44,428 nucleotides of DNA from Ardenticatenaceae bacterium (GTDB taxonomy: Bacteria > Chloroflexota > Anaerolineae > Promineifilales > Promineifilaceae): the NCBI GenBank assembly GCA_020634415.1, contig JACKBT010000037.1:1-44428 (forward strand), in the 5' to 3' direction. Shown here piece by piece: positions 1 through 44,428 of this stretch. Positions within the stretch are counted from its first letter, which is position 1. The number at the start of each line of letters is the position of its first letter. The position numbers and the translations under genes were made by a program. The notes below the pieces were generated by a model. The model was given only the letters and a program-made list of their open reading frames with translations. It was not told the origin of the DNA and made no database searches.

Positions 1-495
1 TCGTGGCGGCTGCGGGTGGATGAGGTGCGGCTGCCTGATGGCGCGACTATGGAGCGGGGGGTGGTGGAGCATCCGGGGGCGGTGGTGCTGATGCCGTTGG
101 TGGCGGGTGAGGCAGGCTACCAAATTGTGATGCTTCGCCAATATCGGGCGGCGATTGGGGCGACGATTTTGGAACTGCCCGCCGGGACGCGGGGCTGGGG
201 TGAGGATTGGCTGGTTTGCGCCCAGCGGGAACTGCGTGAGGAGACGGGGTATCGGGCCGATAGCTTTATGTCGTTGGGGCAGATTTGGCCGGCACCGGGC
301 GGCTCGGATGAGTTGATGACGCTGTATGTGGCGACGGGTCTGACGCCGGACCCGCTGCCGATGGATGTGGATGAGGAGATTGAGGTGGTGGCAATGGCTT
401 TAGATGAGGTGGTGGCGATGGCTCTGGACGGCCGTTTGCAAGACGGCAAAAGCGTCGTCGGCATTTTGCGCACCGCCCACCACCTGCAATTGTAA
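1..495 (+). CDS. NUDIX hydrolase, ADP-ribose pyrophosphatase-like (5' end missing)
   Basis: The reading frame is open from the first base, so the gene starts outside the window; a GTG at 16 could be read as a start, but the residues before it (SWRLR) fit the usual N-terminal strand of ADP-ribose pyrophosphatases. The NUDIX box is complete: Gly, five residues, Glu, seven residues, then RELREETGY. The sequence before it (VEHPGAVVLMPL, then ILELPAGT) is typical of the NudF/ADPRase branch, which hydrolyses ADP-ribose to AMP and ribose-5-phosphate with Mg2+ bound by the box glutamates. Substrate is inferred from family resemblance. Its stop codon directly abuts the stop of the convergent Lon-like gene, leaving no room for a terminator between them. 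Confidence 0.88.
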   Translation, partial: SWRLRVDEVRLPDGATMERGVVEHPGAVVLMPLVAGEAGYQIVMLRQYRAAIGATILELPAGTRGWGEDWLVCAQRELREETGYRADSFMSLGQIWPAPGGSDELMTLYVATGLTPDPLPMDVDEEIEVVAMALDEVVAMALDGRLQDGKSVVGILRTAHHLQL

Positions 496-2898
496 CTATT
501 CGTCTTCCTCTTCTTCCTCTTCATCCTCATCGTGTTTGCTGTCGCCGAATGATTTTAGATCGTGGGCCATTTTGAGCAGTTGTTTTTGTACAAGGTGATG
601 GACGGTGCCTTCGGGGTAATCGCCTTCGTTGTTGGCTGTGCCAGCGGGGATGCCGGTTAGCAGTTCGATGCCTTCGTCAATGGTGCTGACGGACCAGATG
701 TGGAACTGGTTGTGGGCAACGGCCGTTACCACATCCTCGGGCAGCATCAAATCTTGCACATTACTGGCCGGGATCATGACCCCCTGCTCGCCGGTTAGAC
801 CACGTGCTTCGCAGATGCGGAAAAAGCCCTCAATTTTTTCATTCACGCCGCCAATGGGCTGCACTTCGCCATATTGATTCACCGAACCGGTGACGGCGAT
901 GCCCTGGTTGATGGGCAAATTGCTGAGGGTGGACAGGATGGCATACAGCTCTGTGGAGGAGGCACTGTCGCCATCTACCATGGAGTAGCTTTGCTCAAAG
1001 GTGAGGCTGATGGAGATGGTGAGCGGCTGTTTTTGAGCATATTTGCCACCGAGGTAGCCGCGCAGGGTCATTACGCCTTTTTCGTGGATGGGGCCGGACA
1101 TTTGTGTTTCGCGCTCGATGTGGGTGATGCCATCGTCGCCCATGAAGCTGCGGGCGGTGATGCGCCCTGGCTGGCCGAAGGAGTATTCGCCCATGTCTAG
1201 CACGCTGAGGCCGTTGACCTGGCCGACCACGCCGCCGTCGGTGGCGATGAAGATGGTGTTTTCCAGGATGCGGTCGCGCATTCGGATTTCCATGAGGTTG
1301 CCCCGCTGGGTGCGCTCGGCCAGGGCCTGGCTGACATCGGCGGCGGTGGTGGTGGGACGGCCGTTTTGCTCGGCCCAAAAGCTGGCTTCCCGGATGATGT
1401 CAGCAATTTTGCCGAATTCGGCACTGAGTTTTGTCTGGTCTTCGACCAGCCAGGAGCCGTATTCGATGACTTTGGCAACGGCCGTTTTGTCAAAATGCAA
1501 CAGCTTTTCCTCGTGGCACATGGTGGCGACAAACTTCGCATACTCTTGCATGTTGTCCGCGTGGCGCGGCATAACGGAGTCGAAGTCGGCGCGGACTTTG
1601 AACAGGGTTTCAAAATCCTCGTCGTTGTCATAGAGGTAGTAGTAGAGGCCGGGGCTGCCCATGAGGATGATTTTGACATCCAGGGGGATGGGTTCGGGGT
1701 CGAGTGATTTAGCCAGAACCTGACTGCCATCCATTGTGGCAAATTGGCGCAGGTCTACGTGCTTGCTTTTGAGGGCGCGTTTGAGGGCTTCCCAGGTACG
1801 GCCGTCGCGCAGCAGATCGGAGGCGTTCATGATGAGGTAGCCGCCGTTGGCCTGGTGCAGGCTGCCGCTTTTGATGTTGGTGAAGTGGGTGGTGACGATG
1901 CCGGCCTGCATTTCATATTCCAAACGGCCGATTAGATTGTGGAAGGTGGGGTTTTGCTCCACGATGACGGGGGCGCCTTTGGTTTTGGTGTGGTCTATGA
2001 AGAGGTTGACTTCGTAGCGGCGCAGGTCAATCTCGTGGGGACTGTCTACAGGTGGCGCGAAATCGTCAACCTGGTTGATGACATCCTGGTGCAGTTCGTG
2101 CAGGTAGAGGGCGATTTCCTCTTGCCCAGCGTAGGTTTCTTGGAGGGTTTGCATGTTGCGCTGAACGGCCGTTTCGGCCACCGCCCGGTCAATTTCCTTC
2201 ATTTGCGCTCGTGTCTGCTCCTCTAGTTCATAGATTTGCTCCATGATATTTTGCAGTTCGGCCATTAGCGTGCGCTGGGCGGCTTCCAGGGCTTGCTGCT
2301 GCTCGGCGGGCAACTGTTGGAAAGCCTGGGGGGGGAGGGGCTGCCCGTTTTGCACGGGAGCCAGCATCAGGCCGGATGGGGTGTTGAGCAGGGCAACTCC
2401 TTGCTGCCCGGCCTTCACTTGCAAGGCTCCCAGCCATTCGCTTTTTTTCTGCTCCAGGGCTTCGTTGAGATGGGCGATGGCTTCTTGGTAACTGTCGGCT
2501 TCGTAGGCTTTGGGCAAATCTTCGCGCAGGCCGTTTAGCAGTTTGGTCATGCGTTCCTGGAAGATGCGGCCTTCACCGGCGGGGAATTCGATGGCACGGG
2601 GTTTGTGGGGGGTGCTGAAGTTGTGGACGTAGACCCAATCATCGGGTGTGGGGCGGTCTTGTGCCAGGCGTTGCAGGAAATGTTCGATGGCGGTGGCTCG
2701 GCCTGTGCCGGTGCGGCCCAGGGCGTAGATGTTGTAGCCTTCGCTCTGGATGCTGATGCCAAATTGGATGGCGCGTGTGCCACGTGGTTGGCCGATGATG
2801 TTACGCAAGGGGTCGAATTCGGCCGTTGTCTCAAAATTCAGTTTGTCCGGGTCACAAACCAAACGCAGCTTGTCTGGCTGTAGGGGTTGTACAGGCAT
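496..2898 (-). CDS. Lon-like ATP-dependent protease (LonB/AAA_32 type)
   Basis: An 800-residue protein with an N-terminal AAA+ region and a C-terminal Lon protease domain. The P-loop reads GRTGTGRAT near residue 60, and GGYLIMNASDLL near the middle resembles a Walker B segment. The proteolytic dyad is visible: Ser645 in DGDSAS and Lys688 in GGVNEKIEG, 43 residues apart, the same spacing as Ser679/Lys722 in E. coli Lon. It lacks the long N-terminal LAN domain of LonA and matches the COG1067 group of Lon-like proteases found in many bacteria. The last ten residues are almost all Asp/Glu. A DNA-binding or membrane role cannot be seen. It is transcribed alone, with an intergenic region of about 220 bases upstream. 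Confidence 0.9.
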   Translation of the reverse strand: MPVQPLQPDKLRLVCDPDKLNFETTAEFDPLRNIIGQPRGTRAIQFGISIQSEGYNIYALGRTGTGRATAIEHFLQRLAQDRPTPDDWVYVHNFSTPHKPRAIEFPAGEGRIFQERMTKLLNGLREDLPKAYEADSYQEAIAHLNEALEQKKSEWLGALQVKAGQQGVALLNTPSGLMLAPVQNGQPLPPQAFQQLPAEQQQALEAAQRTLMAELQNIMEQIYELEEQTRAQMKEIDRAVAETAVQRNMQTLQETYAGQEEIALYLHELHQDVINQVDDFAPPVDSPHEIDLRRYEVNLFIDHTKTKGAPVIVEQNPTFHNLIGRLEYEMQAGIVTTHFTNIKSGSLHQANGGYLIMNASDLLRDGRTWEALKRALKSKHVDLRQFATMDGSQVLAKSLDPEPIPLDVKIILMGSPGLYYYLYDNDEDFETLFKVRADFDSVMPRHADNMQEYAKFVATMCHEEKLLHFDKTAVAKVIEYGSWLVEDQTKLSAEFGKIADIIREASFWAEQNGRPTTTAADVSQALAERTQRGNLMEIRMRDRILENTIFIATDGGVVGQVNGLSVLDMGEYSFGQPGRITARSFMGDDGITHIERETQMSGPIHEKGVMTLRGYLGGKYAQKQPLTISISLTFEQSYSMVDGDSASSTELYAILSTLSNLPINQGIAVTGSVNQYGEVQPIGGVNEKIEGFFRICEARGLTGEQGVMIPASNVQDLMLPEDVVTAVAHNQFHIWSVSTIDEGIELLTGIPAGTANNEGDYPEGTVHHLVQKQLLKMAHDLKSFGDSKHDEDEEEEEEDE

Positions 2899-3026
2899 AT
2901 TCTCTCCATGTGTGGAATGGTGCGGGAATCTTACTGCTAGGCTGGCAAGCTGACAAGAATAAAGGGGATTGGTAATGGGGTAATTGAGTAATTAAGTAAC
3001 CGCTTGTAGGTAAGTTAGCGGTTTTC

Positions 3027-3059
3027 AGATTGGGCCAATCTTCAAGATTGGCCCAATCT
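3027..3059. repeat. 16-bp perfect inverted repeat in a gene-free gap
   Basis: AGATTGGGCCAATCTT and its exact reverse complement are separated by one base. Outside it lie TTAGCGG and CCGCTAA, which extend the pairing with an interruption. The rest of the 2899-3122 gap holds short runs related to GTAATTG (around 2970-3000) and no ORF I can support. The arm resembles the inverted repeats at 21444-21474 and 38790-38833, suggesting a dispersed palindrome family. It may also act as a terminator for the DUF5996 transcript, but no T-run follows. Confidence 0.7.
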
Positions 3060-3122
3060 CCGCTAAGTTGATTTTGAACATTTACTAATTGCTAAGTGGC
3101 GTTATGACTGCCTATTACTTAA

Positions 3123-3938
3123 TCACTCAATTAATGTAGGGCGTGTGATTTCGTAGACGCGGTGGGCGAAGTGGCGGAGGCGGGTTTCGGCGTGGGGGTC
3201 GCCGACGAGTTGGGTGTAGGGGAGCATGGTGCCTTGCCAGCCTTTGGTGTGCCAATAGGCACCGGTGGGCAGTTCTTGGTTGAGTAGGCTGTCGCTTTGG
3301 AAGGGGAAGGGGTTGGAGTAGAAGTAGATGGGGGGGCCGGGGTAGAAGCCGAGGTTGAGTTGGGCGGGGAATTCTTGCACTTTGCCATGTTCCTCGGTGG
3401 TGACGGTGCGAGTGCCGAACCATTCGAGGGAGAGGTCGAAGTTGTGGGGCCAGAGTTGGATGGGGCTGAGGCGGCCGGTGAGGGTGCGGCGGTGGTCGGT
3501 GAAGATGCGGTGGACTTGGGTAACGGCCGTTAAAAACCCTTCTGCCTCCTTTGCCTCATAGTCTCGTGCTTCATCGCTCTCGAATTTGGCGCGGGCGTAG
3601 TCGCCGGTGAGGCCGTGTTGGGCAACGGCCGTTATCACCCAATCGCCCATCTCGGTGCCGGTGAGGCCCTGGCGCATACTGACGGCCTGTGTGCCGCCGA
3701 GGCTGGTTTCTACGCGGAGCATGTGGTTTTGTAAGTCCATCTCCAGCCATAACTGGCCGCCATCGGGCAGGTTCATAGCAGTGGTGCGCAGGCCATACGG
3801 CCACAGGCGCAGGCTGATGTGCCACCATTGGGGATGGGGCTGGGCATGGGTGCGGGGGATAACGCCGAGGGCTTGGGCGTAGTTATGTAAAGTTTTGCGG
3901 GTGGCTTCAAAGCCGTCTAGTGGGGGGAAAATGGACAT
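3123..3938 (-). CDS. DUF5996 family protein
   Basis: A protein of 271 residues whose N-terminal part resembles DUF5996 proteins: FPPLDGFEATRKTLHNYAQ, then a WWHISLRLWPYGLRT segment. The function of the family is not known to me. The start is set at the ATG at 3938 rather than the upstream in-frame TTG at 3956, because GGAGAAAGG, an excellent ribosome binding site, lies just before the ATG and overlaps the stop of the upstream small gene. The four-base gap and shared binding site imply translational coupling with that gene. No membrane segment or signal peptide is evident. Confidence 0.7.
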   Translation of the reverse strand: MSIFPPLDGFEATRKTLHNYAQALGVIPRTHAQPHPQWWHISLRLWPYGLRTTAMNLPDGGQLWLEMDLQNHMLRVETSLGGTQAVSMRQGLTGTEMGDWVITAVAQHGLTGDYARAKFESDEARDYEAKEAEGFLTAVTQVHRIFTDHRRTLTGRLSPIQLWPHNFDLSLEWFGTRTVTTEEHGKVQEFPAQLNLGFYPGPPIYFYSNPFPFQSDSLLNQELPTGAYWHTKGWQGTMLPYTQLVGDPHAETRLRHFAHRVYEITRPTLIE

Positions 3939-3942
3939 GTTT

Positions 3943-4170
3943 TTACCTTTCTCCAAAGATGGCGCGTAGTTTTTCTACGGCTTGATGCAGGTCATGGTGG
4001 TCTGGGTGGGGATGGGTTTGCAGGTGGCGATCGGCCGTTTGCCAAAGCTGATGGAGGTCTTCTCTGGCGTTGAACAGGAGGAGGCTGAGGTCAACGCGGG
4101 GACCGCCTCTCTTGGTGAGCCGGGGGTCTTGGGCTAGTTTGTCCGATAGGTCGTCATATAGACTTTTCAT
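3943..4170 (-). CDS. Small hypothetical protein, coupled to the DUF5996 gene
   Basis: A charged protein of 75 residues beginning MKSLYDDLSDKLAQ, with no motif I recognise. The start is set at the ATG at 4170, preceded by AGGAAG at a good distance; a longer frame reaches 4212 but lacks such a site. It is mostly predicted helical, with a His-rich stretch (HPHPDHHDLH) near residue 55. Its end overlaps the ribosome binding site of the DUF5996 gene four bases downstream, so the two are probably one operon. It could be a helical partner of that protein, but this is only context. Confidence 0.6.
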   Translation of the reverse strand: MKSLYDDLSDKLAQDPRLTKRGGPRVDLSLLLFNAREDLHQLWQTADRHLQTHPHPDHHDLHQAVEKLRAIFGER

Positions 4171-4298
4171 GGGCTGCTTCCTTCTTGCTTGTGACGATTG
4201 TGACGAGGGCATTATACCTTATGTGGGGCAATTATGGAGGCAGCCGCGTTGTTGAATATGGTACACTTGCCCCAAATTAGGTGTATGAGGTGACTGTG

Positions 4299-5015
4299 AT
4301 GGAGATTGATTTGACGGATAAGGTGGTGCTGATTACGGGGGCGACGGGGAATGTGGGGCGGGCAACGGCCGTTGCCTGCCGCGAACAAGGGGCGAAAGTT
4401 GCACTTACGGGGCGCAAAATGGCTGAATTGGAGGAGATGTTTGCCGAGTGGGTGGATGACGAGCGGGTGTTTTTGGTAACGGCCGATCTGATGGATGAGG
4501 CGGCGGTGAATGGGATGGTGGCGCAGGTGGTGGCGCGGTTTGGCCGGGTTGATGGCCTGGTGAATGTGGCGGGCGGCTTCAAGGCAGGCACGCCGGTGCA
4601 TGAAACGTCGCTGCGCGATTGGGAGTTTATGCTGAATTTGAATGCCCGCTCGGTCTTTTTTACCAGCCGGGCGGCTGTGCCACCTATGCTGGCGCAGGGG
4701 TCGGGGCGGATTGTGAATATTGGGTCGCAGGCGGCGTTGGCGGGTAAGGCGAAGATGGCGGCGTATAGTGTGGCGAAGACGGCCGTTCTGCGCCTCACCG
4801 AAAGCATGGCCGCCGAACTCAAAGGGCAGGGTATCACTGTTAATTGCATCATTCCCGACACCATTGACACCCCCGAAAACCGCCAGGCCATGCCCAAGGC
4901 GGATTTTAGTAAATGGGTGACTCCTCAAGAGATTGCCGAGGTGATTGTTTGGCTGCTTACGGAAGCGGGTGGGGCGGTGCAGGGGGCGGCTGTGCCGGTG
5001 TATCGGCGCGGGTAA
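4299..5015 (+). CDS. SDR family NAD(P)-dependent oxidoreductase
   Basis: A short-chain dehydrogenase of 238 residues, normal for classical SDRs. The Rossmann glycine motif TGATGNVG lies near residue 15, the cofactor-site segment LVNVAGG near residue 90, and the catalytic residues are Ser143, Tyr156 and Lys160 (YSVAK). The ATG at 4299 is chosen over an in-frame GTG at 4281 because GAGGTGA precedes it by about six bases. The end of the protein (GGAVQGAAVPVYRRG) matches the usual substrate-lid and tail region. The substrate cannot be told; 3-oxoacyl-ACP reductase and sugar dehydrogenases share this pattern. It stands alone with a 294-base gap after it. Confidence 0.88.
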   Translation: MEIDLTDKVVLITGATGNVGRATAVACREQGAKVALTGRKMAELEEMFAEWVDDERVFLVTADLMDEAAVNGMVAQVVARFGRVDGLVNVAGGFKAGTPVHETSLRDWEFMLNLNARSVFFTSRAAVPPMLAQGSGRIVNIGSQAALAGKAKMAAYSVAKTAVLRLTESMAAELKGQGITVNCIIPDTIDTPENRQAMPKADFSKWVTPQEIAEVIVWLLTEAGGAVQGAAVPVYRRG

Positions 5016-5099
5016 CGGCCAAAGTGGGCCGGTCGCAGATGAATGTATGGGGCGGCATTCCAAGGCCCCTGTGGGTGCGACAGGATTTGGTGTAAGACT

Positions 5100-5132
5100 A
5101 GACTGGAGTAGTTTTCAAAACTGCTCCAGTCT
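5100..5132. repeat. Inverted repeat after the SDR gene
   Basis: Two 16-base arms (AGACTGGAGTAGTTTT and its complement with one mismatch) around a single C. It sits about 85 bases after the SDR stop and is followed by TTCG, not a long T-run. It could end SDR transcription, or it may be a mobile palindrome. No gene is seen between 5016 and 5309. Confidence 0.55.
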
Positions 5133-5224
5133 TTCGAGCTCGTACACGAAAAATAGGCGCACCCTGCCCCTGTTTGGTAGTTCCAATGGGTGTGGGATTT
5201 TGGTACACTGTGAGCATTAGTGTG

Positions 5225-5295
5225 CAAGGGTTGTTTTCGGTGCTGTGTTTTACCTAATTATTGTGCTGATTAGGGCGACAGATGAACAACCCTTG
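5225..5295 (+). promoter_or_regulatory. 11-bp inverted repeat in the leader of the DUF3352 gene
   Basis: CAAGGGTTGTT at 5225-5235 is repeated in exact inverse at 5285-5295, just before the ribosome binding site AAGGAG and the ATG at 5310. The arms are 49 bases apart. Paired, they would hold the ribosome binding region next to a large loop; unpaired, they could be a repressor site. No known regulator or riboswitch is recognised. Confidence 0.35.
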
Positions 5296-5309
5296 ATAAA
5301 GGAGTTGAA

Positions 5310-7088
5310 ATGTCTTTTGAGCCTGAAGTTATCCCCACCGTTCCGCAAAATGAAGGTAAATCTGGATTGCGGCAGTTAACCATGATTGGCCTTTTTGCGA
5401 TTATGTTTCTTGTCGGTTTTGTCATTATCATTTTGTTTGCCGATCCCTTTGACTGGAATTTGTTGCAGCGTTTGAATGGCAATTATGATGCCTCGGCGGC
5501 GGTGATGCCGCCAGATACGATGGTTTATGTGGGCGTGAATTTGCTGGAGGCGAATGTGACGCGCATGACGGAGATTCGGGATGCGTTTGTGGCGGCTTCG
5601 GCGGGCACGGAGGCGGATCTGAATGAGCCGATTGAGGAATTGGACGCTGTGCTGCGTGATGAGTTGGGGCTGAATTTTGCGGAGGATGTTCAGCCCTGGC
5701 TGGGGCAGTTTATGGGTATCGGTTTGTTAGATTTTACGCTGCCTTCTGTGGAGACGGCGGCGGAGCCGACCCTGAATTGGGTGGCGGCGGTGGAGGCTCG
5801 TGATACGGCAGCGGCGGATGCGTTTTTGGCCAAGTTGGTGGAGCAGATGGAGATGGAGATGGGGGAAACGGCCGTTACCGAAACTTACCAAAATATCTCT
5901 TTCGCCACCTTTGTGGCCGATGATCCCTTGTCGGAATTAACGTTGGGGCGGGCGGGCAGCATGGTGCTAATGGGGTCGGGGATGGATGCCGTGCAGCAGG
6001 CAGTAGATGCCCAAAATGGGGATTCCCTGGCTGATGTGATTACTTACCAGGAGACGTTGGCCGAACTGCCAACCGACCGATTGATGACTGTGTATGTGGA
6101 TGGGAGACAGACCCAGAAGTTGACCGAGGAAGCTATGCGGGAGGCTTCGCCTGATCCGGCATCTTTGGCCGCCTTCCAACAGCTTTACAATTCCAATGGT
6201 ATGGGCGGGGTGGCGATGGGGCTTTCGGTGACGGAGGAGGGGATTCAGATGGATTCTGTGTCCACGTTTGACACCGCGCAGCTTTCTGAATTGCAGCAGT
6301 TGAGCCTGGGGGCGTGGGTGGAGGAGCCGCAAACGGCCGCTATTGCTTCCCCAGACACGCTCGTTTATTTTGCCGGGCGTGGGCTTAATGTGATGTGGGC
6401 AACCATGCGTGATGTGATGATGCTGCAAATGAGCCAGGATGAGTTCGATGAATCTATGCAGATTTTTGCGGAGCAGTTTGGCCTTAACCCGGATACAGAC
6501 CTGTTTCCTTATTTAGATGGTGAATTGGCGTTTATGGTTGCTCCCAGCAGTGGTAGTGCGATGGCCGAGGCGCTGGATATTCATTTGAGTGTCACGTTGT
6601 TGGCGGGCACAAGCCAGGAGGCCGAATTGGCCGCGCATGTGGAGACTCTCTCGGCGGCTCTGGGCAATCCGGAGTTGGGGCTGGGGGTGGTGGAAAAGAG
6701 TGAGGTGAATGGCCTGACATTGTATGAACTTTTTTCGCCAATGGAGGAGGCTGTATTTGTTTATGGCATTGGGCATAACTATCTGGTGCTGGGGAGTGAG
6801 CGCGAGGGTTTGGCTGGGCTGTCTTTTGCGGGGGATGGTGTGTCTTTGCAGGACAGTCGTGATTTTCAATTGGTGCAGGCTGCTTTTGCCAATGAGCAGA
6901 TGCCGGTTGTGTATGTGAATGTGCAGGGGTTGTTGGCGGAAATTGAGTCGGGGTTTGCGGCTGAGGATGCGGAGGCGTTTGTGGAAGTAACGGCCGTTTT
7001 CCAACCCATTCGCTATTTTGCGGCTACCAGTGTTGTCAAGGACGATATGATTCATGCAACGGCGATTCTCTTCATTGAAACTGACTGA
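5310..7088 (+). CDS. DUF3352 domain-containing membrane-anchored protein
   Basis: A protein of 592 residues with a single N-terminal membrane segment (residues about 25-48, MIGLFAIMFLVGFVIIILF) after a short cytoplasmic head, followed by a large extracytoplasmic domain. The start of the domain, MPPDTMVYVGVNL, is the usual opening of DUF3352 proteins, which are abundant in Chloroflexota and Cyanobacteria and have no established function. The sequence is strongly acidic with many Ala/Glu/Met stretches and no Cys pair. AAGGAG at a normal distance supports the ATG at 5310. No operon partner is evident on either side. Confidence 0.72.
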   Translation: MSFEPEVIPTVPQNEGKSGLRQLTMIGLFAIMFLVGFVIIILFADPFDWNLLQRLNGNYDASAAVMPPDTMVYVGVNLLEANVTRMTEIRDAFVAASAGTEADLNEPIEELDAVLRDELGLNFAEDVQPWLGQFMGIGLLDFTLPSVETAAEPTLNWVAAVEARDTAAADAFLAKLVEQMEMEMGETAVTETYQNISFATFVADDPLSELTLGRAGSMVLMGSGMDAVQQAVDAQNGDSLADVITYQETLAELPTDRLMTVYVDGRQTQKLTEEAMREASPDPASLAAFQQLYNSNGMGGVAMGLSVTEEGIQMDSVSTFDTAQLSELQQLSLGAWVEEPQTAAIASPDTLVYFAGRGLNVMWATMRDVMMLQMSQDEFDESMQIFAEQFGLNPDTDLFPYLDGELAFMVAPSSGSAMAEALDIHLSVTLLAGTSQEAELAAHVETLSAALGNPELGLGVVEKSEVNGLTLYELFSPMEEAVFVYGIGHNYLVLGSEREGLAGLSFAGDGVSLQDSRDFQLVQAAFANEQMPVVYVNVQGLLAEIESGFAAEDAEAFVEVTAVFQPIRYFAATSVVKDDMIHATAILFIETD

Positions 7089-7134
7089 TGATTTGATTCT
7101 GGGTCTTTAGGATTTTAAGGGGTTGATCCGCTAA

Positions 7135-7162
7135 GTAGGGCAAAGGCACGCCTTTGCCCTAC
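7135..7162. repeat. 13-bp perfect inverted repeat (REP-like or terminator)
   Basis: GTAGGGCAAAGGC and its exact complement flank a two-base centre. It lies 46 bases after the DUF3352 stop. The GC-rich stem could terminate that transcript, though there is no T-run; similar short GTAGGGC-type palindromes are common dispersed repeats. Confidence 0.6.
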
Positions 7163-7206
7163 AGCATATGGTGGATACCCCACGAATTCCTAAAGAGCCT
7201 TGATTC

Positions 7207-7331
7207 TGAAAGGCAACTTGCCGGAGGTTCTACCTGGTAAGCAAAGGTGGAACCTTCGGCACGGGCTGAACCGGGACGACGAAAGTTCCCTCATGCTTCT
7301 GACCTAAGGGGAAGATGGGGGAACTTTTTTT
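7207..7331 (+). promoter_or_regulatory. Attenuator-type structured leader before the alcohol dehydrogenase gene (T-box-like)
   Basis: The segment AAAGGTGGAACC at 7243-7254 resembles the T-box consensus (AGGGTGGNACC). Before it, CTTGCC and GGTAAG form a small hairpin. The piece AAAGTTCCC at 7282-7290 can pair either upstream with GGAACCTTCG (7249-7258, using CGAA and GTTCC) or downstream with GGGGGAACTTT to make a strong terminator. These two pairings exclude each other, as in an antiterminator/terminator switch. I cannot place a convincing stem I or specifier loop, and an alcohol dehydrogenase is an unusual T-box target, so the class of element is unsettled. Confidence 0.45.
7282..7331 (+). 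terminator. Rho-independent terminator in the dehydrogenase leader
   Basis: AAAGTTCCC pairs with GGGAACTTT and is followed by a run of seven T's (7325-7331). Inner pairs CAT/ATG and CTT/AAG lengthen the stem. It lies about 100 bases before the alcohol dehydrogenase start and so most likely controls read-through into that gene. Confidence 0.75.
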
Positions 7332-7434
7332 GTTGCTTTCTCGTGCTGGAAAAGTGTGATTGCTTTATAGTTGATCATATTTTTGAAGCAGCCTCTGGGA
7401 GGGAAGTTGCCTCCTGGTGGATTAGGAGAACTGT

Positions 7435-8514
7435 ATGAAAGCGGCCGTTTGTTATGAATTTGGCAAACCATTGGTGGTGGAAGAGGTGGTGTTGGCACCG
7501 CCGCAGGCGGGTGAGGTGCTGGTGAAGCTGGCGGCGTGTGCCATTTGCCACAGCGATATTCATTATATGGAAGGGGCGTGGGGCGGCTCGTTACCGGCCG
7601 TTTATGGGCACGAGGCGGCGGGGGTGGTAACGGCCGTTGGCGAGGGCGTGGTCGTTACCCAACCAGGCGATCATGTGGTTGTGTCGCTCATTCGCTCTTG
7701 TGGCCGCTGTTTTTACTGCGTGCAGGGCCAGCCGATGTTGTGCGAGACGCAGTTTGCTTTACATAAAGAGAGTAGGTTGGCGGCGGCAGACGGCCGTTCC
7801 ATTCAACAGGGCATCAAAGTCGGGGGATTTGCCGAACAGGTCGTTGTGCATGAATCGCAGGTGGTGCCCATTCCCCACGAGATACCGCTGGACAGTGCCT
7901 CGCTGTTGGCTTGCGGCGTAATTACGGGGCTGGGCGCGGTGGTGAACACGGCGCAGATGCCAGCGGGCAGCAGTGCCGTCATCATCGGTGCGGGCGGCGT
8001 GGGACTGAACAGCATTCAGGGGGCGCGGCTCTCTGGGGCGCAGCCGATTGTGGCGATTGATTTGCTGCCGGAGAAGCTGAAGGCGGCCAAGGAGTTTGGG
8101 GCGACGCATGTGCTGAATCCGAGCGAGGGGGATGTGAAAACGGCCGTGCTCGCGCTCACTCGGGGGCGCGGAGCCGACTACGTTTTTGTTACCGTTGGCA
8201 GCGGCAAGGCCATCGAGCAAGGGCTTACTCTTATCCGGCGTGGTGGCACGTTCGTGATGGTGGGAATGCCGCCCAGTGGCGTACCGCTGACCGTCGAAGC
8301 GACTAATTTTGCCTTCGATAATCAGCGTGTGTTGGGCAGTAATATGGGGTCTACCCGCTTGCAGGTGGATGTGCCCAAACTGGTGGAGCTATATCTGCAA
8401 GAGCGGCTCAAATTGGATGAGTTGGTAACGGGCCGTTATCCGTTGGCACAGATTAACGAGGCCATTGCCGAAGTGAATCGGGGCGAAGCCCTGCGGAATG
8501 TGATTGTGTTTTGA
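7435..8514 (+). CDS. Zinc-dependent alcohol dehydrogenase
   Basis: A medium-chain dehydrogenase of 359 residues. The catalytic zinc ligands are present: Cys38 in the AICHSD segment and His59-Glu60 in GHEAAG. The structural zinc loop has its four cysteines (SCGRCFYCVQGQPMLC). The cofactor fold shows GAGGVGLN near residue 185, and an acidic residue after the second strand (VAIDL) suggests NAD rather than NADP. It resembles class III/AdhC-type enzymes that oxidise alcohols or S-adducts to aldehydes; the exact substrate is unknown. AGGAG precedes the ATG by seven bases. The leader with a conditional terminator suggests regulated expression. It precedes two MR/MLE-family enzymes on the same strand. 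Confidence 0.9.
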   Translation: MKAAVCYEFGKPLVVEEVVLAPPQAGEVLVKLAACAICHSDIHYMEGAWGGSLPAVYGHEAAGVVTAVGEGVVVTQPGDHVVVSLIRSCGRCFYCVQGQPMLCETQFALHKESRLAAADGRSIQQGIKVGGFAEQVVVHESQVVPIPHEIPLDSASLLACGVITGLGAVVNTAQMPAGSSAVIIGAGGVGLNSIQGARLSGAQPIVAIDLLPEKLKAAKEFGATHVLNPSEGDVKTAVLALTRGRGADYVFVTVGSGKAIEQGLTLIRRGGTFVMVGMPPSGVPLTVEATNFAFDNQRVLGSNMGSTRLQVDVPKLVELYLQERLKLDELVTGRYPLAQINEAIAEVNRGEALRNVIVF

Positions 8515-8574
8515 TCACGCCAAGACGCAAAGGCGCGAAGATTTTTCCCTTTGCATCTTGGCGCCTTGGCGTGA
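8515..8574. repeat. Interrupted inverted repeat between the dehydrogenase and MR/MLE genes
   Basis: TCACGCCAAG immediately after the dehydrogenase stop is matched by CTTGGCGTGA at 8565-8574, with inner partial matches such as GCAAAGG and CCTTTGC. The wording (CGCCAAGACGCAAAGGCGC) is of a type widely scattered in bacterial genomes as intergenic repeats. It could form a long imperfect hairpin in the mRNA. Confidence 0.55.
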
Positions 8575-8586
8575 GGCTTTTATCTT

Positions 8587-9690
8587 ATGAAAATCAAAAG
8601 CATCGAAACTTTTGCCAATGAGTTTGTGGGACTGGTGCGGCTGCGGATGGCGGATGGTTCTGAGGGGTGGGGGCAGGTGTCCAATTATCACTCGGATATT
8701 GCGGCGCAGGTGCTGCATCGCCAGGTTGCGCCCTATGCGCTGGGGCAGGATGTGGCGGAGATTGATACGCTCTTGGACAAAATCGTGGAGATTGAGTTTA
8801 AGTTTCCTGGCTCTTATGTGCGCCGTGCCTTGTCGGGATTGGACACGGCTTGGTGGGATTGGCGGGGGAAGCAGGCGGGACAGCCGGTGGTGGCATTGTT
8901 GGGGGGTGTGGCACGGCCGTTTCCCGTCTACGCCTCCAGTATGCGCCGCGATATTACGCCGGAGGATGAGGTAACACGCCTGCTGCGGCTGCGCGATGAG
9001 TTTGGTTACAATGCCTTTAAGTTCCGCATTGGCAAGGAGTGTGGGCATGATGAGGATGAGTGGCCGGGGCGCACGGCGGCGATTGTGCCGGCGATGCGCC
9101 GGGCGATGCCGGATGAGGTGACGCTGTTGGTAGATGCGAATTGTGGGTATGGGGTGGAGAAGGGGGTGGTGATCGGCCGTTTCCTCAATGACAACGGCAT
9201 CAGCCACTACGAAGAACCCTGCCCCTACTGGGAATTTGAGTGGACGGCCGCAGTCCGTGCCGCCTTAGCTGATTTGGACATTCAAGTAGCGGGCGGCGAG
9301 CAAGATTGCTCTATCACCCAATGGCGGCGCATGATTAAGGCCCACACCTTCGACATTGTGCAGCCCGACATTTGTTATATTGGCGGCCTTAGTCGTGCCT
9401 TGCGCGTAGCCAAGATGGCCGAAGCGGCCGGGCTGCCCTGCACGCCCCACTCAGCCAATCTCTCCCTTGTCACCGTCTTCACGCTGCACATGATGGGGGC
9501 CATCCCTAACGCTGGCCCCTATGTGGAATTCTCCATCGAAGGGCTGGATTATTATCCCTGGCAGGAGGGGCTGTTTACGCCCACCCTCGTCGCCCAAGAT
9601 GGCAAGGTGCAAATCCCCGAAGCTCCTGGGTGGGGGGTGGAAATCAACCCAGAGTGGCTGGCACAGGCCAAGTACCAGATTAGTGAATAG
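8587..9690 (+). CDS. Mandelate racemase/muconate lactonizing enzyme family protein
   Basis: An enolase-superfamily protein of 367 residues, the usual length. The barrel strand with the catalytic base shows FKFRIGK, a KxR pattern in place of KxK. Metal ligands follow as Asp in [10 protein letters not shown], Glu in YEEPCPYWE and Glu in VAGGEQD. The opposite face has Asp in [10 protein letters not shown] and His in TPHSANLS, a His-Asp dyad as in mandelate racemase. Such enzymes take a proton from the carbon next to a carboxylate, giving racemisation or dehydration of sugar acids. The substrate cannot be read from the sequence. The second half is markedly C-rich after a CGGCCGT core at 9174. Confidence 0.88.
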
Positions 9691-9743
9691 ACATTATAGG
9701 GGCAGGTCATTTGCAAGTTAAAAAACAAAACAGGTAATAAAGT

Positions 9744-9825
9744 TGTCATTCCGACGAGTCTTCGAGGAGGAATCCCGACGGATCAGCAAGGCCGTCGGGA
9801 TTCCTCGGAAGACCTCGGAATGACA
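9744..9825. repeat. Long inverted repeat (MITE-like or REP) between two MR/MLE genes
   Basis: The ends TGTCATTCCGA and TCGGAATGACA are exact inverse copies, and the inner parts (GAGGAATCCCGACGG against CCGTCGGGATTCCTC) also pair, so nearly the whole 82 bases can fold on itself. There is no ORF inside. The TCATTCCGA wording is a familiar theme in bacterial miniature repeats; no target duplication is obvious here. Confidence 0.65.
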
Positions 9826-9881
9826 GTTGGTTACTGGATTATTTTCTAAAATGCAACAGACCTGCTGATCAGGCAGGAAAG

Positions 9882-11075
9882 ATGAAAATAGCTGATGTAA
9901 AAACCTTTGTGGTCGAGAATCCGCCGCCCCATTATGGGGGGCCGTATTTTGTTTTTGTGAAGCTAACGGCCGATAACGGCGTTTATGGTTATGGCGAAGC
10001 CTATGGCGTGCCGTTCCGGCCGCAGTTGGTGGCGCAGATGATTGAGGATGTGTGTGAGCGGTATCTCATCGGCCAAGACCCGTTTAAGATTGAGCGGCTG
10101 TGGCGGGTGGTGTATGCCAGTGGGTACACGCAGCATCCTGATTTGTCGTTGATGGGGGTGTTGAGTGCGCTGGAGATGGCTTGTTGGGACATTGTGGGCA
10201 AGGAGTTGAATAAGCCGGTTTATGATCTGTTGGGGGGGCAGGTGCATGAGAAGCTGCGGAGTTATACCTATCTTTACCCTGACCCTGCTACGCCGGAGGA
10301 TTGGGCGGTGAATGTGGACCCGGATGTGGCCCCGGAGCGGGCGGCTTATTATGCGGATTTGGGCTTTACGGCGATTAAGTTTGATCCGGCCAGCCCTTAT
10401 AATGCTTTTGACCCGCGCCAGTTGTCGTTGGAGGCGTTGGACAGGTGTGAGCGGTATGTGCGCCATGTGCGCGAGGCGGTGGGCGGCCGTTGTGATTTGC
10501 TCTTTGGTACACACGGGCAGATGACGGCGGCGAGTGCCATCCGGCTGGCGAAGCGGCTGGAGCAGTTTGATCCGTTGTGGCTGGAGGAGCCAACACCGCC
10601 GGAGAATGCGCGAGAGATGGGGCGGGTGGCCCGGGCGACGAGTATTCCCATTGCCACAGGGGAGCGGCTGGCAACGAAGTATGATTTTGCGCGGGTGCTG
10701 GAGCAGGGGGCAGCGGCGATTTTGCAGATGAATTTGGGGCGGGTGGGCGGTATTTTGGAAGCGAAGAAGATCGCGGGCATGGCGGAGACGTATTACGCGC
10801 AGATTGCGCCGCATCTGTACAATGGCCCGATTGTGGGCGCTGCCAATATCCAAATCTCGACGTGCAGTCCGAATTTTTTGATTTTGGAGAGTATTCAGAC
10901 GTGGGGGGATTTCCACGCGGAACTGCTGGATGAGCCGATCCTGTGGCAGGATGGCTATGTGATTCCACCGACGCGGCCGGGGTTGGGGGTGGAGTTAAAT
11001 GAAGAAGTGGCGGCGCAGCACCCGTATGTGGGGAATGAGCGGCATTTGAATCCAGGGGAACGGCCGTTGGGTTAA
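9882..11075 (+). CDS. Enolase-superfamily sugar-acid dehydratase-like protein (MR/MLE family)
   Basis: A second enolase-superfamily enzyme, 397 residues. The N-terminal capping domain (ADVKTFVVENPPP) and the strand with the base (FTAIKFDPA) are clear. DLLFGTHGQ carries the His/Asp-type metal region seen in galactonate and gluconate dehydratases, followed by WLEEPTPPEN, IATGERLATKYD and IAPHLYNGP. Length and motifs fit acid-sugar dehydratases of the D-galactonate/D-arabinonate type, which yield 2-keto-3-deoxy acids. No aldolase or kinase neighbour is present to confirm a pathway. The end (ERPLG) is coded over an AACGGCCGTT copy. Confidence 0.85.
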   Translation: MKIADVKTFVVENPPPHYGGPYFVFVKLTADNGVYGYGEAYGVPFRPQLVAQMIEDVCERYLIGQDPFKIERLWRVVYASGYTQHPDLSLMGVLSALEMACWDIVGKELNKPVYDLLGGQVHEKLRSYTYLYPDPATPEDWAVNVDPDVAPERAAYYADLGFTAIKFDPASPYNAFDPRQLSLEALDRCERYVRHVREAVGGRCDLLFGTHGQMTAASAIRLAKRLEQFDPLWLEEPTPPENAREMGRVARATSIPIATGERLATKYDFARVLEQGAAAILQMNLGRVGGILEAKKIAGMAETYYAQIAPHLYNGPIVGAANIQISTCSPNFLILESIQTWGDFHAELLDEPILWQDGYVIPPTRPGLGVELNEEVAAQHPYVGNERHLNPGERPLG

Positions 11076-11300
11076 ACGTTGATAAATTTTGACCAACGTC
11101 TTCAATATGCAATATATGTCAGTTTGAATTGCTAACTGGCTAAAGTTGAGATGCTGTGTTTATGCCAAAGTTGATCTTATAGCAATAATATGTGAATATT
11201 GTTGTAGACTGACTTGGTTAATAATTAGATTGTATTTACATAGGATGGAGTATATTCAAAGCTTGATGAGCTGCAAAATTTTTAGGGAGGATAACTTATA

Positions 11301-11951
11301 ATGCCAACAGATTTTCCATATGCTAATGTGCCAACAAAATTATCCGAATTATTGAATAAGATTAGCCACGTAGGAGTGCCTGACAATGTTACCCTGAAGT
11401 GGCTTGAGTCTATTGGATTCAAATCAAGTAATGATCGAAACTTGGTAAAGGTACTTGCTTTTATCGAGTTCATTGACTCATCAGGTACTCCAACTGATTT
11501 CTGGAAACGATATCGAGGTAAAAATAATAAATCTGTTCTTGCTGAAGCCATTAGAAAGGGATACTCAGAGCTATACAATATTTATCCTGAGGCGCACCAA
11601 CTGAGTGATACAGATTTGGAACATTTTTTTAGCACTCGATCCACCGCTGGGAAGCAGGTGATTTCTAGATTGGTAAGAACCTTCAAAACGCTTTGCGATA
11701 TGTCTGATTTTGAAAATATACCGACTACTAATAGTAGGACGAGCATTTCAGATCACAAATCCGAAGCTAATCCTTTGGTTTCTTTCGAGCAAGTGTCTCC
11801 TGCCAAGAAATCAATAGACCCATTATCGCATATCGAACCGCAATTTACATTTAATATTCAAGTTGTGTTACCAGAAAATGCGTCAATGGAAACATATAAT
11901 AATATTTTCAGAAGTATTGCAGTACACTTGCTTGGGCGGGGTAGTGAATGA
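11301..11951 (+). CDS. DUF5343 domain-containing protein
   Basis: A protein of 216 residues that opens FPYANVPTKLSELLNKI and continues with a winged-helix-like region (VTLKWLESIGFKSSNDRNLVKVLAFIEFID), features of DUF5343 proteins. The domain often occurs in accessory regions; its role is not established to my knowledge. GGGAGG precedes the ATG by about nine bases. The gene is visibly A+T-richer than its neighbours and contains no ACGGCCGT motif, marking it as acquired. Its stop overlaps the start of the next gene (ATGA at 11948-11951). The 225-base gap upstream is A+T-rich, with no feature I can name. Confidence 0.72.
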   Translation: MPTDFPYANVPTKLSELLNKISHVGVPDNVTLKWLESIGFKSSNDRNLVKVLAFIEFIDSSGTPTDFWKRYRGKNNKSVLAEAIRKGYSELYNIYPEAHQLSDTDLEHFFSTRSTAGKQVISRLVRTFKTLCDMSDFENIPTTNSRTSISDHKSEANPLVSFEQVSPAKKSIDPLSHIEPQFTFNIQVVLPENASMETYNNIFRSIAVHLLGRGSE

Positions 11952-12550
11952 ACGTGGATACGGAAGAAATTCTTCTGTTATTTCAAATAGTTTCTGATCG
12001 TGTTGCAAAGACCCAAACAGCCATCGATGCTATTACTGAACCTAAACAGCGATTTCGCCCAGTAAAGCATAAAACTCAATCTCAAGTCGAAGATCAATTA
12101 AGATTTAACAAAATCTACCAAGCTCTCCTGGCAATTTCTGACGATTTGGCTAATAGTTACATGCAAGCCAAAACAGATTTGGATAACGACAGTCGCTTTT
12201 CATGGGCTGGCAGTGCTCATGAAATCAGGCAGGTTTTAGCATCTATGTTGTGGTTACTTGCACCAGATAGCGAGGTGTGTTCCCAATCGTGGTACAAGAA
12301 AACTCCTGATACATCAGGCCCAACCCAGAAGCAAAGGGTTCGTTATATTTTGCAGATGCGTAATGGTGGTTCAAAAGAAAGGGAGGTTTTGGACCATGTG
12401 ACATCTTTAGAAAAGATGATTGAAGATTTAGTTAGATCGACTTACGCACGTGCAAGTGATGCTGCACATCGATTCAAGGCAAAAGATGAAGTCAGTCGCA
12501 TTATGCGATACTTTGAAGCATTTGCTTTTGATTTACTTAACCTTAATTGA
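11948..12550 (+). CDS. Hypothetical protein, possibly a pPIWI-associated-type nuclease
   Basis: A protein of 200 residues translationally coupled to the DUF5343 gene by a four-base overlap. The central part (SWAGSAHEIRQVLASMLWLLAPD, then TQKQRVRYIL) reminds me of families named predicted pPIWI-associating nucleases, but I cannot confirm this. The rest is helical and charged. If the resemblance holds, the pair could be a small defence module with a DUF5343 specificity or DNA-binding partner. Codon use is A+T-rich as in the island. It ends about 40 bases before mntA. Confidence 0.5.
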   Translation: MNVDTEEILLLFQIVSDRVAKTQTAIDAITEPKQRFRPVKHKTQSQVEDQLRFNKIYQALLAISDDLANSYMQAKTDLDNDSRFSWAGSAHEIRQVLASMLWLLAPDSEVCSQSWYKKTPDTSGPTQKQRVRYILQMRNGGSKEREVLDHVTSLEKMIEDLVRSTYARASDAAHRFKAKDEVSRIMRYFEAFAFDLLNLN

Positions 12551-12590
12551 TGTAACTTACACTAAAATTATCTACCACGAGCTTAAACAC

Positions 12591-12911
12591 ATGATAGATG
12601 CTCCATCTCAAACTAAAAGAGATATTTTCAGCCTCATCCGGCAACATCAAGCCAAGATTCAGGCATACGGCGTTAAAAAGCTGGGCTTGTTTGGCTCTTT
12701 TGTGCGTGGGGAACAGCATGGCGAGAGTGACATTGATTTGCTGGTGGAGTTTGAGGCAGGGGAAAAGAACTTTGATAACTTTATGCAGTTGTCGTTTTTG
12801 TTGGAGGAGTTGTTGGAACGGCCGATTGAGTTGGTAACAGTCGAATCTCTCAGCCCATACATCCGTCCGCATATCGTGCAAGAGGTGGAATATGTCACTT
12901 TCTCCGCTTGA
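12591..12911 (+). CDS. mntA: MntA-type nucleotidyltransferase antitoxin
   Basis: A protein of 106 residues with the minimal nucleotidyltransferase signature GSFVRGEQHGESDID: Gly-Ser, ten residues, then Asp-x-Asp. In known MntA/HepT (type VII) systems the antitoxin uses ATP to AMPylate a tyrosine of the HEPN toxin and so silences it. The start is placed at the ATG at 12591, giving the usual length; a longer frame runs back into the previous gene. It overlaps the hepT start by 20 bases, the common arrangement. One variant motif (ACGGCCGA) lies near its end, the only trace of the host's repeat in the island. Confidence 0.86.
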   Translation: MIDAPSQTKRDIFSLIRQHQAKIQAYGVKKLGLFGSFVRGEQHGESDIDLLVEFEAGEKNFDNFMQLSFLLEELLERPIELVTVESLSPYIRPHIVQEVEYVTFSA

Positions 12912-13245
12912 GTATTTGCGGCACATTGTGGATGAAGCTGATTACCTGATACAGGAAAGCCAGGGGCTAGACAAGGCTCGATTTGTTCAGGATGAGACTC
13001 TGAAACGGGCTTTTGTCCGAAGTCTGGAAATTATTGGGGAAGCCACCAAAAAAGTGCCAGATACTTTGCGACAGAAATACCCGCACGTTGATTGGCGAGC
13101 CATGGCGGGAATGAGAGACCGACTGATTCACGGGTATTTTGGTGTGGATTATGACATTGTGTGGGATGTTTTGATCAATAAAGTGCCACAATTGCGACAG
13201 GATGTGGAAAACATTTTGCATAATGAAGGACAAAATCCAATTTAG
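12892..13245 (+). CDS. hepT: HepT-like HEPN toxin (DUF86)
   Basis: A helical protein of 117 residues with the HEPN signature RDRLIHGY: Arg, four residues, His, one residue, Tyr. The Tyr is the residue that MntA AMPylates in studied systems. HEPN toxins of this class act as RNases, with reported action on mRNA or tRNA. The upstream piece (RSLEIIGEATKKVP) is typical of the family. The start overlaps the mntA end, so the two are co-translated. The gene closes the A+T-rich island; from 13264 on composition returns to normal. Confidence 0.88.
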   Translation: MSLSPLEYLRHIVDEADYLIQESQGLDKARFVQDETLKRAFVRSLEIIGEATKKVPDTLRQKYPHVDWRAMAGMRDRLIHGYFGVDYDIVWDVLINKVPQLRQDVENILHNEGQNPI

Positions 13246-13263
13246 AAAGGGGGATTAGAGCAA

Positions 13264-13635
13264 ATGAACGAACAAATACAAACTGCCCTCAATCAAGACG
13301 ACACCATAGACATCACCACCATCGGCCGCAAGAGCGGCCAGCCGCAGCGGGTGGAAATTTGGTTTAAGCAGGTAAACGGCCGTACCTACATCACCGGCAC
13401 GCCTGGCACCCGCGACTGGTACGCCAACCTGCTGGCAAACCCGCACTTCACCTTTCATCTCAAGCAGTCGGTAACGGCCGATTTGCCCGCCCGCGCCCAA
13501 CCTGTGCTGGATGAGGCCGAACGCCGTCGCATTTTGGCTGATCCAGTGATGCACTGGTATCACAGCCAGGTAAGCTCGCTGGCTGAGTTGGTGGCGGGCA
13601 GTCCGCTGGTGGAGGTTTTGTTTGAGGGCGAATAA
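13264..13635 (+). CDS. Nitroreductase/deazaflavin-dependent oxidoreductase (DDN-like)
   Basis: A short split-barrel protein of 123 residues. ITTIGRKSGQPQRVEIWF is the hallmark opening of the F420-dependent (Ddn/DUF385) family, and GTPGTRDWYANLLANPHFTFHL follows as expected. Members bind a deazaflavin (F420) or flavin and reduce quinones or nitro compounds; some are heme- or fatty-acid-binding instead. Whether this organism makes F420 cannot be judged here. GAAAGGGGG lies upstream of the ATG. Composition and two ACGGCCG copies show that it belongs to the host backbone, not the island. Confidence 0.8.
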   Translation: MNEQIQTALNQDDTIDITTIGRKSGQPQRVEIWFKQVNGRTYITGTPGTRDWYANLLANPHFTFHLKQSVTADLPARAQPVLDEAERRRILADPVMHWYHSQVSSLAELVAGSPLVEVLFEGE

Positions 13636-13642
13636 ATTCGCG

Positions 13643-13708
13643 GCAACGACTACGAAACCCGCCTGCGCGGGTTGATGAGTCGGCGAAGGCCGACTTCGTA
13701 GTCGTTGC
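13643..13708. terminator. Compound hairpin between convergent genes (REP-like)
   Basis: GCAACGACTACGAA at 13643 and its exact complement ending at 13708 enclose two smaller hairpins, CCCGCCTGCGCGGG and GTCGGCGAAGGCCGAC. It fills the gap between the DDN-like gene and rimO and could end transcription from both sides. The three-stem layout is also that of a dispersed repeat. Confidence 0.6.
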
Positions 13709-13715
13709 TGTAGTT

Positions 13716-15098
13716 TTAACTGCCCAGAGTGAGGGTAATAGTTTGCGCTTTTTCAGTGGCAGGGATGCCGGTTAAATCGTAGGTCATGGCCCCATCAATG
13801 TGGATGGGCACGAGTTCGCCCATTGGCAGTTCGCCAGGGACGATGACCAGGCCGTCAATTTCGGGGGCATCGCGGTAGGAACGGCCGATACTCACGCCAT
13901 CGCCATAACCTTCCACCAAAATGGGTAACGTGCGGCCCACCTGTGCCTGGTTTTTTGCCAACGAAATCTGCTGTTGCAGTGCCATCAACTCATCCTGCCG
14001 TGCCTCTTTGATTTCCTCTGGCACTTGCGGGGCAACGGTGGCCGAGGGTGTGGAGGCTTCGTAGGAGTAGGTGAACGCGCCGACACGATCAAATTGCAAA
14101 TCGCGCACGAACTGTTTGAGGCCGTCAAATTCTTCGTCCGTCTCGCCGGGGTAGCCCACGATGAAGGTGGTGCGAATGGCGATGTCGGGCATGGCGGTGC
14201 GCAGTTTTTCGACGGTTTTGTAGACCCACTCGATGTTGGCGGGGCGGCGCATCCGCTTGAGGGTTTCGCGGTGGCCGTGTTGCAGGGGGATGTCTAAATA
14301 GTTGACGATTTGGGGCGTGGTCGCCATCGTCTCGATGAGTTCATCGGTGACGTAGCCGGGGTAGGCGTACATGAGTCGAATCCAGGGCAAATCGGGAGCC
14401 GCAGCGGTGATTTGTTGGAGCAGGCTGCTGAGGCCGTTTTTCAGGCCCAGATCGTGGCCGTAGTCGGTGGTGTCTTGGGCGATGAGGATGAGTTCTTGGA
14501 TGCCCGCTTCTTGCAAACGCACGGCTTCGGCGACGATGGTTTCGGGGCGGCGGCTGACGTGGGTGCCTTTGATTTGGGGGATGGCGCAGAAGGCGCACGG
14601 CCGTCTGCAACCGTCGGATATTTTGAGGTAGGCGCTGTGTCCTTGAACGGCCGTTCTTAACACCCCGCGTTCATCCTTGCCCACCGTCGTGGCCTCGTCG
14701 GGCAAATGGTAAAGCGGTGCCGGGTGTTTGCGCCGGCGCAGTTGGCGGACGAAAGGCACAATATCCATCCAGCGGCGTGTGCCAATCACGCCATCCACAC
14801 CTGGAACCCAATCTACCACCTCTTGTCCGTAACGTTGGGCCATGCAGCCAGCGGCAATGAGCAGTTGGTTTTTGCCCTTGTGTGCGGCCAACTCTTGCAA
14901 AGCGCCAATAGATTCTTGTCGTGCGCCTTCAATGAAGCCGCAGGTGTTCACAATCAGCACCGAGGCATCGTCGGGGTCGTGGCTGCCCTGGAAGCCAGCT
15001 TTGTGCAAGAGTGCGGCCATGCTTTCCGAATCTACGGTATTTTTGCTGCAGCCGAGGCTCAATAAATAGAATTGTTTTTTCTGTTGTTGTTTACTCAT
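13716..15098 (-). CDS. rimO: Ribosomal protein uS12 methylthiotransferase RimO
   Basis: A radical-SAM methylthiotransferase. The N-terminal domain has the three cysteines of the auxiliary 4Fe-4S cluster (LGCSKNTVDSE, NTCGFIEGA, AAGCMAQRY). The radical-SAM motif is CRRPCAFCAIPQIKG, and a C-terminal TRAM-like domain follows. The wording SLGCSKNTVDSE and FCAIPQIKG favours RimO over MiaB; RimO adds a methylthio group to Asp of ribosomal protein uS12. The start is set at the ATG at 15098 (MSKQQQKK), giving 460 residues; the frame extends to 15152 but the extra residues look untranslated. No good ribosome binding site is visible for either start. Confidence 0.92.
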   Translation of the reverse strand: MSKQQQKKQFYLLSLGCSKNTVDSESMAALLHKAGFQGSHDPDDASVLIVNTCGFIEGARQESIGALQELAAHKGKNQLLIAAGCMAQRYGQEVVDWVPGVDGVIGTRRWMDIVPFVRQLRRRKHPAPLYHLPDEATTVGKDERGVLRTAVQGHSAYLKISDGCRRPCAFCAIPQIKGTHVSRRPETIVAEAVRLQEAGIQELILIAQDTTDYGHDLGLKNGLSSLLQQITAAAPDLPWIRLMYAYPGYVTDELIETMATTPQIVNYLDIPLQHGHRETLKRMRRPANIEWVYKTVEKLRTAMPDIAIRTTFIVGYPGETDEEFDGLKQFVRDLQFDRVGAFTYSYEASTPSATVAPQVPEEIKEARQDELMALQQQISLAKNQAQVGRTLPILVEGYGDGVSIGRSYRDAPEIDGLVIVPGELPMGELVPIHIDGAMTYDLTGIPATEKAQTITLTLGS

Positions 15099-15134
15099 GG
15101 AAAAGAGGGCATGGTTCAAATGAGCTTTACAAAT

Positions 15135-15188
15135 TGTAGAACGATTTTGCAAATCGTTCTCTGGGCGATTTGCAAAATCGCCCTACAA
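15135..15188. repeat. Dispersed palindromic repeat, copy A
   Basis: Two neighbouring palindromic units: GAACGATTTTGCAAATCGTTC and GGGCGATTTGCAAAATCGCCC, bounded by TGTAG and CTACA. The same element with small differences recurs at 18239-18290. It lies in the gap between the RodZ-like gene and rimO. Confidence 0.7.
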
Positions 15189-15237
15189 GTGTCAAGCTAA
15201 ATTTCTGGGTTTTGAATCATGCCGAAAAGGTAATTGG

Positions 15238-16161
15238 TTACTGCTGCGGCGGTGTGGTTTGCCACACTTCTTCTTGGTTCTGGCCTCGGTCGCCCATGCG
15301 GCCCAGTTCAATATCGTTGATGGTGACAAAAACGCCGACGGCGTTGCCGGTATTGACTTTGGCTTCTTCGAGGGCCTCCCACTCGTAGGGGGGATCGCCC
15401 AGTTTGGCCCAGCCGCTAAAGACAACATCGCCATCAATGGTGACTTCCATCCAGGTGCGTTCGGTGATGTCCAGGCGTAGGCGGATGGTTTCTAGGGAGG
15501 GGGGCAAAGACGGCCGTGTGGGGGCTGGTGTGGGAAAATCGCTGCTGACATCATTACGGCTGGTGGAGGTGTTGATTTCGTTTTCGGGGGCGATGCCTTC
15601 GGGCAAGGTGGCCGGGGTTGGCTCGGCATTTTCTTCGTTGTTGATGACGCTTTGCACGGCTTCGGTGATGCCTTCAAAAAGGGCTTCGTTGCCATCCTGG
15701 TTGTTGAGGATGAGGGGGATAAAGCGGTTGGCGATGAGGGCGATGGCGATGATGAGGGCCAGGATGATGACCAGCCGCAGGGCTGATTCGGGATCACGCT
15801 CGACCCCGCTGTTGACTTCCATGTTGACGGGATCGAAGAAGACGTGTTCCCGATCTTGGGGTAGAGGCAGCGGGGGGGTGACGGGTAAGCTGGGATCGGA
15901 GCGGCGCACGAGGGGGTGATGGGGCCGATTGGCTTGTTGGACGAGGTAGCGATTGAGCAGGGGTTCGGGGTCTAGGCCGAGGAAGCGGGCATAGTTGCGG
16001 AGGAAACCACGTACATGAACGGCCGTTGGCAGGGCATCATACTCACCGTCCTCCAACGCTTCTAAAAAGCGCAGGCTGATGCGAGTCTGCTCTTGTACCT
16101 CGGCCAGGGTATAGCCTTTGGTTTCACGTGCTTCGCGCAGAATATGACCGAGTTCGTCCAT
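15238..16161 (-). CDS. RodZ-like helix-turn-helix membrane protein
   Basis: A protein of 307 residues with the RodZ layout. Residues 1-70 form an HTH_25 domain (LGHILREARETKGYTLAEVQEQT, then FLEALEDGEYDALP and RGFLRNYARFLG). A membrane segment follows near residue 130 (VIILALIIAIALIANRFIPL), then a low-complexity Pro/Thr/Ser linker, then a DUF4115 beta domain (RTWMEVTIDGDVVFSGWAKLG). RodZ links MreB to the membrane in rod-shaped cells, but Chloroflexota homologs may have another role. The ATG sits four bases after the T-run of the rplI terminator, leaving no room for a Shine-Dalgarno site. Confidence 0.82.
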   Translation of the reverse strand: MDELGHILREARETKGYTLAEVQEQTRISLRFLEALEDGEYDALPTAVHVRGFLRNYARFLGLDPEPLLNRYLVQQANRPHHPLVRRSDPSLPVTPPLPLPQDREHVFFDPVNMEVNSGVERDPESALRLVIILALIIAIALIANRFIPLILNNQDGNEALFEGITEAVQSVINNEENAEPTPATLPEGIAPENEINTSTSRNDVSSDFPTPAPTRPSLPPSLETIRLRLDITERTWMEVTIDGDVVFSGWAKLGDPPYEWEALEEAKVNTGNAVGVFVTINDIELGRMGDRGQNQEEVWQTTPPQQ

Positions 16162-16164
16162 TTA

Positions 16165-16195
16165 CAAAAAAGTCACTGATGTGCGTCAGTGACTT
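16165..16195 (-). terminator. Rho-independent terminator after rplI
   Basis: On the minus strand AAGTCACTGA, a six-base loop (CGCACA) and TCAGTGACTT form a perfect 10-bp stem that runs into a T-tract. It ends rplI transcription and lies directly before the start codon of the RodZ-like gene. Confidence 0.88.
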
Positions 16196-16235
16196 GATAA
16201 CTTCACAAAATTGTAACAGAGAATGGACTTGCAAA

Positions 16236-16733
16236 CTACTCGTTGGTTTCCTCGGCGGGTTTGGCGGCGGCGGCGGCAGCCGGTTCACCGTCTTCGGATT
16301 CGATGGTAACTGTTAGTTCGGGTTGGAAATCACCGCTTAAACGTACCACTATCTGGTGTGAACCTAATTGGCGCAGGGGTTCTTCGCCCACTTTGCGGCG
16401 ATCAATTTCTGTGCCTAATGTTTCATTCATTTTGTCGGTGATTTGGGCGGTGGTGATGGAGCCGTAGAGACGGCCGTTTTCGCCAGCCCGTGCCGTAAAT
16501 GTCAACTTCAAGCCACTGATTTTGGCAGCTAAGGCTTCGTATTCCGCTTTGATTTCTTCGCGGCGGGTTTCGGCCTTTTTGCGCCAGGCATCAGCCTGTT
16601 TGAGGGTTTTGGGGGTGGCAACAATCGCCAGATTTTTGGGGATCAGGTAATTGCGGCCAAATCCGGGGGCAACTTTATGAACTTCACCGGCCAGGCCGAG
16701 ATTTTCTACATCTTCTTTTAATAACACTTGCAT
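16236..16733 (-). CDS. rplI: Large ribosomal subunit protein bL9
   Basis: Starts MQVLLKEDVENLGLAGEVHKVAPGFGRNYLIPKNLA in outline, the well-known N-terminal bL9 domain that binds 23S rRNA, followed by the long connecting helix and the C-terminal domain (RLYGSITTAQI, then DRRKVGEEPLRQLG). At 165 residues it is about 15 longer than usual because of an Ala/Glu-rich tail. The ATG at 16733 has GGAG nine bases upstream. Unlike many bacteria, no rpsF, ssb or rpsR lies beside it. It has its own strong terminator. Confidence 0.96.
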   Translation of the reverse strand: MQVLLKEDVENLGLAGEVHKVAPGFGRNYLIPKNLAIVATPKTLKQADAWRKKAETRREEIKAEYEALAAKISGLKLTFTARAGENGRLYGSITTAQITDKMNETLGTEIDRRKVGEEPLRQLGSHQIVVRLSGDFQPELTVTIESEDGEPAAAAAAKPAEETNE

Positions 16734-16871
16734 TGTGAAATTTCTCCGTCTATAAGTTTCGCAGCAGGAAATATTAACAAATGTGGCCGTTTTTGACAAA
16801 CGCACTATGTGTGCGCACCCAGTAAGTGGTAAACGGTTGTGTAATTGCTTTTTTCGCCAAATAATAGAGCC

Positions 16872-18008
16872 ATGAACCATCCATTCCCCCTTTCAACTGA
16901 TGATCCGCTGGGTGTTCGCGCTGATTTTCCTGTGACGGCGGAGGCCATTTACCTGGCCTCGCCTTTTATTACGCCTTCGCCGCGAACGGCCGTTCACGCC
17001 GCCCAACAATTTGCTGCCGCCAAAGGCCATCTGCCCTATGACCTGGAGGAGATGCTGGCTACAGCCGATGTACTGCGCCGCCAGTATGCCAGGCTCATCA
17101 ACGCCAAAACGGCCGAAATCGGCCTGCTCTACACCACCAGCGAAGCCGAAAATATGGTCGCTGCGGCCCTGAATTTGCAGCCGGGCGAGAATATCGTCAT
17201 CAACGAACTGCATTACTACGCCAGCTTCGTCATCTATGAGCAGTGGGCCAGGCGGGGTGTGGAGATTCGGGTTGTGCCCAGTGTGGCCGGGGCTGCTCCG
17301 CCCGCCAGTTTTGCGCCATTGGTGGATAACAAGACTCGCCTGATTTCGGTGGCCTGGATTTCTCATCAAAATGGCTGTCGGCATGATCTGGCGGCTTTAG
17401 CGGAATTGGCTCATGCGCAGGGGGCGTATCTTTATGCGGATGTGATTCAGGGGGTGGGATCGCTGCCGCTGGATGTGCGGGCAGCGGGCCTGGATTTTTG
17501 TGCGGCGGGCAGTTACAAATGGCTGTTGGGGGGCTTTGGGGTGGCTCCTTTTTATGTGCGTGAAGTGCTGCTGCCGATGATTGAGCCGCATGGTTATGGC
17601 CTGTTTCATGTGGCCGAGAAGTTGGGGCCGTTGGCGCATCGTGTTTATGAAGACGGCCGTAAATTTATGTATGCTACTCCCAGCTTTGGTGCTATCTACC
17701 AGCTTTCGGCTGGCTTAGAGTATCTGCTGAACATTGGTGTGGCGAATATTGCTGCGCATGTGCTGCCGCTGGCGCACCATTTGTGTGATTCGCTGGCGGC
17801 TATGGGCTATGGGGTGGTAACACCAGCCGGGAATGATGCGGCGGTGGTGGCTTTTAAGCATGGGCGGGATGCGGCTGAATTGAAGCAGTTGTTGGCGGCG
17901 GCGGGTATCCATGTGACTTTCCGCGAAAATGACAGCCAGATTCGGGTGGGGGTGGCTCTGTTTAACAATCGTGCTGAGGTTGATCGGTTTCTGGAGGTGA
18001 TGGGATGA
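16872..18008 (+). CDS. Aminotransferase class V-fold PLP-dependent enzyme
   Basis: A protein of 378 residues from the ATG at 16872. GLLYTTSEAENMVAAAL matches the phosphate-binding region. The Asp and Gln that contact PLP lie in LYADVIQGVGSLPLDV. The Schiff-base lysine is in GSYKWLLGGFGVAPFYV. This is the pattern of the cysteine desulfurase/isopenicillin-N-epimerase/kynureninase branch. There is no desulfurase active-site Cys loop that I can see, so IscS-like sulfur transfer is less likely than an epimerase or lyase role. The substrate is unknown. The ribosome binding site is weak (AGAG). Confidence 0.82.
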   Translation: MNHPFPLSTDDPLGVRADFPVTAEAIYLASPFITPSPRTAVHAAQQFAAAKGHLPYDLEEMLATADVLRRQYARLINAKTAEIGLLYTTSEAENMVAAALNLQPGENIVINELHYYASFVIYEQWARRGVEIRVVPSVAGAAPPASFAPLVDNKTRLISVAWISHQNGCRHDLAALAELAHAQGAYLYADVIQGVGSLPLDVRAAGLDFCAAGSYKWLLGGFGVAPFYVREVLLPMIEPHGYGLFHVAEKLGPLAHRVYEDGRKFMYATPSFGAIYQLSAGLEYLLNIGVANIAAHVLPLAHHLCDSLAAMGYGVVTPAGNDAAVVAFKHGRDAAELKQLLAAAGIHVTFRENDSQIRVGVALFNNRAEVDRFLEVMG

Positions 18009-18209
18009 TTCATTTGAAGCGGCACTTCTTGTTGATTCATATCTAATTTAGCCACGAATTTGCGCGAATTTGCCACAAATCTGACATAGTGGTCATGCTG
18101 TGACTGCTATTTGTCATGTCAGCGGATGAGGATGATCACGACGCAATTGTGAAGATTGGTAATGTCTGCCAGTGCCTTTATCTGTTATCTTGACAGCATC
18201 TACCTATTG

Positions 18210-18306
18210 TCAGTAGATCGAAACAGATACGAGTGTGTTGTGGGGCGATTTTGTAAATCGTCTGAGCGATTTGCAAAATCGCCCCACAAGGATTTCGATC
18301 TACTGA
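18210..18306. repeat. Nested palindromic element, copy B of the dispersed repeat
   Basis: The inner part (18239-18290) is the second copy of the element at 15135-15188. Around it, TCAGTAGATCGAAA at 18210-18223 is matched in exact inverse by TTTCGATCTACTGA at 18293-18306, giving 14-bp outer arms that copy A lacks. It lies just before the ribosome binding site of the DUF411 gene. The rest of the gap 18009-18209 holds no gene I can support. Confidence 0.7.
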
Positions 18307-18331
18307 TTGTGGTGAAACAGATAAGGAGAGA

Positions 18332-18811
18332 ATGACACAGATGTTTAGACGATTTTTGATTTGGCTGCTGCTGCCGCTTTTGCTATTGGCTTGCTCAACT
18401 GCGGAAGATGAGGCAGTGGATGTGGCGGCAAACGGCCGTCTTGTCACTGTTTTTGCCTCACCCACCTGAGGCTGCTGTGGCGATTGGATAGCTTACATGG
18501 AAGAGAATGGGTTTCGTGTTGAGGTGAAAAATATACAGAACCTGGCCGACATCAAGGCCCATTACGATATTCCAGCCCAGCTCCAATCTTGCCATACAGC
18601 CATCGTGGATGGTTATATTATTGAAGGGCATGTTTCTGTAGCGGAAATTGAACGGTTATTGGCCGAACGGCCGGCTGTGGCGGGGTTGGCTGTGCCGGGA
18701 ATGCCGCCTGGTTCACCGGGGATGGAGGTGGAGGGGGTGACGGCCCCGTATGATGTGTTTACGTTTGATGCGGCGGGGAATACGGCCGTTTACGCCAGCT
18801 ACGACGGATAA
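18332..18811 (+). CDS. DUF411 metal-binding lipoprotein, candidate selenoprotein (in-frame UGA)
   Basis: Reading through a TGA at codon 46 gives one 159-residue protein. It has a lipoprotein signal (LLPLLLLAC, lipid Cys21), then FASPT-UGA-GCCGDWIAYMEENGF, then the DUF411 body with QLQSCHTAIVDGYIIEGHV, MPPGSPGM and YDVFTFD. DUF411 proteins normally read SPTCGCC at this place, so the UGA replaces the first Cys of the CGCC motif. AAGGAG five bases before the ATG at 18332 makes that start compelling, whereas the ORF after the TGA (from 18497) lacks the motif and any signal peptide. UGA is a normal stop here (the dehydrogenase ends with TGA). Alternatives are a nonsense mutation or a sequencing error; frame and conserved residues on both sides are otherwise intact. 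DUF411 proteins are linked to copper handling. Confidence 0.75.
18467..18469 (+). other. Putative selenocysteine codon (UGA) with possible bSECIS just downstream
   Basis: TGA is followed by a short potential stem-loop: GCTGT pairs with ATAGC (one G-T pair) around a nine-base loop that begins GG, starting five bases after the codon. Bacterial SECIS hairpins lie just 3' of the UGA and carry a G near the start of the loop, but this one is closer than in E. coli fdhF and its stem is short. I regard the hairpin as suggestive only. Confidence 0.5.
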
Positions 18812-18819
18812 CAGGCAGT

Positions 18820-18851
18820 GTGTGTGTCGTGCCCGCGGGCACGACACACAC
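18820..18851. terminator. 32-bp perfect palindrome between convergent genes
   Basis: GTGTGTGTCGTGCCCG is followed directly by its exact complement, with no spacer. It lies between the ends of the DUF411 and kimA genes and is a likely two-way terminator or cruciform. The centre GCCCGCGGGC is very GC-rich. Confidence 0.7.
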
Positions 18852-18864
18852 GAATCGTTCCAGT

Positions 18865-20859
18865 TTATTGAGGAGACTTGACTGTCTCGGCCATAACTTC
18901 AGCAGCAGGCTTGTTCGCTGAAGCCACCTCACTTATTTCGTGTACCGGCGGGATGTGATAAGGCACATCAATTACCACAATTTCTTCCTGTGACTTCAAA
19001 CGCTGCCGCAAGATGTTGGCCGTCTGATTGTGCAGCACACGGGCGTAATTTTCTAGCGGCACAAACTCAGGAATCACCACGGTGACGATCTGGTTGGGGA
19101 ACTCATCAATGCTAATATCCTCAATATAATCTACCAATGGGGTCAGAATATCGCGGTAATCATATTCAATGAGCACCAGTTGAATGCCTTGAGTTAGCTT
19201 AGGGAAGCGTGCCCAGCGGCGCTCCACTCGTTCGCCGGTTTCGGGCGAGGTGATGATGCAGACAGCCCGCACATCATCCGCGATGCGCTTGGCATATTGC
19301 AGTGCCCGCAGGGTGCCGCGGTGGACATCGGCGATGGGTACGATGGCGATTTCTGCTACTTCTTTGAGGTCGGCTTCGGGTAAGCTGCGTGTGCTTAATG
19401 TTTTGGCAACGGCCGTATAATGTTTGTTGATGCGGTCGAACAGCAAGACTAGCAAGGGGATGGTTAACGCCACGATCCAGGCTCCATCAACAAATTTGGT
19501 AGCCAGCAGCACCACAAACACAATACTGGTCATGATAGAGCCGACGGTATTGACTGTTTTCTTCCAACGCCAGCCAGATTCATGATGGATGTGTGTTACG
19601 TCGGTATCGGCCGATTCGCCCGGTTTAAGCTGGCCGACTTTGGACATGAGACGGGACATGCCTGCTTGCGAGAGGGAGAAGCTCATCATCACGCCCAGGG
19701 CATAGAGCGGGAGCATGGCGATTTCGTTGGCGCGGAAGATGACGACGATGAGGGAGGAGATGATGGCCAAGACGATGATGCCGGAGCTGTAGACGAGGCG
19801 GTCGCCCCGGTTTTGCATCCAACGGGGCAGGAAGCCATCGTGGGCCAGGAAGGAGCTGAGGCGGGGGAAGTCTTGGTAGCCTGTGTTGGCGGCCAGGAAG
19901 AGGATGAGGGCTGTAAATAGCTGTACCCAGTAGTAGATGAAGCCGCCGCCGGTGATTTGCCGGGTCATTTGGGAGAGGATGCTTTCGCCGTGTTCGGTGG
20001 GGATGAGGTGCATGTGGGTGGAGAGGTAGGTGATGCCCACGAAGAGGGACATGGCGATTACGCCCATGACGACCATGGTTTTGACGGCGTTTACGGATTC
20101 CGGTGGTTTGAAGGCTTTGACACCGTTGCTGATGGCTTCGATGCCGGTGAGGGCGGTGCAGCCACCGGCGAAGGCTCGCAGCAGGAGCCAGATGTAGGCG
20201 AAGCCGACGAGGGATTCGCTGGGGGGGACAACGCCTTCGAGGGAGGGCAGCGGCTCGAGACCGAAGAGGCCGATGGTGCGGGCCAGGCCGATGAGGATGG
20301 TGAGGAGGACACCAACGACGAAGGCGTAGGTGGGGATGGCGAAGATGGTGCCGCTTTCGCGCACGCCGCGCAGGTTAACCCAGGTGATGAGGATGATGGC
20401 GATGATGGCGATGAAGACGCGATAGGGGGTGACTTCGGGAACGGCCGATGTTAAAGCGCGTACACCGGCGGCGACGGAGACGGAGACGGTGAGGATGTAG
20501 TCGGTGAGGAGGGCGGCTCCGGCGACGAGGGAGGGGTATTTGCCCAGGTTGTCTTTGGCGACGGTGTAAGCGCCACCGCCATCGGGGTAGTGCATGATGG
20601 TTTGGATGTAGCTGAAGATGACCATGAGGACGAGGGCGGCAACGGCCGTTGCTAAGGGCAAAGTCATGGGCAGCGCCCCGCTGCCCAACACGATCAAAAC
20701 CCCCATGATGGCCTCGGTAGCATAGGCATTGCTACTGATGGGGTCTGAGGCGAAAACGGCTAATGCACGAACTTTATCGAGGCGTTCGTGGATTTCCTGG
20801 CTGTTGGGGAAGGGTTTCCCCAGCAGCACACGCTTTATTTCGGGCATAGAAATCGTCAT
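18865..20859 (-). CDS. kimA: KimA-family potassium transporter (APC superfamily)
   Basis: A permease of about 664 residues with roughly twelve membrane segments and a soluble C-terminal domain of about 200 residues. The opening (KRVLLGKPF, ALAVFASDPISSNAYATEAI, YPDGGGAYTVAKDNLG, LTDYILTVSVSVAAG) closely follows Bacillus KimA (YdaO), a high-affinity K+/H+ symporter inhibited by c-di-AMP. The C-terminal part (EIAIVPIADVHRGTLRALQYAKRIADDVRAV) looks like the family's USP-like regulatory domain. The start is set at the second Met (20859), which has GGAG nine bases upstream; 20874 is the alternative. It is divergent from the kdp operon and shares its operator type, which supports potassium as substrate. 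Confidence 0.85.
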   Translation of the reverse strand: MTISMPEIKRVLLGKPFPNSQEIHERLDKVRALAVFASDPISSNAYATEAIMGVLIVLGSGALPMTLPLATAVAALVLMVIFSYIQTIMHYPDGGGAYTVAKDNLGKYPSLVAGAALLTDYILTVSVSVAAGVRALTSAVPEVTPYRVFIAIIAIILITWVNLRGVRESGTIFAIPTYAFVVGVLLTILIGLARTIGLFGLEPLPSLEGVVPPSESLVGFAYIWLLLRAFAGGCTALTGIEAISNGVKAFKPPESVNAVKTMVVMGVIAMSLFVGITYLSTHMHLIPTEHGESILSQMTRQITGGGFIYYWVQLFTALILFLAANTGYQDFPRLSSFLAHDGFLPRWMQNRGDRLVYSSGIIVLAIISSLIVVIFRANEIAMLPLYALGVMMSFSLSQAGMSRLMSKVGQLKPGESADTDVTHIHHESGWRWKKTVNTVGSIMTSIVFVVLLATKFVDGAWIVALTIPLLVLLFDRINKHYTAVAKTLSTRSLPEADLKEVAEIAIVPIADVHRGTLRALQYAKRIADDVRAVCIITSPETGERVERRWARFPKLTQGIQLVLIEYDYRDILTPLVDYIEDISIDEFPNQIVTVVIPEFVPLENYARVLHNQTANILRQRLKSQEEIVVIDVPYHIPPVHEISEVASANKPAAEVMAETVKSPQ

Positions 20860-20927
20860 GAAAGTAAACTCCATTGTGTGAAAAATTCAGCAAAACAGCC
20901 CATTTTAAGGCTGTTGATCTACTCACA

Positions 20928-20997
20928 ACGATAACAAATAGCCTATCAAGAAAGAGTTAAGAAGCGTAAAGGTGATGTCAAGAAAGTGTCAAGAAAG
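20928..20997 (-). promoter_or_regulatory. Candidate KdpE-type operator and promoter of kimA
   Basis: Two pairs of 11-bp direct repeats lie in register: TATCAAGAAAG (20944) with AGTTAAGAAGC (20955), and TGTCAAGAAAG twice (20976 and 20987). Read on the minus strand the repeats end exactly 10 bases before TATCGT (20933-20928), a plausible -10. Tandem 11-bp half sites ending 10 bp from the -10 are the layout used by OmpR/PhoB-family activators. The identity of the regulator (KdpE) is inferred from locus context. Confidence 0.65.
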
Positions 20998-21062
20998 AGG
21001 TGGTGAGCATAGCAGAAAAGGGGCGTTTTGAGCGGTGAGGAGCAAAAATCCTGTCAGGAATA

Positions 21063-21215
21063 CCTCAAGAAATTAAACAACCATCGTTAAGAAGCCATCA
21101 ACAGTGGGTCAATTTCTTAATGGGTGATGGGTAAGAAAACGGCCGTTTTCTTGATGTTTTCTCAAGGGTTATCGGCCTGTTCTTAACGCCATCTTGATAT
21201 AAATCACGATACATT
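21063..21215 (+). promoter_or_regulatory. Candidate KdpE-type operators and promoter of the kdp operon
   Basis: The promoter-proximal pair TGTTCTTAACG (21178) and CCATCTTGATA (21189) ends 10 bases before TACATT (21210-21215). Further pairs lie upstream: TTTTCTTGATG (21146) with TTTTCTCAAGG (21157), a single ATTTCTTAATG at 21111, and in opposite orientation CCTCAAGAAAT (21063), CGTTAAGAAGC (21085) and CATCAACAGTG (21096), all in 11-base steps. This is an extended array in a gap of about 370 bases between kimA and kdp. Confidence 0.65.
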
Positions 21216-21247
21216 GAGAGATGAGATCAAACCGCAAGAGGTGAATT

Positions 21248-21349
21248 ATGTATCTTGATTTGTTAATGCTGGCGGGAACGGCCGTTTTCTTTCTCAGCTG
21301 TGTCGGACTTGTTTTCGCCTACGACCGCCTCAAGGAGGCAAACCCATGA
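21248..21349 (+). CDS. 33-residue membrane peptide at the head of the kdp operon
   Basis: Codes MYLDLLMLAGTAVFFLSCVG, then LVFAYDRLKEANP: one membrane helix ending in a Tyr-Asp-Arg-Leu segment. GAGGTGA stands four bases before the ATG, and the stop overlaps the start of kdpF (ATGA). Small peptides with a similar ending (xxCxRL) lie before kdpF in other phyla, as far as I recall, and are usually left unnamed. It is probably a real gene and perhaps a Kdp accessory subunit. An AACGGCCGTT copy codes its Thr-Ala-Val. Confidence 0.7.
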   Translation: MYLDLLMLAGTAVFFLSCVGLVFAYDRLKEANP

Positions 21350-21435
21350 GTTGGCTCTATCTCCTCGCCGGAATTTTAACCCTGGCATTGTTACTCTACC
21401 TGTTGGTGGCTTTGCTAAAACCAGAGTGGTTTTAG
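21346..21435 (+). CDS. kdpF: Potassium-transporting ATPase subunit KdpF
   Basis: A 29-residue peptide, MSWLYLLAGILTLALLLYLL followed by VALLKPEWF, the single helix plus short basic/acidic tail of KdpF, which stabilises the KdpFABC complex in the membrane. AAGGAGG is seven bases before the ATG. It lies upstream of kdpA as usual, but an inverted repeat and a 91-bp MITE now separate them. Confidence 0.85.
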   Translation: MSWLYLLAGILTLALLLYLLVALLKPEWF

Positions 21436-21443
21436 GCTAGTTA

Positions 21444-21474
21444 GATTGGTTCAATCTCAAAGATTGAACCAATC
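21444..21474. repeat. 14-bp perfect inverted repeat after kdpF
   Basis: GATTGGTTCAATCT and its exact complement flank a three-base loop (CAA). It lies between kdpF and the MITE; its last eight bases, AACCAATC, are the target sequence duplicated by the MITE. The arms resemble those at 3027-3059. Confidence 0.7.
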
Positions 21475-21565
21475 GTAACTACTAACCCTCCGGGAGGTTT
21501 CAAACGAGATGTTACCTCTGGGACGAACCTCCCGGAGGATCGCTCCAGAGGGGCTAAGTAGTTAC
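21475..21565. mobile_element. 91-bp MITE-like element, copy 1
   Basis: The ends GTAACTACT and AGTAGTTAC are inverse copies. Inside, CCTCCGGGAGGTT and AACCTCCCGGAGG form a second inverted pair. The element is flanked by AACCAATC on both sides (21467-21474 and 21566-21573), an 8-bp target duplication. It is identical base for base to copy 2 at 27833-27923. It has no coding capacity and must move by a transposase in trans. It sits between kdpF and kdpA, upstream of the kdpA start. Confidence 0.88.
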
Positions 21566-21578
21566 AACCAATCTTTAT

Positions 21579-23300
21579 ATGATGACCCAATACTTACAAA
21601 TCCCCCTTTATCTCATTCTCCTTTTACTCTTGGCCTGGCCGTTAGGGCGGTATATGGCGCGGGTGTATCAAGGGCAGACGGTGTGGTGGACACGGCCGTT
21701 TCGTCCCCTCGAACATCTCTTTTACCGCCTGGCGGGCATTGATGCCAGCAGCGAAATGAGATGGCAAAGTTATGCCCTGGCTTTGCTGCTCTTCAACGCC
21801 ATTGGCTTCTTTTTTGTCTACTTGCTGCAGCGGGTGCAGGGCTGGCTGGCGCTCAATCCTGATAGCATGACGGCCGTTTCCCCCCACATCGCTTTGAATA
21901 CGGCCGTTTCCTTCACCTCCAACACCAACTGGCAAGCCTACGGCGGCGAAACCAGCCTCAGCTACCTGACCCAAATGGCTGGGCTGACCGTGCAAAATTT
22001 CCTCTCCGCCGCCACCGGCATGGCTGTCTTAGTCGCCTTCATTCGCGGCCTCAGCCGCCAGCGCTGCCAGACCATTGGCAACTTTTGGGTAGATATGACC
22101 CGCAGCACGCTCTATATTTTGCTGCCTTTATCCGTGTTGATGGCTCTCTGCCTGGTTTCGCAAGGGGTGGTGCAGACATTTCGCGGAGCGGTAACGGCCG
22201 TTGGGCTAACGGGAGTTAGCACTCTCACCACTGCCACCGAACAAACCATTGCCCTCGGCCCCGCCGCCTCCCAAATCGCCATCAAACAGCTAGGCACCAA
22301 CGGCGGTGGCTTCTTCAACGTCAACGCCGCCCATCCCTTTGAGAACCCTACCCCGCTCACCAACTTGATCGAGTTACTGGCGATTTTACTCATCCCTACT
22401 GCCCTCTGCTTCACTTTTGGCGAGATGATGAAGCAGCGGCGGCAGGGCCTGGCCTTATTGGTCGTCATGCTGCTCATCTTCATCGCCTTCCTCGGCACGG
22501 CCGTTTACGCTGAACAAAGCGGCAACCCCCGCCTGACTGAACTCGGTGTGCATCAACTCGCCAGCCCTACCCAATCCGGTGGCAATATGGAAGGCAAAGA
22601 GACCCGCTTCGGCATCGTCAGTTCGGCTTTGTGGGCCACGGCGACAACGGCCGCTTCCAATGGCTCGGTCAATTCCATGCACGATGCCTACACCCCGCTT
22701 GGCGGCCTGGCTCCCATGCTGCTCATGCAGCTAGGCGAAATTATCTTTGGCGGGGTTGGTTCTGGGCTGTATGGCTTGCTGGCTTTTGCCATTGTGGCCG
22801 TCTTTGTCGCCGGGCTGATGGTAGGGCGCACACCAGAATATTTGGGCAAAAAGATTGAGGTTTTTGAAATGAAGATGGCGACATTGGTGATTTTGATTCC
22901 GCCGCTGTTGGTGCTGCTGGGAACGGCCGTTGCCACCAGCCTCACCACCAACGGAACCAGCAACCCCGGCGCACATGGCTTCAGCCAGATCCTCTACGCC
23001 TTCTCCTCGATGGGCAACAACAATGGCAGTGCCTTCGCTGGACTCAACAGCACCTTACCCATCTATGCTCTCGGTGGCGCACTGGCGATGCTCGTCGCCC
23101 GCTACTGGCTCATCATTCCCATCCTGGCTATGGCTGGCTCATTAGCCAGCAAACAAACCATCCCCACCACCGCTGGCACACTACCCACCGACACCCCTCT
23201 CTTCATCGGCTGGCTCATTGTCATCATCCTCCTCGTCGGCGCACTCAGCTTCTTGCCCGCCCTGGCCCTGGGGCCGATTGTGGAGCAGTTGTTATTGTAG
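21579..23300 (+). CDS. kdpA: Potassium-transporting ATPase subunit KdpA
   Basis: A protein of 573 residues with about ten membrane helices, the K+-selective channel-like subunit of KdpFABC. Selectivity-loop pieces are recognisable: SFTSNTNWQAYGGE, LGTNGGGFFNVNAAHPFENPTP, SNGSVNSMHDAYTPLGG and FSSMGNNNGSAFAGL. Length and order match the family. The upstream MITE and repeat interrupt the normal kdpF-kdpA spacing, and no strong ribosome binding site is visible before the ATG at 21579, with ATG ATG as alternative starts. Several Thr-Ala-Val triplets are coded by ACGGCCGTT copies. Confidence 0.96.
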   Translation: MMTQYLQIPLYLILLLLLAWPLGRYMARVYQGQTVWWTRPFRPLEHLFYRLAGIDASSEMRWQSYALALLLFNAIGFFFVYLLQRVQGWLALNPDSMTAVSPHIALNTAVSFTSNTNWQAYGGETSLSYLTQMAGLTVQNFLSAATGMAVLVAFIRGLSRQRCQTIGNFWVDMTRSTLYILLPLSVLMALCLVSQGVVQTFRGAVTAVGLTGVSTLTTATEQTIALGPAASQIAIKQLGTNGGGFFNVNAAHPFENPTPLTNLIELLAILLIPTALCFTFGEMMKQRRQGLALLVVMLLIFIAFLGTAVYAEQSGNPRLTELGVHQLASPTQSGGNMEGKETRFGIVSSALWATATTAASNGSVNSMHDAYTPLGGLAPMLLMQLGEIIFGGVGSGLYGLLAFAIVAVFVAGLMVGRTPEYLGKKIEVFEMKMATLVILIPPLLVLLGTAVATSLTTNGTSNPGAHGFSQILYAFSSMGNNNGSAFAGLNSTLPIYALGGALAMLVARYWLIIPILAMAGSLASKQTIPTTAGTLPTDTPLFIGWLIVIILLVGALSFLPALALGPIVEQLLL

Positions 23301-23306
23301 TAGGAG

Positions 23307-23360
23307 TAATTGGGTAATTGGGTAATTGATAATTTGTTCAATTACCCAATTACCCAATTA
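23307..23360. repeat. 23-bp perfect hairpin of GGTAATT repeats between kdpA and kdpB
   Basis: Three tandem TAATTGGG-type units at 23307-23329 are followed by an eight-base loop and the exact reverse complement at 23338-23360. Related GTAATTG runs lie at about 2970-3000, 25445-25468 and 26614-26662. It lies inside the kdp operon, 14 bases before the kdpB start. Confidence 0.75.
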
Positions 23361-23374
23361 CCAATTACCCAACC

Positions 23375-25441
23375 ATGAACATAAAACCAACCTCTTCCGC
23401 CCTGTATCGCCGTGCTTTAGCTGATGCTTTCGCCAAATTCGATCCGCGCCATTTGGTGCATAATCCCGTCATGTTTGTCGTCGAAATCGGCAGCCTGCTG
23501 CTCACGCTGCTCTTTGTGATGGCCCTGCTGGGTCGCAATATAGATGGCGGTTCAGCCGGTTTCATTGGCGCGATTGCGGGCTGGCTCTGGTTCACCCTGC
23601 TCTTTGCCAATTTCGCCGAAGCATTGGCTGAAGGGCGGGGCAAAGCGCAGGCAGATGCTTTGCGCCGTACCCGCAGTCAAACGCAGGCCAGGAAATTGGC
23701 AACGGCCGATCCTGATTCCCCCTCCCAAACAGTCAGCTCCACCGAACTGCGCCAGGGCGATTTTGTCCTGGTCGAAGCCAACGACATCATCCCTGCCGAT
23801 GGCGATGTAGTGGCAGGTATTGCCGCTGTAGACGAAAGTGCCGTCACCGGCGAAAGCGCTCCCGTCATCCGCGAATCAGGCGGCGACCGCAGTGCCGTCA
23901 CCGGCGGCACCCGTGTCATATCCGACTGGCTGGTGGTGCAGATTAGCCACAATCCCGGCGAAGGCTTCCTGGATCGCATGATTAGCCTGGTGGAAGGGGC
24001 CAAACGGCAAAAAACGCCCAATGAAATTGCGCTTACCATTTTACTGGCGGGTTTCACCATCATCTTTTTGGTGGTGGTGGCAACGTTGCTGCCTTTTTCT
24101 CTCTTTGCCGTGCGTTCGGCCGCGCAAGGTTCAGCCATCACTATCACTATTTTGGTGGCACTGCTGGTCTGCCTCATCCCCACCACGATTGGCGGTCTGT
24201 TGAACGCCATCGGCATTGCCGGGATGGACAGGCTGATTCAGCGTAATGTGCTGGCGATGTCGGGGCGGGCAGTGGAGGCGGCGGGAGATGTGAATGTGCT
24301 GCTGCTGGATAAGACAGGCACGATTACGTTGGGCAATCGGCAGGCGGTGGCGTTTGTGCCGGTAGGGGATACGGCCGTTCAGGAGTTGGCGCGATGGACG
24401 CAGATGGCTTCGCTGGCGGACGAAACGCCAGAAGGCCGCTCCATCGTTACGCTGGCACAGCGGGAATTTGCTTTGGAGCCAGGGCTGAATGGGGCAACGG
24501 CCGTTCCCGAATTTATCCCCTTCACGGCCCAAACCCGCATGAGCGGCATCAATCTTAATGGTGATGCCGTGCGGAAGGGTGCGCCGGATGCGGTGATGCG
24601 TTATGTGCGGGAGTGTGGCGGGGAGGTGCCGGTGGGGTTGCAAACGGCCGTTGAGCGCATCGCTCGCACAGGTGGCACACCGCTGGCGGTGGCCCACAAC
24701 AGCCGGGCCATTGGTGTGGTGCATCTTAAAGACATTATCAAGCCGGGCATGAAAGGGCGGTTTAGCCAACTGCGGGCAATGGGCATCAAGACGGTGATGA
24801 TTACGGGCGACAACCCCCTCACCGCCGCCGCCATCGCCGCCGAGGCAGGCGTAGATGATTTCCTGGCCGAGGCCACACCGGAAGCCAAACTGACCCTGAT
24901 TCGAGAGTATCAGGCTAAAGGACATCTGGTGGCAATGACGGGCGATGGCACAAATGATGCGCCAGCATTGGCACAGGCCGATGTGGCGGTGGCTATGAAC
25001 AGCGGCACACAACCGGCCCGTGAGGCGGCCAATATGGTGGATTTGGATAGTGACCCCACGAAGCTGATTGAGATTGTGGAGATTGGCAAGCAGTTGCTGA
25101 TGACACGTGGCTCGCTGACGACGTTTAGCATTGCCAATGATGTCGCCAAATATTTTGCCATTATCCCCGCAGCTTTTGCCACGACTTACCCAGCATTGGG
25201 TGCGCTTAATTTTATGCGGCTGGCAACACCGGAGAGCGCGATTTTATCGGCCGTTATCTTCAACGCCCTTATCATCGTTGCCCTCATTCCCCTGGCTTTG
25301 CACGGTGTCCGTTATCGGCCGCTTAGTGCGGCCACCCTGCTGCGTGATAATTTGCTTATTTATGGTGTGGGCGGATTGGTGACACCGTTTGTGGGTATTA
25401 AGTTGATTGATGGGGTGTTGGTGGGGTTGGGATTGGTGTAA
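23375..25441 (+). CDS. kdpB: Potassium-transporting ATPase ATP-binding subunit KdpB
   Basis: A P-type ATPase of 688 residues. The phosphorylated Asp312 lies in [12 protein letters not shown], the actuator loop in [28 protein letters not shown], and the hinge in [25 protein letters not shown]. Helices near residues 30-75, 215-265 and 585-680 match the KdpB pattern. It drives K+ uptake together with KdpA. The hairpin of GGTAATT repeats occupies its upstream region, and no clear Shine-Dalgarno site is left. Confidence 0.97.
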
Positions 25442-25480
25442 TAGCGTAATTGGGTAATTAGGTAATTGCTGGAGTTTGAG

Positions 25481-25906
25481 ATGAAAAAGATTGCTATTTT
25501 GATTTTGTTGGTTTTGTTGCTGGCGGCTTGCCGGGCGGAGGAGGAGGTGGGAACGGCCGTTGTCACCCAAAACTTCCTTGGTTATGACGTGATAGATGCT
25601 GAACAGAAGGTGATTGGGCAGTTGGAAGAGGTGATTTTGGACGCAGAGAGCCAGCAGATTGCTTACGGCGTGGTGATCGTGCCGCGTGCGCCATACTCCT
25701 ATAAGGGAGCCAGTGTGGCTTCGCCTGACTTGCATGTGGCTGTGCCCTGGTCGCATTTAACGTTGAATGTGACCGCGAAGCAGTTCGTGCTGTCGGCAAC
25801 GGCCGATGAGGTTTATGCTGCACCGCTTTTGCCTGATTTGGAAGAGACGCTGGTGCTGGGGTGGGATACGGCCGTTAAGGATTATTGGCAACCGAACAGC
25901 CATTGA
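25481..25906 (+). CDS. PRC-barrel-like lipoprotein inside the kdp operon
   Basis: A 141-residue protein starting MKKIAILILLVLLLAACRA: a lipoprotein signal with lipobox LAAC. The mature part (FLGYDVIDAEQKVIGQLEEVILDAESQQIAYGVVIV) has the two-strand pattern of PRC-barrel domains, followed by VPWSHLTLNVTAKQFVL. GGAG lies six bases before the ATG. It sits between kdpB and kdpC, which are normally adjacent. A surface-anchored PRC protein could bind or tune the Kdp complex; this is context only. Confidence 0.75.
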   Translation: MKKIAILILLVLLLAACRAEEEVGTAVVTQNFLGYDVIDAEQKVIGQLEEVILDAESQQIAYGVVIVPRAPYSYKGASVASPDLHVAVPWSHLTLNVTAKQFVLSATADEVYAAPLLPDLEETLVLGWDTAVKDYWQPNSH

Positions 25907-25928
25907 AAACAAATCGGAACGCAATATT

Positions 25929-26516
25929 ATGAAACAATTACGTGCTTTTTTACGCCCGGCCTTTGTGTTGTTGGGGCTTTTTACCCTGCTGACGGGGCTT
26001 GTCTATCCAGTGATGATAACGGCCGTTGCCCAAACGCTCTTCCCGCATCAAGCCAATGGCAGTCTGATTCGCGTCAACGGCCAGGTTATTGGCTCAGGGT
26101 TAATCGGGCAGGCGGTGGCTGACCCGGCTTATTTTTGGGGACGGCCGTCTTTGACCTCTCCCGCGCCTTACAATGCCGCTGCTTCGGCTGGCTCCAATTT
26201 AGCCAACAACCATCCTGATTTGCTGGCGCGGGTTGAAGCGCGAATAAAGGCTCTGCAAACGGCCGATCCCGATAACCACCAGCCCATTCCCGTTGATCTC
26301 GTCACTGCTTCGGCCAGTGGCCTCGATCCGCACATCAGTGTGGCGGCAGCGGAATACCAGATAGGGCGGGTGGCAACAGCGCGGGGGTTAACGGCAACGG
26401 CCGTTGCCCAACTCATCCAGACCCACAGCGAAGGCCGCCTCCTGGGCATTTGGGGCGAACCCTGTGTCAATGTGTTGCAGCTAAATTTGGCTTTGGCTGG
26501 TTTAGAAGAAGAGTAG
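25929..26516 (+). CDS. kdpC: Potassium-transporting ATPase subunit KdpC
   Basis: A 195-residue protein with one N-terminal helix (FVLLGLFTLLTGLVYPVMIT) and the conserved KdpC pieces TLFPHQANGSLI, GSGLIGQ, YFWGRPS, ASAGSNLA, SGLDPHISV and GRLLGIWGEP. KdpC joins KdpA to KdpB and raises ATP affinity. The ATG at 25929 is chosen because the family signature starts there. There is no strong ribosome binding site (GGAACGCAATATT). Confidence 0.95.
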   Translation: MKQLRAFLRPAFVLLGLFTLLTGLVYPVMITAVAQTLFPHQANGSLIRVNGQVIGSGLIGQAVADPAYFWGRPSLTSPAPYNAAASAGSNLANNHPDLLARVEARIKALQTADPDNHQPIPVDLVTASASGLDPHISVAAAEYQIGRVATARGLTATAVAQLIQTHSEGRLLGIWGEPCVNVLQLNLALAGLEEE

Positions 26517-26528
26517 TAATTATTCAGT

Positions 26529-26598
26529 CCCTCGAGTGAAAAATCCTCCCGGAGGCTTCTTTTATGGAGGTTTTCTCGAGGGAAAACCTCCGGGAGGG
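26529..26598. repeat. Nested inverted repeats after kdpC, related to the MITE
   Basis: CCCTCGAG at 26529 is matched by CTCGAGGG at 26575, and CCTCCCGGAGG by CCTCCGGGAGG at 26587. The CCTCCGGGAGG theme is shared with the inner arms of the 91-bp MITE, but the MITE's ends are not present. It may be a decayed relative. GTAATTG-type runs follow up to the next start codon. Confidence 0.55.
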
Positions 26599-26664
26599 TG
26601 AACAGTTACGAAGAGTAATTAAGTAATTGGGTAATTACTCAATTACTCAATTATCAATTACCTC

Positions 26665-27843
26665 ATGAAACGCCCCAACCCTGACCAACTCCTGCAACAA
26701 ATCCAGAACGCTGAGGCCGCCAATGGGCGCGGCAAGCTGAAGATTTTTCTGGGTTATGCCGCTGGTGTGGGCAAGACGTTTGCCATGCTGGAAGCGGCGC
26801 AGCAGCGCAAGGCAGAGGGCGTGGATGTGGTGGTGGGCTATGTGGAGACACACGGCCGTTGTGAAACAGATGCCCTTCTGGCTGGTCTGGAAGTTATGCC
26901 GCGCTGCACCATCCCCTATCGCGGGCTTACCCTGTCGGAGATGGATATGGAGGGGATTAAGGCCAGACGGCCGTCTCTTGTTTTGGTAGATGAATTGGCC
27001 CACACCAATGCGCCCGGCTCACGCCATGTCCGCCGCTATCAGGATGTGCTGGAACTATTGGAGGCAGGCATAAATGTCTATACCACCCTCAACATCCAAC
27101 ACGTGGCCAGCCTAAATGATGTGGTTGCCCAAATTACAGGCATTCAGGTGCGGGAAACTGTAGCTGATCATATTTTGGATGATGCGCATGAAATCGAACT
27201 GATTGATTTGCCTATCAATGAGCTGCTGGCACGGTTGGCTGCGGGCAAAGTTTATATGCCCAGCCAGGCGCAGCGGGCCATCCAAAAGTTTTTCCGGCCC
27301 GGTAATTTGACAGCCTTGCGGGAGATTGCTTTGCGGCAAACGGCCGATCGCCTCGATGAAGAGATGCGAGCTTATATGCAAGCCCATGCTATCAATGGTC
27401 CCTGGCCGGCTGGGGAAAGAATTCTCGTTTGTGTCAGTCCCAGCCCGTTGAGTGAGCGGCTGGTGCGCACGGCGCGGCGGCTGGCACGGCCGTTAAAGGC
27501 GGACTGGATCGCCGCCTATGTGGAAACCCCTGGCGCTGCCCATCTGCCTGATGCCGAGCGGCAGCGGGTGGTGAATACGCTGCAATTGGCGGCGGAATTG
27601 GGCGCGGAGGTGGTGCGGCTAAACGGCCGTAAGATTGCCGAAACGCTTATTGCTTATGCCCTCAGCCACAATGTAACTAAGATTGTTGTGGGTAAACCGC
27701 TGCGGTCACGTTGGCGTGAACTGCTGCAAGGCGGCTCGATTATTGATCATCTGGTGCGGCAAAGCCGGAATATAGATGTGTATGTGATTAGTGAAGAGAG
27801 TGGGGGGAATGGGAAACGGCCGTTCTTGCCAAGTAACTACTAA
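26665..27843 (+). CDS. KdpD N-terminal sensor half (KdpD plus USP domains only)
   Basis: A protein of 392 residues matching only the cytoplasmic front part of KdpD. The P-loop is GYAAGVGKTFAMLEAA, VLVDELAHTNAPGSRHVRRYQDV follows, and ILVCVSPSPLSERLVRTARRLA begins the USP domain. It lacks membrane helices, His kinase and ATPase domains. Short stand-alone KdpD N-terminal proteins are known from cyanobacteria and Deinococcus. Here it accompanies a full KdpD (28714-31305), so it may modulate that kinase. MITE copy 2 has entered its 3' end: without it the frame would have ended a few codons earlier, after RPFLPK, so the gene remains functional. Confidence 0.88.
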   Translation: MKRPNPDQLLQQIQNAEAANGRGKLKIFLGYAAGVGKTFAMLEAAQQRKAEGVDVVVGYVETHGRCETDALLAGLEVMPRCTIPYRGLTLSEMDMEGIKARRPSLVLVDELAHTNAPGSRHVRRYQDVLELLEAGINVYTTLNIQHVASLNDVVAQITGIQVRETVADHILDDAHEIELIDLPINELLARLAAGKVYMPSQAQRAIQKFFRPGNLTALREIALRQTADRLDEEMRAYMQAHAINGPWPAGERILVCVSPSPLSERLVRTARRLARPLKADWIAAYVETPGAAHLPDAERQRVVNTLQLAAELGAEVVRLNGRKIAETLIAYALSHNVTKIVVGKPLRSRWRELLQGGSIIDHLVRQSRNIDVYVISEESGGNGKRPFLPSNY

Positions 27844-27923
27844 CCCTCCGGGAGGTTTCAAACGAGATGTTACCTCTGGGACGAACCTCCCGGAGGATCG
27901 CTCCAGAGGGGCTAAGTAGTTAC
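27833..27923. mobile_element. 91-bp MITE-like element, copy 2
   Basis: Identical to copy 1 at 21475-21565. Flanked by CTTGCCAA at 27825-27832 and 27924-27931, an 8-bp target duplication different from that of copy 1, which proves two independent insertions. It lies across the stop of the short kdpD gene and next to the kdpE stop, and could now serve as a hairpin between the convergent genes. Confidence 0.9.
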
Positions 27924-27940
27924 CTTGCCAAAATAAATCC

Positions 27941-28627
27941 TTACGAATCCACCGCCAGCCGATAACCGACACCTGGTTCGGTAAGGATATACTGCGGGTT
28001 CGTGGGGTCTAGCTCAATTTTGCGGCGCAGGTTGCTCATATGCACGCGCAGCAGATGGGTTTCGGTCTGGTAGCCCACGCCGCGCACCTCGCGCAGCAGT
28101 TGTTGGTGGGTGAGTACACGGCCTGCATGTTGGATGAGCAGTTTCAGCAAATCATACTCGGTGGGTGTGAGTTGGATTTCCTCGCCATCGCAGGTGACCA
28201 CACGAGCGGCCAAATCTACGCGCAAACGCCCGGCCCGGAAGACGGGTTCTGGCTCTTCTTTATGCACATGGCGCATCGCCACGCGCAAACGGGCGGTTAG
28301 TTCGCCGACGCTAAAGGGTTTGGTCAGGAAATCGTCGGCACCAGCATCGAGGGCTTCGATTTTGTCGGTGTCTTGGTCTTGCACGGAGAGGATGAGGATG
28401 GGGGTTTGGCTCCATTCGCGCAGCCGTTTGGTTACGTCAATGCCGCTGATGCCGGGCAGGCCAAGGTCGAGGATGATGAGATCGGGCTGTTCATTGACGG
28501 CGCGGATGATGCCATCTTCGCCGGTGGCAGCTTCGACGACTTCGTAGCCATGTGCGGTGAGGGAGGTGCGCAGGAAGCGGCGGATGGCGTGTTCATCGTC
28601 TATGATGAGGACTTTGGTTTTGGGCAT
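27941..28627 (-). CDS. kdpE: Response regulator KdpE (OmpR family)
   Basis: A 228-residue regulator. The receiver domain has acidic residues in LIIDDEH, the phospho-acceptor Asp54 in LIILDLGLPG and Lys in DDFLTKPF. The winged-helix output domain ends ETHLLRVHMSNLRRKIE, then ILTEPGVGYRLA, which is the KdpE wording. The start is set at the ATG at 28627 (MPKTKV); the longer frame would overlap kdpD. It follows kdpD by 86 bases and is its partner. It is the best candidate to bind the 11-bp repeats at the three potassium promoters. Confidence 0.93.
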   Translation of the reverse strand: MPKTKVLIIDDEHAIRRFLRTSLTAHGYEVVEAATGEDGIIRAVNEQPDLIILDLGLPGISGIDVTKRLREWSQTPILILSVQDQDTDKIEALDAGADDFLTKPFSVGELTARLRVAMRHVHKEEPEPVFRAGRLRVDLAARVVTCDGEEIQLTPTEYDLLKLLIQHAGRVLTHQQLLREVRGVGYQTETHLLRVHMSNLRRKIELDPTNPQYILTEPGVGYRLAVDS

Positions 28628-28713
28628 GGACTCATCTTCGTGGATGGATTTGGTGGGATTGAAGTGGCTGGGGGGGATGCCGGCCACTGTTTTAGCTTCA
28701 TCCGGTCGGTTTT

Positions 28714-31305
28714 TTAGCTGTTCGGGTGTAAGGGTAGTTGAATTATAAAGCATGTGCCACCTTCTTGGCGATTTTGGGCGGTGATGGTGCCGTTGTGGGA
28801 TTCGACGATGCCTTGACAAATGGAGAGACCGAGGCCGCTGCCGCTACGGCCGTTGCCGCCACCACCTCGGTAAAATTTCTCGAAAATATGGGGTAAATCC
28901 TCCTCTAGTACGCCCATGCCTCTATCGGCAATTTCAATGATCAGGCTGTCGTCTTGTTGATGGGCTGTGATGGCGATGGGCTTTTCGGCGGGTGAGTATT
29001 TCACGGCGTTGTCGAGCAGGTTGACGATGACTTGGGCGAAGAGAACCAGATCGAGCGGCACTAGAGGCAGGTCGGGCGGCAGGTCAATGAGCAGATTACG
29101 GCCGAGCAGGCGATGGCGCAGTTGGGAGCGGGCCACGCCGATGACTTCTTGTAAGTCGTAAAGTTCCCGTTTGAGGGTGAGGGATTGGGCTTCGAGGCGT
29201 GTCATATCGAGGAGGTTGCTGACGAGGCGGTTGAGGCGGTCGGCTTCGGAGTAGGCACCGTCGAGCAGTTCGCGGCGTGAATCGGCATCGAAGTAGCTGT
29301 CGTTTTCGCGCAGGCTGCTGAGGGTGCCGGTGATGGAGACGAGGGGGGTGCGTAGATCGTGGGAGATGGAGCTGAGTAGGGCGGATTGGAGTTTTTCTTT
29401 TTCGCGCAGGATTTGGGTTTGGCGGGCTTCTTCGCCGAGTTGGGCGGCTTCGAGGGCGATGGCGGCCTGGGTGGCGAAGGCATCCATGAGCCGCTGCTGC
29501 ACGAGTGGGGTTGGCTCGTTGAGGCGCAGGCTGAGGATGCCGAGGGTGCGCTGGGCGGTTTTGAGGGGGAGGTAGCGGGCGGTGGCGGTGGGGAGGATGT
29601 CGGTGTCTTGACCGGCGGGACGGCCGTTTTGGAAGACCCAGTTGGCGGCATCTAGTTCGTGGGGGGTGAGGGCGTAATCGGCCGTTTGCACTTGGGCGGT
29701 TAGTTGTCCATCTTGCGGCACAAAGAGGCAGGCTTCGCAGTGAAAGGTCTGTTGGGAATGGCTGACGATGGCTTGGGTGATGGCCTGGGGATCGACGGTG
29801 GCCGATAGTTCACGAGTGAGGGCGTAGAGTTGGGCTGTTTCTCGCTCGCGGCGTTGGGCGGCTTCGGTTTGCTGGCGGGCGCGGGCGGTGAGATTGGCAA
29901 TGACCACGCCGGCTACGAGCAGGCCGAGGAAGGTGATGAGATATTCGGGATTAGCTACGCGGAAGGTGAGTTGGGGCGGGATGAAGAAGAAGTTGAAGGT
30001 GACGACACCGACAACGGCCGTCATCACCGCTGGGCCATACCCTAAACGCTGGGCGACGACGACTACGGCCAGCAGGAAGAACATGACCAGGTTGGCCGGG
30101 TTGAGGGCAATGACTGTGTTGACGGCGCTGGCGGCGAGGGTGGTTAGGAAGAGGATGGCCAGGGCTTGTAAGTAGTGGGGAACTTTGGGGGGCGGGGTGG
30201 TGGTGGCTGTGCGGCGGGGGGCTGTTTCGGCGTGGCCGCTGATGACGTGGACATCTATTTTGCCGCTGAGGCGGATGAGGCGGTTGACGATGGAGCCGCT
30301 GAGGAGTTCTTGCCAGCGTGAGCGTAACGGCCGTCCGATGATGATTTGGGTCATGTTGTTGTAGCGGGCGAAGTTGAGCAGGGTGTCAGCGACGGATTCG
30401 CCGGTGATGGTGACGACGGTTGCGCCCAAGCTTTCGGCCAGGCGCATTGTTTCGTTCAGCCGGGCCTGATCGCTGTTGCTGAGGGTTTGGGTGGGGTGGC
30501 TGACGTAGACGGCGTGCCAGGAGGCGTTCATCTCTTGGGCCAGACGGCAGCCGGTGCGTACCAGGCTCACACTCATGGGGCTGGGGCTGAGGCAGACGAG
30601 CAGCCGTTGTTCGGTGGCCCAGGGGCCTTCGATGGCCCGGTCTTGCATGTAGGTGCGCATCTGCTCGTCTACGCGCCGGGCTACCTGGCGCAGGGCCAGT
30701 TCGCGCAGGGCGGTGAGGTTGCCGCGGCGGAAGAATAGCTGGGGGTCTATGTTGAGGTTGGAGGGGATGATGACCTGGCCTTGCTGGACACGTTCCATTA
30801 AATCTTCGGGGAGGATGTCTATGAGTTCGATCTGGTCGGCCTGATCGAGGAAGCTGTCGGGGATGGTTTCGGTGATGGTGACGGCCGTTATTTCGCGCAC
30901 AACATCGTTTAGGCTTTCAATGTGCTGGACGTTGAGGGTGGTGTAGATGTTGATGCCGGCTTTGAGCAGTTCTTCGACTTCTTGATAGCGTTTGGCGTGG
31001 CGGGACCCCGGTGGGTTGGTGGCGGCTAATTCGTCTATAATGGCGATAAACGGCCGTCGCTTTATCACTGCTTCCACATCTAACTGCGCCCCATTGTGCG
31101 GCGGCACAAAAGGCAGTTCGTCTAAGAGAGCGGCAACTTCTGGCGTGCAGTTTGCCTGAAATTGGGCAATGATGATGTCTGCGCCTTCTTGGTGGCGGCG
31201 CTGAGCAGCCTCTAGCATGGCATAGCTTTTGCCCACGCCCGGCGCGTAACCGAGAAAGATACGGAGCTTGCCCGTTGGTGATGACGAGGATTGTGGTTCA
31301 TTCAT
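28714..31305 (-). CDS. kdpD: Sensor histidine kinase KdpD
   Basis: A full-length KdpD of 863 residues. N-terminal P-loop GYAPGVGKSYAMLEAA, KdpD domain to about residue 215, USP domain (LLVCLSPSPMSVSLVRTGCRLA), four membrane helices (DUF4118) near residues 385-480, a GAF-like region, then HisKA with His649 in SISHDLRTPL and an HATPase with NLLDNAVKYSP and GSGLGLSICQGI. It senses K+ limitation or ionic stress and phosphorylates KdpE. The 64-base gap from the small membrane protein upstream suggests they are co-transcribed. Confidence 0.95.
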   Translation of the reverse strand: MNEPQSSSSPTGKLRIFLGYAPGVGKSYAMLEAAQRRHQEGADIIIAQFQANCTPEVAALLDELPFVPPHNGAQLDVEAVIKRRPFIAIIDELAATNPPGSRHAKRYQEVEELLKAGINIYTTLNVQHIESLNDVVREITAVTITETIPDSFLDQADQIELIDILPEDLMERVQQGQVIIPSNLNIDPQLFFRRGNLTALRELALRQVARRVDEQMRTYMQDRAIEGPWATEQRLLVCLSPSPMSVSLVRTGCRLAQEMNASWHAVYVSHPTQTLSNSDQARLNETMRLAESLGATVVTITGESVADTLLNFARYNNMTQIIIGRPLRSRWQELLSGSIVNRLIRLSGKIDVHVISGHAETAPRRTATTTPPPKVPHYLQALAILFLTTLAASAVNTVIALNPANLVMFFLLAVVVVAQRLGYGPAVMTAVVGVVTFNFFFIPPQLTFRVANPEYLITFLGLLVAGVVIANLTARARQQTEAAQRRERETAQLYALTRELSATVDPQAITQAIVSHSQQTFHCEACLFVPQDGQLTAQVQTADYALTPHELDAANWVFQNGRPAGQDTDILPTATARYLPLKTAQRTLGILSLRLNEPTPLVQQRLMDAFATQAAIALEAAQLGEEARQTQILREKEKLQSALLSSISHDLRTPLVSITGTLSSLRENDSYFDADSRRELLDGAYSEADRLNRLVSNLLDMTRLEAQSLTLKRELYDLQEVIGVARSQLRHRLLGRNLLIDLPPDLPLVPLDLVLFAQVIVNLLDNAVKYSPAEKPIAITAHQQDDSLIIEIADRGMGVLEEDLPHIFEKFYRGGGGNGRSGSGLGLSICQGIVESHNGTITAQNRQEGGTCFIIQLPLHPNS

Positions 31306-31369
31306 CCCACCATTCTAAGTAGATAAGGGGAAGATTCCAAAGTGCTTTTGCTGGTTTATTTGTTTGTTA

Positions 31370-31603
31370 TTAATATCCGCGCCAGCCGGAGGCATCGTTG
31401 TCTTGCCACCATTCTGTGCCATCTACCTGGCGGTTGGCGTATTGCCACAGGGAAATGGCGGCCACAATCAGCCCGGCGATGACGGCAAATATGATGAGCC
31501 AGTTGTGGGGAATGGCAAAGTAGTTTCCGAGTTCGATGGCGGCCAGGGTAATGCCGATTAACAGCACGAGCACAAACCCGTTTCGTCTTAGCTGCGATTT
31601 CAT
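31370..31603 (-). CDS. Small two-helix membrane protein at the head of the kdpDE operon
   Basis: A 77-residue protein with two membrane segments (GFVLVLLIGITLAAIELGNYF and NWLIIFAVIAGLIVAAISLW) and a polar, Trp/Asp-rich tail (GTEWWQDNDASGWRGY). I do not recognise the family. GAAGGAG lies 11 bases before the ATG. The promoter upstream carries the same 11-bp repeats as kdp and kimA, which makes it a probable member of the potassium regulon and possibly a helper of KdpD or Kdp. Confidence 0.72.
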   Translation of the reverse strand: MKSQLRRNGFVLVLLIGITLAAIELGNYFAIPHNWLIIFAVIAGLIVAAISLWQYANRQVDGTEWWQDNDASGWRGY

Positions 31604-31689
31604 CTTGTCTGTATCTCCTTCTCTACGTAACCATGTTGCACTGCCGAGAGTTTGGTTAACTTTCTCGGCGGCTAAACTCTTTGGGTCTT

Positions 31690-31759
31690 AGTATAGAAGG
31701 ATTGGTATTAAGTGAATGACAAGAATGGGGGGATGTGCGTCAAGAAAGTGTCAAGAGTG
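31690..31759 (-). promoter_or_regulatory. Candidate KdpE-type operators and promoter of the small protein-kdpD-kdpE operon
   Basis: On the plus strand CGTCAAGAAAG (31738) and TGTCAAGAGTG (31749) stand in 11-base register, as do TATTAAGTGAA (31706) and TGACAAGAATG (31717). Read on the minus strand the last repeat ends exactly 10 bases before TATACT (31695-31690), a near-perfect -10. The layout equals that of kimA and kdp and implies autoregulation of kdpDE. Confidence 0.68.
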
Positions 31760-31761
31760 GG

Positions 31762-32580
31762 CTAAACTAAGCATTCTTCGACACGATCCAGCCATTCTTG
31801 TGTGAGGGCACGGAAGAGGGCTGGCTGCTCCATGTGTGTGCCATGCCCTGCCCGGTCTAAAACGGCGTAGGTGGCGCGGGGGTAATGTGGCAGCAGGTTG
31901 AAGGCATCTTCGTAGCCGGTTATGGAGTCATGTTTGCCAGTTAGGATGAGGACGGGCTTTTCAAATGGTGTGGGTAATTGGTCGGCGGCGAAGGAGAAGC
32001 CTGGTTTTTGGCTGAGGCGGGCCATGATTTCTTGGTTGGCTGCCTGGATAGCGTGCCCCATTTCGGGCTGATAGGCTAACACGGATTCGTCTTGTACGAC
32101 CAAGACGTTGTTGAGGAATTCGGCAAATGGGGGAGGGAATTGGGATAGCCCTTCGGGGTTGCTGACGATGACGCGGTGGGGTGGCAGGATGCGTGTTTGA
32201 GGATCGTCGGGTACGGCGGGGGCCATGAGGAACATGCCGTTGATTTGCTCATGTTTTTTGTGGAGAAGGCCGCGAGCGAGGTAGCCGCCATAGGAGAAGC
32301 CGATGACGATGAAGGGTTGATGGGGGAAGAGATCGTCCATGAATTGAACGACGACATCTAGCACATCCTCGTTGCCATTTAGCCAGGAGCCACCTTGGCT
32401 TTGCCCCATGCCGGGCAAGTCGAGGTAGATGCGCTGCCAACCGCGACGGCGGCTGAAGATGGGTTCAAAGGCGGTTTTCATGACGTGATGGTCATTGGGA
32501 CGGCCGTGTAGCATAAGTACGGGCTGTCCTTTACCGTGTAGTTCGTAATAAAGGCTGAGATCGTTTAATTGGTAGAACAT
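31762..32580 (-). CDS. Alpha/beta-fold hydrolase
   Basis: A 272-residue protein with the alpha/beta-hydrolase core: an HG oxyanion segment in VLMLHGRPNDHH, the nucleophile Ser in GFSYGG, an Asp candidate in TGKHDSITGYED and the catalytic His in AGHGTHMEQP. It resembles small esterases or haloperoxidase-like enzymes. The substrate is unknown. AAGGAG nine bases upstream supports the ATG at 32580. It is divergent from the HxlR-type regulator, which is a likely controller. Confidence 0.87.
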   Translation of the reverse strand: MFYQLNDLSLYYELHGKGQPVLMLHGRPNDHHVMKTAFEPIFSRRRGWQRIYLDLPGMGQSQGGSWLNGNEDVLDVVVQFMDDLFPHQPFIVIGFSYGGYLARGLLHKKHEQINGMFLMAPAVPDDPQTRILPPHRVIVSNPEGLSQFPPPFAEFLNNVLVVQDESVLAYQPEMGHAIQAANQEIMARLSQKPGFSFAADQLPTPFEKPVLILTGKHDSITGYEDAFNLLPHYPRATYAVLDRAGHGTHMEQPALFRALTQEWLDRVEECLV

Positions 32581-32708
32581 GGGGTTACGCTCCTTGTTGC
32601 TTTTGTTTTGTATTTTATTCGCTATATAAAATTAAAGCAATAGGTTGATGAAAATTAGTATCTGCTTGTGTTTTTTGAGGATCGATGTAATTTGTTTATA
32701 CTGGCAGG

Positions 32709-33380
32709 ATGAGTAAACGATTGTATGGACAGGTTTGTGCGCTGGCAGCGGCGTTGGATGTGGTGGGTGAGCGGTGGACGTTGATGGTGGCGCGGGAGTT
32801 GATTTTTGGCCCGCGTCGTTATTCTGATTTGTTGCGGGAGCTGCCGGGGTTGGGCACGAATTTGCTGGCACAGCGATTGAGGGACTTGGAGCAGGTGGGG
32901 TTGATTGCTAATCGTAAGCTGCCACCACCGGCGGCTTCGTCGGTGTATGAGTTGACGGAGAACGGCCGTTCCACTCTCCTTCCCATTATTCGGGCCTTAA
33001 CCAACTTTGGCCTGGCCTATTTGCAATATCCACCAGTGGAGGGGTATTTTGTGCCCGCCTCTTCGACGATGGGGGCCATGTCTACCTTTTATTTGCCGGA
33101 AAGGGCTGGCGATTTATCGCTGTTGGTTGAATTACATACGAAAGAGGATGTGTTTCACTGTGAGTTGGAGAAGGGGCAAATGGTTTCGTTGGGGTTTGGG
33201 GATGTGATGGGGGCTGATGTGGTGGTGCGAGGGGAAACGGCCGTCTTTATGGCGCTCATCGTCGGCTACCAAACTGTGGCGGAGGCTTTGCAGCGCGGTG
33301 AATTGTGGCTGGAGAAGGGAGATGAAACGGCCGTTACCACATTTTTTGATTTGTTTGCAGGGGAGTATGAGACCATATAG
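32709..33380 (+). CDS. HxlR family transcriptional regulator with C-terminal SCP2-like domain
   Basis: A 223-residue protein. Residues 1-100 form a winged helix of the HxlR type (LDVVGERWTLMVARELIFGPRRYSDLLRELPGLGTNLLAQRLRDLEQ in outline, with only one Cys near the front). The C-terminal half (LLVELHTKEDVFHCELEKGQMVSLGFGDVMGADVVVRGE) looks like an SCP2/sterol-carrier fold, an arrangement seen in other long HxlR proteins, and may bind a lipid-like ligand. It is divergent from the hydrolase across a 128-base gap that should contain both promoters. There is only a weak ribosome binding site (GGCAGG). Confidence 0.83.
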   Translation: MSKRLYGQVCALAAALDVVGERWTLMVARELIFGPRRYSDLLRELPGLGTNLLAQRLRDLEQVGLIANRKLPPPAASSVYELTENGRSTLLPIIRALTNFGLAYLQYPPVEGYFVPASSTMGAMSTFYLPERAGDLSLLVELHTKEDVFHCELEKGQMVSLGFGDVMGADVVVRGETAVFMALIVGYQTVAEALQRGELWLEKGDETAVTTFFDLFAGEYETI

Positions 33381-33389
33381 CGGTTAAGG

Positions 33390-34097
33390 TTATTGATAAC
33401 ACGTTAGTGTCCATTGGGGCCGGGCCACCGCCAGGGCGGCGGCAAAGTCGGGGTGGGGGTGGATGGCTTGTAGCCCCCAGGTGGTTACATCTTCTCCCTC
33501 GATGCGTAAAAATCGTGCTTCATCTCCAGGCAGAAAGGTGACATCAAAGGTGTGCAAGGGGTGGGATAATCCTTCGCCGATGGCTTTGATGAAGGCTTCT
33601 TTGCGCGTCCAGCAGTTGAAGAAGGCTTGGTGTTTTTGGCTGGGGGGCAAGCTGTGGAAGATGTTGTATTCGTAACTGGAGAAGTGGTGTTGGGCAATGT
33701 CGTCGGCGTCGGCTAACGGCCGTCTAAATTCCACATCTACCCCAATTGCACAGCCCCGTGTGAAAGCCAACAGGGCTAACTCTTGTGAATGGGACACGTT
33801 GAACTGTAAATCTGTTTGGTGAAAGAGCAGCGGTTTGCCAAAGTCGTTGTGGACAAATTGCACTTGTTCGGGGCGCAGGTTTTCGTAACGGCCGATTAAC
33901 AGCCGCAGCATTCCGCGTGCCACTGTGTACCGCCGCCGGTCTTCGGCGCGGACAAAACGAGCGACCCGGAGGCGTTCGTCGGGTGAGAGGTAGGGGTAGT
34001 AGGTGTTGAAGTTTTGGGTAAGGGAGAGGCGGTGCAGGTGAACGGCCGTTCCCGTCAGCACCCATTTAGTCGGCACAGGCAGCCAATCATCACACAT
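33390..34097 (-). CDS. 4'-phosphopantetheinyl transferase, Sfp type
   Basis: A 235-residue enzyme that moves the phosphopantetheine arm of CoA to carrier proteins. Typical pieces are visible: RYTVARGMLRLLIGRY, FNVSHSQELALLAF, the Mg2+ motif IGVDVEF and WTRKEAFIKAIGEGLSHPL with the catalytic Lys and Glu. The length fits the Sfp/Gsp group that serves polyketide, peptide or lysine pathways. Its ATG overlaps the end of the upstream gene by eight bases. No synthase gene is nearby. Confidence 0.9.
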   Translation of the reverse strand: MCDDWLPVPTKWVLTGTAVHLHRLSLTQNFNTYYPYLSPDERLRVARFVRAEDRRRYTVARGMLRLLIGRYENLRPEQVQFVHNDFGKPLLFHQTDLQFNVSHSQELALLAFTRGCAIGVDVEFRRPLADADDIAQHHFSSYEYNIFHSLPPSQKHQAFFNCWTRKEAFIKAIGEGLSHPLHTFDVTFLPGDEARFLRIEGEDVTTWGLQAIHPHPDFAAALAVARPQWTLTCYQ

Positions 34098-34746
34098 CGT
34101 CTAAGCGGTCTACCAAGAAAACCAGAGCCATCACCAGCAGGGCCATCCGTTCGATGCGCTCTTCCTTCCAGGTGATCGTGTAATCATACTGCTGCGATCC
34201 CCAGTTGATTTCACCGATGGGTTCGGGCAAATTGGAGAACATTGGCTCGGCTGACCGACTGATGAGGCTAGCGGGTACGTCATCGTAAATCGTAAAATAG
34301 GGTTCGTTGCTCTCTTCTTTTAGGGCCAGCCACATATTTTCGCCCACGCGCAGCACAAAATAGATGCGGTCGCCATCGTTATCATGCCAGTGGTACTGGC
34401 TTAAAATGGCATAAACGGCATGGTTCAACACAATGGCATAATCTTTGTTTTGCCGACCGCCCAGTGATTTAACGGCCGTTGTCGCCAGATCCATCTGCGC
34501 TATCGTCTTCCCCGACGAATCCGCAAAACGCACATAACGCTCAGAATTTTCCGACGACAACCAGGGGCTGGCAAAGTCAGCCACCACCTTCAGACTCCCA
34601 TCCCGATCAAACAAGTGATAAACACGAGAGGTGCCCTCTTCATCCATTTGTAACTGCTTAATGCCAAAATCAACCATACCCCGATTGTACAAGTCCCATG
34701 AATAATGACCAAATCTGCTACGCTTTTCTGGCAGGCCATGAGTCAA
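34090..34746 (-). CDS. Hypothetical protein coupled to the phosphopantetheinyl transferase gene
   Basis: A 218-residue protein of mostly beta character (RVYHLFDRDGSLKVVADF, SGKTIAQMDL, YFVLRVG) that ends in a hydrophobic helix, RMALLVMALVFLVDRL. The shape, beta sheet plus C-terminal greasy helix, brings to mind tubby/LURP-one/scramblase-like folds, but I claim no family. The TTG at 34746 is chosen because AAGGGGG lies just before it; the ATG at 34677 is an alternative without a good site. The gene overlaps the next one by eight bases, so translation is coupled. Confidence 0.6.
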   Translation of the reverse strand: MTHGLPEKRSRFGHYSWDLYNRGMVDFGIKQLQMDEEGTSRVYHLFDRDGSLKVVADFASPWLSSENSERYVRFADSSGKTIAQMDLATTAVKSLGGRQNKDYAIVLNHAVYAILSQYHWHDNDGDRIYFVLRVGENMWLALKEESNEPYFTIYDDVPASLISRSAEPMFSNLPEPIGEINWGSQQYDYTITWKEERIERMALLVMALVFLVDRLDDV

Positions 34747-34856
34747 ATCAACCCCCTTAAAATTTTCAATTCTTTAACGTTTACCCCCCATAATTGTGAT
34801 ATACTCGTGCCGTGCGGGATAGTACAACAATACCCTCCTCAACAAATCACAAAACT

Positions 34857-34904
34857 CTAAGGGTTAACCCAAACACACAACACACCCACAGATAAAACCC
34901 TTAG
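34857..34904 (+). promoter_or_regulatory. Inverted repeat in the dnaE leader
   Basis: CTAAGGGTT at 34857-34865 and AACCCTTAG at 34896-34904 are exact inverse copies separated by 30 bases, ending 19 bases before the dnaE ATG. The hairpin would cover the GGGGG stretch that could serve as ribosome binding site. A regulatory role is conjecture. No confident promoter hexamers were found in the 34747-34856 stretch. Confidence 0.35.
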
Positions 34905-34923
34905 GGGGTATAAGCCAAAAATT

Positions 34924-37900
34924 ATGAGCGAACATCAACCCTTTGTCCATTTGCACGTCCATAGTGAATATTCCTTGCTTGATGGCCTCAGCCGCATCAA
35001 CGAGCTGGTAAACCGAGCGGTAGAACTAAACCAGCCCGCCATCGCCCTCACCGACCATGGGGCCATGTATGGCACGATGCCCTTCTACCGCGCCTGCAAA
35101 CAGGCTGGTGTCAAGCCCATCATCGGCATCGAAACCTACCTCTCCCTGCGGAAAATGACGGACAAAGACCCCCAGTTGGACAAAGATCGCCGCCACATGC
35201 TGCTGCTGGCCCAAAACCAGACGGGCTATCTAAACTTGCTGGAAGTTGCCAGCACAGCCCAGCTAGAAGGTTATTACTATAAACCCCGTATTGACCGCGC
35301 ATTTATGGCGAAGTTTAATGAGGGTTTGATTGCTACCACTGGCTGCATGGCTGCCGAAATTCCGCAGGCCATTAACCAGGGCAATATGAAGCTGGCACAC
35401 CAGCTTTTGGGTGAATATGTGGATATTTTTGGCCGAGATCGCCTCTTTGTGGAATTGCAGGAACATTCTATTCCTGAATTGAGTGAGATTAATAAAAAGC
35501 TGATAGAAATCGCTCCCCGTTATGGTCTGGAGCGCAATTTTTTGGCGACAAATGATGTGCATTACACCCATGCCGAGGATGCCGATCCGCACCAGGTTTT
35601 GCTTTGTATTCAGACCAGTTCCACCATACAAAGCCCCAAGATGAGTTTTTCGGATAAGGAGTATTATCTGAAGTCGTATGGGGAGATGGCGAAGCTGTTT
35701 GGTGATGTGCCGGGGGCGTTGAGCAACAGTTTGTTGATTGCCGAGATGTGTGAGGTGGATTTGGACAGCAAGGGCTACCATCTGCCTGATTTTGAAGTGC
35801 CGGAAGGGTACACGCCAGCAACTTATTTGCGCCATTTGTGTGAGGAGGGGCTGATTTGGCGCTATGGTGAGCAGCGGGCGAAGGGGGATGTGGCTTTGCG
35901 GCAGCGGCTGGATCATGAGTTGGGTATTATCGGCCGTATGGGTTTTGAGACGTACTTTCTGATTGTGTGGGATTTGTGTGAATGGGCGGTGCGTTCTGAT
36001 GCCTGGTGGGAGCGGCATCAAGACCCTCATCCCTATGATGGCTACGGTGAGTGGAAGAAGCACGATGTCTGGTTTAATGTGCGTGGTTCGGGGGCGGGTT
36101 CGGTGGTGGCCTATACGTTGGGGATTACGAGTATTGATCCGCTGGTGAATGGGCTGATTTTTGAGCGGTTCTTGAATCCGGGCCGGGTTTCGATGCCGGA
36201 TATTGATTTGGATTACCCGGATGATGTGCGGCATGAGATGGTGGAGTATACGAAGCGGCGCTATGGGCAGGATAAGGTGGCGCAGATTATTACGTTTGGG
36301 ACGATGGGGGCGCGGGCGGCGATTCGGGATGTGGGGCGGGCGATGGATATGCCGCTGTATGAGGTGGATGGGATTGCGCGGATGGTGCCGGCGATTCCGG
36401 GTAAGCCGGTGAAGATTGAGAATGTGTTGGATAGTGAGCATGAGTTTTATTCGTCGGAGCTGCTGGAGCGGTATAGGCGGGAGAGTGGGGTAAAGGAGCT
36501 GCTGGATACGGCGAAGAATTTGGAGGGGGTGTCGCGTCATGCCTCTAGTCATGCGGCGGGGGTGATTGTGTCGGATCGGCCGTTGCACGAATATGTTCCT
36601 CTCAACCGACCCACCAGCGGTGATGAAGGGCTGGGTGGATTGGATCGTGTGACGCAGTGGCCGATGGAGATTGTGGAATCCATTGGTTTGCTGAAGATTG
36701 ACTTTTTGGGTTTGAGTACGTTGACGGTGATGCGGCGAGCGGCGCGGTTGATTGAGCAGCGCTATGGCATTCAGTACACGATGGACAACATCCCTTATGA
36801 TGAGGGGCATGTGGGGCCAGACCCGACGAAGAAGCCAGAGAAGCTGTTTGATATGTTGGAGCGGGGGGAGGTGGCCGGTGTGTTCCAGGTGGAAGGGGCG
36901 GGGATGCGCCGCTTGATGATGGAGATGAAGCCGCGCCGTTTTGACCACATTATTGCCGCGATTTCGTTGTATCGGCCGGGGCCGATGGAAAATATCCCTG
37001 AGTATATCCGCCGGATGCACGCTGCGATTTTTGAGGATAAGGATATTGTGCGTTATCACACACCGGCGCTGGAGCCGATTCTCAAGGATACGTATGGCAT
37101 TTTGGTGTATCAGGAGCAGATTATCCGCATTGCGTCTGATTTGGCGGGGTATGAGCCAGGTGAAGCGGATATGATCCGCAAGGCGGTGGCGAAGAAGAAG
37201 AAGTCGCTGATGGAGGAACATCAGGCGAAGTTTACTGAGGGGGCCATGACGCGGGGTTTTAGCCGCGAGGTGTGCGAGGCGATTTGGGGGGATATTGAGT
37301 TTTTTGCCCGTTATGGCTTCAATAAAGCTCATGCGGCTGATTATGCTAAGGTGACGTGTCAGACGGCTTTTTTGAAGGCGCATTATCCGGTGGAGTATCT
37401 GACGGCGATGTTGTCGGTGGAGCGGGATAATACGGAGAAGGTGCGTCGTTATTTTGCGGAGGCAAAGGCGTTGGGGATTGATGTGCTGCCGCCGGATGTG
37501 AATAAGTCGCTGTTGGATTTTACGATTGAGGATGATGCGGAACGGCCGATTATCCGTTTTGGCCTCGGCGCGATCAAGAATGCAGGGGCGGCGGCGCTGT
37601 CGTTGATTATTGAAGAGCGAGAGGAGAAGGGCGAGTTCAAGAATATTTCGGATTTGGCGGAGCGGGTGGATTTGCGGCGGGTGGGCAAACGGCCGCTTGA
37701 ATTCATGATTAAAGCCCGTGTGTTTGACCAGTGGGGCACACCGCCCCAATTTATGGAGGCGTTGGAGCGGATTGTGAGCGATAGTGGGCGCACCCATGAG
37801 GCGGCGGCCGCGGGGCAGATGAGCCTGTTCGGTGGGGCGATGGGGGCTTCTTTGAAGATGGATGTGCAGTTGTTGAAGCCGGTGGCAGAGATTGAGGCTG

Positions 37901-38784
37901 TTGAGCATAAGCAGTTGTTGGAGTGGGAGAAGGAGGCGTTGGGGGTGCATGTGTCGGAACATCCGTTGGAACGGCCGTTAGCCCAACTGCAGCCCCATAC
38001 CAACGCGGCTATCAGCGATTTAGATATCAACCACAATGGTAAACAGGTGCGTGTGGCGGGCATGATTAGCCAGTTGCGCACCTTGACGACCAAAAAGGGC
38101 GACCCAATGGCCTTTGGCACATTGGAAGATTTGGATGCCAAAATTGATGTGGTCTTTTTCCCGCGCACCTGGCTGGAATGCCGTGATGAGGTGGCAGTGG
38201 ATCAGGTGATGCTGGTGACGGGTAAGGTGCAGTCGAAGGGGGATGAAGTCAATATTATTGTGGATAAGGTGCAGACGAAGGTGGAGATAAATGGCGATGC
38301 GGATGCCCCCATGGAGGAGGTGTGGCTGCCGCCGCAGGCTGATTATGGTCTGGAGACGGAGGGTGAAACGGCCGATTTCGCGCCCCCCCCGCCCCCTGCT
38401 CCGGCCCCGTTTATTGCCGAGCCAGCGGCGGCAAGCCATTACACCACACCGCCGCCGCCGCCCAATTTCGATGAGGATTCGGTGGCGGTGCCGCCTGCCA
38501 AGCCTGTGTTTGGCAATGGCAAGGTGAAGGTAAATGGCAATGGGAACGGCCGTAATGGTCACAAAACCATCGTTGTGGAGGTGAAGCCCACCGGCAACTG
38601 GCAAAATGCCTGTCGGCAGTCCATTAAACTGGCCCACCAGTTTGAGGGGGCAGATAGCTTTAGCCTGCATCTGGCGGGCCAGAATCTAACGATGGATTTT
38701 CCCAATCAGCACACCCAGTTCTGCCCCGAACTGGTCAATCAACTGGAACGCTTACCCGGCATTATGCGGGTGTATGCAATGTAG
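34924..38784 (+). CDS. dnaE: DNA polymerase III subunit alpha
   Basis: The replicative polymerase, 1286 residues. The N-terminal PHP domain opens FVHLHVHSEYSLLDGLSRI. The polymerase active-site aspartates are Asp426 and Asp428 in MPDIDLDYPDD, preceded by RGSGAGSVVAYTLGIT. The middle has SRHASSHAAGVIVS and GIFQVE-like VAGVFQVEGAGMRR; FARYGFNKAHAADYAKV and the helix-hairpin-helix follow. An OB fold (VRVAGMISQLRTLTTKKGDPMAFGTLED in outline) leads to a Pro/Ala and Asn/Gly-rich linker (about residues 1155-1215) and a final small beta domain. No intein is seen. The first 2.5 kb lacks ACGGCCGT motifs, unusual for this window. Confidence 0.97.
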   Translation: MSEHQPFVHLHVHSEYSLLDGLSRINELVNRAVELNQPAIALTDHGAMYGTMPFYRACKQAGVKPIIGIETYLSLRKMTDKDPQLDKDRRHMLLLAQNQTGYLNLLEVASTAQLEGYYYKPRIDRAFMAKFNEGLIATTGCMAAEIPQAINQGNMKLAHQLLGEYVDIFGRDRLFVELQEHSIPELSEINKKLIEIAPRYGLERNFLATNDVHYTHAEDADPHQVLLCIQTSSTIQSPKMSFSDKEYYLKSYGEMAKLFGDVPGALSNSLLIAEMCEVDLDSKGYHLPDFEVPEGYTPATYLRHLCEEGLIWRYGEQRAKGDVALRQRLDHELGIIGRMGFETYFLIVWDLCEWAVRSDAWWERHQDPHPYDGYGEWKKHDVWFNVRGSGAGSVVAYTLGITSIDPLVNGLIFERFLNPGRVSMPDIDLDYPDDVRHEMVEYTKRRYGQDKVAQIITFGTMGARAAIRDVGRAMDMPLYEVDGIARMVPAIPGKPVKIENVLDSEHEFYSSELLERYRRESGVKELLDTAKNLEGVSRHASSHAAGVIVSDRPLHEYVPLNRPTSGDEGLGGLDRVTQWPMEIVESIGLLKIDFLGLSTLTVMRRAARLIEQRYGIQYTMDNIPYDEGHVGPDPTKKPEKLFDMLERGEVAGVFQVEGAGMRRLMMEMKPRRFDHIIAAISLYRPGPMENIPEYIRRMHAAIFEDKDIVRYHTPALEPILKDTYGILVYQEQIIRIASDLAGYEPGEADMIRKAVAKKKKSLMEEHQAKFTEGAMTRGFSREVCEAIWGDIEFFARYGFNKAHAADYAKVTCQTAFLKAHYPVEYLTAMLSVERDNTEKVRRYFAEAKALGIDVLPPDVNKSLLDFTIEDDAERPIIRFGLGAIKNAGAAALSLIIEEREEKGEFKNISDLAERVDLRRVGKRPLEFMIKARVFDQWGTPPQFMEALERIVSDSGRTHEAAAAGQMSLFGGAMGASLKMDVQLLKPVAEIEAVEHKQLLEWEKEALGVHVSEHPLERPLAQLQPHTNAAISDLDINHNGKQVRVAGMISQLRTLTTKKGDPMAFGTLEDLDAKIDVVFFPRTWLECRDEVAVDQVMLVTGKVQSKGDEVNIIVDKVQTKVEINGDADAPMEEVWLPPQADYGLETEGETADFAPPPPPAPAPFIAEPAAASHYTTPPPPPNFDEDSVAVPPAKPVFGNGKVKVNGNGNGRNGHKTIVVEVKPTGNWQNACRQSIKLAHQFEGADSFSLHLAGQNLTMDFPNQHTQFCPELVNQLERLPGIMRVYAM

Positions 38785-38789
38785 AAAAG

Positions 38790-38833
38790 AGATTGGGAGA
38801 TTGGGCCGTCAGGCATATCCAATCTCCCAATCT
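38790..38833. terminator. Bidirectional hairpin between dnaE and the M36 peptidase gene
   Basis: AGATTGGGAGATTGG and its exact complement (15 bp) enclose a 14-base loop. It lies six bases after the dnaE stop and ten before the stop of the convergent peptidase gene. Short A- and T-rich ends favour a terminator in both directions. Its arms belong to the GATTGG family of inverted repeats. Confidence 0.7.
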
Positions 38834-38843
38834 TATGCCAGTC

Positions 38844-41800
38844 CTAATTTTTCGTCACAAACGGCAGATACAAACTAAAGCCCTCGTCGGGAGGGGCAAC
38901 GGCCGTTGTCGTCAAGACCAACGAAGCCGAAGCTGTACCGTCTGCTTGCACAGTCGTCGTGTCCATAGCCCCTGCCTCAGCCTCAGCCGGAATCGTCACC
39001 CATACCATGAAGGCGATGCCTTCACCGCCAGCCAGCGTGGCACTCTCCAGCGAGGTTGTGGTTGTCCAAGTGCCGCTGGTGGTCAGGTCGTAGGTGTCGG
39101 TGAGGTTGCCGGTGTTGGTCAGCCAGAGGGTGTAGGTGACGGTGGTGCCTGGTGTGCCGCTCAGATCGGCATCGGGGGTGGTGAGGATGACGAAGTAGGG
39201 CGCACCGGCGGTGGTGGTGAGATGGGTGCTGTGGCTGCTGCTGTTGCCCTGGGAGGTGGCCGTGAGAACGGCCGTATCCATCTCGCCAAAGGCCGCATCC
39301 CCAGGCACCGAGACCACAACCTGCACCCCACCTGCGCTAAAGGGTGCTAAGGTGAGGCTGGCAGGGTTAACGGTTGTCGGCCATACATTGGTCAGGCTCA
39401 AATCGTAAGTATCAGTGATGTTGCCGGGATTGGTGATGGCGACGGTGTAGGTGATGGTTGTGCCGGGCAGGGTCTTGGTGGCGGCATCTGGTCCGGTGAT
39501 GGTGCCATACACAGCGTCGGCGGTGGTGGTGAGGCTGATGCTGCCGGTTGTGGCCGCATCACTTTGGGAAACGGCCGTCACCGTCGCCATATCCATCGCC
39601 CCGGCCAAAGCATCGGCCGGAATGGTCACTTCCGCCACGATCTGGGCCGAAGCGCCAATGCCCAGCATGATTGTCGTGTCGCTTAACGTTGTGTCCCAAC
39701 TGTGGCCGCTCACGCTCACATCATAGCTGTCGGTGATGTTGCCTGTGTTGGTCAGCCATAAGGTTACGCTGAGGGTGGCTCCGGGTGGCCCATTCAGGCT
39801 GGCATCGTCGGTGAAGGTGAGGCCGTAGAGGGTAACGGCCGTTGTCGCCACCGTGGCCGAATCGGTGGCACTGCCGCCCGACTGCGCGGCGGTGATGGTG
39901 GTGGTATCGGTTGTGCCGCCGATGGCCTCTGCTGGCACCGTGACGGTGACGATGACGATGGAGGCCGCATTGGGGGCCAGGGTGGTGTTGAGGGGCGCAA
40001 CGGCCGTATTCCAGACATTGCCACTGGTGGAGAGATCAAAGGTAGCCGTGATGTTGCTGGTGTTTGTCACCATCATCGTGTAGGTAACGGTGTCGCCGGG
40101 CAGGGCGGTGGCGGTACTGTTGGGGGCCAGAATGACACCTTCGATGATGTTGGCGGTGGTGGTGACGATGGCTGTGTCGCTGACACCGGCATCACTTTGG
40201 GAAACGGCCGTAATGGTGGCGACATCCATCTCACCGCCGAACACATCAGCGGGAATGTCTACCGAGACGGTGACGCTGCTGCTGCCGCCGGGGGGCAGGG
40301 TAACGGCCGTTGTACCCAGCGTGGTGGCCCAACCATTGCCAGTGGCAGCCAGTGTAAAGGAATCGGCTACGTTGCCGGTATTGGTTACGGTCAGCGTCGT
40401 TTGCGCCGTTGTGCCAGCATCGCCCGCTATCATGGCATCGGGTGAGAGGGCCACGCCAAAGGTGGGGGTGACGACTGTAAGCGTCAGGGGTACGGGGATT
40501 TGGGGCTGCAGCACATCGTTGCTGTTGACGCAGAGTGTGCCGGTGTAGGTGCCATTGACCAGGCCGGTGGAGTCGAAGACGACGGTGACGGGGCTGCTGC
40601 TGTTAGCGGCCGTTGTGCCGTTGAGGGGCGAGACGGTGGCCCAGCTAATGGCATCGGGGGCATCACAGGGCAGGATGTTGATGGTGCCGTTTAAGGCAAA
40701 CAGAGCGTCTGAGTTGGGCGCACTGCTGCCATCGCAGACGGGCATCCAGGTGGGGCAGTTGACGCTGGTGATGAGGTTGGCGGGGTCTTGCCAGTGGTAG
40801 GGCTGCCCGCTTTGCACGGCGCGTGCCCGCCAGAACCACTGCTCGTTTACGCCGGGATTGAAGGCCATGTCGGCCAGGACGGAGACCCAATAGGTTCCGG
40901 GCGGCAGCACAACGGGGGTGTTGAGATCGAGGGTAACAATGCCGCTGATGTCGGTGGTGGCGGTGATGCCTGTTTGGCTGGAAAGTAATGTGCCGGGTAG
41001 GCCGCCGCCATCGGCGTAGAATTCCACAATCCAGGTGGGGGCTGGCCCATCGCCAGCGCTGTAAAGCCCTTCGGCAAAGACCTGATCTACGTGCCATTCT
41101 TCGTAGTCTGGCACGATGAAGTCGTCGGCACCTTGCACGGCGGCACCGAGGTCGGGGAAGAATTGGGAGGCGAAGCTGGTGTTGGCGGGGTTGTCGGTCT
41201 GGTCGTAGAGGGTGATGAGGTTGGGGGAAACGGCCGTTTCTGCTGCCACTTTCTCGCCCGACACAGCCTGCCCGGCCTGCACAGCGCTGCTGTCTACCTG
41301 TGTGGGGGCCAGTGGCAGGGGCAGTGGCCCAACCAAGGGGCTGGCATCCTCAAAAATGTCCCAGGTCAGGTCGCTGTTTCCCACATTGGCAATGGTCAGA
41401 GTGTGGGTAAATTGGGCATCGGGGGCTTGAATGGAGGACAGGGCATCGGGGCTGACATCTATCAGGGGAACGCCGCCGGAGCCATTGATGACGGGGACGC
41501 TGAGATTGTCGCAGGCATTGTCTCCTTCGGCTGCCTGGACACAAGCTGTATTAAACACAAAGGCTTCCTCGGCGAGGCGTATGTCATCTACCATCCAGCC
41601 AAAAAAGCCGTTGCCCGCGCCGTCGGTGCTGTCGAAGCGGAAGCGAAGGTGGACGGTAAAGCCGACGTAGGGGGTCATGTCTACAGTGCGGGTGTACCAA
41701 GTGCCTTCCATGTTGCCTTCGTCCAGGTTTAGCCAGGATGCGCCGCCGTTGGTGGAGACTTGCACGAGGCGGTTGTCCCAGGTGCAGTTGCCATTGCACT

Positions 41801-44393
41801 CGGTTTCTTCGTAGCTGCTGTAAATGAGTTTGGGTTCGGAGGCGTTGGTCAGGTTGATGGGGTTGAGATAGGTGAGATTACCCTGGGCTGTTTGCCCGCC
41901 TAGATCGTAGGTGCAAGTGCCATCCTGGCCGAAGTAGGCGGCCTGGGTGGGGTCGAGGTAGGGGGCAATTAAGGTGCCGCAGGGGTCGCTTTGGCCTTCC
42001 TGGTTCCACAGGCCGGTGGTGCTCCAGTTGCCCAGCCCGTTTTCAAAGTTGTCGGCCAGGTATTGGTTGCCTCCGGCATCTGTGTCTACGATGATCTGGA
42101 AGGTGCGGGTGGCTTGCTGGCCGCTTGCCAGGGTGAGGGGCGGCCATTGGAGGGCATTGCCTGAGAGTACGCCGCCGTTGCTGGCGGAACCGGGTACGTA
42201 GATGGTGTTCAGGGGGATGGTGTCGGTGAGGATGACGTTGGTGAGGGTAACGGCCGTATTGTTGTCTACCACCAAGGAATAGGTCAGCAGTCCGCCAGCG
42301 ATGGCCGGATCAATGTCGGTGCTGCTGTGAAGTTGAAGGAAGTTGTAACATTCTAGGGGGAAGTCGAAGGCGGCCGTGCCATCGCTGGTGCTGTTTGATG
42401 ACCCCTGGCTGGCGCTGAGGCCCAGGCCCCGTTTGGCAAAAGCGTGCCAGATGGTGCATTGGTTGGCCCCACCGGTTAACACCTGGTCGGCTAGCAGAAT
42501 GGCATTACGGCCGTCTACGAAACCAGGGCTGCAGGGCTGGAATTTCAGGCCGTCTACCACCAGTTGCAGGGCCAGATTGTTGCCGCCGGTGTTCCAGGGG
42601 GCATAGAGATCGGGGTTGAAGCCGTAATCGTCAATGAGGCCCCAATTCATCTCCCACAACATAGTGGCCCAGAGGAAGCCAGAGCCGTGTGGTATGGGCA
42701 TGGTGATGAGATTGGCGTAGGTGTAGTTGTTGACGGCCAGGTTGGTGCTGTAGGGGGCCAGGCGCACGCCCGCGCCGTCGGGGGGCTGACCGAACAGGTA
42801 GGTGGCAAAGCCACGCGCATCTGGGCCAGCATCGCCCACTTCTTGGGTAAACATGAGGGCGAACCAATCGCTCCAGCCTTCGCCCATTTGCTCTAAATTG
42901 TTGAGGCAGCTAGGGTTGACTGGCCCGCCGGTGAGCCGGGTGGAAAGGCCGTGTGTGTATTCGTGGACGATGGCTGTGTTGTCTAGGGCGCCATCGCGGG
43001 CGGGTGTGGTGAAGCTGCAAGTGGAGAGCTGCAGCCGTCCATTGACCCCATCGGGGCCGATGGCAAAATTGGCAAAACAACTGCCAATGCCATCCTGGCC
43101 TTCGGCATATACGGAGTCACCGCTGGCTCCGCCGTGTCCGTAGTTGTTTTCCTGGTAGTTGCCGGCTGGTTCGTCGAAGCCGTAGGTGTATAGAATATCG
43201 TGGGTGATGTTGACCCAGTAGAAGAGGTTGGTGATGGAGGCATCGGTGTAGGTGCTGGGTGGCTGGCTGAGGTTTATGGGATGGGTGAAGACGAGGGTGG
43301 GGCCGCCCCAGGCGCGGGCCATGTCGCCGCCGGTGGGGGTGTTGTTGCCGTTGCTGTCTTCGTAGGTATCGGTGTTGTTGCCTACGGTGTATTCGGATTC
43401 GTGGCCGGGCTGGCCGTCTGTGTCGTGCCAGCCGAAGGGGGAGGCGGGGCTGGCGGGATCGGTGTGGAGTGTACGGCCGTCGGCGGGGGGTGTGGGCAGG
43501 GGGGCGGGTACGTGGTTCGGGCTTTCCACGGGCAGGGTGTAGACGAGGTAGGCATCGGGGCTTATTTGGAAGGCGGGGGCGGGGGCATTGGTGGCGGTGC
43601 TGTTTTCTGCACCGATGTCACCAGCCTGGGCTTGAAAATCTTCATGGATAACCCAATCTTGCTGCCCTAAAATGGCTCCTGTTTCGGCATCTATCCGTAT
43701 GTTCCAATGGTGCTGCTCATCCAGGGTGGCCAGGCTGATGTCCCAGGCTAATCTCACGCTGCTGGGTTGGGGCTGATAGATGAGCCTGACGGGGATGTCG
43801 GTGGCGGCAATGCCGCCGGATGAGATGCTGGTTTTTTGCTCTGGCCCGCCTGCTGTTTGTTTGATGTGGAAGGGTTGGCTGGGGGTGAGGGGGAGGTGGT
43901 TAACGGCCGTTGTCACAGCATCTAGTGGGGATAAAACGGCCGTACCGGCTGCTTGCCCGTGTAGGTTGGGGATGAAGCTGCTGTGGAGGGTGAGAATACG
44001 GCCGTTGGCATCCACCGCCATATTCATTTCCGCTCCCAACACCTCGATGCCCTCAAGCCGTTGACGAAAATAAAGGTGTGTTACGCCATTATGCGCACTT
44101 ACATAGGCACTTGTCACCACATAGTCAGCCACATCTGCGGCTTGCAGCCCTAAAGCTGGCAAATTTTCCTCAAGAAAATCGGTGGCAACGGCCAGGGGTT
44201 CCCCCGTTTGGGGCGCACTCAAAAAACCTATCTCGCCCTCATTGGCTAAACTCACACTTTCTGGATAATAATTTATAACTGGATCAGGTATAACCTCATC
44301 ACTCTGCGCCTGGGTCGGCAAAGCGGTTGCCATAACCAGGGCCAAACCCACTAACATGATACAACTTAATAATAGGGCGTGTGTTCTTTTCAT
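38844..44393 (-). CDS. Secreted M36 (fungalysin-type) metallopeptidase with five C-terminal beta repeats
   Basis: About 1849 residues. The start is set at the ATG at 44393 (MKRTHALLL), with GGAG upstream, giving a clean signal peptide cut after a TQAQ-type site. A propeptide (FTP/PepSY-like) runs to about residue 260. The zinc motif is HEYTH (His477, Glu478, His481) in TAIVHEYTHGLSTRL, with the further Glu ligand likely in EQMGEGWSDWFALMF. A DUF11-like domain, a jelly-roll (FENGLGNWSTTGLW) and a BACON-like region follow. Then five repeats of about 95 residues, each with a TNTGN(V/I/L)xDxx core, end in SLYLPFVTKN. Such repeats (NEW3/CARDB-like) hold enzymes at the cell surface or on substrate. 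Confidence 0.87.
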   Translation of the reverse strand: MKRTHALLLSCIMLVGLALVMATALPTQAQSDEVIPDPVINYYPESVSLANEGEIGFLSAPQTGEPLAVATDFLEENLPALGLQAADVADYVVTSAYVSAHNGVTHLYFRQRLEGIEVLGAEMNMAVDANGRILTLHSSFIPNLHGQAAGTAVLSPLDAVTTAVNHLPLTPSQPFHIKQTAGGPEQKTSISSGGIAATDIPVRLIYQPQPSSVRLAWDISLATLDEQHHWNIRIDAETGAILGQQDWVIHEDFQAQAGDIGAENSTATNAPAPAFQISPDAYLVYTLPVESPNHVPAPLPTPPADGRTLHTDPASPASPFGWHDTDGQPGHESEYTVGNNTDTYEDSNGNNTPTGGDMARAWGGPTLVFTHPINLSQPPSTYTDASITNLFYWVNITHDILYTYGFDEPAGNYQENNYGHGGASGDSVYAEGQDGIGSCFANFAIGPDGVNGRLQLSTCSFTTPARDGALDNTAIVHEYTHGLSTRLTGGPVNPSCLNNLEQMGEGWSDWFALMFTQEVGDAGPDARGFATYLFGQPPDGAGVRLAPYSTNLAVNNYTYANLITMPIPHGSGFLWATMLWEMNWGLIDDYGFNPDLYAPWNTGGNNLALQLVVDGLKFQPCSPGFVDGRNAILLADQVLTGGANQCTIWHAFAKRGLGLSASQGSSNSTSDGTAAFDFPLECYNFLQLHSSTDIDPAIAGGLLTYSLVVDNNTAVTLTNVILTDTIPLNTIYVPGSASNGGVLSGNALQWPPLTLASGQQATRTFQIIVDTDAGGNQYLADNFENGLGNWSTTGLWNQEGQSDPCGTLIAPYLDPTQAAYFGQDGTCTYDLGGQTAQGNLTYLNPINLTNASEPKLIYSSYEETECNGNCTWDNRLVQVSTNGGASWLNLDEGNMEGTWYTRTVDMTPYVGFTVHLRFRFDSTDGAGNGFFGWMVDDIRLAEEAFVFNTACVQAAEGDNACDNLSVPVINGSGGVPLIDVSPDALSSIQAPDAQFTHTLTIANVGNSDLTWDIFEDASPLVGPLPLPLAPTQVDSSAVQAGQAVSGEKVAAETAVSPNLITLYDQTDNPANTSFASQFFPDLGAAVQGADDFIVPDYEEWHVDQVFAEGLYSAGDGPAPTWIVEFYADGGGLPGTLLSSQTGITATTDISGIVTLDLNTPVVLPPGTYWVSVLADMAFNPGVNEQWFWRARAVQSGQPYHWQDPANLITSVNCPTWMPVCDGSSAPNSDALFALNGTINILPCDAPDAISWATVSPLNGTTAANSSSPVTVVFDSTGLVNGTYTGTLCVNSNDVLQPQIPVPLTLTVVTPTFGVALSPDAMIAGDAGTTAQTTLTVTNTGNVADSFTLAATGNGWATTLGTTAVTLPPGGSSSVTVSVDIPADVFGGEMDVATITAVSQSDAGVSDTAIVTTTANIIEGVILAPNSTATALPGDTVTYTMMVTNTSNITATFDLSTSGNVWNTAVAPLNTTLAPNAASIVIVTVTVPAEAIGGTTDTTTITAAQSGGSATDSATVATTAVTLYGLTFTDDASLNGPPGATLSVTLWLTNTGNITDSYDVSVSGHSWDTTLSDTTIMLGIGASAQIVAEVTIPADALAGAMDMATVTAVSQSDAATTGSISLTTTADAVYGTITGPDAATKTLPGTTITYTVAITNPGNITDTYDLSLTNVWPTTVNPASLTLAPFSAGGVQVVVSVPGDAAFGEMDTAVLTATSQGNSSSHSTHLTTTAGAPYFVILTTPDADLSGTPGTTVTYTLWLTNTGNLTDTYDLTTSGTWTTTTSLESATLAGGEGIAFMVWVTIPAEAEAGAMDTTTVQADGTASASLVLTTTAVAPPDEGFSLYLPFVTKN

Positions 44394-44428
44394 TTTATAT
44401 ATCTCCAAGATTCCAATAAAAGATGATG

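Follow-up and report, generated by a model that had tools for sequence, protein, structure and literature searches.

The gene at positions 18332-18811 of the window (the whole stretch of 44,428 nucleotides that was analysed) very probably encodes a selenoprotein, the selenocysteine (Sec)-containing form of the CopG/DUF411 family; we put the probability of this reading at about 0.92. The original prediction of a candidate selenoprotein is supported by the alignment column of codon 46, which holds either UGA or a cysteine codon, and by the presence of Sec machinery in the majority of the UGA-gene genomes that were tested. As judged from gene sequences, the Sec form occurs in dozens of bacteria spread over several groups, and it appears to be new to the list of bacterial selenoproteins.

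The gene and its surroundings

According to the window sequence and its translation, the frame consists of 45 codons, the TGA, 113 further codons and a TAA. The features of the locus are as follows.

18332-18811, + strand: gene for a DUF411/CopG-like lipoprotein, with one UGA predicted to be read through (159 residues, Sec46, TAA end)
18323-18328, + strand: ribosome binding site AAGGAG, 3 nt 5' of the ATG, from sequence
18332-18394, + strand: predicted lipoprotein signal peptide with lipobox LLAC (Cys21 codon at 18392-18394), from sequence
18467-18469, + strand: in-frame TGA, predicted Sec46, at the first place of the CxCC motif (TGA/TGC/TGT column)
18473-18478, + strand: Cys48-Cys49, the remainder of the UxCC motif; this Cys-Cys is kept in 51/51 UGA genes
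18590-18592, + strand: Cys87 of a CHT motif, which is present in 51/51 UGA genes and 95/97 Cys genes
18701-18724, + strand: Met124-x6-Met131, with the spacing of M120-x6-M127 in CutG; the M-x6-M pattern is present in 51/51 UGA genes
18469-18494, + strand: expected site of a SECIS element, with a weak predicted hairpin that is within chance in the window gene (z +0.73)
18820-18851, no strand assigned: perfect 16-bp inverted repeat, terminator-like, just 3' of the gene and between convergent genes; no T run seen

The original prediction had described a gene with a strong ribosome binding site, a lipoprotein signal and a DUF411 domain interrupted solely by the TGA, which would occupy the place of a cysteine in Cys-type relatives (SPT-U-GCC), and this description holds. 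The domain is intact, and the read-through product matches Pfam DUF411 (PF04214) with an E value of 4.9e-25 and a score of 87.5 bits, where the cut-off is 27; NCBIfam release 20.0 yielded no match at E 0.001. U46xC48C49 and M124x6M131 together reproduce the CxCC and Met-x6-Met layout of DUF411/CopG proteins, with Sec (TGA) replacing the first cysteine. Of the 51 UGA genes, 27 have a loose lipobox pattern 5' of this codon.

Scanning of the whole window with ARAGORN and Rfam (gathering scores) revealed no RNA gene. The direct 5' neighbour (16845-18008) encodes a Class V aminotransferase (PF00266, 6e-41), a fold that includes cysteine desulfurases and selenocysteine lyases. Just 5' of the DUF411 gene lies a nested palindromic element (18210-18306) with 23-nt arms that are 96% complementary and 6 nt apart, and with perfect outer arms of 14 nt. 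Its core, allowing up to three mismatches, has five matches in the window (0.14 expected), of which two are in the element and three at 15138-15184; the element looks like a small dispersed repeat.

Recurrence of the UGA codon and coding beyond it

Removal of duplicates reduced 161 matches to 148 distinct genes, which have TGA (51 genes, window included), TGC (65) or TGT (32) at the column of codon 46 and no other codon; TAA and TAG are absent from the column among these 148 genes. Apart from the window gene, the alignment of homologues thus has UGA at the column in 50 distinct genes and cysteine in the other 97. This class count does not include L221, which has a frame break at the column (codon GCA), nor three genomes in which the match was weak and partial. 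The first scan of a genome collection, covering the best 80 of 253 relatives, gave 19 TGA, 45 TGC and 16 TGT; the further genome searches read through stops. In the phylum of G003 a match was found in 7 of 400 sampled genomes, three of these with TGA, and in the class of G003 in 47 of 396 genomes (21 TGA, 22 Cys, and four that were broken or gave too weak a match for the codon to be read). For the order to which the betaproteobacterial G019 belongs, 68 of 200 genomes gave a match, with TGA in four. All matches carried TGA in the class of G014, a Desulfuromonadales record (6/6, from 146 genomes), and in that of G017, a Rokubacteria record (10/10, from 95 genomes). The group names Chloroflexota, Desulfuromonadales, Rokubacteria and Betaproteobacteria used here are those in the record titles of the first-scan loci. 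A tblastn search against plasmids gave 3452 records with DUF411, each at less than 60% identity. UGA genes were also found on long contigs (L011, a 4.5 Mb chromosome record; G387:C1, near 2.8 Mb; G422:C2, near 1.0 Mb), so errors in short contigs are not the cause of the UGA.

A Cys-type gene hit by a nonsense mutation or misread in sequencing would, under the standard code, be a pseudogene broken by a single stop codon, but such an event is barely conceivable for a TGA that recurs at one column in 51 of 148 genes, never as TAA or TAG, and is followed by codons under purifying selection; at the family level the sequence comparison refutes this reading by recurrence, in line with the earlier argument that a random nonsense mutation was unlikely. 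The part 3' of the TGA comprises 5780 codons in the 51 UGA genes, of which 50 are closed by a terminal stop and one extends past the end of its contig. For this part, dN/dS is 0.08 to 0.49 in 12 of 15 pairs, and dS was not computable for the other three.

The UGA could alternatively act as terminator, with a short protein translated from an internal Met (18497) as the functional product. Gene callers do give such products: among the 120 matches listed from the public protein set there are at least six versions of 104-107 amino acids that start at the equivalent later Met, one of them from a 1.26 Mb contig (85% identity; known from protein records alone). The short protein would, however, be devoid of the signal peptide, the first strand and the Cys-Cys pair, and it leaves unexplained that the GCC sequence right behind the TGA and the Trp six codons on, both between the TGA and the internal Met, are kept in 51/51 UGA genes. 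We consider this explanation very improbable.

Selenocysteine machinery and the SECIS element

Genes for tRNA-Sec, SelB and SelA were sought for 50 of the 80 first-scan loci, namely all 19 with TGA and 31 of the 61 with Cys. The 19 genomes with a TGA gene, which are from relatives and do not include the genome of the window organism, contained tRNA-Sec above 60 bits in 14 cases, SelB over the cut-off in 17, SelA in 17 and SelD over the cut-off in 16, as compared to 6 (tRNA-Sec above 60 bits), 6 (SelB) and 7 (SelA) of the 31 genomes with a Cys gene. The Rfam cut-off for tRNA-Sec was passed by 28 of the 50 genomes, and only hits above 60 bits (20 genomes) were counted. Of the 23 loci given to ARAGORN, 20 were called as tRNA-Sec with anticodon TCA; the three others, lower-scoring best hits below 60 bits, were tRNA-Ser, and the remaining sub-60 hits had 47-51 bits. 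The poorest case is G001, where SelB is a 58-residue fragment at a contig end and SelD has an in-frame TGA. One in-frame TGA within selD itself was found in 24 of the 25 fetched SelD loci (L188-L211).

In a second set, SelA was present in 30/31 TGA genomes, in 19/21 Chloroflexota Cys genomes and in 6/23 Cys genomes of the betaproteobacterial order, which brings the pooled numbers for both sets to 47/50 TGA genomes versus 32/75 Cys genomes. This contrast comes from outside the Chloroflexota. Within that group Sec genes do not discriminate the UGA from the Cys form, because SelA is common with both.

The short stem-loop that the original prediction placed behind the TGA proved no stronger than chance in the window gene: the 48 nt from the TGA fold at -6.1 kcal/mol (z +0.73), and 153 of 200 shuffled sequences fold at least as well. 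Likewise, 30 Chloroflexota-type (L009 being counted with this group here and in the later group analyses) and 6 Desulfuromonadales-type UGA genes have no SECIS signal above synonymous-codon shuffles. With dinucleotide shuffles the 51 TGA genes differed from the 97 Cys genes with p 0.05 for z and p 0.13 for energy; of 14 sliding windows with starts up to 81 nt past the codon one reached p 0.013 (uncorrected), and the Chloroflexota genes were not separated. RNAalifold gave no consensus hairpin for the 30 Chloroflexota-type UGA genes (-0.16 kcal/mol). A best-hairpin score with loop rules did not set the Chloroflexota UGA genes apart from controls either; this score has low power, as the mean z for 15 Chloroflexota SelD genes is -0.30 and the betaproteobacterial/rokubacterial set reaches p 0.12. 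On the 42-nt measure, the 15 Chloroflexota SelD genes average about z -0.8 versus -0.32 for DUF411, so that a SECIS signal might have been expected in the Chloroflexota DUF411 genes. The absent signal argues mildly against an ordinary SECIS element in these genes, and the SelD contrast lowered our confidence in the selenoprotein from 0.93 to 0.92.

Two candidate signals in the Chloroflexota UGA genes were rejected. A hand-drawn bulged hairpin had 81.1% of its cells paired, but 83.3% when slid two columns, and a TGC-to-TGT switch 3' of the UGA is identical in 27 Chloroflexota Cys genes. What is left is a hint from codon +4, which is GGC in 27/30 Chloroflexota UGA genes versus 6/13 of the Gly codons in Cys genes, a difference confounded by ancestry.

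In 5 betaproteobacterial and 10 rokubacterial UGA genes, a hairpin with nine possible pairs starts 12 nt past the TGA and has its apex at 22-24 nt. The 42 nt past the TGA have a mean z of -1.83 (betaproteobacterial) and -1.53 (rokubacterial) against synonymous-codon shuffles, and comparison of the fold with the 97 Cys genes gave p 5e-4 and 1e-4, respectively. Hairpin cells are paired for 88.9% in these 15 UGA genes versus 57.1% in 14 Cys genes, which were picked by the author from the 97 as betaproteobacterial. The real hairpin was reached by 8 of 500 shuffles for cells paired and by 6 of 500 for cells changed on both sides. One pair is changed on both sides in four genes (G-C to A-U); the number of pairs with such a two-sided change, two, is not above shuffles (181/500 reach it). 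The codon past GCCG is GCG (Ala) in four of the five betaproteobacterial UGA genes (L061, L142, L143 and L147), whereas it encodes Asp or Lys in 63 of the 97 Cys genes. Three bases in the stem of the hairpin come from this GCG, so that the change in the protein of the betaproteobacterial UGA genes may be owed to the RNA element.

Insertion of one of the standard amino acids at the UGA, for instance through a near-cognate or an altered tRNA, would fit the Chloroflexota genes, in which no SECIS signal could be demonstrated. Against it, UGA also serves as a stop, being the terminal stop in 19 of the 51 UGA genes and ending 5 of the 22 window frames of at least 250 codons (not all of which are genes), and tRNA-Sec(UCA) with SelA/SelB is found in most of the tested UGA genomes. 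We give this possibility hardly any weight. For the selenoprotein reading, we propose that SelB and Sec-tRNA(UCA) would let the ribosome read UGA codon 46 as selenocysteine.

Relation to CopG, origin and implications

The protein would be exported, lipidated at Cys21 and kept on the outer face of the membrane. A predicted model, built with Cys in place of Sec, has the glutaredoxin/thioredoxin-like fold of the CopG type, which would there display the U-x-C-C motif and the Met-x6-Met pair. In CopG the Met pair is described as providing copper ligands, equivalent to M120-x6-M127 of CutG (PMC8456105, PMC7558416). By analogy with CopG, the site may bind copper and transfer electrons, copper or both (Cu(I)/Cu(II) handling), where a selenolate ligand would be softer and more acidic than that of Cys, and easier to re-reduce. 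Whereas the first motif residue is Cys in CopG of Pseudomonas aeruginosa (PDB 6wis, 6wje; PF04214), it is predicted to be Sec in the window protein, which also has a lipobox, unlike this CopG. According to Table 1 of PMC13188914, two other copper-related proteins contain Sec, the SO_0444 family Cu/Zn efflux transporter (UxC) and a CopZ-like (2Fe-2S) protein. The transporter shares the UxC spacing with the window protein, but both belong to other families than DUF411. The thioredoxin-like selenoproteins (UxxC, UxC) in that table share the fold and the position of Sec at the start of the motif; compared to their plain redox motif, the UxCC and distal Met pair of the window protein form the layout of a metal site.

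A copper role of the Sec-form protein, argued from this analogy, is somewhat favoured. Results on Rhodobacter CutG, read across by homology, count against it: no major role in Cu detoxification was reported, and CutO activity was not significantly changed when Cys was replaced by Ala in the CxCC motif (PMC8456105). Comparison of the window neighbours with Pfam revealed no copper gene beside the window gene, and reading of the neighbourhoods of the UGA genes by eye, ignoring clusters that were shadow frames of the DUF411 gene itself, revealed no copper gene that recurs there. An extracytoplasmic selenol-thiol oxidoreductase acting on another substrate would agree with this lack of recognised copper neighbours, with the glutaredoxin/thioredoxin-like fold and with the likeness of U-x-C to redox motifs. 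Such a function, which is compatible with the protein being a selenoprotein, is a real though rather unlikely alternative to the copper role.

On a tree of 148 rows and 123 columns the U/C label needs 9 changes, as compared to a mean of 42.6 for shuffled labels. The tree places the UGA genes in three groups, two of them clades (one betaproteobacterial, one rokubacterial) and the third a cluster in which Chloroflexota and Desulfuromonadales are mixed, and this suggests several origins of the UGA form; the starred branches of the tree force only one label change. The DUF411 gene of L009 (JAAENL010000473.1), a record titled Halieaceae (Gammaproteobacteria), groups with the Chloroflexota genes and is possibly on a mis-binned contig. 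We tentatively propose, at slightly less than even odds, a multinuclear copper cluster of the CopG type with Sec46 as a bridging ligand, and more than one origin of Sec in the family, in the betaproteobacterial, rokubacterial and Chloroflexota/Desulfuromonadales clades.

That DUF411 is not an established selenoprotein family, as the original prediction had it, agrees with the May 2026 inventory of 119 families and subfamilies, where DUF411, PF04214 and COG3019 are absent from Table 1 and from the text as searched (PMC13188914). The literature collection searched contained no paper pairing DUF411 with selenoprotein, and among the matches listed for CopG and selenoprotein none is bacterial by title. 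Just one paper of this collection, PMC3305326, combines any of PF04214, COG3019 and DUF411 with selenocysteine; it was set aside as coincidence, the mentions of COG3019 and selenocysteine that were found there being unrelated.

Gene callers shorten UGA genes of this type, as the truncated database versions illustrate. If the proposed copper site is real, it would give a natural example of copper bound by a selenolate that the gene itself encodes, and since the structure of CopG is solved, the Cys and Sec forms could be compared directly to learn what a metal site gains from selenium. The bacterial selenoproteome would gain a family, and selenium would be tied to copper handling outside the cytoplasm.
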